Shown piece after piece: positions 1 through 64,000 of a stretch of 64,000 nt of DNA (position 1 is its first letter; each line of letters starts with the position of its first letter). The DNA is taken from the NCBI RefSeq assembly GCF_947500995.1, contig NZ_CANMUA010000001.1, positions 434,001-498,000 on the forward strand. Direction: 5' to 3'. Source of the DNA: an uncultured Serinicoccus sp. GTDB taxonomy: Bacteria; Actinomycetota; Actinomycetes; Actinomycetales; Dermatophilaceae. Below the pieces are notes generated by a model. That model worked only from the letters and a program-made list of their open reading frames with translations. It was not told where the DNA came from and searched no databases. Position numbers and translations under genes: made by a program.

Positions 1-501
1 CTGACCGCGGCCGATGGGGATCATCGCGTCGATCGCCTTGATGCCGGTCTGCAGCGGCTCGTGGACCGACTTGCGGGCCATGACGCCCGGGGCCTGGAGC
101 TCGAGGGCCCGACGGCCATCGGTCTCGAGCTCGCCCATGCCGTCGATCGGCTGCCCGAGGGGGTTGACGACGCGGCCGAGGTAGCCGTCACCGACCGGGA
201 CGGAGAGGACCTCACCGGTGCGCCGGACGTCCTGACCCTCCTCGATGCCGGAGAAGTCGCCCAGCACGATGACGCCGACCTCGTGCACGTCGAGGTTGAG
301 GGCCAGGCCGAGGGTGCCGTCGGCGAACTCGAGCAGCTCGTTGGTCATCACCGAGGGCAGGCCCTCGACGTGCGCGATGCCGTCGCTGGCGTCGACCACC
401 CGGCCGACCTCTTCGCGTGAGGCCGCACCCGGCTCGTAGGACTTGACGAACTGGTCCAGCGCGTCCCGGATCTCCTCCGGACGGATCGAAAGCTCCGTCA
501 T
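1..501 (-). CDS. atpA: ATP synthase F1 subunit alpha, N-terminal part (cut by window edge)
   Basis: The F1 alpha subunit carries the non-catalytic nucleotide sites of the membrane ATP synthase. Only the first 167 codons are present; the gene continues past base 1. The visible part holds the N-terminal beta-barrel domain, and the frame stops short of the P-loop: the last codons read IPIGRGQ, which normally just precedes the Walker A motif. The start is ATG at 501 with a GAGGAGAA ribosome site. It lies 71 bases downstream of atpH in the usual actinobacterial order B-E-F-H-A. Identification rests on family sequence and operon position and is secure. Confidence 0.97.
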
Positions 502-572
502 GATTCTTCTCCTCGTCGTGGCCCTGGGCTTGGGGTCGGGCCGGTGCTGTGGGGGTAGGTGGTGGGCTCTGG

Positions 573-1394
573 TCAGCCGGCCATGAGGCGGCGGGCCTGG
601 TCGAGACGATGGCTGACGGTGCCGTCGATGACCTCGTCACCGATCTCGACCCGGATGCCGCCGACGACGTCGGGGTCGACGACCACGTTGGTGTGGACGG
701 TGCGGGAGTACTGCCGGCTCAGCGTCGCGCGCAGGGCCTGCTCCTGCTCGTCCGTGAGCGGCACGGCGGTGGTCACGATCGCGGTGAGCTGGTCCTGGAC
801 CTCGGCGGCCTGCTCGAGGTATGCCGCGAGCGTGCGCTCGAGGCGGCTGCCGCGCACCCCCACGGCCGCCTGGGCGGCCAGGCTCACCGTCTCGGGGGCT
901 GACTTCACCGACAGCAGGCGCTCCACGAGGGAGCGCTTGGCGTCGGCCGGGGCGCGCCGGTCGGCGAGGGCCGCCTGGAGCTCGGACGCGGACTGCACGA
1001 TCCGGGAGAACCGGAACAGCTCGTCCTCGACCTGGCCCAGCCGGTCGTGCCGGTAGGCGTGCACCAGGTGCGCCTCGACCGAGAGCCGCTCGAGGGCGGT
1101 CGCGAGGTCACCGGTCCCCGCCCAGCGCTGCGTCACGACCGCCTTGACGACGTGCAGCGCCGGGTCGCTCACCTTGCCGCCCAGGAGCTGCTGGGCGATC
1201 GCGGCCCGCTCCTGGCCCTCGCGGGAGGGGTCGGCCAGGGTGCGGGCGAGCACCTTGTTGCCGTCCACGAGGCGGGCCACGGCCCAGACCTGGTCACCCA
1301 CGCGGGCCGGGTCAACCGACCCGCCCTCGTGCTGGAGCACCTGCTCCAGGCCCTCGCGGGCCTCGTGGTAGGACCGCCGGAAGGCGCTGTCCAT
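573..1394 (-). CDS. atpH: ATP synthase F1 subunit delta
   Basis: Subunit delta (OSCP type) caps the F1 head and ties it to the peripheral b stalk. The product has 273 residues, long for the family (about 180), as in other actinobacteria where the N-terminal part is extended by b-like helical sequence. The start ATG at 1394 shares four bases with the atpF stop (ATGA), implying translational coupling and matched dosage with subunit b. The C-terminal conserved section with [16 protein letters not shown] near residues 240-255 is the typical OSCP signature. Confidence 0.96.
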
Positions 1395-2014
1395 CAGCGG
1401 ACCTCGTCGTGGGCGCCGAGCTGCTCGGGCTCGATGGCACCGGACTCCAGGTCCGCGAGGAACCGGTCGACGATCCCCCGCTGGCGTGCCTCGTCCTCGA
1501 GGGACTCCCCGACGATCTTGCTGGCCAGGGCGGTGGAGATCTGCCCCACCTCGCCGCGCAGCTGGACGAAGGCCTGCTGGCGCTCGGCCTCGACCTGCTT
1601 GTGCGCGGTCTCGGTGATCCGGTTGGCCTCGACCTGGGCCTGCTCGCGCATCTCGGCGATGATCTGCGCGCCCTGTTCCTTGGCCCGCTCGCGGATCTGG
1701 GCGGCCTCGGCCCGCGCCTCGCCGAGCTGGTCCTCGTACTTCTTCTTCGCGGCGGCTGCCTCGGCCTCGGCCTTCTCGGCACGCTCCATCCCGCCCTCGA
1801 TGGCCGACGTGCGGTCGGCGTAGGCCTTCTCGAGGTTGGGGACGATCTTGCGCTTGACGAAGAAGTAGAAGATGCCGAAGACGATCAGACCGAAGATGAG
1901 CTCCGGCATGTAGGGCAGGATCGGGATGGCTCCCTCACCGGCCCCGATGGGCTCGGAGTGGTCCTCCTCGGTCGCGGCCTTCAGCGCGCCCGCAACGATC
2001 GTGGTGTAGTCCAC
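1394..2014 (-). CDS. atpF: ATP synthase F0 subunit b
   Basis: Subunit b forms the peripheral stalk. The 206-residue product has one membrane helix near residues 33-53 (ELIFGLIVFGIFYFF) followed by a long, highly charged Ala/Glu/Lys/Gln helix that would form the dimeric coiled-coil stalk. It sits between atpE and atpH with an ATGA overlap to atpH. Its length is somewhat above the E. coli 156 residues because of an N-terminal extension before the membrane helix, common in actinobacteria. Confidence 0.96.
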   Translation of the reverse strand: MDYTTIVAGALKAATEEDHSEPIGAGEGAIPILPYMPELIFGLIVFGIFYFFVKRKIVPNLEKAYADRTSAIEGGMERAEKAEAEAAAAKKKYEDQLGEARAEAAQIRERAKEQGAQIIAEMREQAQVEANRITETAHKQVEAERQQAFVQLRGEVGQISTALASKIVGESLEDEARQRGIVDRFLADLESGAIEPEQLGAHDEVR

Positions 2015-2091
2015 GAGCGGCTCCTCACGTGTACGTGTCCGTCACCGGTGGACCGGTGCTGCGGACGGGTCTGGGGAAGGGGCAGGGCGGG

Positions 2092-2307
2092 TCAGCCGAC
2101 GAAGAACGCGATGAAGAAGAGCACGAGGCCGAAGATGGCGAGGGCCTCCGCGAGCGCGAAGCCGAGGATGGCGATCGGCTGCAGCTTGCCCTGCGCCTCG
2201 GGCTGGCGGGCGACGCCGTTGATGTAGGCCGCGAAGATCAGACCCACGGCGATCGCCGGGCCGATGGTCGACACGCCGTAGCCGAGGAGGGTGATGTCAC
2301 CAGACAC
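2092..2307 (-). CDS. atpE: ATP synthase F0 subunit c
   Basis: The rotor-ring proteolipid. The 71-residue hairpin has two hydrophobic helices joined by the polar [10 protein letters not shown] loop (residues 34-43). The ion-carrying acidic residue is Glu54 in the second helix ([10 protein letters not shown]). No sodium-binding pattern is apparent, so proton coupling is likely (inference). The start is ATG. It lies between atpB and atpF with spacers of about 80-100 bases on each side, which is common for this highly translated gene. Confidence 0.97.
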
Positions 2308-2403
2308 GTCAGTTCTCTTTCCTGTTGAGGTCCCGGCAACCCGTCGGGCGCCGGAGGCTTCTAGTGCGTATTCAGTTGTGGTCGGGGATGGAACCGGGGC
2401 AGG

Positions 2404-3222
2404 TCAGTGCTCGTCCGCCAGGGCCCCGCCGATGTAGGACGCGGCGAGGAGGGTGAAGACGTAGGCCTGCAGGAACTGGATCAGTGCCTCGAACACCGTG
2501 AGCAGGGCGCCCAGGATCCAGGCGGGCAGGGCCACCAGCATGAGGCCCGGCTCGAAGGTCTTGAAGAGGTACCAGCCGCCGACGATGAAGACGACGAGGA
2601 GCATGTGCCCGGCGAACATGTTGCCGAACAGTCGCAGCGCCAGCGTGAGCGGACGGGTGATGAAGAAGGTGATGAGCTCGAGGAAGAGGATGAACGGCTT
2701 GATCCACCCCGGCAGGCCCGCGGGGAGCATGCCCCCGATGTAGGCGCCCAGACCGCCGGCCTTGCGCAGCCCCACCCAGTGGTAGACCACGTAGACGATG
2801 AGGGTGAGGCCGATCGGGAAGCCGATCCGCGCCATCGTGGGGTTCTGGAACGGCGGGATGATCCCGAACACGTTGTTCAGCAGGATGAAGACGAACAACG
2901 AGAACAGGAACGGCACGAAGGGCATGAAGTCCTTGCTGCCGATCATGTCGCGGGCGATGCCGTTGCGGGCGAAGTTGTAGACCTGCTCGGTCAGCCACTG
3001 ACCCTTGCCCGGGACGATCGCGGCCCGGCGGGTCGTGACGAACAGCGCCACCATGAGCAGCCCCGTCGCGATGGCCATGAGCAGCATGGGCCGGGTGAAG
3101 TAGTACTCGGTCCCGGGGATCGCGAAGAGGGGCTGCCAGAAGTCGCCGGGGGTGGGGGGGAAGTGGCTCCCCTCACCGGCCGTCGGCAGGACGAGGCCAG
3201 CGGCCGTCGTGGTCGCGTTCAC
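2404..3222 (-). CDS. atpB: ATP synthase F0 subunit a
   Basis: Subunit a provides the half channels for protons next to the c ring. The 272-residue product has about five to six membrane segments and the conserved LALRLFGNMFAGH segment, which contains the essential arginine. I chose the GTG start at 3222 because GGAGGAGAAC lies just before it; longer in-frame reading upstream would cover the neighbouring gene and has no family similarity. First structural gene of the operon after two small membrane genes. Confidence 0.95.
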   Translation of the reverse strand: MNATTTAAGLVLPTAGEGSHFPPTPGDFWQPLFAIPGTEYYFTRPMLLMAIATGLLMVALFVTTRRAAIVPGKGQWLTEQVYNFARNGIARDMIGSKDFMPFVPFLFSLFVFILLNNVFGIIPPFQNPTMARIGFPIGLTLIVYVVYHWVGLRKAGGLGAYIGGMLPAGLPGWIKPFILFLELITFFITRPLTLALRLFGNMFAGHMLLVVFIVGGWYLFKTFEPGLMLVALPAWILGALLTVFEALIQFLQAYVFTLLAASYIGGALADEH

Positions 3223-3295
3223 GCGTTCTCCTCCACACAGTCTTTGTCGGACGTCGAAGCCCCTGGGCGGACAGGGACAGGACCCGGCTCCGAGG

Positions 3296-3529
3296 TCATG
3301 ACCTACCGTACCTGAGCCAGATGACGTACATCGACGCCACCATCCCGAGGACCACGCCGACCGGGAGGGCCACGACGGTCCCCCACCAGTGGTCCAGCGC
3401 GAACCCGACCAGCCCGAAGCCGGCCGGCCCCGCGAGGAGGTAGGCGAGGGCACCGTTGGCGACGTCGGTCTGGGCGCTCATGCCCTCGACCTCCGGCTCG
3501 TGCCCGCCGTGCGGGGACGGCACCCTCAT
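3296..3529 (-). CDS. AtpZ/AtpI-like small membrane protein
   Basis: A 77-residue protein with two predicted membrane helices (ALAYLLAGPAGFGLVGFALD and VALPVGVVLGMVASMYVIW). This is the size and layout of the AtpZ/AtpI group found at the head of F-type ATPase operons, thought to help c-ring assembly or divalent-cation supply. Its ATG at 3529 overlaps the stop of the upstream gene by ATGA. The gene-level assignment comes from position plus two-helix topology, because sequence conservation in this group is low. Confidence 0.8.
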   Translation of the reverse strand: MRVPSPHGGHEPEVEGMSAQTDVANGALAYLLAGPAGFGLVGFALDHWWGTVVALPVGVVLGMVASMYVIWLRYGRS

Positions 3530-3963
3530 GCCCCACCCCCCGGGGTCGGCAGGGTCAGCGCGGACCGCGACCGCAGGTAGCCGACGACCAGCCCGGCCTG
3601 GAAGACGAGGCCGACGAGCACGAAGGCGACGACCAGGGGCACGATCTGGAGCCAGGTCGTCTGGGCCAGGGCCCAGATGACCGCTCCCAGCGCCGCCATC
3701 TGCAGCACGAAGACCCCGAACGCCCCGGCCATCGTGGTCGCCGTCGGGCCGGCCAGGACACCGCGGATGCCGACGACCCCCAGGGCGAACACCACCAGCG
3801 ACAGCGCGCTGCCGACGAGGGCGGAGACCGCGCCCCAGCCGCCCACGGCGGCCCACGTCAGCAGGGGCACGAGCACGGCCACCGGGACGCCCGCCACCAG
3901 GGCGCCGCGCATCATCGTGCGCGCCGCCGGGCGGGCGGTCGCGGGGGTCACGGTGGGGGTCAT
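3526..3963 (-). CDS. AtpI-like ATP synthase accessory membrane protein
   Basis: A 145-residue protein with four predicted membrane helices between residues 18 and 130, and no soluble domain. It is the first gene of the ATP synthase operon, where actinobacteria typically carry an AtpI-type protein. The ATG at 3963 is preferred over an earlier in-frame ATG at 4047, because the earlier one would place the predicted promoter and palindrome inside the coding region. It is translationally coupled to the next small membrane gene by ATGA. Function in c-ring assembly is inferred from the family. Confidence 0.75.
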   Translation of the reverse strand: MTPTVTPATARPAARTMMRGALVAGVPVAVLVPLLTWAAVGGWGAVSALVGSALSLVVFALGVVGIRGVLAGPTATTMAGAFGVFVLQMAALGAVIWALAQTTWLQIVPLVVAFVLVGLVFQAGLVVGYLRSRSALTLPTPGGGA

Positions 3964-3999
3964 GGCGTCGATGCTCCGGACGGGGGAAGGAGGGTCGGT

Positions 4000-4025
4000 G
4001 CGCTTGTGAAAACTATCACAAGCGC
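4000..4025. promoter_or_regulatory. CRP/GlxR-type palindrome over the atp promoter
   Basis: A perfect 10-bp inverted repeat, GCGCTTGTGA then 6 bases then TCACAAGCGC. Its core TGTGA-N6-TCACA is the CRP/GlxR consensus. The centre lies about 49 bases upstream of the atpI-like start. A cAMP-receptor-type regulator is the likely binder (inference). Confidence 0.7.
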
Positions 4026-4040
4026 TCTGGGCTGGACCAA
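4012..4040 (-). promoter_or_regulatory. Predicted promoter of the atp operon
   Basis: On the minus strand TTGGTC (4035-4040) and GATAGT (4012-4017) are separated by 17 bases. The -10 hexamer lies inside the CRP-type palindrome, so a protein bound there should block transcription from this promoter. Confidence 0.45.
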
Positions 4041-4083
4041 TCCGCACGTGGGCGGGGCGGACGGACCAGCCGGGGCCCCCACG

Positions 4084-5190
4084 CTACCGCCGTCCGCCCG
4101 CGAGGTCGGGCGCCGACCGCAGGGTGAGCGCCACGGCCAGGGCCAGCAGCCCGGCGATGCCGGTGAGCGACACCCAGGCCGGCAGGTAGGCGAAGGACAC
4201 GCTCCCGGCGGCGATGAGCAGGGACCACAGGTAGAGCAGGACGACGGCCCGGCGGTGGCTGTGGCCGATGTCGAGCAGCCGGTGGTGCAGGTGCCCGCGG
4301 TCCGGCTTCCACGGCAGCTGGCCGGCCCGGGTGCGGCGCAGGATGGCGAGCACCATGTCGAGGAAGGGCAGCGCCAGGATGGCCAGGGGGATGACGACCG
4401 GCAGGAGGATGGCGGTCACGGCAGAGACGCTGGCCACCGAGGAGCTCGGGTCCACCGAGCCGGTCATGGAGATGGTCGCGGCGGCGAGGAGCAGCCCCAG
4501 GAGCAGGGCCCCCGCGTCCCCCATGAACAGCCGCGCCGGGTGGAAGTTGTGCGGCAGGAACCCGAGGCACACGCCGACGATCGCGGCGCTGATGAAGGTC
4601 GCCTCGGAGAAGACGTTGGGCGGGTCGAAGCTGCGGCTGACCAGGTAGGTCCAGCTGAAGAACGCACCGGCGGCGATGAGGACCACCCCGGCGGCCAGCC
4701 CGTCCAGGCCGTCGATGAAGTTGACCGCGTTGGTCGAGATGACGACGACGAGGATGGTGAGCGTCACCATGACCGGCTCGGGCAGGTAGGTGACCCCGAG
4801 AATGGGCAGCGAGAGCAGCCGGACGCCGTAGAACGCCATGATCCCACCGGCCAGGATCTGACCGGCCAGCTTGGTCAGCCAGTCCAGCTCCCGGACGTCG
4901 TCGACGGCGCCGAGCGCGGTGATGAGGACCGCGGCCGCGAGCACGCCGAAGAGGCGGGGCGTCGCCTCGAAGAGCTGGCCGTGGTAGGGCAGCTGCGAGC
5001 CGAGCACCACCGCCGCGGCGAAGCCCGCGAGCATGGCGACCCCGCCCAGCCGTGGGATCGGCACGGAGTGCACGTCGCGGTCGCGGACCGCCGTGATGGC
5101 GCCCATCCGCAGCGCGAGGCGACGCACCAGGGGGGTCGCGAGGTAGGTGACGACCGCTGCGGTCAGCAGCACCATGAGGAACTCGCGCAC
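4084..5190 (-). CDS. wecA: Polyprenyl-phosphate GlcNAc-1-phosphate transferase (WecA/TagO family)
   Basis: A 368-residue integral membrane enzyme of the MraY/WecA family, which transfers a HexNAc-1-phosphate from its UDP sugar to a polyprenyl phosphate and so starts cell-wall glycan polymers. About ten membrane helices are visible. The family acidic motifs are present: AVDDVRELDW (near residues 94-103), NAVNFIDGLDGLAAG and the MGDAGALLLG loop, plus the late cytosolic HLHHRLLDIGHSHRR histidine motif. The start is GTG at 5190. The gene lies just upstream of the ATP synthase operon, the same neighbourhood as Rv1302 in Mycobacterium tuberculosis, which supports the WecA assignment over MraY. Confidence 0.92.
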   Translation of the reverse strand: MREFLMVLLTAAVVTYLATPLVRRLALRMGAITAVRDRDVHSVPIPRLGGVAMLAGFAAAVVLGSQLPYHGQLFEATPRLFGVLAAAVLITALGAVDDVRELDWLTKLAGQILAGGIMAFYGVRLLSLPILGVTYLPEPVMVTLTILVVVISTNAVNFIDGLDGLAAGVVLIAAGAFFSWTYLVSRSFDPPNVFSEATFISAAIVGVCLGFLPHNFHPARLFMGDAGALLLGLLLAAATISMTGSVDPSSSVASVSAVTAILLPVVIPLAILALPFLDMVLAILRRTRAGQLPWKPDRGHLHHRLLDIGHSHRRAVVLLYLWSLLIAAGSVSFAYLPAWVSLTGIAGLLALAVALTLRSAPDLAGGRR

Positions 5191-5264
5191 TGGTCTGTCT
5201 CACCCCTCCCGGCGGTCGGTCCCGTCGAGGTATGCCGTCGGCGGCGTCGCTGCCCCGCGGCCCG

Positions 5265-6566
5265 TCAGCCGGCCGTGGGCTCGGGGTAGGCGGGGTAGGC
5301 CGTGAGCAGCTCGCCGGCGGCCTCCCGGATCTCCCTCGCGACCGGGTGGTCCGGGCTGCCGTCGGTCTCGGTGACCGCCCGGTGGATGAGGTCGGCGACG
5401 ACCGACATCTGCTCGGGACCCATCCCCTGGGTGGTGACCGAGGGGCTGCCCACGCGGATGCCGGAGGCCACGTTGGGCTTCTCCGGGTCGAAGGGGATGG
5501 CGTTCTTGTTGAGGACGATCCCGGCGGCGTCGCAGCGCGCCTCGGCGTCGACGCCGGTCACCCCGACGCCGCGGAGGTCGTGCAGGGACAGGTGCGTGTC
5601 GGTGCCCCCAGTGACCGGTCGGATGCCCCGCTCGTCCAGCGCTCCCGCCAGGGCGGAGGCGTTGGCCAGCACCCGCTGGGCGTAGTCCTGGTAGGCGGGG
5701 GTCATGCACTCGGCGAAGTTGACGGCCTTGGCCGCGACGCCGTGCATGAGCGGCCCGCCCTGCATCATCGGGAAGACCGCCCGGTCGATCTTCCTGGCGT
5801 GCTCCTCGGTGCAGACGATCGCGCCGCCGCGCGGCCCGCGCAGCACCTTGTGGGTCGTGAAGGAGACGACGTCGGCGTGCGGCACCGGGGAGGGGATCAC
5901 CTGGCCGGCCACCAGCCCGATGAAGTGCGCCGCGTCCACCCAGAAGATCGCGCCGACCTCGTCGGCGATCGCCCGGAAGCGCGCGAAGTCGATGAGGCGG
6001 GGGATGGCCGAGCCGCCGGCCAGGATGATCTTGGGCCGGTGCTCCTTGGCGAGCGCCTCGACCTGGTCGTAGTCGATGTGCTCGGTGTCCGCGGCGACGC
6101 CGTAGTGGACGGCGTTGAACCACTTGCCGGAGAAGCTCACCTTGAAGCCGTGGGTGAGGTGACCGCCGTGGTCCAGCGACATCGCGAGGATGGTGTCGCC
6201 GGGCGAGGCGAAGGCGCCGTACACGGCCTGGTTGGCGCTGGCGCCGGAGTGCGCCTGGACGTTGGCGTGGTCGGCCCCGAAGAGCTGCTTGGCCCGCTCG
6301 ATCGCGAGCTTCTCCACCTTGTCCACCTCCGAGCAGCCGCCGTAGTAGCGGGCGTCGGGGTAGCCCTCGGCGTACTTGTTGGAGAGCGTGGACCCCAGGG
6401 CGGCGAGGACCGCCGGGCTCGTCTGGTTCTCGCTGGCGATGAGCTGGATCCCGGCCCGCTGCCGGTCCAGCTCGGAGACGAGGAGCTCGGCCACCTGCGG
6501 GTCCTGCTCGAGCAGGGCCCCGAAGGACGGGCCGTAGTAGGAGTCCGGGGTCACGCGCGTCGTCAT
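5265..6566 (-). CDS. glyA: Serine hydroxymethyltransferase
   Basis: PLP enzyme converting serine and tetrahydrofolate to glycine and 5,10-methylene-tetrahydrofolate. The 433-residue length is normal. The cofactor lysine is Lys240 in the TTHKVLRGPRGG segment; the residue after the lysine is Val where Thr is more usual. The ATG at 6566 is chosen because the family N-terminus begins here and because TAGAGT lies 7 bases upstream, a leaderless-promoter arrangement. It follows tsaC by only 10 bases yet seems to have its own promoter. Location between wecA and tsaC is an extra gene relative to the M. tuberculosis order. Confidence 0.96.
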   Translation of the reverse strand: MTTRVTPDSYYGPSFGALLEQDPQVAELLVSELDRQRAGIQLIASENQTSPAVLAALGSTLSNKYAEGYPDARYYGGCSEVDKVEKLAIERAKQLFGADHANVQAHSGASANQAVYGAFASPGDTILAMSLDHGGHLTHGFKVSFSGKWFNAVHYGVAADTEHIDYDQVEALAKEHRPKIILAGGSAIPRLIDFARFRAIADEVGAIFWVDAAHFIGLVAGQVIPSPVPHADVVSFTTHKVLRGPRGGAIVCTEEHARKIDRAVFPMMQGGPLMHGVAAKAVNFAECMTPAYQDYAQRVLANASALAGALDERGIRPVTGGTDTHLSLHDLRGVGVTGVDAEARCDAAGIVLNKNAIPFDPEKPNVASGIRVGSPSVTTQGMGPEQMSVVADLIHRAVTETDGSPDHPVAREIREAAGELLTAYPAYPEPTAG

Positions 6567-6573
6567 GCGGCCC

Positions 6574-6579
6574 ACTCTA
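6574..6579 (-). promoter_or_regulatory. Leaderless-type -10 box for glyA
   Basis: TAGAGT on the minus strand ends 7 bases before the glyA ATG. It overlaps the last codons and stop of tsaC. Confidence 0.55.
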
Positions 6580-7455
6580 TGGGGTGGGTGCGCTCTCGTC
6601 GGCCCGCGGCGCGGCGACCGTGCGCACGGCGTCGGCCGGCACCCGCACCCCGCTCGGGGTGACCGAGCCGACCAGGCTCGCCCGCTCCCCGTCCCCCGGG
6701 TCCGCGGGGCCCGGCTCGTCCGCCTCCTCGGGGGTGCTCGTGGCGGCGTCCTCGGGGGTGCTCGTGGCGGCGTCCGCCGCCTCCGGGGAGTCGTGCAGGA
6801 CGGTGGTGCCCAGCACCCCGCGGATCTCCTCGGCCCGCAGCGCGCCGAGCCGCAGGACGACGGGCTCCTCCCCCGTGCAGTCCAGGATCGTCGAGGGCTG
6901 CCCACCGGTGCGCGGCCCGCCGTCGAGGTAGGCCGCGACCGCGCCGCCGAGCTGGTCCAGGGCTTCCTGAGCCGTGGTGGCGGCGGGGTGACCGGTGACG
7001 TTCGCGCTGGTCACCGCCAGGGGGCCGACCTCGGCGAGCAGCTCCAGGGCGAGCTCGTCGTCGGGCATGCGCAGCGCGACGGTCCCGTTGGTCTCGCCGA
7101 GGTCCCACTGCAGCGACGGCTGCGCCTGCAGCACGAGGGTGAGCGGCCCGGGCCAGAAGTGGCGCATGAGGATGCGGGCGTACATCGGCACGTCGGTCGC
7201 CAGCCCGTCGACCGTCCGCGGGTTGGGCACGAGGACCGGTGGAGGCATCTCCCGGCCGCGGTGCTTCGCCGCGAGCACCATCGCCACCGCGACGACGTCG
7301 AAGGCGTCGGCCCCCACGCCGTAGACCGTGTCGGTCGGCAGGACGACCACCTTGCCCTCGCGCACGACCGCTGCCGCACGCGCGAGGGCGTCCTCCCGCT
7401 GCTGCTCGTCGACGCAGTCGAGCAGGCGGTCCTGCAGCGGCGCGGTGCCGGACAT
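6577..7455 (-). CDS. tsaC: L-threonylcarbamoyladenylate synthase (TsaC/Sua5 family)
   Basis: Makes threonylcarbamoyl-AMP for the t6A37 modification of ANN-decoding tRNAs. The YrdC fold occupies about residues 15-200, with the PTDTVYGVGADAF motif, the PLTLVL segment and the SANVTG motif. The remaining 80-90 residues are Ala/Glu/Pro/Thr-rich rather than a Sua5 C-terminal domain, and contain a duplicated 8-residue unit (ATSTPEDA/ATSTPEEA) from a 24-bp tandem repeat at 6726-6773. I chose ATG 7455 (GGAGG 4 bases upstream) over ATG 7494, which has no usable ribosome site. Follows prmC and prfA in the conserved actinobacterial cluster. Confidence 0.92.
   Translation of the reverse strand: MSGTAPLQDRLLDCVDEQQREDALARAAAVVREGKVVVLPTDTVYGVGADAFDVVAVAMVLAAKHRGREMPPPVLVPNPRTVDGLATDVPMYARILMRHFWPGPLTLVLQAQPSLQWDLGETNGTVALRMPDDELALELLAEVGPLAVTSANVTGHPAATTAQEALDQLGGAVAAYLDGGPRTGGQPSTILDCTGEEPVVLRLGALRAEEIRGVLGTTVLHDSPEAADAATSTPEDAATSTPEEADEPGPADPGDGERASLVGSVTPSGVRVPADAVRTVAAPRADESAPTP
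6726..6773. repeat. 24-bp tandem duplication in tsaC tail
   Basis: Two adjacent 24-bp copies (6726-6749, 6750-6773) encode a repeated Ala-Thr-Ser-Thr-Pro-Glu unit in the disordered C-terminal tail. Confidence 0.8.
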
Positions 7456-7615
7456 GGGGCCTCCGTCGGGGTGCTCGGTGTGGGCGGGACCCATCTTCCC
7501 ACGTCAGGCCGGAGGCGGTTCGACTTGCACTGCGCCTGCGGAACCAGTTGGGTGAGGTGTTGCCCACGGCGGGCGCACCCGACGCGCCCGCCTCGACACA
7601 AGGAGAGTGACCCGT

Positions 7616-7690
7616 ATGCGCGGTAGCGGCCTGATCTGGACCATCGTGGGCGTTCTGCTCATCATCGCCCTGCTGATCTTCATCTTCTGA
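7616..7690 (+). CDS. Tiny single-helix membrane protein (24 residues)
   Basis: The ATG at 7616 follows AGGAGAGTGACCCGT, a good ribosome site. The 24-residue product is four polar residues (MRGS) followed by one continuous hydrophobic helix with Trp, many Ile/Leu, and Phe at the end, then TGA. It is the only plus-strand gene in the first 15 kb and is followed at 7740-7778 by a strong terminator, which argues for a real transcript. I do not recognise a named family; very short one-helix proteins like this are common in actinobacteria, usually unannotated. Function unknown. Confidence 0.6.
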   Translation: MRGSGLIWTIVGVLLIIALLIFIF

Positions 7691-7739
7691 TCACCCCCGA
7701 CCTCTGACGTCGGTGCCCTTCGGGGCGCGTCCGACGATC

Positions 7740-7778
7740 CGCACGAGCCCCGGCGCCGACGGCGCCGGGGCTCGTGCG
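7740..7778. terminator. Strong bidirectional terminator hairpin
   Basis: An 18-bp perfect stem (arms 7740-7757 and 7761-7778) with a 3-base loop GAC lies between the tiny plus-strand gene and the 3' end of prmC. It can serve both convergent transcripts. There is no long T tract, as usual at this GC content. Confidence 0.8.
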
Positions 7779-7801
7779 TGTCCGGCGCGTCCCGGGGGCC
7801 G

Positions 7802-8659
7802 TCAGCCTCGGCGGCGGGTCGCGGCGACGACCCGTGGGCGACCGGCGAGGTCGGCGTGGTCCGTGACGTCCGACCACCCGGCCCTGGTGAGCAGCTCGAC
7901 GACCGCCCCGGACTGGACGTCGGCGTGCTCCATGAGCAGCACCCCTCCGGGGCGCAGCAGGACCATCGCCCGCGCGGCGAGCAGGCCCGGCAGCAGCAGC
8001 CCGTCGGCTCCCCCGCCGTAGAGCGCCAGCTCCGGGTCGTGGTCACGGACCTCGGCGTCCACCGGCACCGCGTCGGGCGGGATGTAGGGAGGGTTGGTCA
8101 CCACCAGGTCCACCCGGCCGAGCCGGTCCTCGAAGGACTCCTGCGCGGGGCCGAGCCGCAGGTCGACCGCGAGCCCGGTGCGCCCGAGGTTGGCCTGGGC
8201 GTAGCGGTGCGCGTCCGGCGACAGCTCGACCGCCCCGATGTGGGCGTCCGGGCGTCGGTGCGCCAGCGCGAGAGCGATCGCCCCGCTGCCGGTGCAGAGG
8301 TCCACCACGGTGGGGCTCGCCAGCGGCTCCAGCGCCGCCAGCGCCAGGTGGACGAGTGTCTCGGTCTCCGGGCGGGGCACGAAGACCCCGGGTCCCACGA
8401 GCAGCTCGAGGCCGCCGAACCAGGCGGTCCCCGTGAGGTGCTGCACCGGCACCCGCTCGGCGCGGCGCACCACGAGGTCCAGGAACGCCCGGTGCGCAGC
8501 CGGCGGCACCTGCTCGCGCATCACCCTGGCCCGCCGCAGCTGCGGACCGTCCAGCCCCATGGCGTGGGCCAGCAGCAGCTCGGCGTCGACCTCCGGGCTG
8601 GCGACCCCCGCCTCGCGGAGGCGGCCGGCGGCGGCGCGGACGAGCTCGTCGACGCTCAC
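7802..8659 (-). CDS. prmC: Peptide chain release factor N5-glutamine methyltransferase
   Basis: Methylates the glutamine of the GGQ motif in release factors, using S-adenosylmethionine. The 285-residue protein has the N-terminal helical release-factor-binding domain (about 1-85), an SAM-binding Rossmann motif [14 protein letters not shown] (near residue 120) and the catalytic NPPYIP motif (near residue 188). The start is GTG. It lies directly downstream of prfA, its substrate gene, which is the classical arrangement (hemK). Confidence 0.95.
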
Positions 8660-8738
8660 CGCACCGCTCCCCGCCGGGCGCGGGGTGGGTGCCTGCCATC
8701 CTGACGGCCCGGGGCCGAGACGGCAGCCGGGATCCGCG

Positions 8739-9818
8739 TCACTGCTCCCCCGCGGCGGCCAGCCGGGCGGCCTCGTCCGCCTCGACCGCCGACCGCACGA
8801 CCGGGTCGAGGTCGCCGTCCAGGACCTGGTCCAGGTTGTAGGCCTTGAAGCCCGTCCGGTGGTCGGCGATGCGGTTCTCGCCGAAGTTGTAGGTGCGGAT
8901 CCGCTCGCTGCGGTCCACCGTGCGGATCTGGCTGCGCCGGGCCACGCTCGCCGCCTCCTCCGCCTGCTCGACCGCGATCTGGTGAAGACGGGCGCGCAGG
9001 ACGCGCAGCGCGGACTCCTTGTTCTGGAGCTGGCTCTTCTCGTTCTGGCAGGAGACGACCAGGCCGGTCGGCAGGTGGGTGATGCGGACGGCGGAGTCGG
9101 TGGTGTTGACCGACTGGCCCCCCGGCCCCGAGGAGCGGAAGACGTCGACCTTGAGGTCGTGGGGGTCCAGCTCGACCTCCGCCGGGTCCTCGAGGTCCGG
9201 CATGACGAGCACCCCGGCGGCCGAGGTGTGCACCCGACCCTGGCTCTCGGTCACGGGCACGCGCTGCACGCGGTGGACGCCACCCTCGTACTTCAGCCGC
9301 GCCCAGGGAGCCTCGCCCGGCGCCGGCGTGCCGGCGGCCGTCACCGACAGGCGGGCCTCCTTGTAGCCGCCGAGGTCCGAGGGGGTGGCGTCCAGCAGCT
9401 CGGTGCGCCACCCGCGCCGCTCGGCGTAGCGGAGGTACATCCGCAGGAGGTCGCCGGCGAAGAGCGCGGACTCCTCACCGCCCTCCCCGGCCTTGACCTC
9501 GAGGATGACGTCACGGTCGTCGTCGGGGTCCCGGGGCACCAGCTGGCGCCGCAGCCGCTCGGCGGCGTCCCGCTCGGCGGCCTCGAGGGCGGGCAGCTCC
9601 TCGGCGAAGCCCGCGTCCTCGGCGGCGAGCTCGCGCGCCGCCGCCAGGTCGCCGGTCGCGGCCTCCCACGCCCGGTATGCCGTGACCGTGGCCGTGAGCG
9701 CGGCATACCGGGTGTTGAGGCGGCGCAGCGCCGCCGGGTCGCCGTGCACCGCCGGGTCGGCGAGCCGGCGCTCGATGTCGGCGTGCTCCTGGAGCAGCGG
9801 CCGGGCGGAGTCGAACAC
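8739..9818 (-). CDS. prfA: Peptide chain release factor 1
   Basis: Recognises UAA and UAG stop codons and triggers peptide release. The 359-residue protein has the RF1 codon-recognition tripeptide in the PVT form (in [10 protein letters not shown]) and the catalytic GGQ loop in [13 protein letters not shown]. This separates it from RF2, which has SPF. It sits between rpmE and prmC, as in most actinobacteria. The start ATG at 9818 has AGGAGGACA upstream. Confidence 0.97.
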
Positions 9819-9857
9819 CGTGTCCTCCTGAGGACGAGCCGGGGCGGGACGACGAAC

Positions 9858-9887
9858 GCCGGCCCCGCGAGCTCTCGCGGGACCGGC
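9858..9887. terminator. Hairpin between rpmE and prfA
   Basis: Stem of 5 plus 8 bp with one C-A mismatch (GCCGG/CCGGC and CCCGCGAG/CTCGCGGG) and a 2-base loop. It may partly end the rpmE transcript or process the rpmE-prfA junction. Confidence 0.5.
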
Positions 9888-9899
9888 GGGACGTGGCTG

Positions 9900-10115
9900 C
9901 TAGTTGGCGGCCTTCTTGCCGTAGCGCTCCTGGAAGCGGGCGACGCGCCCACCGGTGTCCAGGATCTTCTGCTTGCCGGTGTAGAAGGGGTGGCACTGCG
10001 AGCAGACGTCGGCGCTGATGCGGCCCGACGTCGCGGTGCTGCGGGTGGTGAACGACGCACCGCAGGTGCAGGTGACCTGGGTCTCGACGTACTCCGGGTG
10101 GATGTCCTTCTGCAT
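9900..10115 (-). CDS. rpmE: 50S ribosomal protein L31, zinc-binding type
   Basis: The 71-residue protein carries the zinc ligands Cys16, Cys18, Cys38 and Cys41 (CTC and CSQC), so it is the zinc-containing C+ form of L31. The ATG at 10115 has AAGGAGAGAC upstream. It lies between rho and prfA as in M. tuberculosis (Rv1298). A zinc-free L31 paralogue, if present in the genome, would be elsewhere; nothing here shows Zur control. Confidence 0.97.
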
Positions 10116-10191
10116 GTCTCTCCTTGGGTGGCGTGGTGTCCCCGGGTCGACCGCGCGGGAGCGGGGTCGTGAACCGGTGGGCCAGCGGATC

Positions 10192-10197
10192 AGTCTA
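10192..10197 (-). promoter_or_regulatory. Predicted -10 box for rpmE
   Basis: TAGACT on the minus strand about 77 bases upstream of the rpmE start, in the rho-rpmE gap. The matching -35 is weak, so this is tentative. Confidence 0.4.
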
Positions 10198-10225
10198 CGC
10201 GACCGAGGTCGGTGCCGTGCACCGC

Positions 10226-12247
10226 TCAGTCGTCGTCGTCCAGCCGGACCGAGCTGGTCTGCTGGACCTGGGTGAGGAACTCGTAGTTGTGCTTCGTCTT
10301 CTTCAACCGGTCGAGGAGCAGCTCGATTCCCTGCTGCTGGTCGAGCGCGGACAGCACCCGGCGCAGCTTCCACATGATCTTGAGCTCCTCGGAGGACATG
10401 AGGATCTCCTCGCGCCGCGTGCTCGAGGCGTTGACGTCCACGGCCGGGAAGGTCCGGCGGTCGGCCAGGTGGCGCGAGAGCTTGAGCTCCATGTTGCCGG
10501 TGCCCTTGAACTCCTCGAAGATCACCTCGTCCATCTTGGACCCGGTCTCCACCAGCGCCGTCGCGAGGATGGTCAGGGAACCGCCCTCCTCGATGTTGCG
10601 CGCGGCACCGAAGAACTTCTTCGGCGGGTAGAGCGCGGCGGAGTCGACACCACCGGACAGGATCCGGCCCGAGGCCGGGGCCGCCAGGTTGTAGGCGCGG
10701 CCCAGGCGGGTGATGCCGTCGAGCAGCACCACGACGTCCTGGCCCAGCTCGACGAGGCGCTTGGCCCGCTCGATCGCCAGCTCGGCCACCATCGTGTGGT
10801 CGCTCGCCGGGCGGTCGAAGGTCGAGGAGATGACCTCGCCCTTGACGCTGCGCTGGAAGTCGGTGACCTCCTCCGGACGCTCGTCCACCAGGACGATCAT
10901 CAGGTGGACCTCGGGGTTGTTGGTGGTGATGGCGTTGGCGATGGACTGCATGACCATCGTCTTGCCCGCCTTGGGCGGGCTGACGATGAGACCGCGCTGC
11001 CCCTTGCCGATCGGCGTCACCAGGTCGATGACCCGGGTGGTGAGGTTCTTCTGCTCGGTCTCCAGCCGCAGCCGCTGCTGCGGGTAGAGCGGGGTCAGGC
11101 TGGAGAAGTCGGGCCGACGGCGGCCCTGGTCGGGCTCCTGGCCGTTGATGCTGTCCAGCCGCACGAGCGCGCTGAACTTGCCCTTGTCCCGCTTGTTGCC
11201 GGTCGAGGAGACGGTGTGCTGCCCGACGTCGCTGCCGTCCTGCGGGGCCTTGATGGCCCCCGTGACCGCGTCGCCCTTGCGCAGCCCGTGCTTCTTGACC
11301 AGGCCCATCGGGACGTAGACGTCGGTCGGGCCCGGGAGGTAGCCGGTGGTCCGGATGAAGGCGTAGTTGTCGAGCAGGTCCACGACGCCGCCGACGGGGA
11401 CGAGCACGTCCTCCTCGGAGTAGCTCTCGGGGGAGTCCTGCTGCTGCTGGCCACCGGACGTGGGCTGGGCGCCACGGCCCCGCTTGCGGTCGCGGTTGCG
11501 GTTGCGGCTGCGCCGACGTCCGCGCCGGCCTCCCTCGTCGTCGCCCCAGTCGCCGTCGTTGTCGCGACGCTGCTGCTGCTGGTCGCCCTGCTGGCCGTCC
11601 CGGTCGGGCTGGCGGCGGTCGTCCTGCCGGCCCTCGCGGGTCTGCTGGCCCTGGCGGTCGTCCTGGCCGCGCTGACCGCCCTCGCGGCGGTCGTCCTGGC
11701 CGCGCTCGCGGCCCTGCTGACCCTGACGGTCGTCCTGACCGCGCTGACCGCCCTCGCGGCGGTCGTCCTGGCCGCCCTCGCGGGCCTGCTGACCCTGACG
11801 GTCGTCCTGGCCGCGCTGGGTGTCCTCACGGCGGTCCTCGCCGTTCTGCGCGGAGCCACCGCCGGACGGGTCGCCCCCGGAGCGCTCCTGCCCCTGAGCA
11901 GCCTCCTGCTGGTCGGCCTGCCGGTCCTGCTCGCTGCGGGGCGCGCCGGCGCTGGAGCCGCCGCGGCGGCTGCGCCGCGTGCGCGAGCCCCCGGCGGTGC
12001 CGGTGGTCTCCTCGCGCTCGGCCTGCGCGCGGTCCAGGGCTGCCTCGATGGCGTCCTGACGACCGGCGGAGCCGTTGGTGCTGGCAGCGCCCCCGCGCTG
12101 CTCCCGGATGGCGGAGACCAGGTCGGCCTTGCGCATCTTGTTGTTCACGGTGATGCCCATGCCCGACGCGAGCTCCTGGAGCTCGGCCAGACGAAGGGTG
12201 CTCAGCGCGCCCGTGCGGGTCGCGCCGGCGTCGGTGATCTCAGTCAC
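10226..12247 (-). CDS. rho: Transcription termination factor Rho with long insertion domain
   Basis: RNA-dependent ATPase that ends transcription. The 673-residue protein has an N-terminal SAP-like helical part (residues about 15-55), then a disordered Gln/Asp/Arg/Gly-rich insert (about 60-260), then the RNA-binding cold-shock-like domain and the RecA-type ATPase with Walker [11 protein letters not shown] and the [15 protein letters not shown] segment. The insert contains three tandem 24-residue repeats (72 bp each, 11603-11818) and an Arg-rich stretch, as in the large Rho proteins of Micrococcus and Mycobacterium. The start GTG at 12247 has GGAAGGAA upstream. It is followed by rpmE. Confidence 0.96.
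11603..11818. repeat. Three 72-bp tandem repeats in rho
   Basis: Copies at 11747-11818, 11675-11746 and 11603-11674 each encode 24 residues starting [11 protein letters not shown] and ending near QDDRREGG. They lie in the disordered insertion domain. Confidence 0.85.
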
Positions 12248-12496
12248 GTGGGATTCCTTCCCCCTCGGTCGCAACCGGTTCGGGGCCTAGGGTGTCGCGG
12301 TGCACGGAAGGTGGCACCGCTGTCGGACTCGGCACGGGGACGACCGGTGCAGCGGCCTCAGTATCAGGACACGTCGCGAAGCCGACGGCCCGTGCGTGGA
12401 GTGCCTCGGAGCCGTTCACCGATGTGTCCGGCCGTGTCACGAGGCGCCCTCACGATAACACGGGGGCGGGCCCGGACCATACCCGCCGCGGGGCCC

Positions 12497-13489
12497 TCAC
12501 CCCACCCGCGTCGCCCGGGACGCCCGGACCAGGTCCCCCAGCACGGCCGAGGCGGTCTGGTCGCCGCCGGCACCCGCGCCGGTGAGCCGCACGGTCCCCG
12601 CCAGCACGGCCTCGACCTCCACGACGTTGGTGCCGCCGCGGGCCTGCGCCAGCGGGTCGGCGGCGGGGAGCGCGGTGGGGGCGACCCGGGCCCGGACCCG
12701 GCCGTCGGCGTCCCTCCTCGCGTCCGCCACGAGCTTGAGCACCTCGCCCCGACCGGCGGCGCCCGCGAAGTCGGCGTCGGTCAGTCCCGAGATCCCCGTC
12801 GTCCCGACCTCCTCCAGGGGCACCGGCACCCCCCAGGCCGTCCGGGCCAGGATGGCGACCTTGGCGGCGGCGTCCAGACCCTCGAGGTCCTCGGTGGGGT
12901 CCGCCTCGAGGTAGCCCAGCTCGCCGGCCTGCCGGACGGCGTCGGCGAAGGGCACGCCCGCGCGGGCCACCAGGTCGAGCACGTAGTTGGTGGAGCCGTT
13001 GACGATCCCCCGGATCGCCGTGATCTCGTCGCCGGCCAGCGACTCGCGCACGACCGCCAGGACCGGCACCGCAGCCATGACCGCGGCCTCGTAGTGCAGC
13101 CCTCCCCCGTGCTCCCGGGCGAGCGCGTGCAGGCCCTCGCCCCGGCGCGCCACGAGCTGCTTGTTGGCCGTGACCACCTGCGCACCCCGTCGGAGCGCGG
13201 CCTCGACGAGCGACCCGGCCGGCTCGATCCCGCCCATGAGCTCCACGACCACCTCGGCGTCCGGGTCCGCGGCGAGCGCGGCGGCGTCGGTGGTGAGCAG
13301 CTGCGCCGGTATGCCGTCACGCACCCTGGTGGCGTCGCGCACCGCGACCCCGGTGAGCTCGGGGCGCCGACCCAGCGTCGCGGCATACCGGTCGGCGTGC
13401 TCCAGCAGGTGACGGGCGACGGCGGCACCCACGGTGCCGCCACCGAGCAGGGCGACGCGCAGGACGGAGGAGGGGGCGGGAGAGGGCAC
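12497..13489 (-). CDS. hom: Homoserine dehydrogenase, short form without ACT domain
   Basis: Reduces aspartate semialdehyde to homoserine for threonine and methionine. The nucleotide-binding motif LLGGGTVGAAV, the VVTANKQL segment and the catalytic GIVNGSTNYVLDL region are present. The protein ends right after the GAGAGGDQTASAVLGDL motif, so it has only about 330 residues and lacks the C-terminal ACT regulatory domain of the usual actinobacterial enzyme (about 430-440). I prefer GTG 13489 (GGAG 7 bases upstream); GTG 13558, which overlaps the argS stop as GTGA, is the alternative. Downstream is rho, with no thrC or thrB between. Confidence 0.9.
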   Translation of the reverse strand: MPSPAPSSVLRVALLGGGTVGAAVARHLLEHADRYAATLGRRPELTGVAVRDATRVRDGIPAQLLTTDAAALAADPDAEVVVELMGGIEPAGSLVEAALRRGAQVVTANKQLVARRGEGLHALAREHGGGLHYEAAVMAAVPVLAVVRESLAGDEITAIRGIVNGSTNYVLDLVARAGVPFADAVRQAGELGYLEADPTEDLEGLDAAAKVAILARTAWGVPVPLEEVGTTGISGLTDADFAGAAGRGEVLKLVADARRDADGRVRARVAPTALPAADPLAQARGGTNVVEVEAVLAGTVRLTGAGAGGDQTASAVLGDLVRASRATRVG

Positions 13490-13554
13490 GGGCGGCTCCA
13501 GGGGTCGGGGGCGGGGCGGTCCGGCGCCGGCACGGAGGTGCCCGGCGCCCTCGG

Positions 13555-15216
13555 TCACATGCGCTCGGGCGCGCTGACGCCGAGCAGCGTCAGGCCGTTG
13601 GCCAGCACCTGGCGGGTGGCGTCGTTGAGCCACAGGCGGGAGCGGTGCAGGTCGGTGATCTCCTCCTCGGCGCTCATCGGTCGGACCCGGCACTCGTCGT
13701 ACCACTTGTGGAAGTGGCTCGACAGGTCCTCCAGGTAGCGCGCCACCCGGTGCGGCTCGCGCAGCTGGGCGGACTGGGCGACGACCCGGGGGAAGTCACC
13801 GAGGGCGGCGAGGAGGACCGACTCGGTGGGGTGGTCCAGCAGACCGGGGGCGAAGCCGTCCTCGCGGCGCACCCCGTCCTCGCCGGAGAGCCGGGCCACG
13901 TTGCACGTGCGGGCGTGGGCGTACTGCACGTAGAAGACCGGGTTGTCGTTGGACCGCCGGCGCAGCTCCTCGCCGTCCAGGTCGAGCGGGGTGTCCGCGG
14001 GGAACCGGCCCAGGCTGTAGCGGATGGGGTCGGCGCCGATCCACTCCAGCAGGTCGGAGAGGTAGACCGCGTTGCCACGCCGCCGCCCCATCCGCTCCCC
14101 GCTGATGTTGATGAGCTGGCCGATGAGGACCTCGATGTTGATCTCCGGGTCGTCCCCCGCGCAGGCGGCGATGGCCTTGAGCCGCCCGACGTAGCCGTGG
14201 TGGTCCGCCCCGAGCATGTAGACCTTCTCGGTGAACCCGCGGTCCTTCTTGGACAGGTAGTAGGCGCAGTCGGCCGCGAAGTAGGTCGGCTCGCCGTTCG
14301 CCCGGATGAGGACACGGTCCTTGTCGTCGCCGAAGTCGGTCGTGCGCAGCCACACCGCGCCGTCGGCGTCGAAGACGTGGCCCTGCTCGCGCAGCCGGTC
14401 CACGGCCTGCCCGACCGCACCCGCGTCGTGCAGGCTCTTCTCGCTGAACCACACGTCGAAGGTCACGTGGAAGGCGGTCAGCGTCTGCTCGTTGGCCGCG
14501 ATCTGCAGCGCCATGCCGGTCTCCCGGCACACCTCGAGCGCCTCCTGCTCGGGCAGCGACAGCAGGTCCGGACGCGCCCGCTGCACCTGGGCGGCGAGCG
14601 CGTCGACGTAGTCCCCGGCGTAGCCGCCCTCCGGGACCTCCTCGCCCCGGGCGCGGGCCAGGACCGAGGACGCCAGCCGCACCGTCTGCGCGCCCGCGTC
14701 GTTGGTGTAGTGCTCGGCGGTGACGTCCGCGCCGCTGGCCGCGAGCAGCCGGTGCAGCGCGTCACCCAGGGCGGCCCACCGGGTGTGGCCGATGTGCAGC
14801 GGCCCGGTCGGGTTGGCCGACACGAACTCGAGGTTGATGGTGCGCCCGGCCATGGTGTCGTTGTGGCCGTAGACGGCGCCGGCCTCGACGATGTCCCGGG
14901 CGAGCGCGGCCGCGCTCGCGGCGTCGAGGGTGATGTTGAGGAAGCCCGGCCCGGCGACCTCGACCCCGGCGACCCCCTCGACGGCGCCCAGCCCGCCGGC
15001 CACGACCTCGGCGACCTGGCGCGGCGGCATACCCGCGCGCTTGGCCAGCTGCAGCGCGACGTTGCTCGCCCAGTCGCCGTGCTCGCGGCTGCGCGGCCGC
15101 TCGACGCGCAGCGCCTCCACGGCCGGCAGGTCACCCTGCGCCAGGGACAGGTCGCCGGCCTCCACGGCCTCGGTGAGCACGGCATGGATCGCTGCAGCGA
15201 GCTGTTCGGGGGTCAC
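13555..15216 (-). CDS. argS: Arginyl-tRNA synthetase
   Basis: Class I enzyme charging tRNA-Arg. The 553-residue protein has an N-terminal Add-1 domain (about 1-110), the HIGH-type motif in TGPLHIGHTRW, and a C-terminal anticodon-binding DALR domain. The KMSKS site is replaced by the GERMGRRRGN form often seen in ArgRS. The start is a GTG at 15216, with TAGACT 7 bases upstream, so the transcript is probably leaderless. It is divergent from a tRNA-Arg(CCG) gene 84 bases away, its own substrate. hom follows closely. Confidence 0.97.
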   Translation of the reverse strand: MTPEQLAAAIHAVLTEAVEAGDLSLAQGDLPAVEALRVERPRSREHGDWASNVALQLAKRAGMPPRQVAEVVAGGLGAVEGVAGVEVAGPGFLNITLDAASAAALARDIVEAGAVYGHNDTMAGRTINLEFVSANPTGPLHIGHTRWAALGDALHRLLAASGADVTAEHYTNDAGAQTVRLASSVLARARGEEVPEGGYAGDYVDALAAQVQRARPDLLSLPEQEALEVCRETGMALQIAANEQTLTAFHVTFDVWFSEKSLHDAGAVGQAVDRLREQGHVFDADGAVWLRTTDFGDDKDRVLIRANGEPTYFAADCAYYLSKKDRGFTEKVYMLGADHHGYVGRLKAIAACAGDDPEINIEVLIGQLINISGERMGRRRGNAVYLSDLLEWIGADPIRYSLGRFPADTPLDLDGEELRRRSNDNPVFYVQYAHARTCNVARLSGEDGVRREDGFAPGLLDHPTESVLLAALGDFPRVVAQSAQLREPHRVARYLEDLSSHFHKWYDECRVRPMSAEEEITDLHRSRLWLNDATRQVLANGLTLLGVSAPERM

Positions 15217-15223
15217 CCGCTCC

Positions 15224-15229
15224 AGTCTA
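15224..15229 (-). promoter_or_regulatory. Leaderless-type -10 box for argS
   Basis: TAGACT on the minus strand, 7 bases before the GTG start of argS. Confidence 0.6.
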
Positions 15230-15260
15230 GGGCCGCCGCCGACCGCGCCAGCACGGGGAT

Positions 15261-15289
15261 TTCAGCCACCCCTGCGACGCTGCTAGAGT
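15261..15289 (+). promoter_or_regulatory. Predicted promoter for tRNA-Arg and tRNA-Sec
   Basis: TTCAGC (15261-15266) and TAGAGT (15284-15289) are 17 bases apart. The -10 ends 11 bases before the mature tRNA-Arg 5' end. Confidence 0.5.
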
Positions 15290-15300
15290 TGTCCGCTGTT

Positions 15301-15372
15301 GCCCCCGTAGCTCAGGGGATAGAGCACCGCCCTCCGGAGGCGGGTGCGCAGGTTCGAATCCTGCCGGGGGCG
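15301..15372 (+). tRNA. tRNA-Arg (anticodon CCG)
   Basis: A complete 72-nt cloverleaf: acceptor GCCCCCG/CGGGGGC, D stem GCTC/GAGC, anticodon stem CCGCC/GGCGG with loop CTCCGGA (anticodon CCG, reading CGG), T stem GCAGG/CCTGC with TTCGAAT loop, discriminator G. CCA is not encoded. Confidence 0.97.
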
Positions 15373-15414
15373 CTCCCCTCCTTCGGGAGGAGGCGCAGGC
15401 AACACTCCTGCGAG

Positions 15415-15508
15415 GGAGGTGTCAGGGTTCCTGGTGGGCCCCCCGGGTTTCAAACCCGTGGAACGGCGACTCGTCGTCGTTGGCAGGTTCGATTCCTGTC
15501 CGCCTCCG
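15415..15508 (+). tRNA. selC: tRNA-Sec (anticodon TCA)
   Basis: A 94-nt selenocysteine tRNA. The acceptor GGAGGTG pairs with CGCCTCC (one G-T), with an unpaired eighth position. The D stem has 6 bp (GGGTTC/GGGCCC with two wobbles), a hallmark of tRNA-Sec. The anticodon loop is TTTCAAA (TCA). The variable arm has 8 bp with a CTCG loop (AACGGCGA/TCGTCGTT). The T arm GCAGG-TTCGATT-CCTGT is nearly identical to that of E. coli selC. It lies 42 bases after tRNA-Arg and 57 before selA. Confidence 0.95.
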
Positions 15509-15565
15509 CCGAGGCCCAGGGTCTGCGCCGGGCCCACCACCTCCGAGCGACCGGGGAGGCCCGCC

Positions 15566-17008
15566 ATGGCCGGTGACCCACCCCGCCCCGCACCCGACCC
15601 GCGCCGCGGCATACCCCCCGTCGACACGGTCCTGCGCGATCCCGAGGTGGTGGACCACGTCGCCCGGCTCGGCCGGCAGCGGGCGCTGGGGGTGGCGCAG
15701 GAGGTGCTGGGCCTGGCCCGCCACGGCGCCCTCCCTCCCGCGGCGGTGGTCGACGAGGTCGCGGCCCGGCTGGGCGACCTCGACGCGCCCCGCGGCACCC
15801 GGCCGGTCCTCAACGCCACCGGCGTCGTCGTGCACACCAACCTCGGCCGGGCCCCGCTCGGCGAGGCGGCCACCGCGGCGCTCGTCGCCGCCGCGGGGTA
15901 TGCCGACGTCGAGCTCGACCTCACCACCGGGCGGCGGGGACGCCGGGGCGGGTCCGTGGTCGACGCCCTGCTGCGGGCCGTGCCCGAGGCCGAGGACGCC
16001 CTGGTCGTCAACAACGGCGCGGCCGCTCTCCTGCTCGCCATGACCGCGCTCGCAGCGGGCCGCGAGGTGCTCGTGAGCCGCGGCGAGCTCGTCGAGATCG
16101 GCGACGGCTTCCGGCTCCCGGACCTCGTCGGGTCGAGCGGTGCCCGCCTGCTCGAGGTCGGAACCACCAACCGGACGCACCGGGCCGACTACGAACGCGC
16201 CCTGGCCGACAGGGCTCCGGCGGGCGGGGCGGGCCAGGACCGGGGTCCCGGTGCGCGCCCCGACGTGGCTGCCGTGCTCAAGGTGCACCCGGGCAACTAC
16301 CGCGTCACCGGCTTCACCTCCGCCGTGCCGGTGGCCGAGCTGGCGCCGGTGGCGCGCGGGGCCGGCCTGCCGCTCGTCGTGGACACCGGGAGCGGCCTGC
16401 TGGAGCCGGACCCTGCACTGCCCGACGAGCCGGACGCCCGCTCGGCCCTGCGTGACGGGGCCGGCCTCGTGGTCGCCAGCGCCGACAAGCTGCTCGGCGG
16501 CCCGCAGGCCGGGCTCGTGCTCGGTGACGCCGTCCTCGTCGAGCGGCTGCGCCGGCACCCGATGGCCCGGGCCCTGCGCGTGGACAAGCTCACCCTGGCC
16601 GCGCTCGGGGCGACCCTGCGTGACCCGGCCTCGGCCCCGGTCAGCGTGGCCCGACGGGCCCCGGCGGACGAGCTGCTCGCCAGGGCGGAGGCCCTGCGGG
16701 CGACGCTGGCCCGGCGTGGCCTCGCCGCCGAGGTGGTGCCGCACGACGGCCGGGTCGGCGGCGGCGGGGCCCCCGGGGTGCCGCTGCCCGGCTGGGCGCT
16801 GGCGCTGCCCGAGGGCCTGGCCGGCCCGTTGCGCCTCGGCGACCCCGCCGTGCTCGCGCGGGTGCACGACGGGCGCTGCCTGCTGGACCCACGCTGCGTG
16901 CCGTCCGCGCAGGACGCCGTGCTGGCCGGGGCCGTCCTCGCCGCGGCCGGCCGGGCCGGTGACGTCGCCAGCGGGGTGCCGCCGACGGGTGGGCGCCCGG
17001 CGCGATGA
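15566..17008 (+). CDS. selA: L-seryl-tRNA(Sec) selenium transferase
   Basis: PLP enzyme converting seryl-tRNA(Sec) to selenocysteyl-tRNA(Sec) with selenophosphate. The 480-residue protein has the PVLNATGVVVHTNLGRAPL region near residue 75-95 and the cofactor lysine Lys308 in SADKLLGGPQAG. The ATG at 15566 has GGGGAGG 6-7 bases upstream; longer in-frame reading would run through tRNA-Sec. It overlaps selB by ATGA and follows the tRNA that its enzyme acts on, so tRNA, selA, selB and selD look like one unit. Confidence 0.96.
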   Translation: MAGDPPRPAPDPRRGIPPVDTVLRDPEVVDHVARLGRQRALGVAQEVLGLARHGALPPAAVVDEVAARLGDLDAPRGTRPVLNATGVVVHTNLGRAPLGEAATAALVAAAGYADVELDLTTGRRGRRGGSVVDALLRAVPEAEDALVVNNGAAALLLAMTALAAGREVLVSRGELVEIGDGFRLPDLVGSSGARLLEVGTTNRTHRADYERALADRAPAGGAGQDRGPGARPDVAAVLKVHPGNYRVTGFTSAVPVAELAPVARGAGLPLVVDTGSGLLEPDPALPDEPDARSALRDGAGLVVASADKLLGGPQAGLVLGDAVLVERLRRHPMARALRVDKLTLAALGATLRDPASAPVSVARRAPADELLARAEALRATLARRGLAAEVVPHDGRVGGGGAPGVPLPGWALALPEGLAGPLRLGDPAVLARVHDGRCLLDPRCVPSAQDAVLAGAVLAAAGRAGDVASGVPPTGGRPAR

Positions 17009-18708
17009 GCGTCGTCGCCACCGCCGGTCACGTCGACCACGGCAAGTCGGCCCTGGTCCGCGCGCTCACCGGCATGGAGCCGGACCGCTGGGAGGCCGAG
17101 CGCCGGCGGGGCCTCACCATCGACCTGGGGTATGCCTGGACCACCCTCCCCGAGGTCGGTCCGGTGGCCTTCGTGGACGTCCCGGGGCACCGCCGGTTCA
17201 TTGGCAACATGCTCAGCGGCATCGGGCCGGCGGCGGGGGTGCTGCTCGTCGTGGCCGCCGACGGGGGCTGGAGCGCGCAGTCCGAGGAGCACCTGCGGGC
17301 CGTCCACGCCCTGCGGCTGCGGCACGGCGTGCTCGCGGTCACCCGCACCGACCTCGCCGACCCCGGGCCGACGCTCGCCACGACCCGCGACCGCCTGCGC
17401 GGGACCAGCCTGGAGGGCATACCGGCGGTCACGGTGTCGGCACGCACCGGTGCCGGTGTCCCGCGGCTGCGCGAGGAGCTCACCGCGCTCGTCCGCCGGA
17501 TGCCCGCGCCCCCGGCCGACGCCCCCGTGCGGCTGTGGGTGGACCGCAGCTTCAGCGTGCCCGGCGCCGGGACCGTGGTCACCGGCACCCTGGCCGCCGG
17601 ACGGGTGGGCAGCGGCGACACCCTGGTCCTCGTCCCCGCCCGGGGTGGGCGCGGACGGCCGGTGGTGGTGCGTGGCGTGCACAGCATGGACCGCGCCGTC
17701 CCGGCGGCCCGGGGCCCCGCCCGGGTGGCGCTCAACCTGCGTGGCGTGGAGGTCGCCGAGGTGGGCCGGGGGCAGGCGCTGCTCTCGCCCGAGCACCCCT
17801 GGTGGCCCTCGACCGGGGTCGACGTGCTCCTCGACGACGACCGGCTGCCGGCCGAGGTGAGCCTGCACGTCGGCACGGCCGCGGTCCCCGCCCGCGTGCG
17901 GACGCTCGCCGGGCCCCACGCGCGCCTCTCCTGGGACCCGCACCTGCCCCTCGCGCCGGGCGACCGGCTCATCCTGCGCGAGCCCGGTCGGGAGGGCGCG
18001 CTGGTGGGTGCGCTGGTCCTCGACGCCGTCACCCCGCCGCTGCGCCGCACGGGGGCGGCGCGGCACCGCGCGGCCGCCCTCGGTGCGGCAGCGGGCCGGT
18101 CCGTCGTGGTCGCGGGCCGGGCCGTCTCGTCGGCCACCGCGGGCGCCTGGCGGGAGGCGCTGGTCGAGCTGGTCTCCCGCCAGGCCGCCCGCGACCCGCT
18201 CACCCCGTGGGTGGACGCCGACGCCGCGCTGGCCGAGCTGCGCCGCCGCGTCGGTATGCCGGACCTCGCCACCCTGCGCGCCGTCGCGGCGGGCGCCGGG
18301 CTCACCGCGGAGGGCGGGCGCCTCCTCCGCGACGGACCGGCGCAGGGGACACCGGACGGGCTGGCCGTGGTGCTGGCCCGGCTGCGGGCGGACCCGCTGG
18401 ACTCCCCCACCCGACCCGAGCTGGCGCAGCTCGGGCTGGGCCCGCGCGAGGTCGCGGCCGCGGCGCGCGCGGCCGGCGTGCTGCGGCTGCCGGGTGACGT
18501 GCTGCTGGGCGCCGACGCGGTCGAGGAGACCCTGCGCCGGCTGGACGGGCTGCCGCAGCCCTTCACCCCCGCCCAGGCGCGGGCCACCCTCGGCACCAGC
18601 CGTCGCGTGCTCATCCCGCTGCTGGAGCACCTCGACGCGCGCGGGTTCACCCACCGGGGGGCCGACGGCCGCCGCCGGGTCACCGGCCGCCCGGGCGCCC
18701 AGGGGTGA
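17005..18708 (+). CDS. selB: Selenocysteine-specific elongation factor SelB
   Basis: Brings Sec-tRNA(Sec) to UGA codons marked by a SECIS hairpin. The 567-residue protein begins at once with the GTPase P-loop AGHVDHGKSALV (residues 7-18), then DVPGHRRFI (G3 region), EF-Tu-like domains 2 and 3 to about residue 340, and a C-terminal series of winged-helix domains (about 380-567) for SECIS binding. It overlaps selA by ATGA. The length is slightly below E. coli SelB (614), mainly through shorter linkers. Confidence 0.96.
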   Translation: MSVVATAGHVDHGKSALVRALTGMEPDRWEAERRRGLTIDLGYAWTTLPEVGPVAFVDVPGHRRFIGNMLSGIGPAAGVLLVVAADGGWSAQSEEHLRAVHALRLRHGVLAVTRTDLADPGPTLATTRDRLRGTSLEGIPAVTVSARTGAGVPRLREELTALVRRMPAPPADAPVRLWVDRSFSVPGAGTVVTGTLAAGRVGSGDTLVLVPARGGRGRPVVVRGVHSMDRAVPAARGPARVALNLRGVEVAEVGRGQALLSPEHPWWPSTGVDVLLDDDRLPAEVSLHVGTAAVPARVRTLAGPHARLSWDPHLPLAPGDRLILREPGREGALVGALVLDAVTPPLRRTGAARHRAAALGAAAGRSVVVAGRAVSSATAGAWREALVELVSRQAARDPLTPWVDADAALAELRRRVGMPDLATLRAVAAGAGLTAEGGRLLRDGPAQGTPDGLAVVLARLRADPLDSPTRPELAQLGLGPREVAAAARAAGVLRLPGDVLLGADAVEETLRRLDGLPQPFTPAQARATLGTSRRVLIPLLEHLDARGFTHRGADGRRRVTGRPGAQG

Positions 18709-18731
18709 CCCCGGGCGCGGGCCCGGCTGGC

Positions 18732-18737
18732 TACGCT
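18732..18737 (+). promoter_or_regulatory. Leaderless-type -10 box for selD
   Basis: TACGCT ends 6 bases before ATG 18744. It suggests an internal promoter giving a leaderless selD message in addition to operon read-through. Confidence 0.45.
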
Positions 18738-18743
18738 GCCGGG

Positions 18744-19757
18744 ATGACGGGGAGCACCAGCACGGCACGACCGCGCCTCACCACCCTGGCAGCCGGTGGG
18801 GGCTGCGCCTGCAAGATCCCGGCCGAGCGGCTCGAGCGCCTCGTCGCGGGTCTGGAGGCACCGACCGAGGACTCCCTCGTCGTGGGGCTGGAGCACGGTG
18901 ACGACGCCGCCGCCGTGCGCCTCGACGAGGCCTCCGGCGTCGCGGTGCTCTCCACCGCCGACTTCTTCACCCCGGTCGTGGACGACCCCTTCGACTGGGG
19001 GCGCATCGCGGCCGCCAACGCGTTGTCCGACATCTACGCCATGGGCGGCCGGCCGGTCCTCGCGATCAACCTGCTCGGCTGGCCGGCCGGGCTCGACGAC
19101 GACCTGGCCCGCGAGGTGCTCCGCGGCGGCGCGGCCGTGGCCGCAGAGGCGGGGTGCCCGCTGGCGGGGGGCCACTCCATCACCGCCCCCGAGCCGACCT
19201 ACGGCCTCGCCGTCACCGGCACCGCCCGCCTCGACGCGCTCGTCCGCAACGACGCCGCGACCCCCGGCCTGCCGATCACCCTCACCAAACCACTGGGCAC
19301 CGGGATCCTCAACAACCGGCACGGGCGCACCGGTGAGGTGCACGCGGAGGCGGTCGCGACGATGACCGCCCTCAACCGAGCGGCCTCCGAGGCCGCGGTG
19401 GACGCCGGCGTCCGAGCCGGGACCGACGTCACCGGCTTCGGCCTGCTCGGCCACCTGTGGAAGCTGTGCCGCGCCTCCGGCGTCGGTGCCGAGCTCGAGG
19501 TCGAGGTCGTCCCGACCCTCACGGGCGCCCGCGAGAGCCTCGCAGCGGGCTACCTGCCCGGCGGCAGCCGCCGCAACCTGGAGTGGGTGCGTCCGCACCT
19601 GCAGGTGGGGCCCGGCGTGACCGAGGACGACCTGCACCTGCTCGCCGACGCCCAGACCAGCGGTGGCCTGCTGCTCGTGGGCGAGCTCCCGCCCGGGGTC
19701 GGCACGGTCGTCGGCCGCACCCTGCCCTCCCCCCGCCCGACACTCACCCTGCGCTGA
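18744..19757 (+). CDS. selD: Selenide, water dikinase
   Basis: Makes selenophosphate, the selenium donor for SelA, from selenide and ATP. The 337-residue protein has the N-terminal active-site motif GGGCACKIP with Cys21 and Lys24; the catalytic position is cysteine, not selenocysteine. AIRS-type ATP-binding segments follow (EHGDDAAAV, STADFFTP, NALSDIYAMGG). I chose ATG 18744, which gives the family-typical distance to the active site and has TACGCT 6 bases upstream. GTG 18705, which overlaps the selB stop as GTGA, is a possible alternative adding 13 residues. Confidence 0.95.
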   Translation: MTGSTSTARPRLTTLAAGGGCACKIPAERLERLVAGLEAPTEDSLVVGLEHGDDAAAVRLDEASGVAVLSTADFFTPVVDDPFDWGRIAAANALSDIYAMGGRPVLAINLLGWPAGLDDDLAREVLRGGAAVAAEAGCPLAGGHSITAPEPTYGLAVTGTARLDALVRNDAATPGLPITLTKPLGTGILNNRHGRTGEVHAEAVATMTALNRAASEAAVDAGVRAGTDVTGFGLLGHLWKLCRASGVGAELEVEVVPTLTGARESLAAGYLPGGSRRNLEWVRPHLQVGPGVTEDDLHLLADAQTSGGLLLVGELPPGVGTVVGRTLPSPRPTLTLR

Positions 19758-19771
19758 CGGCAAGGCCCGCC

Positions 19772-19851
19772 CCGGAGGGGCGCGACTGCACCGGGTATGT
19801 CGTGAGATCGCCCTGGCGGGCGACATAGCCGCTGCAGTCGCGCACCTCCGG
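19772..19851. repeat. 80-base imperfect palindrome after selD
   Basis: The arms 19772-19802 and 19821-19851 pair over about 31 bp with three mismatches, around an 18-base centre that itself can fold (TCGCCC/GGGCGA). It begins 14 bases after the selD stop. It could be a factor-independent terminator, though without a T tract, or a REP-like mobile palindrome. Confidence 0.75.
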
Positions 19852-19884
19852 ACGCGCGACCCGGCCGCGTCGGGCGCCGCGCCC

Positions 19885-19890
19885 TACGGT
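19885..19890 (+). promoter_or_regulatory. Leaderless-type -10 box for the aldehyde dehydrogenase
   Basis: TACGGT ends 6 bases before ATG 19897. Confidence 0.55.
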
Positions 19891-19896
19891 GGGGGT

Positions 19897-21330
19897 ATGC
19901 CCGAGCTCACCCTCCCCCTCGTCGCCGGATCCTCCCTCGCGGTCGGCGACACCTACGACAACGTGGACCCGGCCGACGGCTCGGTCATCGGGCAGGTCGC
20001 CCGCGCGGGCGCCGCCGAGGTGGACCAGGCCGTCAGGGCCGCGGCGCGGGCCCAGCCCGGGTGGGCGGCGACCCCCACCGAGCAGCGGGCCGACGCCCTG
20101 ACCCGCCTGGCCGCCCTCGTCGACCGGGACCGCGAGCAGCTCGCCCGCACCGAGTCCCAGGACACCGGCAAGCCGCTGTCCCAGGCCCGCGCCGACGCCA
20201 CCGTCGCCGCCCGCTACTTCCGCTACTACGGCCGTGTCGTCGAGGCGGTCTACGGCGACACCATCCCGCTCGGCCCGGACACCCACGTCTACACCCGGCG
20301 CGAGCCCTACGGCGTCGTCGGCAGCATCGTGGCCTGGAACTACCCGCTCCAGCTCGCGTCCCGGTCCATCGCCGCCGCCACCGCCACCGGCAACGCCGTC
20401 GTGCTCAAGCCCGCCGACGAGACCCCGAGGACGGCGGTGGCGCTGGCCGCCCTGGCCCTGGAGGCGGGGCTGCCGGCGGGCGTCGTCAACGTCGTCCCGG
20501 GTCTGGGCGCCGAGGCGGGCGCGGCCCTGACCGCCCATCCCCAGGTGGCCCACCTCGGCTTCGTGGGGTCCACGCAGACCGGGCGGCAGGTGGCGCACGC
20601 CGCCGCGGAGCGGGTGGTCCCCGCGGTGCTGGAGCTGGGCGGCAAGTCGGCGCACGTCGTCTTCCCGGACGCCGACCTCGACGCCGCCGCCGAGGCCATC
20701 ACCCGCAGCATCCTGCAGAACGCGGGCCAGACCTGCTCCGCCGGGTCCCGGCTCGTCGTGCACGAGGACGTCCGGGCGGAGCTGGTCGCCGCGGTCGCGG
20801 ACCGCTTCCGGGCGACCACCCTCGGCTCCGGCCTGGACGACCCCGACCTCGGGCCCCTCGTGTCCCGGCGCCAGCAGGAACGCGTGCGCGGCTACGTCGA
20901 GGGCGCCTCCAGCGGCGACGTCGTCGTGGGCGGCACGGCCCCGACGCAGGACGACGCCCTCGCCGGCGGGGCGTTCTGGCTCCCCACGCTCATCGACGGG
21001 GTCGACCCGCGCGACCCGATCGCCCAGGAGGAGGTCTTCGGGCCGGTGCTCGTGACCCTGCCCTTCGAGGACGAGACCCAGGCGCTCGCGCTCGCCAACG
21101 GCACGGCATACGGGCTCATCGCCGCGTTGTGGACCCGCGACCTGTCGCGGGCGCACCGCCTGGCGGGTGCGCTCGAGGCCGGTCAGGTCTTCGTCAACAC
21201 CTTCGGTGCCGGCGGCGGCGTCGAGCTGCCGTTCGGCGGGGTCAAGGCGTCCGGCTACGGCCGAGAGAAGGGGATCGAGGCGCTGGCCGGCTTCACCCAC
21301 ACCAAGACCGTGGTGGTCCGGCTGGGCTGA
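19897..21330 (+). CDS. NAD(P)-dependent aldehyde dehydrogenase
   Basis: Oxidises an aldehyde to its acid. The 477-residue protein has the cofactor and catalytic motifs of the superfamily: GSIVAWNYPLQLASR (near 140), LELGGKSAHVVF with the general-base glutamate (near 245), and the catalytic cysteine in NAGQTCSAGSR (near 280), plus EEVFGPVL. Members of this size and with this GNYPL region often act on betaine aldehyde or gamma-aminobutyraldehyde, but the substrate cannot be read here. ATG 19897 is preferred because the -10-like TACGGT sits 6 bases upstream and upstream reading passes through the palindrome. Confidence 0.9.
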   Translation: MPELTLPLVAGSSLAVGDTYDNVDPADGSVIGQVARAGAAEVDQAVRAAARAQPGWAATPTEQRADALTRLAALVDRDREQLARTESQDTGKPLSQARADATVAARYFRYYGRVVEAVYGDTIPLGPDTHVYTRREPYGVVGSIVAWNYPLQLASRSIAAATATGNAVVLKPADETPRTAVALAALALEAGLPAGVVNVVPGLGAEAGAALTAHPQVAHLGFVGSTQTGRQVAHAAAERVVPAVLELGGKSAHVVFPDADLDAAAEAITRSILQNAGQTCSAGSRLVVHEDVRAELVAAVADRFRATTLGSGLDDPDLGPLVSRRQQERVRGYVEGASSGDVVVGGTAPTQDDALAGGAFWLPTLIDGVDPRDPIAQEEVFGPVLVTLPFEDETQALALANGTAYGLIAALWTRDLSRAHRLAGALEAGQVFVNTFGAGGGVELPFGGVKASGYGREKGIEALAGFTHTKTVVVRLG

Positions 21331-21419
21331 GCCCTCCCCCCGCAGGATGAGTCGGCGGTCCGCACGGATCCCTCCACCGGTGGATGTCCGGGCGGGCGTC
21401 GGCTGGTTGACTGACGCCC

Positions 21420-22373
21420 ATGACGACACCACCTGCGCCGTCGCCGTCGGGGACCGGCATCAGCGTCCGCGGCCTCACCAAGACCTTCGGCTCCTTCACC
21501 GCCGTCGACGACCTCAGCTTCGAGGTCGCGCCCGCCCGGGTGACCGGTTTCCTCGGTCCCAACGGCGCCGGCAAGACGACCACCCTGCGCATGCTGCTCG
21601 GCCTGGTGCGCCCCACCTCCGGTGAGGCGCTCATCGGCGGCCGGAGGTATGCCGACCTGTCCGCACCCATGGTCACCGTCGGCGCGGCCCTGGAGGCCAC
21701 CGGCTTCCACCCCGGCCGCAGCGGCCGCAACCACCTGCGGGTGCTCGCGGCGAGCCACGGGATCCCCGACCGCCGGGTCGACGAGCTGCTCGAGCTGGTG
21801 GGCATCCCCGCCGCCGCCCGCAAGAAGGCCGGGGGCTACTCGATGGGGATGCGCCAGCGTCTCGGTCTCGCGGCCGCGTTGCTCGGCGACCCGGACGTGC
21901 TGCTGCTCGACGAGCCGGCCAACGGCCTGGACCCCGAGGGGATCCGCTGGATGCGGGGCTTCATGCGTCACCTGGCCCAGGAGCAGGGCAAGACGGTGCT
22001 GGTCAGCTCCCACCTGCTCGGCGAGGTGGAGCAGACCGTCGAGGACGTCGTCATCATCGCCAACGGGCGGATGGCCCGCCAGGGCACCATCGACGAGCTG
22101 CGGGGCGAGCCGGCGGTGCTGGTCCGGGTGGCCGACCCGGCCGGGCTGGCCGGGGTGCTGCAGGAGGCAGGGCTCGAGGTGCAGCCCGAGGACGGCGGCC
22201 TGCGGGTGTCCGGGGCCGACGGTGCCCGCATCGGGGAGGCCGCGCACGCCGCCGGGCACGCGGTGCACGAGCTGCGCCCGCTCCGCACGGACCTGGAGCG
22301 CCTCTTCCTCGAGCTCACCGAGTCGCCCGAGCACCGCAACCGCAACCTCGCCACCGGGACGGAGGCCGCCTGA
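21420..22373 (+). CDS. ABC transporter ATP-binding protein
   Basis: A 317-residue ATPase with Walker A GPNGAGKT (near residue 45), Q-loop region, signature YSMGMRQRLG, Walker B DVLLLDEPANGLDPEG and the switch His in SSHLL. The last 80-90 residues form the C-terminal extension typical of DrrA/BcrA/CcmA-type exporters that work with a separate permease. Its stop overlaps the permease start (TGATG), so both proteins are made together. Likely exports a peptide, lipid or drug; substrate unknown. Confidence 0.9.
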   Translation: MTTPPAPSPSGTGISVRGLTKTFGSFTAVDDLSFEVAPARVTGFLGPNGAGKTTTLRMLLGLVRPTSGEALIGGRRYADLSAPMVTVGAALEATGFHPGRSGRNHLRVLAASHGIPDRRVDELLELVGIPAAARKKAGGYSMGMRQRLGLAAALLGDPDVLLLDEPANGLDPEGIRWMRGFMRHLAQEQGKTVLVSSHLLGEVEQTVEDVVIIANGRMARQGTIDELRGEPAVLVRVADPAGLAGVLQEAGLEVQPEDGGLRVSGADGARIGEAAHAAGHAVHELRPLRTDLERLFLELTESPEHRNRNLATGTEAA

Positions 22374-23212
22374 TGATCTCGCTCGTGCGCGCCGAGCTGC
22401 GCAAATACTTCACCACCCGCCTGTCCTGGTCGATGCCGCTGGCCATGGCCGTGCTGGGCGGCCTCTTCGCCGCCCTCCAGGGCCTGTTCCTCGCCGTCAT
22501 CGGTGAGTTCCCCGGCCCGGACGGCTCGATGATCGTGCCGTCCGAGATGTTCGGCGAGGACGTCGTGGCGCGCCTCGTCTACACCGGCGGCGTGCAGATC
22601 GGCTACCTGCTCGCGCTCGTGCTCGGCATCCTGTCGATGAGCGGTGAGTTCCGGCACAAGACGATCACCGCCACCCTGCTCGCCGCCCCCCGGCGCGGCC
22701 GGCTCATCGCCGCCAAGCTCGCCTCGGTCGCCGTGATCGTCGCCGTCAACGCCGTGGCCTTCACCCTCGGCAGCGTCGTGGGCGGCGGTCTCACCCTCGC
22801 GCTCGGTGACGTCAGCCTCTTCCCGGACCTGGCCGGCCTGCTCGCGACCTTCGCCCGGATGATCCTCGTCCTCGTGCTCTGGGGGCTCATGGGCTTCGGG
22901 TTGGGGGTGCTCATCACCAACCAGGTGGTGGCCCTCTTCGTCGGCGTCGGCGTCACCCTCCTCGTCGAGCCCCTGCTCGGGTTCGGCCTCACCTTCGTCG
23001 AGCGGCTGGCGGACGCCTCCAAGTTCTTCCCCAGCCAGGCGAGCACGAGCGCCCTCGACCTCTTCGCCGGGGTCGACCCCGGCATGGCCCAGTCGCTGGG
23101 CGGTGCACCGGACGCCCTGTCGTGGGGCTGGGGGACGCTGGTGCTGCTCGGGTACGCCGCGTTCATGGCCGCCCTGGGCTGGCTGCTCACCTCCCGGCGC
23201 GACGTCGCCTGA
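22373..23212 (+). CDS. ABC-2 type transporter permease
   Basis: A 279-residue membrane protein with about six predicted helices (residues 17-40, 80-100, 118-140, 155-180, 185-205 and 250-272). The first helix follows a short cytoplasmic segment (RAELRKYFTTRLSW) typical of ABC-2 permeases paired with BcrA-like ATPases. The conserved GEFRHKTITATLLAAPRR loop after helix two is characteristic. It is translationally coupled to the ATPase gene and followed by a terminator-like hairpin before kgd. Confidence 0.88.
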   Translation: MISLVRAELRKYFTTRLSWSMPLAMAVLGGLFAALQGLFLAVIGEFPGPDGSMIVPSEMFGEDVVARLVYTGGVQIGYLLALVLGILSMSGEFRHKTITATLLAAPRRGRLIAAKLASVAVIVAVNAVAFTLGSVVGGGLTLALGDVSLFPDLAGLLATFARMILVLVLWGLMGFGLGVLITNQVVALFVGVGVTLLVEPLLGFGLTFVERLADASKFFPSQASTSALDLFAGVDPGMAQSLGGAPDALSWGWGTLVLLGYAAFMAALGWLLTSRRDVA

Positions 23213-23215
23213 CCT

Positions 23216-23248
23216 CGCCCCTGCCCCTGCGGCCGGAGGGGCAGGGCG
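23216..23248. terminator. Hairpin after the ABC permease gene
   Basis: CTGCCCCT (23221-23228) pairs with AGGGGCAG (23237-23244) around an 8-base loop, extended by CGCC/GGCG with one bulge. It lies between the ABC operon and kgd. Confidence 0.6.
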
Positions 23249-23319
23249 ATAGGCTGGGCGGCGCACATGCAGCGGACGCATGCTGGTGATCCCCGGACGT
23301 GAGATGAGGCGCTAACCCC

Positions 23320-26300
23320 GTGGCCAACCCGCCGAGCAGCGACACCACCACCGACTTCGGAGCCAACGAGTGGCTCGTGGAGGAGATGCGTGAGCAGTTC
23401 GACCAGGATCCGGGATCGGTCGAACCGTCCTGGAGACGCTACTTCGAGAAGGGCGAGACGGGCCCTGGCAGCAACGGCTCGGGGCCGTCCGACCGCGCGC
23501 AGGACGGCGCGTCCGGCGCGCGGGACCGGGCGGGCAGCAATGGCTCGGACCCGGCACGCGGCTCCACCGAGACCCGCCCGGCCCCCTCCTCCGGACCGAA
23601 GGTGGCGCCGGCGCCACCCCGCAGGTCCTCCGGTGCCCGCGGGACCGGCACGACGTCCGGGAGCGGCACCAGCGGCGCCGACGGGCCCGGGAAGAAGGAC
23701 ACGTCCGGCAGCACGACGGACGAGGCGTCCGGCACCGCGGACGCGACCGGGGGCACGCAGCACAAGAGCGCCCCGTCGACGGAGGGGTCGGGCGAGTCCG
23801 GCGCCACGGACGAGAGCACCAGCACCAACCAGAAGGCACCGATGTCCCGCGAGGCACCCGCCCCGAAGAAGACCGGCCCCCAGGAGGAGGTCACCCTCAC
23901 GCCGTTGCGGGGAGCCGCGGCCCGGGTGGTCTCCAACATGAACAGCTCGCTGGAGGTGCCGACCGCCACGAGCGCCCGCAACCTGCCGGCCAAGCTGCTC
24001 ATCGACAACCGGACGGTCATCAACAACCACCTCGCCCGCAGCCGCGGCGGCAAGGTGAGCTTCACCCACATCATCGGTTACGCCATGGTCCGGGCGCTGC
24101 GCGCGATGCCGGCCATGAACAACGGCTTCGCGCAGGAGAACGGCAAGCCCCAGCTCGTCGAGCCCGCCCACATCAACCTCGGCCTGGCCATCGACGTGCC
24201 GAAGCCGGACGGCACCCGGCAGCTCCTCGTGCCCAGCATCAAGAGCGCCGAGGAGATGAGCTTCTACGAGTTCTGGAGCGCCTACGAGAAGGTGGTGCGC
24301 AAGGCCCGCGACGGCAAGCTCACCCTCGAGGACTTCCAGGGCACCACGATCAGCCTGACCAACCCCGGCGGGATCGGCACCCTGCACTCGGTGCCGCGGC
24401 TCATGCAGGGGCAGGGGGCCATCATCGGCGTCGGGTCGCTGGACTACCCGGCCGAGTGGCAGGGCGCCGCGACCGAGCGCATCCTGGCCAACGGGGTCAG
24501 CAAGATCCTCACGCTGACCTCCACCTACGACCACCGCATCATCCAGGGTGCCCAGTCGGGGGAGTTCCTCAAGATCATGCACCAGCTGCTGCTGGGGCAG
24601 GAGGGCTTCTACGACGACATCTTCACCTCGCTGCGGATCCCCTACGAGCCGATCCGCTGGAACCCGGACATCGCGGCCACGCACGACGACGACATCTCCA
24701 AGCCGAGCCGGATCCAGGAGCTCATCCACGCCTACCGGGTCCGGGGCCACCTCATGGCCGACACCGACCCGCTGGAGTACCGGCAGCGCCGGCACCCCGA
24801 CCTCGCCATCGAGAACCACGGCCTCACCCTGTGGGACCTCGACCGCGAGGTCCCCACCGGCGGGTTCGGGGGCAAGCCACGGCTGAGCCTGCGCCGCATC
24901 CTCGGGATCCTGCGCGACACGTACTGCCGCACGGTCGGCATCGAGTACATGCACATCCAGGACCCCGAGCAGCGTGAGTGGTTCCAGAAGAAGCTCGAGG
25001 TGCCCTTCGAGAAGCCGGCCCCGGCCGAGCAGCTGCGCATCCTGCGCCGCCTCAACGCGGCGGAGGCCTTCGAGACCTTCCTGCAGACCAAGTTCGTGGG
25101 GCAGAAGAGGTTCAGCCTCGAGGGTGGCGAGTCGGTCATCGCCCTGCTGGACAAGGTGCTCAACCGTGCGGCGGACGACGGCCTCACCGAGGTGACGATC
25201 GGTATGCCGCACCGCGGCCGGCTCAACGTCCTCGCCAACCTCGCGGGCAAGTCCTACGGGCAGATCTTCCGCGAGTTCGAGGGCAAGCAGGCGGCCGGCT
25301 CGGTCCAGGGGTCCGGCGACGTGAAGTACCACCTCGGCACCGAGGGCGAGTTCACCACCGAGGACGGCAAGACCACGCGCGTCTACCTCGCGGCCAACCC
25401 CTCGCACCTGGAGGCGGTGAACCCGGTCCTGGAGGGCATCACCCGGGCCAAGCAGGACCGTCTGGTGCGCGAGACCGACGCCGACCTCAGCACCGTGATG
25501 CCGGTGCTCATGCACGGTGACGCGGCCTTCGCCGGACAGGGGGTCGTGCTGGAGACCATGCAGATGTCCGAGCTGCCGGCCTACCGGACCGGCGGGACGC
25601 TGCACGTCGTCATCAACAACCAGGTCGGCTTCACCACCGCCCCGCAGCACTCCCGCTCCTCGGTCTACTGCACCGACCTGGCGCGGACCGTGCAGGCACC
25701 GATCTTCCACGTCAACGGGGACGACCCCGAGGCCGTGGTCCGGGTCGCCGAGCTCGCCTACGAGTTCCGTCAGAAGTTCGGCAAGGACGTCGTCATCGAC
25801 CTGGTGTGCTACCGGCGCCGCGGTCACAACGAGGGGGACGACCCCTCGATGACGCAGCCGCTGATGTACGACCTCATCGAGGCCAAGCGCTCGGTCCGCA
25901 AGCTCTACACCGAGTCGCTCATCGGTCGCGGCGACATCTCGGTCGAGGACGCCGAGGCGGCGCTGCGGGACTACCAGCGCCAGCTCGAGAACGTCTTCAC
26001 CGAGACCAAGAAGGCGCTCAAGGGTGAGAGCGACGACGGCGGGGGCGGGCTGGAGCGACCGCACGCCCAGGAGGAGGGCGACGCGGCGGCCCGGCCGCGA
26101 CCCACCGCGATCTCCGACCAGGCCGTCCGGGACATCGGGGACGCCCTGGCCTCCCCGCCGGAGGACTTCACCGTCCACAGCAAGCTCGGCAAGCTGCTGT
26201 CCTCCCGTCAGCAGATGACCCGCGAGGGCGGGATCGACTGGGCCATGGCCGAGCTCATCGCGTTCGGCTCCCTGGTCACGGAGGGCACCCCGGTCAGGCT

Positions 26301-27273
26301 GGTCGGCCAGGACAGCCGACGCGGCACCTTCGTGCAGCGGCACGCCGTGCTGACCGACAAGGACACCGCCTCCACCTGGACGCCGCTGGACCATCTCACC
26401 GACGACCAGGCCCCCTTCGAGGTCTACGACTCCCTCCTGTCCGAGTTCGCGGCCATGGGCTTCGAGTACGGCTACTCGGTGGAGAAGACCGACGCGCTGG
26501 TGCTCTGGGAGGCGCAGTTCGGCGACTTCGCCAACGGCGCGCAGACGGTCATCGACGAGTTCATCAGCTCCTCGGAGCAGAAGTGGGACCAGCGCAGCTC
26601 GGTCGTGCTGCTCCTGCCGCACGGCTACGAGGGGCAGGGGCCGGACCACTCCTCCGCCCGCATCGAGCGCTTCCTGCAGCAGTGCGCCGAGGACAACATG
26701 AGGGTGGCCTACCCCTCCACCCCCGCGTCCTACTTCCACCTGCTGCGCTCGCACGCCGTCGCGCGGCCGCGCCGTCCGCTCGTGGTCTTCACCCCGAAGG
26801 CCATGCTGCGCCTCAAGGCGGCCGCGAGCGCGGTCGAGGACTTCACCGAGGGCACCTTCGAGCCGGTGCTGCCGGACCGGGTGGAGCTCGACAAGGCCGC
26901 CGTGGACCGGGTGCTCATCGCCTCCAGCAAGCTCGTCTACGACCTGGAGGACGAGCGCACCAAGCGGGAGGACCAGCGGACCGCGATCCTGCGGGTGGAG
27001 CAGCTCTACCCCGTCCCCGGCAAGCAGCTGGCGGCGCTCACCGAGCAGTACCCCGACGCCGAGCTCGTCTGGGTGCAGAACGAGCCGAAGAATCAGGGGG
27101 CGTGGCCGTTCATGGCCCTCAACCTGCCGGAGGCGCTGCACCAGCACGGTGAGGAACGCCCGTTGCGGGTGGTCAGCCGCCCGGCCTCCGCCTCGCCCGC
27201 GACCGGGTCGGCCAAGGTCCACGCCGTCGAGCAGGCTGCCCTGCACGACGAGGCCTTCTCCCGGCGCGCATGA
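23320..27273 (+). CDS. kgd: Multifunctional 2-oxoglutarate decarboxylase/dehydrogenase (KGD, E1-E2 fusion)
   Basis: TCA-cycle enzyme of actinobacteria that fuses a lipoyl-less E2 succinyltransferase core with a thiamine-diphosphate E1. In the 1317 residues: an N-terminal E1-like peptide (1-46, [19 protein letters not shown]), a disordered Gly/Ser/Thr/Pro linker (about 47-185), the E2 catalytic domain (about 190-430) with the DHR motif near 404-406, and the E1 domain (about 450-1317) with [10 protein letters not shown]-like His motifs ([10 protein letters not shown]), [10 protein letters not shown] near 732 and the [12 protein letters not shown] segment. The start is GTG at 23320. The linker is long compared with M. 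smegmatis KGD (total 1227). Regulation by a GarA/OdhI-like FHA protein is expected from the family. Confidence 0.96.
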
Positions 27274-28322
27274 GCACGGCCACGCACGTCCCGGCACCCC
27301 TCCCCGAGGGCATGTCGGCGTCGACACCGACCGAGACGGACCTGGACGACCTGGTCCGGCTGTTGCGCCGGCACGAGCGCGAGGCCCGGGGGTGGCCCGG
27401 GGCGCAGAGCGACTCGGTCCGCGCCGAGGTGAGCGGTCGGGGCGCGAGCACCCACCGTCACGAGATGGTGCGGGACGCCGACGGCACCGCCCGCGCGTGG
27501 CTGAGCCTGCACGACCGGGCCGCCGGGCGGGTCCTGGTGGGGGTCACGATCGACCCCGACCTGCCGGACGAGCAGGCGGACCCGCTCGCGGACTGGGCCT
27601 TCGACCGCGTCCAGGAGCTGGGACGCGAGCTGCTGGAGGAGCGCGGTATGCAGCGCACCCAGCTCGACTCCGGCGCCTTCGCCGACGACGAGCGCCAGCA
27701 GCGGTGGTTGCGGGCGGCCGGTTACGAGCACGTCCGGGACTGGTGGCAGATGACCCGTCCGGTCGACCCGGCCGCGGACGACGAGGCCCCCGAGCTGCGT
27801 GAGGGCGTCCAGATCTTCCGGGTGCGCCAGGACGAGGGCGCCGGGATGCCCGACGAGGACGACCTGCGGGCGGTGCACCTGGTCCTGGAGGAGTCCTTCG
27901 CCGACCACTTCAACTCCTACCGGGAGACCTTCGAGGAGTTCGTGTCGCGGTTGCGCGAGGACCCCGGCCACCGCTGGGACCACTGGTGGCTGGCCACGGT
28001 GGACGGTGAGCCCGCCGGAGCGGTCGTCGCCTCCATCAGCCGAGGCAGCATCGGTGCGGACGGCACGGCGTCACCGGACAGCTCCTACATCGACTACATC
28101 GGGGTGCACCGCCGGGCCCGCGGCCGCGGGGTCGCCAAGGGCCTCCTGCGGACCGTCGTCGCGGATGCCGCGGCCCGGGGCCGAACCTCGGTGGGCCTAG
28201 AGGTGGACGCCGACTCCCCCACCGGCGCCGACGGGCTCTACCGGTCGATGGGCTGGGAGACCCGCTACGTCACGCAGTCCTGGCACCGCATGGTCACCCT
28301 CGACGCGGAGGCAGAGCAGTGA
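27270..28322 (+). CDS. Two-domain GNAT acetyltransferase
   Basis: A 350-residue protein with two GNAT folds. The N-terminal one (about 1-165) is degenerate. The C-terminal one (about 185-345) has the acetyl-CoA loop signature [13 protein letters not shown] after the IDYIGVHR strand. The layout is that of mycothiol synthase-like tandem GNATs, but the sequence is not clearly MshD, and MshD function cannot be claimed. The ATG overlaps the kgd stop as ATGA, and its own stop overlaps the next gene, so it is in the kgd transcription unit. Confidence 0.85.
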
Positions 28323-28990
28323 GCCCGGCCGACCAGGGCGGACGCGTCGAGCTGGAGTACGCCCCCAGCGCCGACTTCCAGGTCGCCGACGGACCTCGTG
28401 ACATCGGCCTGTGCTTCATCGGCGACGGGTTCGTCGCCGGCTACGGCGACCCCAAGGCCCTCGGCTGGGTCAACCGCGTGGTGGGCCGGACCGACCGGGG
28501 CGGGACGGACACCGACATCACCAGCTACAACCTCGGGGTCCGGGGCGCCAGCTCGGCCGACGTGATGAACCGGTGGCGGGGCGAGTGCCCCGCCCGGTGG
28601 CAGGGTCGCGGTGAGCGGCGCCTCGTCATCGGCGTCGGGGCGGAGGACGTCGACCAGGGGATCACCACCGCACGCTCCCGGCTCAACCTGGCCAACGTGC
28701 TCGACGAGGCGAGCTCGACGGGCATCGCGACCTTCGTCGTCGGGCCCACCCCCACCCTGGACGCCGAGGTCAACGCCCGGCTCCAGACGCTCGCCGATGC
28801 GCTGGCCGACGTGTGCTCGCGGCGGGGGGTGCCGTTCGTCGACTGCTTCACCCCGCTGCTCGGTCACGACCAGTGGCAGTCCGACCTCGCCGCCGGCGAC
28901 ACCGTCCACCCCGGCCAGGCGGGGTACGGGCTCATGGCCTGGCTCGTCCTCAACGGTGGCTGGGCCACCTGGCTGCAGCTGGACGGCTGA
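28319..28990 (+). CDS. SGNH/GDSL-hydrolase-fold protein with altered active site
   Basis: A 223-residue protein with the outline of a bacterial SGNH esterase: an N-terminal block IGDGFVAGYGD, a block II NLGVRGASS, and a C-terminal DTVHPGQAGYG that keeps the Asp-x-x-His pair. The first block reads GDG where the catalytic serine (GDS) belongs, and the GxND oxyanion block is GVGAEDV. It is therefore probably inactive as a classical esterase, or uses another mechanism. The start is GTG overlapping the GNAT stop (GTGA). No signal peptide, so cytoplasmic. Confidence 0.75.
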   Translation: MSPADQGGRVELEYAPSADFQVADGPRDIGLCFIGDGFVAGYGDPKALGWVNRVVGRTDRGGTDTDITSYNLGVRGASSADVMNRWRGECPARWQGRGERRLVIGVGAEDVDQGITTARSRLNLANVLDEASSTGIATFVVGPTPTLDAEVNARLQTLADALADVCSRRGVPFVDCFTPLLGHDQWQSDLAAGDTVHPGQAGYGLMAWLVLNGGWATWLQLDG

Positions 28991-29044
28991 GCCCCGGACG
29001 CGCCGCCGGTCCTCGGGCGGTGCCGCGCCGGAGGGCGGAGGGGG

Positions 29045-29953
29045 TCAGAGCCCCTCGAGCCAGGAGCGCGCCTCTGCGTAGGCCTGCTCGTCGGCGTGGA
29101 CGGGCACCGGTCGGGTCTGGCCGTCGGCCCGGGGGTAGGACCCCAGGAACCGCACGTCCCGGCAGGTGCGACGCAGCCCCAGCAGGGCCTCGCCCATCCG
29201 GGGCTCGGAGAGGTGGCCATCGGCGTCGATCCAGAAGCAGTACTCCCCCAGTCCTTCCCCGGTCGGACGGGACTCCAGCCGGGTGAGGTCGATCCCCCGC
29301 ACGGCGAACTGCTCGAGCAGCTCCAGCAGGGCCCCGGGCCGGTTCTGCCAGATGAGCGCGACGAGGGTCGTGCGGTCGGCGCCCGTGGGCGCGGCCGCCG
29401 GGGCCTCGTGCCGCAGCACGACGAAGCGGGTGAGCGCACCGGCCCGGTCGGCGATGTGCTCGGCCAACCGGTCCAGGCCGTAGGACCGGGCGGCCTCGGC
29501 GGAGGCGATGGCCGCGTCGTAGGTCCCCTCGGCCACGGCCTGCGCGGCCCGGGCCGTCGACGACTCCGGCACGAGCTGCACCTGTGGCAGGTGCCGGGCC
29601 GTCCAGTCCCGCGTCTGGGCGGCCGCGTGGGGGTGCGTGGCCACGACCCGCACCTCGTCCCGCGTCGTCCCGGGGCGGGCCAGCAGGTCGAACTGCACCT
29701 CGACGAGCACCTCCTCGACGATGCGCACCCGGTCCTGGTCGAGGAGGGCCTGCAGGGTCGCGGGGACCGACCCCTCGACGGAGTTCTCGAACGGCACGAC
29801 GGCGGCCTGGGCCTGCCCCGACACCAGTCGCTGCACGGCCTCGGCCACCGTCGGCACCGGCGTCGCCTCGTGCTCCTGGCGGACGTCCCACTGCCGCACC
29901 GCCTGCTCGGTGAAGGTGCCGGCCGGGCCGAGGTAGGCGATGCGCGAGGTCAC
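29045..29953 (-). CDS. pheA: Prephenate dehydratase
   Basis: Converts prephenate to phenylpyruvate in phenylalanine synthesis. The 302-residue monofunctional enzyme has the catalytic domain (about 1-185) with the Thr-Arg-Phe triplet in GALTRFVVL, and a C-terminal ACT domain (about 198-275) with ESRPTGEGLGEYCFWID, which binds phenylalanine for feedback control. The start is GTG at 29953, with TAGGGT 7 bases upstream. It stands alone, downstream of the glycosylphosphotransferase and convergent with the SGNH gene. Confidence 0.95.
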   Translation of the reverse strand: MTSRIAYLGPAGTFTEQAVRQWDVRQEHEATPVPTVAEAVQRLVSGQAQAAVVPFENSVEGSVPATLQALLDQDRVRIVEEVLVEVQFDLLARPGTTRDEVRVVATHPHAAAQTRDWTARHLPQVQLVPESSTARAAQAVAEGTYDAAIASAEAARSYGLDRLAEHIADRAGALTRFVVLRHEAPAAAPTGADRTTLVALIWQNRPGALLELLEQFAVRGIDLTRLESRPTGEGLGEYCFWIDADGHLSEPRMGEALLGLRRTCRDVRFLGSYPRADGQTRPVPVHADEQAYAEARSWLEGL

Positions 29954-29960
29954 CCCCGGA

Positions 29961-29966
29961 ACCCTA
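29961..29966 (-). promoter_or_regulatory. Leaderless-type -10 box for pheA
   Basis: TAGGGT on the minus strand, 7 bases before the GTG start. Confidence 0.6.
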
Positions 29967-29978
29967 GCCGAGCGCCGG

Positions 29979-31538
29979 TCAGTAGGCCCCGCTGTCCGTG
30001 CTCACCACCACGCGCGCCGTGCGCCACATGATCATGAGGTCCAGGATGGGGTTCCAGTTCTCGACGTAGTAGAGGTCGAGGCGGACGGCCTCGTCCCAGG
30101 ACAGGTCGCTGCGCCCGCTGATCTGCCACAGCCCGGTCATGCCCGGTCGGACCAGCAGCCTGCGGTGCGTGTCCTCGGCGTACTCCGCCACCTCCCGCGG
30201 CAGCGGCGGCCGCGGCCCGACGAGGCTCATCTCGCCGCGCAGCACGTTGAGCAGCTGCGGCAGCTCGTCCAGGGAGTAGCGACGGATGAAGGCGCCGACC
30301 TTGGTCACCCGCGGGTCGTGCTGCATCTTGAACAGCGGACCCGCACCCTCGTTGGAGGCGGTCAGGTCGGCGAGGCGCTCCTCGGCGTCCAGCACCATGC
30401 TGCGGAACTTGAACATCGAGAAGCTGCGGCCGTCCTGGCCCACCCGCTCCTGCCGGAACAGCACCGGGCCGCGGTCCTCGATCTTGACGGCCAGCGCCAC
30501 GGCCAGCATGACCGGGCCGAGGAGCAGCGTGACGGCCAGCGCGGCCAGCCGGTCCATGACGTTCTTGAGCACCCGCTCGGGGCCCACGAAGCGTGGAGCC
30601 TCGACGTGGATGAGGGGCAGCCCCTGCACCGGGCGGGTGAGCACCCGCGGGCCGGCGACGTCCATGATGCCCGGCGCGACGACGAGGTCGATGTCGGTGG
30701 CCTCCAGGGCCCATCCGAGCTGGCGCAGACCGGTCGTGCCCAGCCCCGCCGAGGAGGAGACGGCGACGACGTCCACGTGGTGCTCGAACGCCTTGAGCAG
30801 CACGTCCGACTCCGGCCCCAGCACCGGCACCCCGGCGACCTCGCCGCTGGCGTCGTCGACGCAGGCGCCGAGCACCTGGTACCCGGCGTCCGGTGCGCGT
30901 CGCAGCGCGCCGACGAGCCCGGCGACGTGGTCGGCATCCCCCACGAGGATGACCCGGTCGGAGAGCTCGCCGCTCTTGCGCCGCGCGACGAGCCAGCGCC
31001 GCGCACCCCAGCGGCCGGTCAGCAGGAGCAGCGTGCCCAGGGGGTAGGCGAGCAGCACGAAGCCGCGGGCGAACTCGATCTGGAAGGCGAACCCGAGGAT
31101 CGCCAGCACGGCGAACACCCAGGTCGACCCCTGGAACACCTGGCGGTACTCCTGCACCCCGTGCCCCACCGTGCGCCCGTCGTAGGCGCGTTGAATGTTC
31201 AACGACAGCACCCACGCGACGACCAGCCCCAGCGCGACATAGCCGTAGCCGATGCTGAGCCCGCCCACCGACTGCTCGTCCAGCCCGAAACGGGTGACGT
31301 AGGCGACCAGCACCGCCGACGTCACCAGCACGAGGTCGAGCGCCTTGAGGGTGCTGAGGTAGCCGCTGAGGTAGCGGCGTGCCCGGTGCGGAGCCTTGCG
31401 GCCGCCGTTCGGGAGGTTCTCGGAGTGCCTGAGGGCGTCCGGGATGACGAACGGTCGCGCCTCGAACACACGGGACACCGCGGTGTCCTGCGAGTCCCTG
31501 AAAGTTGTCCCTGATGCTGTGCCTGTGATCACGGTCAC
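29979..31538 (-). CDS. Exopolysaccharide polyprenyl glycosylphosphotransferase
   Basis: A WbaP/CpsE-type membrane enzyme that starts polysaccharide synthesis by linking a sugar-1-phosphate to undecaprenyl phosphate. The 519-residue protein has four N-terminal helices (about 65-185), a CoA-binding-like Rossmann domain (about 195-310), a fifth helix (about 325-350) and the catalytic bacterial sugar transferase domain with VKIEDRGPVLFRQERVG, FKFRSM, SLDELPQLLNVLRGEMSLVGPRP and RPGMTGLWQISGR. The start is GTG at 31538, where no strong Shine-Dalgarno is visible; GTG 31532 is an alternative. No other polysaccharide gene is adjacent. Confidence 0.9.
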   Translation of the reverse strand: MTVITGTASGTTFRDSQDTAVSRVFEARPFVIPDALRHSENLPNGGRKAPHRARRYLSGYLSTLKALDLVLVTSAVLVAYVTRFGLDEQSVGGLSIGYGYVALGLVVAWVLSLNIQRAYDGRTVGHGVQEYRQVFQGSTWVFAVLAILGFAFQIEFARGFVLLAYPLGTLLLLTGRWGARRWLVARRKSGELSDRVILVGDADHVAGLVGALRRAPDAGYQVLGACVDDASGEVAGVPVLGPESDVLLKAFEHHVDVVAVSSSAGLGTTGLRQLGWALEATDIDLVVAPGIMDVAGPRVLTRPVQGLPLIHVEAPRFVGPERVLKNVMDRLAALAVTLLLGPVMLAVALAVKIEDRGPVLFRQERVGQDGRSFSMFKFRSMVLDAEERLADLTASNEGAGPLFKMQHDPRVTKVGAFIRRYSLDELPQLLNVLRGEMSLVGPRPPLPREVAEYAEDTHRRLLVRPGMTGLWQISGRSDLSWDEAVRLDLYYVENWNPILDLMIMWRTARVVVSTDSGAY

Positions 31539-31564
31539 GGGAGATTTCCGTCCTGTCCCTGCGC

Positions 31565-31645
31565 GAAGAATGCTCTCCCCAGAGCAAATCTCCTTGCCAA
31601 ATCTTTACCTACTTCACAGTTAAGCACTGAACTGGCAGAACGTCT
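31565..31645. other. AT-richer intergenic patch upstream of the glycosylphosphotransferase
   Basis: About 80 bases with clearly lower GC than anything nearby, in the 210-base gap between two divergent genes. It probably holds the promoter and leader of the minus-strand gene (a TAAAGAT element is readable), but I could not assign exact elements. Confidence 0.4.
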
Positions 31646-31735
31646 ACCCCTAGGGCCCCCGATGTTTGCCTCCCCGACCACCGCAGGTCGCCTGCGGGTA
31701 GAGGGGGCACCCCCTCGTGCGTCCCCTCCGTGGCC

Positions 31736-31741
31736 TAGGTT
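31736..31741 (+). promoter_or_regulatory. Leaderless-type -10 box for the S26-like peptidase
   Basis: TAGGTT ends 7 bases before GTG 31749. Confidence 0.55.
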
Positions 31742-31748
31742 AGCGCCC

Positions 31749-32117
31749 GTGCCCACGACCCGGAAGCGTCCTCGCCGGCTCGGCCTGGCCCGCGTCTCGG
31801 GCAGCTCGATGTCGCCCACCCTCGACGCCGGGGACACCCTCCTCGTCCTGCACGGGGCGCGACCCCGCGTCGGCGCGGTCGTCGTCGTCACGCTGCCGGC
31901 CGACGTGCGGGGCACGCCCCGGCCGATCGCGGTCAAGCGCCTCACCTCGGTGCGCCCGGACGGCGCGCTCTGGGTCAGCTCCGACGGCACCGGCACCGAC
32001 TCCCGCCAGCTGGGGCACCTGACTCCCGGCGCGCTCCTCGCGGTGGCCCTGCTGCGGCTGCCCCGGTGGCGGCCGCCGCGACCACCACGGCTGCTGCGGC
32101 GGGCCGCTCAGTCCTGA
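31749..32117 (+). CDS. Small S24/S26-family peptidase
   Basis: A 122-residue protein with the serine-lysine dyad of signal-peptidase-like enzymes: the nucleophile in SGSSMSPTLDAGD (near residue 20) and the lysine in PIAVKRLTS (near 62). No strong membrane helix is present, so it resembles the processing proteases of nickel superoxide dismutase (SodX type) more than leader peptidase I. No sodN gene is nearby, so the substrate is unknown. The start is GTG at 31749, with TAGGTT 7 bases upstream. Its 3' end overlaps the convergent phosphatase gene by 10 bp. Confidence 0.75.
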   Translation: MPTTRKRPRRLGLARVSGSSMSPTLDAGDTLLVLHGARPRVGAVVVVTLPADVRGTPRPIAVKRLTSVRPDGALWVSSDGTGTDSRQLGHLTPGALLAVALLRLPRWRPPRPPRLLRRAAQS

Positions 32118-32689
32118 CCGAGCGCCCTGGTCAGCGCGGGGAGGACGTCGCGGACCTGCTGCTCGAGCGCGGCATACACCTCGTCGGACCGGCGGTAGGG
32201 GTCCACGAGACCGGCGGACGAGGGGCGTCCCACGACCCCTCGCTGCGCCCGGGCCGAGCGGGCGAGCCCCGCCAGCGCCTCCGCCGGGTCCTCCCACCGC
32301 GGCCGGTCCTCGGCCGGGACGGCGTCCGCCAGGGCGGCGAACTCGTGGACCGTGAAGGTCCGCCGCAGCGCCCTCGGGTCGAGCCGCACCACGTCCGAGC
32401 GGTGCTCGGGCGTCGCCGTGAGGACGAGGTCCGCCCCGGCCACGACCTGGTCGGTGAGGGACCGTGCCGCGAAGCCCTCGGGGTCGCCCCCCAGCCGCCG
32501 GAGCAGCTGCGCGGATCGGTCGTCCATGGCGGAGCCCACCAGCGCCCGGGTGCCGGCCGAGCGGACCGCCACGGCACCCGGCCCGTGGGCCGCGTCGACC
32601 TCCCGCTGGAGCAGCCGCTCGAGCAGGGGGGATCGGCAGACGTTGCCGGTGCAGACCACGAGGACGGTCGGGGGCGGGGCCGCGGTCAC
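32108..32689 (-). CDS. Low-molecular-weight protein tyrosine phosphatase
   Basis: A 193-residue phosphatase with the P-loop CTGNVCRS starting at Cys13 and the general-acid motif DPYRRS near the C-terminus. The start is GTG at 32689, overlapping the tsaE stop (GTGA); no ribosome site is needed with such coupling. It is the last gene of the leuB-alr-tsaE unit. In actinobacteria such enzymes act on phosphotyrosine of capsule kinases or on phosphoarginine; which applies is not visible here. Confidence 0.88.
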   Translation of the reverse strand: MTAAPPPTVLVVCTGNVCRSPLLERLLQREVDAAHGPGAVAVRSAGTRALVGSAMDDRSAQLLRRLGGDPEGFAARSLTDQVVAGADLVLTATPEHRSDVVRLDPRALRRTFTVHEFAALADAVPAEDRPRWEDPAEALAGLARSARAQRGVVGRPSSAGLVDPYRRSDEVYAALEQQVRDVLPALTRALGQD

Positions 32690-33162
32690 GGGCCCTCCAG
32701 CACGCCGCCGGCCCACCGGGGACCTCGGCCCCGCATGACCGCCCGGCGCGCCTGGTCGTGCGCCGCCTCGCTGCCGGACCGCTGCAGGAGCACCTCCAGC
32801 CGGTCCTGGGTCAGCACCTCGGCGAGTCCCTCGCCCCACTCGACCACGGTGACCGAGTCCTCCAGGGAGGCGTCGAGGTCGAGGTCGTCGAGCTCGGCGC
32901 CGTCTCCGAGCCGGTAGGCGTCGACGTGCACCAGGTCCGGCCCCCCGCTCGTGGAGGGGTGCACGCGGGCGATGACGAAGGTCGGCGAGGTCACCGGGCC
33001 CCTCACCCCCAGACCCTCCCCCAGGCCCTGGGTGAGGGTGGTCTTCCCGGCGCCGAGGTCCCCGGTGAGGACGACGAGGTCGCCGGCCCGCAGCAGGGCG
33101 CCCAGGCGGCGGCCGAGCGCACGGGTGTCCTCGGCGTCGGGCAGCTCGACCTCCTCGCTCAC
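32686..33162 (-). CDS. tsaE: tRNA threonylcarbamoyladenosine biosynthesis ATPase TsaE
   Basis: ATPase partner of TsaB/TsaD in t6A tRNA modification. The 158-residue protein has the P-loop GDLGAGKTT (residues 34-42), the PTFVIARVH segment, HVDAYRLGD and VVEWGEG. The GTG start overlaps the alr stop (GTGA). The usual next genes tsaB, rimI and tsaD are absent; a phosphatase gene takes their place. tsaC of the same pathway is at 6.6-7.5 kb. Confidence 0.93.
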   Translation of the reverse strand: MSEEVELPDAEDTRALGRRLGALLRAGDLVVLTGDLGAGKTTLTQGLGEGLGVRGPVTSPTFVIARVHPSTSGGPDLVHVDAYRLGDGAELDDLDLDASLEDSVTVVEWGEGLAEVLTQDRLEVLLQRSGSEAAHDQARRAVMRGRGPRWAGGVLEGP

Positions 33163-34337
33163 CGTCCGGCCTCCCCGACGTGCCGGCGCGGCAGCCGGGG
33201 CCCGAACCTGCTGACGATCTCGTAGCTGATCGTGCCGGCCGCGTCCGCCCACTCCTGCGCCGTCGGTGCCCCGTCGGCGTCGCCGAGGAGGAGAACCTCG
33301 TCGCCGGCCGCCACCGGGACGTCGCCGACGTCGACGACGAACTGGTCCATGCAGACGCGCCCGGAGACCCGGAAGCGCCGCCCGGCCAGCTGCACCGGCC
33401 CGGTGCCGGAGGCGTGGCGGGGCACCCCGTCGGCGTACCCGAGGGGGACGTCGACCACGGTGGTCGCGTGGTCCGGGGCGTAGGTGTGCCCGTAGGACAC
33501 GCCCTGCCCGGCGGGGATCCGCTTGACCACCGCCACCCGCGCGCTGACGCTCATGGCCGGACGCAGCCCCAGGTCGGCCGCGGAGGCCAGCTCGGGGACC
33601 GGCGACAGGCCGTAGACCGCCAGTCCGGGGCGGACCATGTCCCAGGCCGCGGCCGGCGTGGTGAGGGTGGCCGCCGAGTTGCTCAGGTGGCGGACCTCGA
33701 GGTCCAGCCCGGCCCGTTCGGCGAGCCGCACGGCGTCGGCGAAGGCCTCCTGCTGCGCCCGCACGGTGGGGTGCTCCGGGGCATCGGCGTAGGCGAAGTG
33801 GGAGAAGACCCCCACCACCCGGATCGCCCCCTCCGCGCTCAGCGCCGCCGCGTGCCGGACGAGCGCCTCGAAGTCCGTGCGGGGGTCACCGGGCTCGACG
33901 GGGAGGGCGAAGGCCCCGCCCCGGGAGAGACCAGTGTCGGCCTTGAGCTGCACCTGCGCGGTCCGGCCCGAGCGGCGGGCCGCCGCCGCGAGCAGGTCGA
34001 GGGCCCAGGGCGCCGAGGCCGCCACCTGGACGTCGGCCGCCAGCAGCGCGTCCGCGTCCACCGAGGGCGTCAGCAACCAGCACAGCAGCGGCGCCGCCAC
34101 CCCCGCCTCCCGCAGGGCCAGCGCCTCGGCCGGCTGCGCGACCCCCAGGGCCACCGCTCCTCCGGCGAGCGCCGCACGGGCGCAGGGCACCAGGCCGTGG
34201 CCGTAGGCATCCGCCTTGACCACCGCCATGACGCCCGCGGACCCGGCGTGGCCGCGCAGGACCCCCACGTTGTGCGCGACGGCGTCCAGGTCGACCGTGA
34301 CCTGCGCCGGCCACGGGGAGGGGCCCGCGTCGCTCAC
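33159..34337 (-). CDS. alr: Alanine racemase
   Basis: PLP enzyme making D-alanine for peptidoglycan. The 392-residue protein has the cofactor lysine Lys41 in VVKADAYGHG and the second catalytic residue, Tyr, in GVSYGHTYAPD; MSVSARVAVVKRI and GRVCMDQFVVD are also typical. The GTG start overlaps the leuB stop (GTGA), and its own stop overlaps tsaE. Fusion of the D-alanine and leucine genes into one operon is unusual and comes from rearrangement of the usual nnr-alr-tsaE cluster. Confidence 0.95.
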   Translation of the reverse strand: MSDAGPSPWPAQVTVDLDAVAHNVGVLRGHAGSAGVMAVVKADAYGHGLVPCARAALAGGAVALGVAQPAEALALREAGVAAPLLCWLLTPSVDADALLAADVQVAASAPWALDLLAAAARRSGRTAQVQLKADTGLSRGGAFALPVEPGDPRTDFEALVRHAAALSAEGAIRVVGVFSHFAYADAPEHPTVRAQQEAFADAVRLAERAGLDLEVRHLSNSAATLTTPAAAWDMVRPGLAVYGLSPVPELASAADLGLRPAMSVSARVAVVKRIPAGQGVSYGHTYAPDHATTVVDVPLGYADGVPRHASGTGPVQLAGRRFRVSGRVCMDQFVVDVGDVPVAAGDEVLLLGDADGAPTAQEWADAAGTISYEIVSRFGPRLPRRHVGEAGR

Positions 34338-35452
34338 GGGGACATCACCTGGGCGAGCTGGCTCATCAGGCTGCCCTCCACGGCGGGGGCGGGGCGCTGC
34401 GCCACGGCGGCGGCGATCCGCCCGCCCAGCTCGCCGGTGCTCGCCCCCATCCCCGCACCGGCCAGGGCCGGAAGGTCGCCGAGCACCTGCGCCGTCGCCC
34501 CCTCGACGGCGGCGGCAGCCTCCCCCTCGCCCAGGTGGCCCAGCATCATGGCGAGCGAGAGGCAGGCACCGGCCGGGTTGGCCCAGCCGCGCCCGGCGAT
34601 GTCGGGGGCCGAGCCGTGCACGGGCTCGAACATGCTCGGCGCCTGGCTCCCGAGGTGCAGGTTGCCGCTGGCGGCCACCCCCAGACCTCCCTGCAGGACC
34701 GCCCCGAGGTCGGTGACGATGTCCCCGAAGAGGTTGTCGGTGACGACCACGTCGAACCGCTCCGGGCTGACCGGGAGGTACATGCACATGGCGTCCACGT
34801 GCACGTAGTCGGTCTCGACGTCCGGGTAGCGCCGCCCGACCTCCTCGACGGCCGTTGACCACAGGGCACCGGCCTCCACGAGGACGTTGGTCTTGTGGCA
34901 CAAGGTCAGCCGGCCCCGACGGACCGAGGCCAGGCGGAAGGCGAAGTCGACCGCCCGCTCCACGGCGTACCAGGTGTTGACCGACTCCTGCACGGCCGTC
35001 CAGGCGGGCGTCCCGCGGTGCACCGCGCTGCCCTGGGCGACGTAGGAGCCCTCGGTGTTCTCCCGGACGACGACGAGGTCGCACCGCTGCGGCGTGAGCC
35101 CGGCGACCGGCGTCGGCACCCCGGGGTAGAGCCGGACCGGGCGCAGGTTGACCGCCTGCTGCATCGCGCCGCGCAGCGCGAGGATGATCCCGCGCTCGAG
35201 GACCCCCGGGGGCACCTGGGGGCTGCCGATGGCGCCGAAGAGGATGGCGTCGTGGGCCCGCAGCCGCTCGACCATGTCCGGCGTCAGCAGCTCACCCGTC
35301 CGCAGGTAGTGCTCGGCCCCGAGCGGCACGTCGGTGCGCTCGGTGGTGAAGCCGAAGGCCTCCTGCGCCGCGTCGAGGACCTCCAGGGCCGCGGCGGTCA
35401 CCTCGGGGCCGACCCCGTCACCGGGCAGGACTGCGATGGAGTGGGTGCGCAT
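34334..35452 (-). CDS. leuB: 3-isopropylmalate dehydrogenase
   Basis: Oxidises and decarboxylates 3-isopropylmalate in leucine synthesis. The 372-residue protein starts with the family N-terminus [15 protein letters not shown] and has the substrate-binding arginines in [14 protein letters not shown], the [10 protein letters not shown] loop, and the metal-binding [16 protein letters not shown]. The ATG has GGAGG 12 bases upstream. It is divergent from leuC, 97 bases away, sharing a 12-bp palindrome in the gap. Confidence 0.95.
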
Positions 35453-35467
35453 GAGTCGTCGGACCTC

Positions 35468-35479
35468 CGTGACGTCACG
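35468..35479. promoter_or_regulatory. 12-bp palindrome in the leuB-leuC gap
   Basis: CGTGACGTCACG is a perfect palindrome between the two divergent leucine genes. It overlaps the -35 of the leuC promoter and lies just upstream of the leuB ribosome site, so it could be a shared operator (inference). Confidence 0.45.
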
Positions 35480-35499
35480 TCAAGGGATGGGCTTACAGT
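35470..35499 (+). promoter_or_regulatory. Predicted leuC promoter
   Basis: TGACGT (35470-35475) and TACAGT (35494-35499) with an 18-base spacer, 50 bases upstream of the leuC ATG. Confidence 0.45.
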
Positions 35500-35549
35500 G
35501 GCGTCATTGTCTCGCACCGCCCCCACCAGCGAAACGGAAGGGTCGACCC

Positions 35550-36986
35550 ATGTCCGCGTCATCCGGGCTGACGATGGCCGAGAAGCTCTGGGCCCAGCAC
35601 GTCGTGCGCTCCGCCGACGGCGAGCCCGACCTGCTCTACATCGACCTGCACCTGGTCCACGAGGTGACCAGCCCGCAGGCCTTCGACGGGCTCCGGGAGA
35701 AGGGGCGACCCGTGCGTCGGCCCGACCTCACCCTGGCGACCGAGGACCACAACGTGCCGACGACGCTGGGCCCGGTCACCGACCTCACCTCCCGCACCCA
35801 GCTGGAGGCCCTGCGCACCAACTGCGCGGAGTTCGGGATCGTCCACCACGAGCGGGGGCACCGGGGGCAGGGCATCGTCCACGTCATCGGGCCCGAGCTG
35901 GGGCTCACCCAGCCCGGGATGACGATCGTCTGCGGCGACAGCCACACCTCCACCCACGGCGCCTTCGGTGCGCTCGCCTTCGGGATCGGCACCTCCGAGG
36001 TCGAGCACGTGCTGGCCACCCAGACCCTGCCGCTGCGGCCGTTCCGCACCATGGCGATCACCGTCGACGGGCAGCTCCCCGAGGGCGTGGGGGCCAAGGA
36101 CATCATCCTGGCCGTCATCCACCGGATCGGGACGGGTGGGGGCCAGGGCTACGTCCTGGAGTACCGCGGGTCGGCCATCGAGGCGCTGTCGATGGAGGGC
36201 CGCATGACGATCTGCAACATGTCCATCGAGGCGGGAGCCCGGGCCGGCATGGTGGCCCCGGACGAGACGACCTTCGCCTACCTGCGGGGACGGCCGCACG
36301 CCCCGTCGGGCTCCGACTGGGACGCCGCCGTGGCCGCGTGGCGGGACCTGCGCACCGACGACGACGCCGTGTTCGACGCGGAGGTCGTCATCGACGCGGC
36401 CTCGCTCACCCCCTACGTGACCTGGGGGACCAACCCCGGACAGTCCGTGCAGCTCGGTGAGGCCGTGCCCGACCCGGCCGCGGCCGGGGACGACGACGCG
36501 CAGGACAGCGCCCGCCGCGCCCTCGACTACATGGGCCTCGAGGCCGGCACGCCCATGCGCGAGATCGCCGTGGATGTCGTCTTCCTGGGCTCCTGCACCA
36601 ACGGGCGCATCGAGGACCTGCGCCTGGCCGCCGACGTCCTGCACGGCCGCCGGGTCGCCGAGGGGGTCCGCATGCTCGTCGTGCCCGGCTCGCACGCCGT
36701 GCGCCAGCAGGCCGAGGAGGAGGGCCTCGACACGGTCTTCACCGACGCCGGGGCCGAGTGGCGGTTGGCCGGGTGCTCGATGTGCCTCGGCATGAACCCC
36801 GACCAGCTCGCGCCCGAGGAGCGGTGCGCCTCCACGTCCAACCGCAACTTCGAGGGGCGTCAGGGGGCCCGTGGCCGGACCCACCTCGTCTCGCCCGCGG
36901 TGGCGGCGGCGACCGCGGTCCGCGGCACCCTGTCCTCCCCGGCCGACCTCGACCCCGCCCGCGAGCCGCAGGAGGTGACGGTCTGA
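35550..36986 (+). CDS. leuC: 3-isopropylmalate dehydratase large subunit
   Basis: Iron-sulfur aconitase-family subunit isomerising 2- to 3-isopropylmalate with LeuD. In the 478 residues are the 4Fe-4S cysteines, one in [14 protein letters not shown] (near 351) and two in [12 protein letters not shown] (near 411-414), and the substrate motif [17 protein letters not shown]. The ATG at 35550 has GGAAGGG 7 bases upstream. Its stop overlaps the leuD start as TGATG. Confidence 0.97.
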
Positions 36987-37585
36987 TGGACCCCTTCACC
37001 ACGCATACCGGGATCGGCGTGCCGCTGCGCCGCTCCGACGTCGACACCGACCAGATCATCCCCGCCCAGTGGCTCAAGCAGGTCTCCCGCACCGGCTTCG
37101 ACCAGGGCCTCTTCTCGCGCTGGCGCGAGGACCCCTCCTTCGTCCTCAACACCGAGCCCTACGCCCGCGGCTCGGTCCTCGTCGCCGGCCCGGACTTCGG
37201 CACCGGGTCCAGCCGCGAGCACGCGGTGTGGGCGCTGCAGCAGTACGGCTTCCGCGCCGTGCTGTCCAGCAGGTTCGGGGACATCTTCCGCGGCAACTCC
37301 GGCAAGCAGGGGCTGCTCACCGCCCAGCTCGACCAGGGTGACATCGAGCTCATCTGGAAGATCCTCGAGGCCGAGCCCGGCACCGAGATCACCGTCGACC
37401 TGCCCGCCCGCTCGGTCACCTGCGGGGACCTGGTGACGACCTTCGAGGTCGACGACTACGTCGCCTGGCGGCTGGAGAACGGCCTGGACGACATCTCCCT
37501 GACCCTCGGGCACGAGGAGGACATCTCGGCCTTCGAACGTGGCCGACCCTCCTGGAAGCCGACCGTCACGTCGGCCGTCGGCTGA
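36986..37585 (+). CDS. leuD: 3-isopropylmalate dehydratase small subunit
   Basis: Swivelling small subunit of isopropylmalate isomerase. The 199-residue protein has the family N-terminus with [18 protein letters not shown], the [17 protein letters not shown] motif (residues about 69-85) and the [16 protein letters not shown] segment. The start ATG at 36986 overlaps the leuC stop. A weak stem (GCCCTC/GAGGGC, 37606-37631) lies downstream. Confidence 0.97.
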
Positions 37586-37653
37586 CCGACCGCGGGCGAC
37601 GTCGGGCCCTCCGGTCCCCGTCCCCGAGGGCGGGCGGCGACGCGCCAGTCGCG

Positions 37654-37683
37654 TTGACACCCCGACCCCGGCGTTCCTAAGGT
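37654..37683 (+). promoter_or_regulatory. Promoter of the terC riboswitch RNA
   Basis: A consensus TTGACA (37654-37659) and TAAGGT (37678-37683) are separated by 18 bases. The transcript would start about 7 bases later, at the beginning of the riboswitch. Confidence 0.75.
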
Positions 37684-37689
37684 GGTCAC

Positions 37690-37792
37690 ACCTCGAGGGG
37701 AGTATTTCCCGAATGTCGCGTCGGTCATGACGCGGGGCCCATGCCCCGCTCGGCGTGCGCCCTGCCTCCCAGGGTGAAAGAGACCTCGATCC
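37690..37792 (+). ncRNA. Manganese riboswitch (yybP-ykoY type)
   Basis: The leader of terC has the parts of this family. P1 strands TCGAGG (37693-37698) and CCTCGA (37784-37789) flank the conserved GGGAGTA (37698-37704) and the closing GTGAAAGAGA before the 3' P1 strand. A GC-rich arm lies between. P1 3' strand plus flank (37782-37791) can instead pair with GATCG-AA-AGGTC (37803-37814), which holds the terC ribosome site, so metal binding should expose it. Assignment is by motif and by the TerC target. Confidence 0.85.
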
Positions 37793-37818
37793 GCGCCGTC
37801 GTGATCGAAAGGTCCCCC

Positions 37819-38835
37819 ATGACGCCCGTCCCCCTGGCTGCCGCCGCCTCCACCTCGTCCACCAGCATCGCCGACCCGATGCTGTGGGCGCTGACGCTCG
37901 GCGGCGTCGTGCTGCTGCTGGCCTTCGACATGGTCCTCACCCGTCGGCCGCACGCGGTGTCGATGAAGGAGGCCCTGGCGTGGTCGGCGTTCTACCTGGC
38001 GCTGCCGCTGCTGTTCGGGCTGTACGTCTGGCAGCAGTTCGGGAGCCAGACCGGGCTGGAGTACTACACCGGCTACCTCGTGGAGAAGTCGTTGTCGGTG
38101 GACAACCTCTTCGTCTTCATCCTCATCCTCACCGCCTTCGCCGTGCCCCGCGAGCTGCAGCAGCGGGTCCTGCTCATCGGCATCATCGGCGCGCTGGTGC
38201 TGCGCGGCGTCTTCATCGCGCTGGGCGCCGCGCTCATCGCCAACTTCGCCATCACCTTCCTCGTCTTCGGCCTCATCCTGCTGGCGACGGCGTGGAAGGT
38301 CCTCAAGGACGCCCGCGAGGACAGCCACGTGGAGGTGGCCAAGCTGCCCGCCGTCCGCCTCACCCGTCGCTTCTTCGCCGTCACCGACGACTACCGCGGC
38401 ACCCGCTTCACGGTGCGCGAGGGTGGGCGCCGGGCGCTCACCCCCTTCGCCCTGGTGGCCCTGGCGATCCTCGGGACCGACGTCGTCTTCGCCGTCGACT
38501 CCGTCCCCGCGGTCTACGGCATCACCGGCGACCCCTACCTGGTCTTCGTCACCAACGCCTTCGCCCTGCTGGGGCTGCGCGCCCTCTACTTCGTCCTCGA
38601 GGGGGCCCTGGGCCAGCTGCGCCACCTCGGCTACGGGCTCTCGCTCATCCTCGCCTTCATCGGGGTCAAGCTGGTGCTGCACTGGGCGCACGGCGTCTGG
38701 GAGGGTGTCCCCACCGTCCCCACGCTGGCCTCGCTACTGGTCATCGTGGGCATCCTCGCGGTCACCGTGCTCACCAGCATCCTCGCCGAGCGCCGCGACG
38801 CGCGGAAGCGGGTTGACGCCGCGTCATCGTCATGA
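37819..38835 (+). CDS. TerC/Alx-family membrane protein (manganese export type)
   Basis: A 338-residue integral membrane protein with about eight helices and the TerC family motifs SLSVDNLFVFILI (near 92-104) and the acidic GTDVVFAVDSVPAV (near 218-231), in which Asp residues are thought to bind metal. Related proteins (Alx, MeeF) export Mn2+. The ATG at 37819 is chosen because GAAAGG precedes it and because it lies after the riboswitch; the earlier in-frame ATG at 37741 is inside the riboswitch. It stands alone between the leu genes. Confidence 0.9.
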   Translation: MTPVPLAAAASTSSTSIADPMLWALTLGGVVLLLAFDMVLTRRPHAVSMKEALAWSAFYLALPLLFGLYVWQQFGSQTGLEYYTGYLVEKSLSVDNLFVFILILTAFAVPRELQQRVLLIGIIGALVLRGVFIALGAALIANFAITFLVFGLILLATAWKVLKDAREDSHVEVAKLPAVRLTRRFFAVTDDYRGTRFTVREGGRRALTPFALVALAILGTDVVFAVDSVPAVYGITGDPYLVFVTNAFALLGLRALYFVLEGALGQLRHLGYGLSLILAFIGVKLVLHWAHGVWEGVPTVPTLASLLVIVGILAVTVLTSILAERRDARKRVDAASSS

Positions 38836-38843
38836 GCTAGAGT
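38813..38843 (+). promoter_or_regulatory. Promoter of the leuA leader
   Basis: TTGACG (38813-38818) and TAGAGT (38838-38843) with a 19-base spacer; it overlaps the terC 3' end. The leader peptide ATG follows 8 bases later, so the RNA is nearly leaderless. Confidence 0.6.
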
Positions 38844-38851
38844 TCGGGACG

Positions 38852-38877
38852 ATGACTCACCTGCTCCTCCTCGGCTG

Positions 38878-38896
<19 letters not shown>
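38852..38896 (+). CDS. leuA leader peptide
   Basis: A 14-residue peptide, MTHLLLLGCRSETS, with four consecutive leucine codons (CTG CTC CTC CTC) ending in TAG. This is the layout of an amino-acid attenuator ahead of leuA. Ribosome stalling at the Leu codons during leucine shortage would change the folding of the following RNA. Confidence 0.85.
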
Positions 38897-40711
<1,815 letters not shown>

Positions 40712-40743
40712 GGGCCTCCCGACGCCCGTGACGGCCCACGCCG

Positions 40744-41310
40744 CGCGCGGTCCTGGTCAGCCTCTGGCGGTCGGTCGGGCACGGTCCTGAATCCACGACG
40801 GGTCGGTCGTGCGCGGTCGTGGACCCCAGCGGGCCATGGGTGCGCACGGTAGGGGCCGCGACGGGTCGGTCGTGCGCGGTTGTGGCCCTCAGAGGGCCAC
40901 CGGCGCACGGCCGTGGCGGTGAGCCCCTTGGCCGCCGAGCAGTGGCCCTCGGGACCGCCCCCAGCCGAGAGGGCCCCCGCAGGGTATGCCGTGCGCGGTC
41001 GTGGCCCCCAGAGGGCCAAAAGTGCGCACGGTGCTGGGCGGTAAGCCAGCCGATGCGTCGGTCGTGCGCGGTCGTGGCCCGTAGAAGGCCAAAGGTGCGC
41101 ACGGTGCTGCGCGGTAAGCCGGCCGATAGGTCTCTCGTGCGCTGTCGTGACCCTCAGAGGGCCAAAGGTGCGCACGGTGCCGAACGGTGAGCCCCCTAGC
41201 CGCTGAGCAGTGGCCCTCGGGACCGCCCCCAGCCGAGAGGGCCCCGCAGCGTATGCCGTGCGCGGTCGTGGCCCCCAGAGGGCCACCGGCGCGCACGGTC
41301 CTGGGCGGTG
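40744..41310. repeat. Array of seven degenerate palindromic repeats, no gene
   Basis: This gene-free stretch after leuA consists of copies of a 39-42-base unit. Clear copies begin at 40809, 40872, 40991, 41064, 41137 and 41258; a worn copy lies near 40744. Each begins GTGCGCGGTCGTGG, has a central hairpin TGGCCC-cag-GGGCCA or close, and ends GTGCGCACGGT, so the ends also pair (GTGCGC/GCGCAC). Intervals are 63, 119, 73, 73 and 121 bases. The spacers are related to each other, and an 80-base spacer occurs twice (40911-40990, 41179-41257), giving a higher-order period of about 266 bases. No open frame with coding character or Shine-Dalgarno was found. Confidence 0.85.
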
Positions 41311-41314
41311 CGAC

Positions 41315-41773
41315 TCAGCCGCGGCCGTCGCCGAGGAGGGTCTGACCGTCCTCGGTGACGGTCCAGAAGGGGTTGTGGGCGATCTCCCACACGTGGCCGT
41401 CGGGATCGGTGAAGACACCGGAGTAGCCACCCCAGAAGCGGGTGCTCGCGGGGCGCAGCACCGTGGCCCCCGCAGCCTCGGCGTCCTTCATCTGCTCGTC
41501 GACGTCGGCGGTGGTGGGCAGGTTGACCCCGACGACCTTGCCGCCCCAGGAGTCGCCGCTGCCCGGCGTGTCCTCGGTGTCGGAGTCGACGTCGATGCCG
41601 GAGTCGACCGCGAGGGCGGCCCGCTCCCACAGCGCGACGACCATGCCGCCGGCCTGGAAAAAGGTGATGTGGTCGGGCGAGGGACCGGGCTCCCAGCCCA
41701 GGGCCTGGTAGAAGGCGCGAGCGCGCTCGAGGTCGCTCACCCCCAGGGTGACGAGGGACACACGCTGATCCAT
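41315..41773 (-). CDS. VOC-family (glyoxalase/bleomycin-resistance fold) protein
   Basis: A 152-residue protein with two beta-alpha-beta-beta-beta halves of the VOC fold: the N-terminal VTLGVSDLERARAFYQALGW and the C-terminal GYSGVFTDPDGHVWEIAHNP, which ends with a metal-ligand Glu. Such proteins bind a metal and act as dioxygenases, isomerases or binders; the reaction cannot be told. The ATG has TAGGTT 6 bases upstream; GAGGTC between them may also act as a ribosome site. The 3' end borders the repeat array. Confidence 0.85.
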   Translation of the reverse strand: MDQRVSLVTLGVSDLERARAFYQALGWEPGPSPDHITFFQAGGMVVALWERAALAVDSGIDVDSDTEDTPGSGDSWGGKVVGVNLPTTADVDEQMKDAEAAGATVLRPASTRFWGGYSGVFTDPDGHVWEIAHNPFWTVTEDGQTLLGDGRG

Positions 41774-41779
41774 GACCTC

Positions 41780-41785
41780 AACCTA
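41780..41785 (-). promoter_or_regulatory. Leaderless-type -10 box for the VOC gene
   Basis: TAGGTT on the minus strand, 6 bases before the ATG. Confidence 0.5.
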
Positions 41786-41821
41786 GCAACGTGGCCGACC
41801 CGGGCGGCAGCCCGCATCAGG

Positions 41822-41827
41822 CACACT
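41822..41827 (+). promoter_or_regulatory. Possible -10 box for the Fur-family gene
   Basis: CACACT ends 6 bases before ATG 41834, but GGAGG lies in the same interval, so a leadered transcript is equally possible. Confidence 0.3.
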
Positions 41828-41833
41828 GGAGGT

Positions 41834-42301
41834 ATGCCGACGCCCGAGCCCGCGCAGGCCGCGCCCCGCGGGGACGTGTGCGCCGCCGTCGCCCTGCTCC
41901 GTGAGCGCGGGGACCGGCTGACGGGTCCGCGCCGCCGCGTACTGGAGGCGATGGCTGACCTGCCGGGCCACCCGGACGTCGCCGAGGTCCACGCGGCCGT
42001 CCAGGAGCGGGGGGCGACACACCTGGCGACGACATACCGGGCGCTGGAGCACCTGTGCGCCGCGGGCATCCTCACCCACGTGCACCTCGACCACGCCCCG
42101 CCGCGCTACCACTTCTCCGCGCGGGTCACCGGCACCGGACGCGAGCACGCCCACGCCGCCTGCCGCGGCTGCGGGGCGGTGCTCGACCTGCCGGCCGAGG
42201 TCCTCGAGCCGGCGCACCGGCACCTCGCGGAGCGGGGCTACCGGCCGCACCTGGGGCACACGGCGCTGTCGGTCACCTGCCCGGACTGCGTCCCGGGCTA
42301 G
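41834..42301 (+). CDS. Fur-family metal-dependent transcription repressor
   Basis: A 155-residue regulator with an N-terminal winged helix (about 15-85, LTGPRRRVLEAM and TTYRALEHLCAAGI) and a C-terminal dimerisation domain with structural zinc cysteines CRGC and CPDC and a His-rich metal region (HAHAACRGC). Whether it is Fur, Zur, Nur or a peroxide sensor cannot be decided from these residues. ATG 41834 has GGAGGT immediately upstream. The divergent VOC gene and the gap hold no clear Fur box. Confidence 0.88.
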   Translation: MPTPEPAQAAPRGDVCAAVALLRERGDRLTGPRRRVLEAMADLPGHPDVAEVHAAVQERGATHLATTYRALEHLCAAGILTHVHLDHAPPRYHFSARVTGTGREHAHAACRGCGAVLDLPAEVLEPAHRHLAERGYRPHLGHTALSVTCPDCVPG

Positions 42302-43797
42302 TCCCGCAGCAGAGCCGCGACGACGGGGGCGACCGCGTCGGCGACCGACGTGGCGCGCACCGGCCCGCCGGGGTTCGCGTGGGCGGCCGCGAGCCCGTGG
42401 ACGAGCGCTCCGACGGAGCCGGCCTCGCGCGGCGGCAGCCCGGAGGCCAGCAGCGCGCCGCAGATCCCGGCCAGCACGTCACCGGCGCCGGCGGTCGCGA
42501 GCCACGGCGGTGCGTCGGCCTGGGTGCGGACCGGCACCGTGGGGTCGGGGTCGGCGACGACCGTGGTGGCCCCCTTGAGGAGCACGGCGGCACCGGTGGC
42601 CCGGGCCGCGCGCCGCGCGTGGCGGACGGGGTCGGCCTCCACCTGCTCCCGGTCCACGGGGTGCCCACCCAGCTCGGTGAGCAACGTCGCCAGCTCCCCG
42701 GCGTGCGGGGTGAGCAGCGTCGGTGCCTCGCAGCGCAGGTGCCCGGTGCGCTGCCAGTGCGCGAGCAGCTCCAGCGCCCCGGCGTCGACGACGAGGGGCA
42801 CGTCACTGGCCAGCGCCTGCCGGAACCACTGGACCTGGCGGCGGTCCGAGGTCTCCCCGTCGCGCAGCGGCACCCCCGGCCCCACGACCATCGCCTGGAT
42901 CCGGCCCTCGCCGGGCACCACCTCCGGGCACGCCGCGAGGACGAGGTCCTCCGCGCGCCCCGGCCCGAGGTAGCGCACCATCCCCACCCCGGTCTCCAGG
43001 GCCGCGGTGGTGCACAGGACGGCGGCGCCGGGGTACTCCGCGCTGCCCGCGACGACACCCAGGACGCCGCGGCGGTACTTGTCGTCGCCCGCGCCGGGGA
43101 CCGGCCAGAGGCCGGAGACGTCGGCGGCCTCGAGCCGCTCCACCACCGGCGTCGCCCCCACCACGACCCCGATGTCGACCAGGGTCACCGCGCCGACCAC
43201 CGCGGCGGTCGGCGGCAGCAGGTGGACCGGCTTCAGCATGCCGAGGGCCACCGTCTCGTCGGCGACCACGCAGTGCTCCGCCGCGACGACGCCGTCCGGG
43301 TCGGCGCCGCTGGGCAGGTCCACCGCGACGACGTATGCCGTCCCCGGCACCGCCTCCGCGGCCGCCCGCATGGCTCCGCGCAGGCCGGCACGACCCCCGA
43401 TGCCGAGCAGGCCGTCCACCACCAGGGCGGCCGAGGACAACAGCTCGTGCACGGTCCGGGGCAGCTGCGCCGCGTCGGGGTCGACGTCGTGGACGGTCAG
43501 CCCGGCGGCCCGGGCCGCCTCCAGACCACCCGCGTGCAGCTGCCCGGCGATGCCGACCACGTGCACGTCCCGGTCCCCGCCGCCGGCGAGCAGCGCCGCG
43601 GCGTGCAGCGCGTCGCCGCCGTTGTCGCCCGGACCCGCGAGGACCACGAGCGTCCCTGCGCCGCGCTCCTCGTGGCGGGCCGCGACCACCTCGGCCAGAC
43701 CGTGGGCGGCGCGCCGCATGAGCTCGCCGTCCGCGAGCCCTGCGCGCACCTCGTCCTCGGCCGCGCGGACGTCAGGGACGGCATACGCCCGGAGCAT
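42298..43797 (-). CDS. nnr: Bifunctional NAD(P)H-hydrate epimerase and dehydratase
   Basis: Repairs hydrated NAD(P)H. The 499-residue protein joins an epimerase domain (NnrE, about 1-215; GPGDNGGDALHAA near 55 and VVAVDLPSGADPD near 160) to an ADP-dependent dehydratase domain (NnrD, about 225-499; KYRRGVLGVVAGS near 245, TPHAGE near 365 and the ATP-site GAGDVLAG near 445). The ATG follows the acpS stop with one base between. Its stop TAG shares the bases CTAG with the convergent Fur-family gene stop. It lacks the usual downstream alr. Confidence 0.94.
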   Translation of the reverse strand: MLRAYAVPDVRAAEDEVRAGLADGELMRRAAHGLAEVVAARHEERGAGTLVVLAGPGDNGGDALHAAALLAGGGDRDVHVVGIAGQLHAGGLEAARAAGLTVHDVDPDAAQLPRTVHELLSSAALVVDGLLGIGGRAGLRGAMRAAAEAVPGTAYVVAVDLPSGADPDGVVAAEHCVVADETVALGMLKPVHLLPPTAAVVGAVTLVDIGVVVGATPVVERLEAADVSGLWPVPGAGDDKYRRGVLGVVAGSAEYPGAAVLCTTAALETGVGMVRYLGPGRAEDLVLAACPEVVPGEGRIQAMVVGPGVPLRDGETSDRRQVQWFRQALASDVPLVVDAGALELLAHWQRTGHLRCEAPTLLTPHAGELATLLTELGGHPVDREQVEADPVRHARRAARATGAAVLLKGATTVVADPDPTVPVRTQADAPPWLATAGAGDVLAGICGALLASGLPPREAGSVGALVHGLAAAHANPGGPVRATSVADAVAPVVAALLRD

Positions 43798-43798
43798 G

Positions 43799-44176
43799 TC
43801 AGTCTCCTCCCGGGAGCGGGGACGGGTGGGCCTCGGCGACGACCACGGCCGAGGCGACCCCGGCGTCGTGCGAGAGCGAGACGTGCAGGTGGGTGATGCC
43901 GAGCCGGTCGGCGCGCTCGCGCACCGTGCCCTGGGTGCGCAGGTGGGGTCGGCCGCTGCCGTCGCGCTCGACCCAGGCGTCGGTCCACCGCAGCCCCACC
44001 GGCGCACCGAGCGCCTTGGCCAGCGCCTCCTTGGCCGCGAAGCGCGCGGCCAGGGACTCCGCCCGCAGCCCGAGCTCGTCGGCCGTGAAGAGCCGCTCAC
44101 CCAGGCGGGGATTGGCCTCGATGCGTGCGGAGAAGCGCGCGATGTCGACGACGTCGATCCCGACGCCGACGATCAC
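43799..44176 (-). CDS. acpS: Holo-[acyl-carrier-protein] synthase
   Basis: Transfers 4'-phosphopantetheine from CoA to the acyl carrier protein. The 125-residue protein has the AcpS motifs [12 protein letters not shown] (residues 4-15, with the metal-binding Asp) and [13 protein letters not shown] (near 45-57, with the second acidic ligand), and LSLSHD-like [12 protein letters not shown]. The start is GTG. It lies between glmS and nnr, the usual actinobacterial neighbours. Confidence 0.95.
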
Positions 44177-44218
44177 CGGGCACCTCGCGCGGCGCGGACC
44201 GGCACGCCCCTCACCGGC

Positions 44219-46078
44219 CTACTCGACCGTGACCGACTTGGCGAGGTTGCGCGGCTGGTCGACGTCCAGGCCCTTGGCGGTGGACAGGTGCAGCGCGAAG
44301 ACCTGCAGGGGGACCACCGTCAGCAGCGGCGCCAGCAGCGGGGAGGTGCGCGGGACGCGGATGACCTCGTCGGCGAAGGGCACGACGTCCTCGTCCCCCT
44401 CCTCGGCGATGACCAGGGTGCGGGCCCCCCGGGCCCGGATCTCCTGGATGTTGGAGACCACCTTGCCGTGCAGCCCGTGCTCGCTGTCCGGGGAGGGGAC
44501 GACGATGAAGACCGGCTGGCCGGGCTCGATGAGCGCGATCGGACCGTGCTTGAGCTCGCCCGCGGCGAAGCCCTCGGCGTGGATGTAGGCCAGCTCCTTG
44601 AGCTTGAGCGCGCCCTCCATCGCGACGGGGTAGCCGACGTGGCGGCCGAGGAAGAGCACCGAGCGGGAGTCGGCCATGAAGTGGGCGATCTCCTCGACCC
44701 GGTCCATCGTCCCGAGCAGCGCCTCGATGTGGTCGGGGATGCCCTGCAGCTCGGCCATGACCTCGGCGGCGCTGCGGCCGTAGGACTCCCCGCGCAGGGC
44801 GCTGAGGTAGAGGCCGAGGATGTAGGACGCGGTGATCTGGGCGAGGAATGCCTTCGTCGAGGCGACCGCGATCTCGGGGCCGGCGTGGGTGTAGAGGACG
44901 GCGTCGGACTCCCGCGGGATCGTCGAGCCGTGGGTGTTGCAGATCGACACGGTCCGGGCGCCGAGCTCCTTGGCGTGCCGGACGGCCATGAGCGTGTCCA
45001 TCGTCTCGCCGGACTGCGAGATCGACACCACCAGCGTCCGCTCGTCGACCACCGGGTCGCGGTAGCGGAACTCGTGCGCGAGCTCGACCTCGACGGGGAT
45101 GCGGGTCCACCGCTCGATGGCGTACTTCGCGACCATCCCGGCGTAGGAGGCCGTGCCGCACGCGACGATGACGATCTTGGTCACGGCCCGCAGGTCCTCG
45201 ACCGGGATGTGCAACTCGTCCAGCACGAGGTCGCCGTTCGCGTCGGTGCGCCCCAGCAGGGTGTCGGCGACGGCGCGCGGCTGCTCGTGGATCTCCTTCT
45301 CCATGAAGGTGTCGTAGCCGCCCTTCTCCGCGGCGGCGGCGTCCCAGGTGACCTCGTAGGTCTTGCCGTCGCTCGGCGAGCCGTCGAAGTTGATGACCGT
45401 GTAGGTGTCCGGGGAGATGGTGACGATCTGGTCCTGCCCGAGCTCCAGGGCCTGCCGGGTGTGCCCGATGAAGGCGGCGACGTCGGAGCCGAGGTAGTTC
45501 TCCCCCTCCCCCAGGCCGACGACGAGCGGGCTGTTGCGCCGGGCGCCGACGACGACCTCGGGCTGGTCGGCGTGCACCGCCAGCAGGGTGAAGGCACCCT
45601 CCAGGGTGCCGACGACCTCGCGCATCGCGTCGGTGAGGTCGCCGGTGCGGCCGAAGGACCGCTCGACCAGGTGCGCCACGACCTCGGTGTCGGTCTCGGA
45701 GGTGAAGCTCACCCCGTCCTCGAGCAGTCCGCTCTTGAGGGCGTGGAAGTTCTCGATGATGCCGTTGTGGACCAGCGCGAGCTTGCCGTCGGCACCGCCT
45801 CGGTGCGGGTGCGCGTTGGCGTCGGTGGGCCCGCCGTGGGTGGCCCACCGGGTGTGCCCGATCGCGGTGGCCGTCGGTGGCAGGGGCGCGTCGGCCAGCG
45901 CCTGCTGGAGGTTGGCCAGCTTGCCGGCCCGCTTGCGGGTCTGCACGCCGTCGTCCTCGACGACCGCCACCCCCGCCGAGTCGTAGCCGCGGTACTCGAG
46001 CCTGCCGAGCCCCTCCATGACCACGCCGAGGGCCTTCTCGCTGGTCCGTGGCCCGACGTATCCGACGATTCCGCACAT
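44219..46078 (-). CDS. glmS: Glucosamine-6-phosphate synthase (glutamine-hydrolysing)
   Basis: Makes glucosamine-6-phosphate, the first step to UDP-GlcNAc for the cell wall. The 619-residue enzyme begins MCGIVGYVG, with Cys2 as the N-terminal glutaminase nucleophile after Met removal; the glutaminase domain covers about 1-230. Two SIS isomerase domains follow (about 290-430 and 460-610), ending in the conserved [10 protein letters not shown]. The ATG at 46078 is fixed by the family; TAGGCT lies 7 bases upstream. No glmS ribozyme is possible with such a short leader. Confidence 0.97.
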
Positions 46079-46085
46079 GGGCTCC

Positions 46086-46091
46086 AGCCTA
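46086..46091 (-). promoter_or_regulatory. Leaderless-type -10 box for glmS
   Basis: TAGGCT on the minus strand, 7 bases before the ATG. Confidence 0.55.
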
Positions 46092-46152
46092 CGTGCCCCG
46101 GCCCCCGCAGCCGGCATCCCCGGGCTCCGGCACGTCATACCGTCCGCCTTGG

Positions 46153-46158
46153 CAGAAT
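46153..46158 (+). promoter_or_regulatory. Leaderless-type -10 box for coaA
   Basis: CAGAAT ends 6 bases before ATG 46165; no Shine-Dalgarno is visible between them. Confidence 0.5.
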
Positions 46159-46164
46159 GCCCCC

Positions 46165-47121
46165 ATGGGTTCGCCGGGCAGCAGCGCCATCCCCTCCCCC
46201 TACGTGGAGCTCGACCGTGACGACTGGGCCCGGCTGCGCGAGGAGCATCCCATGCAGCTCGACGCCGCCGACGTCGAGCGCCTGCGGGGCCTGGGTGAGC
46301 GCCTGGACCTGGCCGAGATCGAGCAGGTCTACCTGCCCATCAGCCGGCTGCTGTCCTTCTACGAGCGCGCCACCGGGCGGCTGCACCAGGTCACCAGCGA
46401 CTTCCTCGACGAGGGCCACGAGCGCACCCCCTTCGTCATCGGGGTGGCGGGGTCGGTGGCCGTGGGCAAGTCCACGACGGCGCGCATCCTCCAGGAGCTC
46501 ATCTCCCGGTGGGAGTCCCGGCCCCAGGTCGACCTGGTGACGACCGACGGGTTCCTCTTCCCCAACGACGTGCTGGCCCGCCGCAACCTCATGCCACGCA
46601 AGGGCTTCCCCGAGTCCTACGACCGCCGGGCCCTGCTGCGCTTCGTCAGCGAGGTCAAGGCCGGGAAGGCCGAGGTGACCGCGCCGGTCTACAGCCACCT
46701 CGTCTACGACATCGTGCCGGGTGAGCGGACCGTCGTCCGGCGCCCGGACGTCCTCATCGTGGAGGGGCTCAACGTCCTGCAGCCGCCGCGCTCGCACGAC
46801 AACGGCCGGGCCGGCCTGGCCGTGAGCGACTTCTTCGACTTCTCGGTCTACGTCGACGCGCACGCCGGGGACATCAAGCGGTGGTACGTCGAGCGCTTCC
46901 TCGAGCTGCGCCGGACCGCCTTCGCCGACCCCGACTCCCACTTCCACCGGTACGCCACGCTCTCCGACGACGCGGCCGTGGACATCGCCGAGAACATCTG
47001 GGACACCATCAACGCCCCCAACCTCGTCGACAACATCCTGCCGACCCGCAGCAGGGCCAGGCTGGTGCTGCTCAAGGGGGCCGACCACAGCGTCGACCGG
47101 GTCCGGCTGCGTCGTCTGTGA
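46165..47121 (+). CDS. coaA: Pantothenate kinase (type I)
   Basis: First step of coenzyme A synthesis. The 318-residue type I (CoaA) enzyme has the P-loop [12 protein letters not shown] (near 94-105), the TTDGFLFPN segment, the [12 protein letters not shown] loop and VEGLNVLQ. The ATG is at 46165, with no ribosome site but CAGAAT 6 bases upstream, so the message is probably leaderless. It is divergent from glmS and overlaps the next gene by GTGA. Activity is normally inhibited by CoA thioesters. Confidence 0.96.
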
Positions 47122-48362
47122 CCTCCGCGCGCGAGCCCCGACCCACCGGTTTCGCCGGCTTCTGGACCGCCAGTACCCTCGGGTTCGTCGCCCTGTCGAC
47201 CGCCACCCTGGGTCTCGACGTCCTGGTGATCCGCGACCTGGGCGCCGACGAGGTCGAGGTGGGCGTGGTCCGGGCGGCGCAGTTCGCCCCCTACCTGCTG
47301 GTGGGGCTCCTCGCCGGTGCGCTGGTGGACCGCTGGAGGCGCCGACCGACCCTGGTCGTCGCGCACCTCGCCCAGGGTGCGGTCCTGCTGCTGCTCGCGC
47401 TCCTGTGGTGGCTGGACGTCCTGACGGTATGGCGCGTGGTCGCCCTCGTCCTGGTGGCCGGGACCTTCGCCGTCTTCGGTGCCGCCGCGGAGCAGTCCGT
47501 GCTGCCCGACCTCGTGCCCCACCACGCCCTGGTCCTCGCCAACGCCCGGCTCGGCCAGTCCATGACCGTCGCGCAGTCGGCCGGTCCACCGGCGGCGGGT
47601 GCGCTGGTCGCCGCGCTCGGCGCCGGGTCGGCCCTGCTCCTCGGCGGTGCGGCCAGGGTGGCCGCGGGCGTGATCGTCGGCCGCATCCCCCTCCTGGAGT
47701 CCCCGCCGGAGCCGGCACCACGCCGCGCGATCGGGCGGGAGATCCGCACCGGCCTGCGCTTCGTCTACGGCCACCGCACCCTGGCCCCGCTCGCGGTCTC
47801 GACCCACCTGTGGTTCCTGGCCAACAGCGTCGCGGTCACCGTGCTCGGGCTGTTCGCCCTGCGGGCCCTGGACCTCGGCGCCGTCGGCTACGGCTTCGTG
47901 CTGGCCGCGGCGGGGGTCGGTGGCCTCGCCGGGGCCCTCCTCGCCCCGGCGGTCGGCGCCCGGATCGGCGAGGGTGACGCGATGATCGTGGGGCGGCTGC
48001 TCTGCACCCTGGCCTGGGTCCTCGCGCTGCTCACCCCGGGGGACCGCGGTGCGGTCGCCGCACTCGTGGTGCTGGGCGCGGCGCAGGCCCTCTACGGGTT
48101 CGCGATGGGGCTCGAGGACCCCAACGAGATGGGCTACTGGCAGGCCCTGACGCCCCGCGAGCTCCTCGGGCGGGTGAACGCCTCGCGGCGCACGGTGAAC
48201 CGGTCGGTCGCCGTCGCCGGGGCGCTGCTGGGAGGCCTGCTCGCCGCCGGACTCGGCCACCGCGGTGCGCTCGCCCTGGCGGCCCTCGTCTTCCTCGGCG
48301 CCGCGGTCGTCGCGATCCTGTCCCCGTTCCGGGGCGCCCGGGTCGGCGACGCACCCGCCTGA
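47118..48362 (+). CDS. MFS transporter
   Basis: A 414-residue major facilitator with about 12 predicted helices and the family loop between helices two and three ([13 protein letters not shown], near 67-79). A large part of the sequence resembles the enterobactin exporter/macrolide efflux branch (MFS_3), but the substrate is unknown. The GTG start overlaps the coaA stop as GTGA, so it is co-transcribed with it, perhaps only by position. Confidence 0.88.
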
Positions 48363-48426
48363 CCTCGCGGACCCGGGTCCCACGACGGGTGGTCGTCGGA
48401 TCGAGCGGGTATGCCGCGTGGTCGGC

Positions 48427-48432
48427 TACGAT
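48427..48432 (+). promoter_or_regulatory. Possible -10 box for the cell-wall-binding gene
   Basis: TACGAT about 50 bases upstream of the ATG at 48482. No clear -35 seen. Confidence 0.35.
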
Positions 48433-48481
48433 CCGCCGCGGGGGGACGACGAGCGGCCCTCCGCCGAGAGGAGAGCCCCTC

Positions 48482-49546
48482 ATGCCTGCTGCGCACCGTC
48501 GCGCCCTGCTCGCACTGTCCCTGGTGGCCCTGCTGGGCGCCACCCCGGCGGTCGCGGCCCCCGACCCGGAGGACGCCGTCGTGGTGGACCGGCTCGCGGG
48601 GGGTGACCGGTTCGCCACCGCCGCGCTCATCGCCGCGCAGCTCGCCCAGGGCACGGACACGGTCTTCCTGGCCAACGGGCAGGACTACGCCCAGGGGGCC
48701 GACGCCGTGGCGGCCGGGGCCACCGCGGCCAGCGGCGTCTTCCCCGACCTCGTCTCGGGTGGTCCGAGCGGACCGGCCCCCGTCCTGCTCGTGCGGGGCA
48801 TCGGCATCCCCGAGGCCACCCGGGCAGCCCTGCAGGAGCTGGCCCCGACGCAGGCGGTCATCCTCGGCGGACCCGCCGTCATCCTCCCGACCGTCGACGA
48901 GGAGCTCCTCGAGATGGGGATCCAGCCGGTGCGCGCCTTCGGGCGCAACCGCTACGGCACCGCGGCCGTCCTGGCCGCGACCTTCGGGCCGGGTGTCGAC
49001 ACCGTCTTCGTCGCCTCGGGCGAGGCGATCTTCCACAAGCCCCCCGTCCCGCCGATGATGCCCGACGCCCTGGCCGCGTCGGCGCGGGCCGGTGCGGAGG
49101 GCGCCCCCGTGCTCCTCACCCGGCACGGCGAGCTGCCGCTGGAGACCCGCGCGGTGCTGGAGGCCCTCGCCCCCGGCTCCATCACGATCGTGGGCGGTGA
49201 GAACGGCGTCTCCCGACGCGTGGCCCTCGAGCTCGAGGCGATCGCCCCCGTCACCCGCATCAAGGGCAGCACGAGGTACGAGACGGCCGCCGCGCTCTTC
49301 GAGGGGCAGGGGACCGGGGTGCCGGCCTACCTCGCCTCGGGAGAGGGCTTCGCCGACTCGCTCTCGGTCTCGGCGCTGGCGGCGACCCAGCAGGCCCCGC
49401 TGCTGCTCTCGCGACGGTATGAGGTGCCCCCGGTCACCGAGCAGGCCCTGCTCGACGCCGGGCCGACGAGCGTGCACCTCGTGGGCGGACCCACGGCCCT
49501 CGACGACGCCGTCCTCACCGACGTCCGGGCCCTGCTCGGTCCGTGA
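48482..49546 (+). CDS. Secreted protein with three cell-wall-binding repeats (CWB2)
   Basis: The 354-residue product has a Sec signal peptide (residues 1-25, basic HRR then LLALSLVALLGA and AVA-A cleavage site). The rest is three repeats of the type 2 cell-wall-binding fold (PF04122), each opening with a near-identical motif: RLAGGDRFATAA (near 38), RAFGRNRYGTAA (near 150) and RIKGSTRYETAA (near 260). There is no separate catalytic domain, so it may coat or anchor at the envelope. ATG 48482 has GAGGAGAG upstream. Confidence 0.88.
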   Translation: MPAAHRRALLALSLVALLGATPAVAAPDPEDAVVVDRLAGGDRFATAALIAAQLAQGTDTVFLANGQDYAQGADAVAAGATAASGVFPDLVSGGPSGPAPVLLVRGIGIPEATRAALQELAPTQAVILGGPAVILPTVDEELLEMGIQPVRAFGRNRYGTAAVLAATFGPGVDTVFVASGEAIFHKPPVPPMMPDALAASARAGAEGAPVLLTRHGELPLETRAVLEALAPGSITIVGGENGVSRRVALELEAIAPVTRIKGSTRYETAAALFEGQGTGVPAYLASGEGFADSLSVSALAATQQAPLLLSRRYEVPPVTEQALLDAGPTSVHLVGGPTALDDAVLTDVRALLGP

Positions 49547-49559
49547 CGCGGGGCTCGGC

Positions 49560-50381
49560 TCAGTCCATCCGGGCGTAGCGGGCGCGGGCGAGGCTGTAGA
49601 CCCCGTAGAGCGCCAGCCCGACGGCGACGGCCAGCAGCAGCGCGGTGCCCAGGGGCTGCTGGGCGAGCGTCTTGAGCGCGTCGTCCATGCCCTGGGCCTC
49701 CTGCGGGTCGGCCTGCCACGCGGCGAGCCCGAAGAGCCCACCGACGACGAGGAGCGCGACGCCCTTGGCGGTGTAGCCCACGGTGCCGGCGACCGTCACC
49801 CCCGTCCCGAGGCTGCCGCCACCGGTGGCGGCGAGGTCCTCCAGGAACTTCTGGCTCAGACCCTTGTAGACGTGGTAGCCCGCGACCCCGAGGACGCCGA
49901 GCGCGACGGCCCCGACGATCAGCCGACCACCGGGCACCTCCATGAGGCGCTGGGTCAGGTCGGCGCTGGACTCCCCGCCTCCCGAGCTGCCGCCCCCGGT
50001 CGCGAAGCGCACCGAGATCACCCCGAGGACGGCATACAGGACCCCCTTGCCGACCGCCTTGACCCGGTCACCGAGCTCACCGCCCGCGACCGTCCCCTCG
50101 AGGACCTGGAAGAGGGCCAGGGCGAGGAAGCCCACCACGCAGAACCACAGCAGCACCGGCCCGGCCGGCGCCTCCCGCACGGTCGCCATGGCACCACTGG
50201 TGTCGGCCTCGCCGCCACCACCGAGGGCCACCCGACCGGCGATCCACCCCAGCGCCAGGTGGATGAGACCGCTCGCCGCGAAGCCGACCCGGGCGAGCGT
50301 CTCCAGCCATGGATGGTCCGCGACCTGGCGCGCGCGGCGGGAACCCTCGTCCACGATGTCGTTGCTCACGCCGGCGAGCAT
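49560..50381 (-). CDS. DUF1206 membrane protein
   Basis: A 273-residue membrane protein with three related pairs of helices (about 28-105, 108-195, 205-270), each pair having a GxxxxGLxHLxxG or similar pattern, which is the triplicated DUF1206 layout of actinobacteria. Function is unknown. ATG 50381 has GGGGGTG 7 bases upstream, but that ribosome site lies inside the terminator stem of the upstream gene; GTG 50369 is an alternative start. Convergent with the cell-wall-binding gene. Confidence 0.85.
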   Translation of the reverse strand: MLAGVSNDIVDEGSRRARQVADHPWLETLARVGFAASGLIHLALGWIAGRVALGGGGEADTSGAMATVREAPAGPVLLWFCVVGFLALALFQVLEGTVAGGELGDRVKAVGKGVLYAVLGVISVRFATGGGSSGGGESSADLTQRLMEVPGGRLIVGAVALGVLGVAGYHVYKGLSQKFLEDLAATGGGSLGTGVTVAGTVGYTAKGVALLVVGGLFGLAAWQADPQEAQGMDDALKTLAQQPLGTALLLAVAVGLALYGVYSLARARYARMD

Positions 50382-50420
50382 GACAGCACCCCCGTCGCGG
50401 CGCGAGCGGGGGTGCTGTCA
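50381..50420. terminator. Terminator hairpin after the transglycosylase-like gene
   Basis: A perfect 14-bp stem (50381-50394 and 50407-50420) with a 12-base loop. It lies 3' of the minus-strand gene at 50453 and touches the start of the DUF1206 gene. Confidence 0.8.
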
Positions 50421-50452
50421 GGAGGTGCCGGTGGCCGGCGAGCCTGCGGGTC

Positions 50453-51403
50453 TCAGTACCAGTTCACGGCCTGGGAGTGGGCCCACGCGGCGCACGGCGA
50501 GCCGTAGCGGCCGGAGATGTAGCCCAGGCCCCACTCGATCTGGGTCGCCGGGTTGGTCTGCCAGTCGGCGCCGGCGGTGGCCATCTTGCTGCCGGGCAGC
50601 GACTGCGGGATGCCGTAGGCACCCGAGCTGGCGTTCATGGCCGTGTGGTTCCAGCCCGACTCCTTCTGCCACAGCGAGTCCAGGCAGCCCCACTGGTCCA
50701 TGCCCCAGCCGTAGCTGCCGAGCATCGACTGCGCGATGCCCCGGGCGTCACCGCTGTAGACCGGGGCGGGCTCCGGCTCCGGCTGCGGCTGCGGCTCGGG
50801 CTGCGCCTGCGCCTGCGGCTCGGGCTGGGCGGCACGCTCCTGGCTACGGGAGGCGGCCTGCTCCTGCTCGGCGCGCTCGGCGGCGGCCCGCTCGGCGGCC
50901 GCGGCCTCGGCGGCGGCCTGTTCGGCGGCCGCGGCCTCGGCGGCAGCCTGCTCCGCGGCGGCCTTCTCGGCGGCCTCGCGGGCGGCCTTCTCCGCCGCGG
51001 CGCGCTTCTCCTCGGCCCGCTCCTGCGAGATGCGCTCGGCCTGGTCCTGGACCGTCTGCAGGCTCTCGTCACGCACGCCGGTGGACACCCCGAGGGCGGC
51101 CGCCTGGTCCTCGCGCATCTGCTTCATCTGCGCGAACATGCCGGTGGACTCCTCCGCCGCGGTGTCGCTCAGCGCGGCGACCGCGTCCGCGGCGACCGTC
51201 GGCGAGAACTGCCCGACCGACGCGCGCAGCGTCTCCTGCGAGTCCGCGGACTGCGAGGTGCCGGCGCCGGCCGTGGCGGCGTAGGTCGCCAGGCCGAGCG
51301 AACCGGCGGCGATGGATGCGGTGACGGCGATGGCCGCCGGGCTCATCCGTCGGCCGCGCTTGTCGCGGGCCTGCTGGTCGTCGGTCAGGGGGGCATGGGG
51401 CAT
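50453..51403 (-). CDS. Secreted transglycosylase-like protein with Ala/Glu coiled coil
   Basis: The 316-residue product has an N-terminal membrane or signal segment (about 20-45, after RGRR), a long Ala/Glu/Arg-rich helix (about 100-190) that looks like a coiled coil, a Pro/Gln/Glu-rich linker (about 195-215) and a C-terminal lysozyme-like domain (about 220-316) with a probable catalytic Glu in WQKESGWN and two Cys. The domain is that of actinobacterial aggregation-promoting or Rpf-like lytic transglycosylases. ATG 51403 has GAGGAAG upstream. Likely remodels peptidoglycan. Confidence 0.85.
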   Translation of the reverse strand: MPHAPLTDDQQARDKRGRRMSPAAIAVTASIAAGSLGLATYAATAGAGTSQSADSQETLRASVGQFSPTVAADAVAALSDTAAEESTGMFAQMKQMREDQAAALGVSTGVRDESLQTVQDQAERISQERAEEKRAAAEKAAREAAEKAAAEQAAAEAAAAEQAAAEAAAAERAAAERAEQEQAASRSQERAAQPEPQAQAQPEPQPQPEPEPAPVYSGDARGIAQSMLGSYGWGMDQWGCLDSLWQKESGWNHTAMNASSGAYGIPQSLPGSKMATAGADWQTNPATQIEWGLGYISGRYGSPCAAWAHSQAVNWY

Positions 51404-51577
51404 GGGCACAACTTCCTCGGTCGGGTTGGCGCCGTCGCTGTCGCAGGGATGCAGGGGGCCCGGCAGAGGGATCATGGACGATCGGGGGCCGGACGGCGTT
51501 ACCAAAACGTGATGTACCCCTCTACCGTGCCGGTTCGAGGGGGTCGCGTCAAACCCTGGTGCGCAGACGTGGCGAAG

Positions 51578-51604
51578 GTCACACCGGCCTGTGGCCGGTG
51601 TGAC
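51578..51604. terminator. Terminator hairpin after phoH
   Basis: A perfect 12-bp stem GTCACACCGGCC/GGCCGGTGTGAC with loop TGT, 30 bases beyond the phoH stop on the minus strand. No T tract. Confidence 0.75.
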
Positions 51605-51634
51605 TGCCGTGGTGACTACGCTACGCCGCGTGCG

Positions 51635-53008
51635 TCACAGGAGCGCGTCCGGCCCCTCCAGCATCTCGGTCACCAGGGCGGCGATCGGGCTGCGCTCGCT
51701 GCGGTGCAGCGTGATGTGGGCGAAGAGCGGGTGACCCTTGAGCGCCTCGATCACGGCGGCCACCCCGTCGTGCCGACCGACGCGCAGGTTGTCGCGCTGC
51801 GCCACGTCGTGGGTGAGGACGACCCGGGAGCTTTGGCCGATGCGGGACAGGACCGTGAGCAGGACGTTGCGCTCCAGGCTCTGCGCCTCGTCCACGATGA
51901 CGAACGCGTCGTGCAGGGACCGGCCACGGATGTGGGTGAGCGGGAGCACCTCGAGCATGTCGCGGTCGAGGATCTCCTCCACCACCTCCTTGGAGACCAC
52001 GGCCCCCAGGGTGTCGAACACCGCCTGCGCCCAGGGCCCCATCTTGTCGTTCTCGCTGCCGGGGAGGTAGCCCAGCTCCTGCCCCCCCACGGCGTAGAGC
52101 GGGCGGAAGACGATGACCTTCCGGTGCTGGCGACGCTCCATCACCGCCTCGAGCCCGGCGCACAGGGCCAGGGCGCTCTTGCCCGTGCCGGCGCGGCCGC
52201 CGAGGCTGATGATGCCCACGTCGGGGTCGAGCAGCAGGTCCAGCGCGATGCGCTGCTCCGCGGACCGTCCGTGCAGCCCGAAGGCGTCACGGTCGCCGCG
52301 CACCAGCTTGACCGAACGGTCCGGGGTGACGCGGCCGAGGGCGCTGCCCGAGGCCCCCAGGATCGTCAGGCCGGTGTGGATGCGCAGGTCCGCCGCCTCG
52401 GGGTGCTGCAGCCGGCCGCCGTCGTAGAGCTGGCGCATCTGCTCGTCGTCGACCTCGATCTCGGCCATGCCGGTCCACCCGCTGTCGACGGCCAGCTCCG
52501 CGCGGTACTCCTGGGCGTCCAGCCCGACGGCCGAGGCCTTCACCCGCATCGGCAGGTCCTTGCTCACCACGGTGACGTCCTGCCCCTCGGCGGACAGGTT
52601 GGCCGCCACGGCGAGGATGCGCGAGTCGTTGTCCCCCAACCGGAAGCCGGCCGGCAGGGCCGCGGGGTCGGTGTGGTTGAGCTCGACCCGCAGGCTCCCC
52701 CCGGCCTGCCCGACCGGCACCGCCTCGCTCAGGGTGCCGTGGGCCACCCGGAGGTCGTCGAGCATGCGCAGCGCCTGCCGGGCGAAGTAGCCCAGCTCCG
52801 GGTGGTGCCGCTTGCCCTCCAGCTCGGTGATGACCACCACCGGGACCACGACCTCGTGCTCGGCGAAGCGCAGCAGCGCGCGCGGGTCGGACAGCAGCAC
52901 CGAGGTGTCGAGGACGTAGGTCTTGCGACCCACCTCGGGCAGGGCGTCGAAGGGGGTGACGTTGGTGTCGAGGACGTCGACGGTGGGCGTGCCGGGGCGC
53001 TGGCTCAT
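51635..53008 (-). CDS. PIN-domain/PhoH-like ATPase
   Basis: A 457-residue protein of the PhoH2 type: an N-terminal PIN ribonuclease domain (about 28-165; [12 protein letters not shown] with catalytic Asp, then the NDSRILAVA and [10 protein letters not shown] segments) fused to a PhoH/RecD-like ATPase (about 235-457) with Walker [13 protein letters not shown] and Walker [12 protein letters not shown]. The family is linked to RNA unwinding and cleavage. The ATG at 53008 has GAAGGAG upstream. A terminator follows. Confidence 0.92.
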
Positions 53009-53226
53009 GCGGGCTCCTTCGGCGACGCGCGCCGGTCGGCAGCGCGTCGGCGGCGATGGGCGGTCCGGGACCGGGCCACGCCACGGCGTGGGCCGGAACC
53101 GGCCCTCCGCCTGAGCCAGAGCTCCATGTGGTGGGCCTCCCGAGAGGCGGGGCGGGAGTGCCCCGCGTCTGCTCCGACGGTATGCCGCGCCCCGCCCGGC
53201 GGGCGCACGTGCGCGCGGCGTGTCGC

Positions 53227-53991
53227 TCAGCCGCCGAAGCGCCGCTCGCGCTCGGCGTAGGCGCGCAGCGCCCGGAGGAAGTCGACCTTGCGGAAGTCGG
53301 GCCAGAAGGCCTCGCAGAAGTAGAACTCGCTGTGCGCGCTCTGCCACAGCAGGAAACCGCCGAGCCGCTGCTCGCCGGACGTGCGGATCACCAGGTCGGG
53401 GTCCGGCAGGCCACGGGTGTAGAGGTGGCCGGCGATGTCCTCGACGGTCACCGTGTCGGCGAGCTCCTCCAGGGTGGTGCCGGACTCCGCCGCGTCCCGC
53501 AGCAGCGACCGCACGGCGTCGGCGATCTCGCGCCGGCCCCCGTAGCCGATCGCCACGTTGACGAGCATCCCGTCCACCGCCCCGGTGCTCCGGGCGGCCC
53601 CGGTCAGCCGGTCCGCGGTCGCGGCGGGCAGGAGGTCCAGAGCGCCGACCACCCGGACCGGCCAGCGGCCCGTCAGGGCGAGCTGCTCTACGACCCCCTC
53701 GATGATGGCGAGCAGCGGCCCCAGCTCCTGGGTCGGTCGGTTGAGGTTGTCCGTGGACAGCAGCCAGAGCGTGACCACCTCGACCCCGGCCTCCTCGCAC
53801 CACCCGAGGAAGGGGGCGATGTTCTCGGCACCCGCGCGGTGGCCGTCGGCGGTCTCGGCGCCCCGGAGCCTCGCCCACCGCCGGTTGCCGTCCAGCATCA
53901 CCCCGATGTGCCGCGGGAGCCGCTCGCTGGGCAGGTGCCGGCGCAGCGAGGAGTTGTAGGCCCGGTAGACCAGGTCCCTCGGCGTCGGCAT
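53227..53991 (-). CDS. Z-prenyl (isoprenyl) diphosphate synthase
   Basis: A 254-residue cis-prenyltransferase of the UppS family. The catalytic Asp34 lies in [14 protein letters not shown], followed by the [17 protein letters not shown] and the [16 protein letters not shown] segments. Order next to trhA and mca matches Rv1086 of M. tuberculosis, which makes the short Z,E-farnesyl diphosphate, so a short-chain product is possible. ATG 53991 has TAGGTT 6 bases upstream. Confidence 0.93.
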
Positions 53992-53997
53992 GCGCCC

Positions 53998-54003
53998 AAC
54001 CTA
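53998..54003 (-). promoter_or_regulatory. Leaderless-type -10 box for the Z-prenyl transferase
   Basis: TAGGTT on the minus strand, 6 bases before the ATG. Confidence 0.55.
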
Positions 54004-54062
54004 CCCGCAGCCCCTGAGCACCGTCTGCACCCGGCCGAGGGTCGGACGGGGGCCCGCCCCGC

Positions 54063-54098
54063 AACCTACGGTTTCGTAACCTACGGTTGCGTAGGTTA
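54063..54098. promoter_or_regulatory. Operator-like repeats in the trhA promoter
   Basis: AACCTACGGTT occurs twice (54063-54073, 54078-54088), 15 bases apart. The second copy is half of a perfect 9-bp inverted repeat TAACCTACG-gttg-CGTAGGTTA (54077-54085 and 54090-54098). The right half touches the -10 box of trhA. This is the shape of a TetR-type operator; such CCTACG/CGTAGG sites are known near lipid genes in actinobacteria (my recollection). Confidence 0.7.
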
Positions 54099-54102
54099 GC
54101 CT
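54097..54102 (+). promoter_or_regulatory. Leaderless-type -10 box for trhA
   Basis: TAGCCT ends 6 bases before ATG 54109 and overlaps the operator-like inverted repeat. Confidence 0.55.
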
Positions 54103-54108
54103 GGGCGC

Positions 54109-54810
54109 ATGTCCTCCCCCCCGACCCGGAGCCCCGCCACCGGCCCGCTGGGCTCGGTCGTCGACCACGTCAAGCCGCACCTGCGCGGGTGGCTGCACCT
54201 GGGGATGGTCCCGGTCGCGCTGGCCGCCGGCGCGGTGCTCGTCGCCGTGGCGCCGACGCCCGCCGCCGGGGCGGCCGCGCTCGTCTTCGCGATCACCGGG
54301 GTCCTGCTGTTCGGGACCTCCGCGCTCTACCACCGCGGACGCTGGAGCCCCCGCACGGCGCAGATCCTCAAGCGCTGGGACCACGCCAACATCTTCCTCA
54401 TCATCGCGGGCACCTACACCCCCTTCGCGGTGGTGCTGCTGCCCCCCGCGCAGGGACGGGTCCTGCTGTGGGTGGTGTGGTCCGGCGCGATCGCCGGGGT
54501 GCTCTTCCGGGTGTTCTGGCTCGGCGCCCCACGCTGGCTCTACACCGGCGTCTACATCGCGCTGGGGTGGGTGGCCGTCTTCTACCTCGTCCCCATGTGG
54601 CGCAGCGGCGGCCCGCTCGTCGTCGCCCTCATCGCCCTCGGTGGCCTGTGCTACACCCTGGGTGCCGTCGTCTACGGGCTGCGCCGGCCGGACCCCTCGC
54701 CCAGGTGGTTCGGCTTCCACGAGGTGTTCCACGCCTTCACCGTCGCGGCCTTCGCCGCGCACTGGACGGCGGCCTACCTCAGCCTCACCGCCCTCGCCCC
54801 CGCGTCCTGA
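54109..54810 (+). CDS. trhA: Hemolysin III / TrhA family membrane protein (PAQR-like)
   Basis: A 233-residue protein with seven predicted helices and the family metal-site residues: Ser-x-x-x-His in GTSALYHRG (near residue 65) and the late His pair in [10 protein letters not shown] (near 205). Members of this family affect membrane lipid balance; despite the name it is not a toxin. ATG 54109 has TAGCCT 6 bases upstream and no ribosome site. Located in the conserved neighbourhood mca, trhA, Z-prenyl transferase (Rv1082-Rv1086). Confidence 0.9.
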
Positions 54811-54859
54811 GCCTCCAGGCGCCCGGTGCCGCGGCCGGCGGCCACCACGGGAGCCGAGG

Positions 54860-55111
54860 TCAGCCGATCGGGTCCTCGTCGGCGCGCGCCCCGTCGGGCT
54901 GCCCGCCCTCGTGGCGCTCGGTGGGGGCGCCGTCCTGCTCCGCCGGGCGCCGGGCCTCATGCTCCTGCTGCAGCCGGACGTCCTCCGCGCGGCGCATCCG
55001 GCGCAGCCGGCGCGTGAGGTCGCGCCCGAGGAACCACAGGGCCAGGCACAGGCCGAAGAGGACGAGGAAGCCCCCCAGCCCCGCCGTGATCTGGACGCCG
55101 GTCTCGTTCAC
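54860..55111 (-). CDS. Small single-pass membrane protein after mca
   Basis: An 83-residue protein with one N-terminal helix (about residues 9-30, [22 protein letters not shown]) and an Arg-rich then Glu/Asp-rich cytoplasmic tail ([12 protein letters not shown] onward). The GTG start overlaps the mca stop by four bases (GTGA), so it is translated with mca. The same place in M. tuberculosis holds Rv1083, a protein of similar size. Function unknown. Confidence 0.8.
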
Positions 55112-56169
55112 TGCTCGTGCCCCTCCTCACGGCGCACGTCGTCCACCCCGTCACCGTCCGCGTCGCCGTCGATGTCGTCGTCGCCGGGCACCTCGTCCAG
55201 CGGCGGCAGCGGCGGGTCGCCGCGGTGCACCAGCGTCAGGGAGCCGTCCGGGTCGCGGTCGTGCACCTGGAGGCACAGCCCGTCCACCTCGGCGACCGGG
55301 CGGTCGCGCAGACCGCCGAAGAGGTCCTCCTCGGGGAGCTCGACGGCCACCAGGGAGCGCGCGAGCTCGTAGTCCTCCGTGGGCCAGACCCGCTGCTGGA
55401 TCTCCAGGGGCACCCGGAACCACGGCCCGTCGGGGTCCACCTGCGTCGCGTGCGCGCGCAGGGCGTCGTCGCGCACCGAGAACTGCTCGCCGCACGGCAC
55501 CCGCGTGGTGAGGACGCGCCGCGGCCGGCTGCCCAGGTGCTTGCGCCAGTCCGCGAAGGGGGGCTCGTGGCCGGCCTCGACCATCGCCTCGTCCAGGCGG
55601 ATCATGCGCTGCGGGTCCCAGCCGCTGTAGTAGACCTTGAGGGGCTGCCAGGGCTGCCCCGCGTGCGGGTACGCCTCGGGGTCGCCGGCCGCCTCGAAGG
55701 CCGCCATGGTCACGGTGTGGGTCATGATGTGGTCGGGGTGGGGGTAACCGCCGTTCTCGTCGTACGTCGTGAGGACGTGCGGGCGGAACTCCCGGATGAC
55801 GCGCACCAGCGCCTCGGTCGTCACCTCGAGCGGCTCCAGGGCGAAGCAGCCCTCCGGCAGCGGCGGCAGGGGGTCCCCCTCGGGAAGACCGCTGTCGACG
55901 AAGCCGAGCCAGGTGTGGCTGACCCCGAGGATCTGAGCGGCGCGGGCCATCTCGTCCCGGCGCACCTGGCTGATGTCCCGCACGATGTGCGGGTCGTCCT
56001 TGAGCTTCTCGTTCAGGACGTCCCCCCGCTCGCCGCCCGTGCACGAGACCACGCGCACGTCGACCCCCTGCGAGACGTAGTGGGCCACCGTGGCGGCGCC
56101 CTTGCTCGACTCGTCGTCGGGGTGGGCGTGCACGGCCATGAGGCGCAGGCCCGATCCGCTCGTGGGCAT
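55108..56169 (-). CDS. mca: Mycothiol S-conjugate amidase
   Basis: Cleaves mycothiol conjugates of toxins to GlcN-Ins and mercapturates, which are exported. The 353-residue protein has the zinc site of the family: AHPDDE (His16, Asp19) and the HPDH motif near 147, plus [11 protein letters not shown] near 44-54. MshB is shorter and differs near this loop, and the synteny (Rv1082) supports Mca. The last 30 residues are a very acidic tail ([12 protein letters not shown]). The start ATG has GGAAAGGACC upstream. Confidence 0.93.
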
Positions 56170-56297
56170 GGCGGTCCTTTCCGCGTCAGGTCAGTCCAGG
56201 GCCGACGTCACGGTCGACCCCGGGGTGACGGACAATGGTGGTCGTGCCGCCGATCGGCACCGTCTCATCCTCTCACCACCCGGGAAGGCAGCCGCAC

Positions 56298-56768
56298 GTG
56301 ACCGCCCGCAGTCCTGAGCCGCCCGAGCCGCGGGCCGGTGGCGCCGACGACGTGGACTGGGACCTCGTGGAGGAGCAGGCCGAGGCCGCGCAGCGCTCGG
56401 CGCCGCGCGACCGACGGTGGTGGACGGTGGGGCTCATCGCCGTGGTGGCCATGAGCCTCGTGGCGGTCGTCTGGGGGCTCGGGGCGACACGGGGCCGGGT
56501 GCACTGGGTGAACACCGGCTTCGACGTCGTCACCGACGGCCGGGTCGACGTGCGCTTCGACCTGCGGCGCGACCCCGCCCGGGAGGCCGTCTGCACCCTC
56601 GAGGCCCAGTCGGCCGCGCACGTCGTCGTCGGACGCACACAGGTGCGGGTCGCCGGGTCGTCGGCGTCGCCCAGCCGCCATGTCGAGAGCGTCGCGACGG
56701 CGTCCCCGGCGATCACCGGCTACGTCGACCAGTGCTGGTACGCCGACGAGGCGCCGCGCGAACGCTGA
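56298..56768 (+). CDS. DUF4307 single-pass membrane protein
   Basis: A 156-residue protein with one membrane helix (about residues 45-65, GLIAVVAMSLVAVVWGLGA) and an extracytoplasmic beta-rich domain (about 70-150) with a Cys in VCTLEAQS and another in VDQCWYAD, which could pair. This is the DUF4307 group located between mca and greA in actinobacteria (compare Rv1081c). GTG 56298 has GGGAAGGC upstream; ATG 56235 is an alternative. Function unknown. Confidence 0.8.
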   Translation: MTARSPEPPEPRAGGADDVDWDLVEEQAEAAQRSAPRDRRWWTVGLIAVVAMSLVAVVWGLGATRGRVHWVNTGFDVVTDGRVDVRFDLRRDPAREAVCTLEAQSAAHVVVGRTQVRVAGSSASPSRHVESVATASPAITGYVDQCWYADEAPRER

Positions 56769-56784
56769 GCCGCGACCCCGGTCG

Positions 56785-56801
56785 GGCCCTCCTGGGCCGG
56801 A
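56785..56801. terminator. Hairpin between DUF4307 and greA
   Basis: GGCCCTCC pairs with GGAGGGGCC with one bulge, between two convergent genes. Confidence 0.5.
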
Positions 56802-56807
56802 GGGGCC

Positions 56808-57299
56808 TCAGGCCTGGTAGGGCGCGGCCTCCACGATCTTGACCTCGATGGTCTTGCCGTTGGGGGCCTCGTAGCTGACCGTGTCACCGGTCCTGGCGCC
56901 CAGCAGGGCCGCCCCCAGCGGCGACTGCTCGCTGTAGACGTCGAGGGCGCTGTCGTCCCCGAGGATCTCGCGGGAGCCGAGCAGGAAGGTCTCGGTGTCG
57001 CCGAACATCTCGACCGTGACCACGGTCCCGGGCTGCACGACGCCCGCCTCGGTCGGAGCGGATCCGACCACGGCGTTCTGCAGCAGGTGCTCGAGCTGGC
57101 GGATGCGGGCCTCCATCTTGCCCTGCTCCTCCTTGGCGGCGTGGTAGCCGCCGTTCTCCTTGAGGTCGCCCTCCTCGCGCGCGGCCTCGATGCGCTTGCT
57201 GATCTCCGAGCGCCCCTCCTCCTTGAGCTGGGTCAGCTCGGCGTCGAGGCGGTCGTACGCCTCCTGCGTCAGGTAGCTGGCTGCTGCGGTGTCGGTCAC
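56808..57299 (-). CDS. greA: Transcription elongation factor GreA
   Basis: Rescues backtracked RNA polymerase by stimulating RNA cleavage. The 163-residue protein has the N-terminal antiparallel coiled coil (about 12-75) with the acidic tip residues in [16 protein letters not shown], and the C-terminal FKBP-like domain. The GTG at 57299 has GAGGAGAAAG upstream. Its leader of about 140 bases opens with an intrinsic-terminator-like hairpin (see the separate entry). Position next to DUF4307 and mca matches Rv1080c. Confidence 0.96.
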
Positions 57300-57395
57300 T
57301 GCTTTCTCCTCGTGTCGTCTCGCGTGGTCGGGCGGCAGGCCCGACCGCGCCCGGCGATCGTGCGTCCGGACGGGTGCGGTGACGCACCGCCGCCC

Positions 57396-57430
57396 AAACA
57401 CAAGGTCCGGGCCACCGAAGGGCCCGGACC
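57396..57430 (-). terminator. Early terminator in the greA leader
   Basis: On the minus strand a perfect 10-bp stem (arms 57421-57430 and 57404-57413, loop of 7) is followed by TTGTGTTT (57396-57403). It begins about 10 bases after the predicted transcription start, so a short RNA of roughly 45 bases could be released before greA. Confidence 0.7.
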
Positions 57431-57445
57431 GTGGATCGACGCACC

Positions 57446-57474
57446 AGTCTAGCCCGCAGCATCCCAGGAGTCGA
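57446..57474 (-). promoter_or_regulatory. greA promoter
   Basis: On the minus strand TCGACT (57469-57474) and TAGACT (57446-57451) are separated by 17 bases. Confidence 0.6.
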
Positions 57475-57513
57475 CCCGCGCGGCCTGCGCTGGCACGGCT
57501 GGGGGGCGGGTGC

Positions 57514-57519
57514 GACACT
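57514..57519 (+). promoter_or_regulatory. Leaderless-type -10 box for msrA
   Basis: GACACT ends 6 bases before ATG 57526; the AAGG in between is too close to be a ribosome site. Confidence 0.45.
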
Positions 57520-57525
57520 CGAAGG

Positions 57526-58197
57526 ATGCATCGCGAGAGCAGCCTGCCCGGACGCCCCACCCCCCTGCCGGACATCCCGGAGCGCCATGTCGTCCTCGGG
57601 TCCTCGATGCACGGACCGTGGCCGGAGGGCACCGAGGTGATGACCGTGGCCATGGGGTGCTTCTGGGGTGCCGAGCGCATCTTCTGGCAGCTGCCCGGGG
57701 TCGTGACGACGGCAGCCGGCTACCAGGGGGGCAGCACGCCGAACCCCACCTACCGCGAGGTGTGCACGGGGCGCACGGGCCACACGGAGTCCGTCCTGGT
57801 CGCCTACGACCGTGCCCGCACCGATCCCGAGCAGCTGCTCAAGGCGTTCTGGGAGAACCACGACCCGACGACCGCGGACCGCCAGGGCAACGACATCGGG
57901 ACCCAGTACCGCTCGGCGATCTACTGGACCACCGCCGAGCAGGAGGAGGCGGCGCGGGCCACGGCCGCGGCCTTCGGCGAGGTCCTGGCGCGGGCCGGGC
58001 ACGGGCCGATCGTCACCGAGCTGCTCCCCGCGGCGGAGGCCGGCCCGTTCTACTACGCCGAGGAGGCGCACCAGCAGTACCTCCACAAGAACCCGGGCGG
58101 GTACTGCAACCACGGGCCCAACGGCTACACCTGCCCGGTCGGTCTCGTGTCGCAGGACCAGCTCCCGGCGCAGACCTCGATCGCCCCGCCCGACTGA
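57526..58197 (+). CDS. msrA: Peptide methionine (S)-S-oxide reductase MsrA
   Basis: Repairs oxidised methionine. The 223-residue protein has the catalytic GCFWGAER motif with Cys45, the [17 protein letters not shown] region, and the [18 protein letters not shown] segment. Two further cysteines near the end ([17 protein letters not shown]) are the expected resolving pair. The cysteine here is normal, not selenocysteine. ATG 57526 gives the expected family length with a short N-terminal extension. Confidence 0.94.
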
Positions 58198-58294
58198 GGC
58201 CGGGGGCTCCCCGCACGTTTCCCCCTCGGACATCCGGCGTCCACCGTCTAGACTCCAGCGGGTCGGACTGCCGGTCGAGCGAGGGAGTTGGTCC

Positions 58295-59143
58295 ATGGCT
58301 GACCCGTCGGCCGGTGACGGCCTGCGGCCCCCCAGGCCCACCCTCGCCCAGGTGCGGGCCGTCGCGCAGCCGCCGGAGGTCCTGGCCCGCGGGAACGCCG
58401 AGCACTGGACGGGTGACCTCTACCTGCGGCGGCTCTCGCCGCACCTGACCCGGGCCCTCATCCCCACCCCGCTCTCGGCGAACGGCGTCACCGCCCTCAT
58501 GATGGTGGCCGGCTGGGCAGCCGCGGGAGCGCTGCTCGTCCCCGGCCTGCCGGGGGCGGTGCTCGGCGCGCTGCTGGCGCAGCTGCAGATGCTGCTCGAC
58601 TGCTCGGACGGGGAGGTCGCCCGGTGGAAGGGGCTGTCCGGCCCGGTCGGCATCTTCCTCGACAAGGTGGGGCACTACACGGTCGAGGCCGCCATCGCGC
58701 TCGCCCTCGGGTGGCGGGCCGCGGGCCTCGTGGGCGGCGCGGAGCAGGACCCGGCCCAGTGGTTCGGGTATGCCTTCGCCGGGGCCGTCCTCGCCACCTT
58801 CCTCGTCCTCAACAAGGCGCTCAACGAGATGGTGCACGCCTCCCGGGCCGCCGTCAGGCTCGGGCCGCTCCCGGACACCGCGGCCGCGCGCGCCGTGCCG
58901 CCACGCACGGTCCTCGGGACCCTGCGCCGGACGGCCCGCCTGCTGCCCGTGCACCGGATGTTCCACTCCATCGAGATGACCCTCGTCACGGTCGTGGTGG
59001 CCCTCGTGGGCGCGCTGCTGGGCGAGGAGCTGGCCGCCGCCCGGGTCCAGGTCGTGGCCATGGCCGTCCTCGTCGTGCCGGTGACGGTGGGGCACGCGAG
59101 CGCCATCCTCGCCTCGGGGCGGCTTCGCCGGGAGGGCTCGTGA
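58295..59143 (+). CDS. CDP-alcohol phosphatidyltransferase-family protein
   Basis: A 282-residue membrane enzyme of the CDP-alcohol transferase class, with about six helices. The catalytic signature DGX2ARX8GX3DX3D is present as SDGEVAR then GIFLDKVGH (near residues 103-127), but its last aspartate is His. An extension before the first helix (about 1-45) and a long insert (about 190-220) are present. The substrate is unknown. ATG 58295 has GAGGGAG upstream. It overlaps the GT2 gene by GTGA, so both probably act in one cell-surface pathway. Confidence 0.82.
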   Translation: MADPSAGDGLRPPRPTLAQVRAVAQPPEVLARGNAEHWTGDLYLRRLSPHLTRALIPTPLSANGVTALMMVAGWAAAGALLVPGLPGAVLGALLAQLQMLLDCSDGEVARWKGLSGPVGIFLDKVGHYTVEAAIALALGWRAAGLVGGAEQDPAQWFGYAFAGAVLATFLVLNKALNEMVHASRAAVRLGPLPDTAAARAVPPRTVLGTLRRTARLLPVHRMFHSIEMTLVTVVVALVGALLGEELAAARVQVVAMAVLVVPVTVGHASAILASGRLRREGS

Positions 59144-60027
59144 GCACCCCCCGGTTCGGCGTCGTGGTCCTCACCCAGGGCCGTCGCCCGCAGGAGCTGC
59201 GGCGGGGTCTGGACTCGCTCCTGCGCCAGCGCGGGGTCGAGCTGGACGTGGTGGTGGTGGGCAACGCGTGGAACCCCTCGGGCCTGCCCGACCACGTCAA
59301 GACGGTGGCGCTGCCCACCAACGTCGGGATCCCGGCCGGGCGCAACGCCGGTGTCCCGCACGTCGAGGGCGACGTCCTCTTCTTCCTCGACGACGACGCC
59401 TGGCTCATCGACGACGACGTGCTGCTGCGGACGGCCCGCTACCTCGAGGAGCATCCCGAGGTGGGGCTCGTCCAGCCGCTCATCGAGGACCCGGACGCCG
59501 GCGAGGCTCCCCTGCCGGGTCGGTGGATCCCTCGCCTCGGGGCACGGCAGCGGCATACCGAGGCCGACGTCTTCAGCGTCGTGGAGATGACCGTCGCCAT
59601 GCGCCGCGAGGCCTTCGAGGCGACGGGGGGCTGGCCCGGCATCTTCTTCTACGCCCACGAGGGCATCGAGCTGGCCTGGCGGGTGTGGGCGGCGGGCTAC
59701 ACGGTGCGCTACGTCCCCTCGCTGCGCACGGGTCACCCGGTCATCGACCCGCGCCGCCACTCCGACTACTTCTACAAGAACGCCCGCAACCGGGTCTGGC
59801 TGGCCCGTCGGAACCTCCCCGGTCCGCTGGCCCTGGCCTACGTCACCAGCTGGACGGGCATCCAGCTCGTGCGCTGGACGACCCAGCGGGACGGCCTGCA
59901 GTCGTGGTGGACGGGCTGGTGGGACGGGTGGCGCCAGGACCCGTTCGAGCCCGGCGAGGACCGCTCGCGGCTGCGCTGGCGGGACGTGGCGCGGATGGCG
60001 CGCCACGGCCGCTTCCTCGTCATCTGA
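59140..60027 (+). CDS. Glycosyltransferase family 2 protein
   Basis: A 295-residue GT-A fold enzyme. The N-terminal strand VVVLTQGRRPQELRRGLDSL and the metal-binding DDD in FLDDDAWLIDD (near residue 85) are typical, followed by an acceptor region with EGIELAWRVWAAGY. The GTG start overlaps the CDP-alcohol transferase stop. It converges with and overlaps by 8 bp the next minus-strand gene. The sugar donor is not determined. Confidence 0.88.
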   Translation: MSTPRFGVVVLTQGRRPQELRRGLDSLLRQRGVELDVVVVGNAWNPSGLPDHVKTVALPTNVGIPAGRNAGVPHVEGDVLFFLDDDAWLIDDDVLLRTARYLEEHPEVGLVQPLIEDPDAGEAPLPGRWIPRLGARQRHTEADVFSVVEMTVAMRREAFEATGGWPGIFFYAHEGIELAWRVWAAGYTVRYVPSLRTGHPVIDPRRHSDYFYKNARNRVWLARRNLPGPLALAYVTSWTGIQLVRWTTQRDGLQSWWTGWWDGWRQDPFEPGEDRSRLRWRDVARMARHGRFLVI

Positions 60028-62569
60028 CCGTGGGCTGCTGCGCGTGCCAGGCCTCCTGGCGCGCTGTCACCAGGTCCGACCACGGCCGTGCGCCGACCCG
60101 GTAGGTGACCACCTCGGCGTCCGCCGACGGCGTCTGCAGGTGTGCCGCGGTCGCCCACCGGGTCGACAGCACGGTCCAGCGGCCGCCGAGGACGATGTTG
60201 AGGGCCTCCCGGAAGGTCGCGCCGTAGCGCAGCATGAGGGGGACGACCCGCTCCAGGCCGGCGGCGCGCAGGGCGGCGGGGTCCGCGACGAGGACCACCG
60301 GGTCGAAGGGCACCCGGAGCACGTCCGCGTCGCGGGACGCGGCGGCGACCAGCTCGAGGGCGCCGGCCGCGTCGTCGCCCTGCCTCGAGCTGAGCGACCG
60401 GATCAGTCCGGCCAGCTGTCGACGCCCGCGTCGCGGGTCCGCCGGAGCCGCGACGGGCATCCCGCCGAGGTCGACGTCGAACAGCGCCGACAGGTCGTCC
60501 GGCAGCAGCACCGCGGCGGGCAGCACCACCACGCGACGGGCGTCCGGCGCGCTCTGCACCGCCAGGGCCAGCAGCACCTCCCGGCGCATCGTGCTGTCAC
60601 GCAGGCGCGCGCCGTGCTCCCCGAGCTCTGCGAGCTCTGCGGTGGTCCGGTTCACCAGGGTCACCGGCACCCCGACCTCGGGCAGCGGACCGGCCTGGAG
60701 CGTCTCGTCGCCCGACACCAGGATGCACGAGGCGGGGGGCAGCCGGTCGGCCAGCGCCCGGAGCAGACCGGGGAGGTGCGCAGCCTCGCCCGGCCCCAGG
60801 TCCACCACCACCACGTGCTGCGCCGCACCCGGCCACCCAGGGACCGGGACGGGCTCGGCGAGGTCGAGGTGCATCGCACCGAGGGTCGTACGGGCCACCT
60901 CCACGTCGGCGGCGCAGACCTCCTGCCACCGCGCGTAGACCTCGTCCTCGTGCGCTCCGGCCAGGACGAGCCCCATCATCGCCGCCAGCTTGTCCAGGAT
61001 GCCGCGACGGATGGCCTCGAACGCCTCGTCGTCGATGTCGATGAGACCACCGAAGCGCACGTCGGACCGGTTCTTCGGCGTGAACTCGACCGTGCACCCC
61101 ACCGACCGGGACGGCAGGTTGGAGTGCAGCCTGGAGGTCCGCACGGTGTGGTAGCGCCTCGCGTAGTCGTCGACCCACTGCCGCGCCAGCTCCAGGTTCT
61201 GCGCGAAGCTGAGGCTGCGCAGGCCCGTGATCGACTGCTCGACGACCGCGTCGTCCGAGCCGCCCGGGACGTCGATGTGGGCGACCTCCGTGCGGTCCTC
61301 GGCGGGCCCCGGCGGCACCACGGTGTCGACCGTCGTGGTCATGCACCCGGAGAAGAACGCCGGGACGTCCACGGCCTGCAGCAGCGCCACGGTCTGCCAG
61401 TCGCGGCACCCCACCGGTCCGTAGCGGCGGAGGTAGTCGATCGCGGCCGGCGTGAGCATGTCCGGCTTGTTGACGTGGAAGGAGATGAAGATCGGGCGGA
61501 CGGCGTCCGCGAACGGGAAGAGGTGGTCCTGCCCGGTGACGGGGTGGAGGAACCAGCCGAAGGTCGGCACCCACGTCGGCTGCGGGAGGTCCTGGAGCGC
61601 CATGCCGTCCCGGTGCACCTCGACGACCTGGACCGTCGCACGGGGGGTGTCGTGCAGCACGCGCTCCGAGCGCACCCCGGCGGCCAGGTCCTGCACGAGG
61701 CGCAGCAGCTCGGGGTCGTCGGCGACGTAGGAGAGGTTCGCGTGGCGGACCAGGTGGCCGGTGGAGGCCAGGGTCTGGATCCAGTCCCCGACGTTGCGGG
61801 ACCCCGGCCCGGGGGCCCGGTAGTTCATCAGCCCGATCCGGACCGTGGACTCCAGCGTCGGGGTCGCGGCGCGGTACCGCCCGCCCGGGAGCCACTCCAG
61901 CAGGTCGAGCAGCTCGTGGCGACGGCTCGCCGCCACGTGGGGGGTCTCCCCGGCCGTCACCGACGCCACGACCGCACGGACGGCCTCCCCGTCCTGCGCG
62001 GCGAAGGCGGCCCGGGCGACGAGGAGCAGCTGGGTGCCGGTCCACTCCCGGTGGCGCTGCTCGTCCAGGACCCGGCGGAGCATGTCGCCCGCGACCTGCG
62101 GGTCGAACTCGAAGGCAGGGACGAACCAGTCCTCCGCAGCGAGGGCGGCCAGCTCCGCCTGCCCGACCTGGCTGAGGTCCTGCCACGCGATCTCGGCGTC
62201 CGAGACGGACCGGCGGGCGATCCCGAGCACGAGGTGCCCGAGCGGCCTGCCGACCGGGTCGGCCAGGAGGGCATACCCCGTCGCCACGGCCTCCCCGACG
62301 CGCGCCTCGCCCAGCAGCTGACGGACGGAGGTCACCACGCGCTCGCTGAGGGTGGGGCCCCGGCTGCCGAGCCTGGCCTCCACCGCCGGGGCGTGGTCCG
62401 GTCGCGCAGGAGGCGCCGCCGGGACGGGCGTGCGGGCCGGACCCCGGCCGGGGCCGTCGGTCACCACCGGTCCGCCCGGGCGCCCGGGCGTGCGCGGGGC
62501 GGGGCCCCTCCGGCGGACCACCCGGCGCAGGACACGACGGGCGGAGGACAGTGGGCGCGGCCTGCTCAT
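60020..62569 (-). CDS. Polysaccharide pyruvyltransferase-like protein with C-terminal GT-like domain
   Basis: An 849-residue protein. Residues about 1-90 are basic and Pro-rich. A helical region (about 90-235) precedes a domain (about 245-560) with the family traits of polysaccharide pyruvyltransferases: NVGDWIQTLA near 260, SFHVNKPDMLTPAAIDYLRRYG near 360 and IGCRD-like VGCRDWQT, FFSGCMTTTVDTV. The last part (about 600-849) resembles a nucleotide-sugar GT fold (VVVVDLGPGEAAHLPG, VVLPAAVLLPDDLSALFDVDL). It could add pyruvate or a sugar to a surface glycan. It overlaps the GT4 gene by ATGA. Confidence 0.7.
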   Translation of the reverse strand: MSRPRPLSSARRVLRRVVRRRGPAPRTPGRPGGPVVTDGPGRGPARTPVPAAPPARPDHAPAVEARLGSRGPTLSERVVTSVRQLLGEARVGEAVATGYALLADPVGRPLGHLVLGIARRSVSDAEIAWQDLSQVGQAELAALAAEDWFVPAFEFDPQVAGDMLRRVLDEQRHREWTGTQLLLVARAAFAAQDGEAVRAVVASVTAGETPHVAASRRHELLDLLEWLPGGRYRAATPTLESTVRIGLMNYRAPGPGSRNVGDWIQTLASTGHLVRHANLSYVADDPELLRLVQDLAAGVRSERVLHDTPRATVQVVEVHRDGMALQDLPQPTWVPTFGWFLHPVTGQDHLFPFADAVRPIFISFHVNKPDMLTPAAIDYLRRYGPVGCRDWQTVALLQAVDVPAFFSGCMTTTVDTVVPPGPAEDRTEVAHIDVPGGSDDAVVEQSITGLRSLSFAQNLELARQWVDDYARRYHTVRTSRLHSNLPSRSVGCTVEFTPKNRSDVRFGGLIDIDDEAFEAIRRGILDKLAAMMGLVLAGAHEDEVYARWQEVCAADVEVARTTLGAMHLDLAEPVPVPGWPGAAQHVVVVDLGPGEAAHLPGLLRALADRLPPASCILVSGDETLQAGPLPEVGVPVTLVNRTTAELAELGEHGARLRDSTMRREVLLALAVQSAPDARRVVVLPAAVLLPDDLSALFDVDLGGMPVAAPADPRRGRRQLAGLIRSLSSRQGDDAAGALELVAAASRDADVLRVPFDPVVLVADPAALRAAGLERVVPLMLRYGATFREALNIVLGGRWTVLSTRWATAAHLQTPSADAEVVTYRVGARPWSDLVTARQEAWHAQQPTVR

Positions 62570-64000
62570 GACACGGCCTCCTGACGACTCGTGGACAGCT
62601 CCGTGGACAGCTCCCGGAAGAGGTGGACCCACCTGGTGACGAAGGCCTCTCGGCCGTACTGCTCGGCGACCTGGACGCACCCGGCGCTCAGCCGGTGCGC
62701 CAGCCCGGGGTCCTGCAGCACCCGGAGCGTAGCCTCGGCGACCGCGCCGACGTCACCGGGGGCGACGAGGAAGCCGTTCACCCCGTCGGTGATCATGTCC
62801 GAGGGACCGTACCGGATGTCGTAGCTGACGACCGGGCACCCGTTGACCATCGCCTCGCCCAGGACCATGGGGGCCCCCTCGTACTTGCTGGTCAGCAGAC
62901 AGAGGCTCGCTCGTCGGAAGACCTCCTGCGGGTCGGTGGTGAAGCCCATGAGGCGCACCGAGCCGCTCAGTCCGCGACGGTCGATCAGCTCCTGCAGCCG
63001 GGGCCGCAGCTCGCCGTCCCCGTAGATCTCCAGCCGGGCCCGCGGGTGCTTCCTGAGCACCTTGGCGAAGGCCTTCACCCCGTGGCCCGTCTGCTTGACG
63101 TCACTGAGCCGACCCACCATGACGACCAGGTCGGGGTCCCGGTCGGGCGCCCGGCCATGGTCCGGGGTCGGTGCCGCGTGCGGGATCACCCGGAAGCGCG
63201 CCTGCTCCCCCAGGTATGCCTCGGCCTCGGCGCGCTGGCGCTCGGTGAGGAAGACCACCGGGTCCGGCCGCGTGCTCCGCAGCACCCGCGCGAAGCTCGG
63301 CCGCAGCCGGCTCACGTCGTCGCCCGGCGCCGCGAGGTGCGAGCTGTGCAGGACCGCGCACCGCGCCACGTGCGGCCGGTCGTAGCCGTCCAGCTCCCGG
63401 TCCAGGATGCGAGCCTCGACGGACAGGATGGTGGGGCGGCCCGCCGTGATCGCGTCGAGGGCGCGGTGCAGCAGCGGCGCGAACGACTCGTGCTCGCCCT
63501 CGGGGACGCCCGCCTCGTCGAAGGTGGTGACCGCGAGGTCGGCGGCCCAGCCCTTGCCGGTCTCGGGCTGCCGCAGGACGTGCGCGAACAGGGGCCGCCC
63601 GTCCCGCCGGTAGGCCACGTGCTGCCTGCGCTGACCGGGGCCGTCGTCACCGAACGTGGACCGGACCAGACGGCCGTCCTCGGCGAACTCGTCGCGGCGC
63701 ACCCGCACCCGGACCTCGTCGAAGTGGTCCTCCAGCAGCAGCCGCCCTTGCGCATACCGCCGCCTGGCCACCAGCCGGCCCTCCTCGAAGCACGAGTAGA
63801 CCGAGCTCGTGGCGCCCACGTCGGTCCATCCCTGCGCGAGGAGCTCCTCGCCGGTGAGGCCCGCCCGGTCGTCGGCGGCCCCTGGGTCGCTGGCGTCGGG
63901 GAGGGCGTCCAGGACGCTCATCACCTGCACCCCGTCCGAGAGGTGGCCGCGGCGGCGCATCGAGGCCACGGCACGCGGGAGGAAGGGCGAGTGGTTGCGG
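62566..64000 (-). CDS. Glycosyltransferase family 4 protein (partial, 5' end outside window)
   Basis: The visible 477 codons are open to the window edge at the 5' side, where the frame continues as RNHSPFLPRAVASM, so the true start is outside. The C-terminal half is a GT-B retaining transferase with VVMVGRLSDVKQTGHGVKAF near the middle, GDGELRPRLQ and the SKYEGAPMVLGEAMVNGCPVVSYD donor-site motif (EX7E). It resembles teichoic or glycan poly(glycosyl) transferases. Last gene before the pyruvyltransferase-like gene, with which it is coupled. Confidence 0.85.
   Translation of the reverse strand, partial: RNHSPFLPRAVASMRRRGHLSDGVQVMSVLDALPDASDPGAADDRAGLTGEELLAQGWTDVGATSSVYSCFEEGRLVARRRYAQGRLLLEDHFDEVRVRVRRDEFAEDGRLVRSTFGDDGPGQRRQHVAYRRDGRPLFAHVLRQPETGKGWAADLAVTTFDEAGVPEGEHESFAPLLHRALDAITAGRPTILSVEARILDRELDGYDRPHVARCAVLHSSHLAAPGDDVSRLRPSFARVLRSTRPDPVVFLTERQRAEAEAYLGEQARFRVIPHAAPTPDHGRAPDRDPDLVVMVGRLSDVKQTGHGVKAFAKVLRKHPRARLEIYGDGELRPRLQELIDRRGLSGSVRLMGFTTDPQEVFRRASLCLLTSKYEGAPMVLGEAMVNGCPVVSYDIRYGPSDMITDGVNGFLVAPGDVGAVAEATLRVLQDPGLAHRLSAGCVQVAEQYGREAFVTRWVHLFRELSTELSTSRQEAVS

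What the first reader, a model, noticed from the sequence alone, without database searches (positions are those of the whole stretch)
40744..41310. Unexplained array of palindromic repeats between leuA and the VOC gene
About 560 bases without a gene are built from six clear copies plus one worn copy of a 39-42-base unit that folds on itself twice (inner TGGCCC/GGGCCA, outer GTGCGC/GCGCAC). Spacers are related, intervals are irregular (63, 119, 73, 73, 121), and an 80-base spacer is duplicated, giving a second-level period of about 266 bases. It is not a CRISPR array, is not coding, and is not adjacent to a mobile element. Possibilities are a REP/BIME-like family, a structured RNA with repeated hairpins, or a protein-binding cluster.
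Basis: seen in the sequence. Interest (0 to 1): 0.78.

Follow-up and report, generated by a model that had tools for sequence, protein, structure and literature searches.

The report
Helix-phased palindrome arrays in Serinicoccus
The repeat cluster belongs to a family of 39-base palindromes scattered between genes in this bacterium and some close relatives; neighbouring copies mostly sit a whole number of DNA-helix turns apart, which suggests that a protein, not yet identified, binds them along one face of the DNA.

Summary
The array is real: six 39-bp near-palindromes, GTGYGC-n5-TGGCCC-n5-GGGCCA-n5-GCRCAC, at 40809-41296 between convergent leuA and VOC genes. It is not a local accident: the genome holds 31 copies at 16 intergenic sites. 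Five of 31 genus genomes, this one included, carry the family heavily and share eight sites. Of 25 site groups, 13 are convergent, 11 co-directional, 1 divergent. A REP transposase (Y1_Tnp) was found in 0 of 31.

The new result is spacing. Over 88 neighbouring pairs, intervals gather at 62-64, 71-74, 80-85, 93-96, 104 and 112-114 bp: 6 to 11 turns of B-DNA. 69 of 88 lie within 1.6 bp of a multiple of 10.4 (27 expected). Thirteen site groups agree in phase (R 0.95). Distances to flanking genes and a sample of E. coli BIMEs show no such phase. One site has 84, 93 and 114 bp in three species.

Best reading: a REP-like family serving as double-stranded DNA sites for a protein that works along one helix face. 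The protein is unknown; gyrase is a candidate, and helix-phased insertion a serious rival. Nine intervals are clear exceptions, two of them (119, 121) in the window's own array.

The parts
   Evidence: 582-aa ORF; gene call; match in 31 of 31 genus genomes
40809..40847 (+). palindromic unit 1
   Evidence: 42 bits
40872..40910 (+). palindromic unit 2 (right arm 2 bp shorter, ends at 40908)
   Evidence: 38 bits
40911..40990 (+). long 80-bp spacer, first copy, with its own inner inverted repeat (read by eye)
   Evidence: (D3)
40991..41029 (+). palindromic unit 3
   Evidence: 52 bits
41064..41102 (+). palindromic unit 4
   Evidence: 40 bits
41137..41175 (+). palindromic unit 5
   Evidence: 41 bits
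41176..41257 (+). long spacer, second copy (82 bp; 61-nt core 95% identical to the first)
   Evidence: (D3)
41258..41296 (+). palindromic unit 6, best match to the family model (70.9 bits, own genome)
41315..41773 (-).
   Evidence: 152-aa ORF; gene call; no NCBIfam match at E 0.001

Best explanation
The array is one site of a dispersed REP-like family that works as double-stranded DNA. Each 39-bp near-palindrome carries four conserved 6-bp blocks on an 11-bp period, so the blocks lie on roughly one face of the helix. Neighbouring copies are mostly a whole number of helical turns apart (6 to 11), so a bound protein sits on the same face at each copy and can touch or bridge its neighbours, or wrap the DNA. 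The arrays sit at the ends of transcription units, often between converging genes, and probably serve as topological or architectural sites there. Shown: dispersal, placement, phasing, base rather than pair conservation, site sharing across species. Inferred: that a protein binds, that it acts across copies, and that the role is architectural. The protein is not identified.
For: (1) Intervals quantised near n x 10.4 bp: 69 of 88 within 1.6 bp, 27 expected. (2) 28 clusters of spacers alike in sequence; for the 25 at or below 116 bp R is 0.74-0.78, reached by 0 of 5000 jittered sets with the period free from 8 to 14. (3) 13 orthologous site groups, R 0.949, p about 8e-6, mean phase +0.4 bp; with the phase fixed at zero the best period of 8-14 is 10.4, then 10.5, close to the B-DNA repeat. 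(4) Controls not phased: distances to flanking genes, n = 138, R 0.07-0.09; by site group p 0.30 and 0.63. (5) In four shared site groups spacers have drifted to median identities of 0.62-0.71 while intervals stay within 1-3 bp apart from one of 63; one site has 84, 93 and 114 bp in three species with spacer identity 0.50, the chance level. (6) No compensatory change in the stems of 26 copies, but strong base conservation of the blocks over 142 distinct copies. (7) Orientation relative to transcription is mixed, as expected for a dyad site.
Against: No binding protein was identified and no binding data exist. 9 of 88 intervals are more than 2.6 bp off the lattice (66, 80 three times, 98, 119 twice, 120, 121), two of them in the window's own array, where only 3 of 5 intervals fit. 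With the phase left free the best period is 10.0-10.2, not 10.4, and with the phase fixed there is a second, lower peak at 9.2 (mean cosine 0.735). Of three longer intervals within arrays left out of the 88 (157, 184, 250), 184 is off the lattice. Many sites have a single copy with no neighbour to be phased with. The periodicity was noticed before it was tested. Independence of spacers cannot be proved, since old shared descent below 69% identity would be missed. Right arms are less conserved than left arms, which a symmetric site does not need, though copies were oriented by the better arm.
Confidence: 0.55

Rival explanations
1. Non-autonomous mobile element whose insertion is helix-phased: a recombinase or transposase held at an existing copy places the next copy on the same face of the DNA. 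The phasing would then record the insertion mechanism, not a function of the array.
For: Sites cluster locally: in G003 9 of 12 sites lie in one 640-kb window (p 0.0015; window size chosen after looking) and 4 pairs lie within 15 kb (p 0.0036). Copy number (1 to 10) and orientation differ at the same site between species. In two alignments the extra copy of one species comes with a spacer not seen in the others (by eye).
Against: Y1_Tnp transposase in 0 of 31 genus genomes (other transposases were not searched); eight sites are shared by all five heavy carriers, so movement to new sites is rare. In several groups spacers keep length while sequence drifts, which a past event alone would not maintain.
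Confidence: 0.22
2. BIME-2-like DNA gyrase sites: gyrase wraps the phased array to relax positive supercoils that gather at gene ends and between converging genes. This is a special case of the best explanation with the protein named, so the odds overlap.
For: Placement: 32 convergent, 34 co-directional and 1 divergent site against 6, 106 and 56 repeat-free gaps (sites shared by species are counted once per species). In E. coli gyrase prefers a motif with 10.75-bp periodic arms and cuts BIME-2 (passages of PMC6379681).
Against: A 450-kb sample of E. coli BIMEs is not helix-phased. The fixed A/T positions of the unit do not form one 10-bp series (read from the profile). There are no gyrase data for this genus in my calls.
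Confidence: 0.2
3. RNA hairpins: bidirectional terminators or 3'-end stabilisers of the flanking transcripts.
For: Placement at gene ends; five of six window copies fold better than shuffles; one more distant genus member and genomes of other genera hold 39-40 bp palindromes of the same plan with different, still pairing arms, several close behind a stop codon (by eye).
Against: No terminator-like site in 40600-41450; a run of 4 or more T within 12 nt after 0 of 320 copy ends; no compensatory change in 26 copies; helical phase of linkers should not matter to RNA; in five relatives (G001, G008, G014, G023, G027) leuA and VOC stops lie about 2 to 55 bp apart with no such element (by eye).
Confidence: 0.12
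4. Chance local tandem duplication with no wider family.
For: Spacers within one array are often near-copies of each other, so tandem duplication does take part.
Against: 31 copies at 16 sites in the genome and matches in 9 of 31 genus genomes.
Confidence: 0.01

Closest known systems
REP elements / BIMEs (GTAG- and CGTC-tagged superfamilies)
   Same: Short palindromes, intergenic, mainly between convergent or unidirectional genes, clustered at some sites (passages of PMC3733652 and PMC2817692).
   Different: No GTAG/CGTC tag, no Y1 transposase in 31 genus genomes, 31 copies rather than over 100, neighbours mostly in the same orientation (76 of 88), and whole-turn spacing that a sample of E. 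coli BIMEs lacks.
BIME-2 as gyrase sites
   Same: Arrays at gene ends; a wrapping enzyme would favour helical phase.
   Different: No sequence relation shown; E. coli REP spacing falls in a few classes that are not on a 10.4-bp lattice.
Helix-phased operator or origin arrays (lac/ara-type operators, iterons; recalled)
   Same: Binding sites at whole-turn spacing on one face.
   Different: Those stand at single regulatory loci; here many dispersed gene-end sites follow the rule with spacers that are often unrelated.
Family B, a second palindrome in genus genomes G012, G013, G016 (GAATTCGACC...GGTCGAATTC, 52 bp; found here)
   Same: Dispersed, mostly at gene ends, sits in the same leuA/VOC gap in G012 and G013.
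   Different: Unrelated sequence, mostly single copies, and strong compensatory change (0 of 500 shuffles reach its score), unlike family A.

Membership tests
REP superfamily (GTAG/CGTC) | Short palindrome in many intergenic copies | tested here: met
   31 copies at 16 intergenic sites in the own genome; fewer than the over 100 usual for REPs (abstract text)
REP superfamily (GTAG/CGTC) | Unpaired GTAG or CGTC tag at one end | tested here: not met
   142 distinct cores: flanks conserved only about 3 bases beyond the palindrome, as its own extension; no tag
REP superfamily (GTAG type) | RAYT / Y1 transposase in the genome | tested here: not met
   PF01797: 0 of 31 genus genomes; the same search rings in 5 of 14 control genomes
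BIME | Neighbouring REPs in alternating orientation | tested here: not met
   same orientation in 76 of 88 neighbouring pairs; opposite in 63 of 63 E. coli pairs
BIME-2 | Bound and cut by DNA gyrase | not testable with these tools
   no binding data
Intrinsic transcription terminator | Hairpin followed by a T-run | tested here: not met
   0 of 320 copy ends with 4 or more T in a row within 12 nt; no terminator-like site in 40600-41450
Structured RNA family | Compensatory changes in stems | tested here: not met
   26 copies of the own genome: 3 double-changed cells of 467, below shuffles (7.2)
CRISPR array | Unrelated spacers of even length between repeats | tested here: not met
   spacers within arrays are often near-copies and range from 23 to 86 bp
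CRISPR array | cas genes nearby | not tested
   no cas search was made; only direct neighbours were named
Helix-phased protein-binding array | Whole-turn spacing of sites | tested here: met
   clear exceptions 9 of 88
Helix-phased protein-binding array | A protein that binds the unit | not testable with these tools
   none identified; the MarR gene beside one array has a match in 31 of 31 genus genomes, so its presence does not track the repeat

The most novel reading that the evidence does not exclude
A chromosome-organising site system not described before: a sequence-specific protein of one Serinicoccus clade binds dispersed 39-bp dyads at gene ends, oligomerises along one DNA face across 6 to 11 turns, and so keeps spacer length, but not spacer sequence, under selection; orthologous arrays change by whole helical turns.
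Probability: 0.3. Interest if true: 0.8.

Novelty: new variant of a known kind. Interest (0 to 1): 0.62.

Why it matters
What REP-like palindromes do is a long-open question, usually argued between RNA hairpin, mobile DNA and protein site. A whole-turn rule that holds across sites with unrelated spacers points to double-stranded DNA, and it makes a sharp test possible: add 5 bp (half a turn) or 10 bp (about a full turn) between two copies and look for loss or retention of binding. In the rows shown by six paper searches (titles and abstract starts only) I saw no report of helix-phased dispersed repeats of this kind; most subscription journals are not in that library.

Tried and rejected
Y1_Tnp/RAYT as mobiliser: none in the own genome or in 31 genus genomes. 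Plasmid copies: no match of 40700-41350 in the plasmid collection. Viral copies: none to an exact pattern in viral contigs. Rfam: one sub-threshold match (E 0.6, 23.4 bits against 45.5) at 41393-41463, outside the array. Stem covariation in family A: absent, below shuffles. Shared function of neighbours: 20 of the 39 flanking proteins listed against Pfam, and 10 proteins (some the same) against NCBIfam, gave no common theme. Adjacent MarR gene as the binder: match in 31 of 31 genus genomes, so not specific to carriers. Phasing as a general BIME trait: not seen in 63 intervals from 450 kb of E. coli K-12 (R 0.30 at 10.4; 183 of 1000 jittered sets as high over all periods; repeats of one array not reduced there). 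Shared A and B sites as proof of selection at convergent gaps: only the leuA/VOC site is shared, which chance could give. Half-sites outside palindromes: 11 against 1 in a reversed control in 447 kb, perhaps worn copies, not followed.

Limits of the counts: loci in G004, G021 and G028 were taken from the matches that one search listed (its list was cut), so their copy and site numbers are lower bounds. The matrix scan allows no gaps and misses copies with indels that the covariance model finds, for example G000 C1:686668 and several in G003. A hand count on the model's positions in G003 alone gives 24 intervals below 140 bp, of which one (66) is more than 2.6 bp off the lattice. Gene calls come from a small codon-usage finder written here and trained on the window; one copy in G003 fell inside a called ORF. 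The site table counts a shared site once per species, and its background is gaps from the same repeat-bearing loci, so its Fisher p values are too small. The core-versus-spacer comparison (core 84%, other non-coding 72%, coding 89% identity over 100 pairs; core higher in 90 of 99) mixes true orthologues with other copies of the family and is only supportive. One search ended in an error while saving, after its site table was printed; one search ended in an error after the phase results, and the spacer part was rerun.

Full report
What is there. The window holds six near-palindromes of 39 bp (one 2 bp shorter) between the stop of leuA (40711) and the stop of a convergent VOC gene (41315), spaced 63, 119, 73, 73 and 121 bp. 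A unit pattern with three mismatches allowed has no match elsewhere in the 64 kb and none in 100 shuffles. The two long spacers are near-copies of each other.

It is a dispersed family. A first comparison of the array with its own genome (3.8 Mb, 45 contigs) gave 20 matches. A covariance model built from 26 copies of the own genome found 63 strand-wise matches at E up to 1, which are 31 places with strong scores plus one weak one. With gene calls from a codon-usage finder the 31 copies lie at 16 sites: 7 convergent, 9 co-directional, none divergent (leaving out the weak match at C1:300422). In the genus 9 of 31 genomes have matches at E 0.001: five heavily (G000, G003, G004, G021, G028), four with few. 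In the family 12 of 186 have matches at E 1e-4. One exact pattern over the collection of 84,980 species' genomes gave 16 stretches, all titled Serinicoccus (the own genome's records may be left out there). Matching contig lengths indicate that G004 is S. chungangensis CD08_5, G021 S. sediminis GP-T3-3 and G028 an uncultured Serinicoccus; the genus of the own genome is inferred from kinship.

Where it sits. The fetched loci fall into 25 site groups: 13 convergent, 11 co-directional, 1 divergent (hand count). In 10 of the 11 co-directional groups the copies are nearer to the 3' end of the upstream gene than to the start of the downstream gene (hand count; the exception is one G000 C6 site). Counted per species there are 32 convergent, 34 co-directional and 1 divergent sites (158 copies), against 6, 106 and 56 repeat-free gaps of 60 bp or more in the same loci (shared sites count several times and the background is local, so the Fisher p values of 4e-15 and 7e-9 are too small). 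The flanking proteins searched share no function. Eight sites are shared by all five heavy carriers, with 1 to 10 copies and with changes of orientation. In five relatives without the family at this place (G001, G008, G014, G023, G027) the stops of leuA and VOC lie about 2 to 55 bp apart, so the array is added DNA (by eye).

Anatomy. Across 142 distinct copies the conserved blocks are positions 1-6, 12-17, 23-28 and 34-39, an 11-bp period; positions 8, 10-11 and 19-21 are loose when both strands are averaged. The left arm is better conserved than the right, in part because copies were oriented that way. The stems of the 26 seed copies show no compensatory change: 3 double-changed cells of 467 against 7.2 in shuffles. 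The constraint looks to be on bases, not on pairing.

The phasing. Start-to-start intervals of neighbouring copies (88 below 140 bp, gap-free matrix scan) are 62-64 (20), 66 (1), 71-74 (16), 80-85 (25), 93-96 (13), 98 (1), 104 (2), 112-114 (3) and 119-125 (7). 69 of 88 lie within 1.6 bp of a multiple of 10.4 where 27 are expected; 9 are off by more than 2.6 bp (66, 80 three times, 98, 119 twice, 120, 121). Three longer intervals inside arrays (157, 184, 250) were left out of the 88; 157 and 250 are close to the lattice, 184 is not. Copies of one tandem event are not independent, so two reductions were made. Clustering spacers at more than 69% identity (the 99% level of 274 shuffled pairs) leaves 28 clusters; for the 25 at or below 116 bp R is 0.78 at the best period (10.15) and 0.74 at 10.45, and none of 5000 jittered sets reaches the best value with the period free between 8 and 14. 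Taking one mean phase per orthologous site group gives 13 groups with R 0.949, p about 8e-6 and a mean phase of +0.4 bp at 10.4 (intervals up to 200 bp). With the phase fixed at zero, the mean cosine is 0.921 at period 10.4 and 0.915 at 10.5, about 0.74 at 10.3 and 10.6, and 0.735 at a second peak at 9.2. Left free, the period is 10.0-10.2; forced through zero it is the B-DNA repeat.

Controls. Distances from gene ends to the nearest copy are unphased: n = 138, R at most 0.093; by site group p is 0.30 and 0.63 (25 groups each). E. coli K-12 REPs from 450 kb (108 REPs, 63 intervals) give R 0.30 at 10.4, with 183 of 1000 jittered sets as high over all periods, and neighbours are opposite in orientation in 63 of 63 pairs. 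So the rule is not seen in that sample of REP clusters.

Evolution at shared sites. Spacer sequences have drifted to median identities of 0.62 to 0.71 in groups 0, 4, 7 and 8 (shuffled pairs average 0.50), while intervals stay at 73-74, 83-85, 71-74 and 93-94 (with one of 63). In groups 2, 3 and 6, the largest arrays, all-against-all medians are 0.46-0.50, that is, mostly no recognisable relation. At the SpoU/symporter site three species have 84, 93 and 114 bp with spacer identity 0.50; at the site next to a MarR gene they have 83, 93, 95 and 96. Flanking parts of the same gaps vary more freely, for example 328, 189, 177, 216 and 249 bp beside intervals of 71 to 74, although in one group the flank is also steady (59-62 bp).

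Mechanism. RNA hairpins should not care about the helical phase of the linker, have no T-runs here (0 of 320 ends) and show no pair conservation. A protein acting along one face of double-stranded DNA explains the block period, the phase, the indifference to spacer sequence and the mixed orientation. Placement at gene ends suits a topological or architectural role. Gyrase is a candidate because its E. coli motif has arms with 10.75-bp periodicity and it cuts BIME-2 (passages of PMC6379681 seen), but nothing here shows it. A helix-phased insertion process is the strongest rival: sites cluster locally in G003 (9 of 12 in 640 kb, p 0.0015, window chosen after looking) and orientation changes between species. 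Inheritance of a few old length classes would weaken the count of independent events; the species-to-species changes by whole turns speak against it but do not exclude it.

Known kinds. The closest are REP elements and BIMEs; placement and form agree (passages of PMC3733652 and PMC2817692), but tag, transposase and alternating orientation were tested and are missing. It looks like a REP family and works, on this reading, like a phased binding array, but is not filed as a member of the tagged superfamilies. The one passage of the RepRanger paper that I saw (PMC12306157) names three other Actinomycetota; the word Serinicoccus does not occur in its main text.

Side finding. At the same leuA/VOC gap G012 and G013 carry an unrelated 52-bp palindrome, family B, with 11 exact sites in G012, 8 in G013, 1 in G016 and none in the other 28 genomes. 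Its stems show strong compensatory change (46 cells of 552 against 21.6 in shuffles; covariation score reached by 0 of 500; relatedness of the copies can inflate this test). It therefore looks like a hairpin-type element; template-switch correction of quasi-palindromes could produce the same pattern (recalled). Related lineages thus fill the same gap with different palindromes, one constrained in bases and one in pairing.

Noticed in passing
G012, G013, G016 (L108-L127): Family B, a 52-bp dispersed palindrome GAATTCGACC...GCCATGGC...GGTCGAATTC, mostly at gene ends, with strong compensatory changes in its arms; it occupies the leuA/VOC gap in G012 and G013.
   Followed up: partly
L025 (G030), L026 (G151), L027 (G046), L029 (G075) around 1501-1548: A more distant genus member and genomes of other genera carry 39-40 bp palindromes of the same plan with different but still pairing arms, several a few tens of bases after a stop codon (by eye).
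   Followed up: partly
G003 single contig, dnaA at 588 bp: 9 of 12 family-A sites lie at 130-770 kb, on one side of dnaA.
   Followed up: partly
L095 (G000 C9) at 3603 and 11932: Two copies lie where similarity to four relatives starts or stops, as if rearrangements had used these gaps.
   Followed up: partly
window 7740-7778: Perfect 18-bp stem hairpin with a 3-base loop between co-directional genes, perhaps an ordinary terminator.
   Followed up: no
L029 343-410 (G075): A perfect 68-bp palindrome with no loop.
   Followed up: no
L087:4087-4125 (G012) and L086:4231-4269 (G016): One family-A copy each in genomes otherwise free of the family; the site shares one flanking gene with G000 C6:207717 and may be older than the expansion in the five carriers.
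   Followed up: partly
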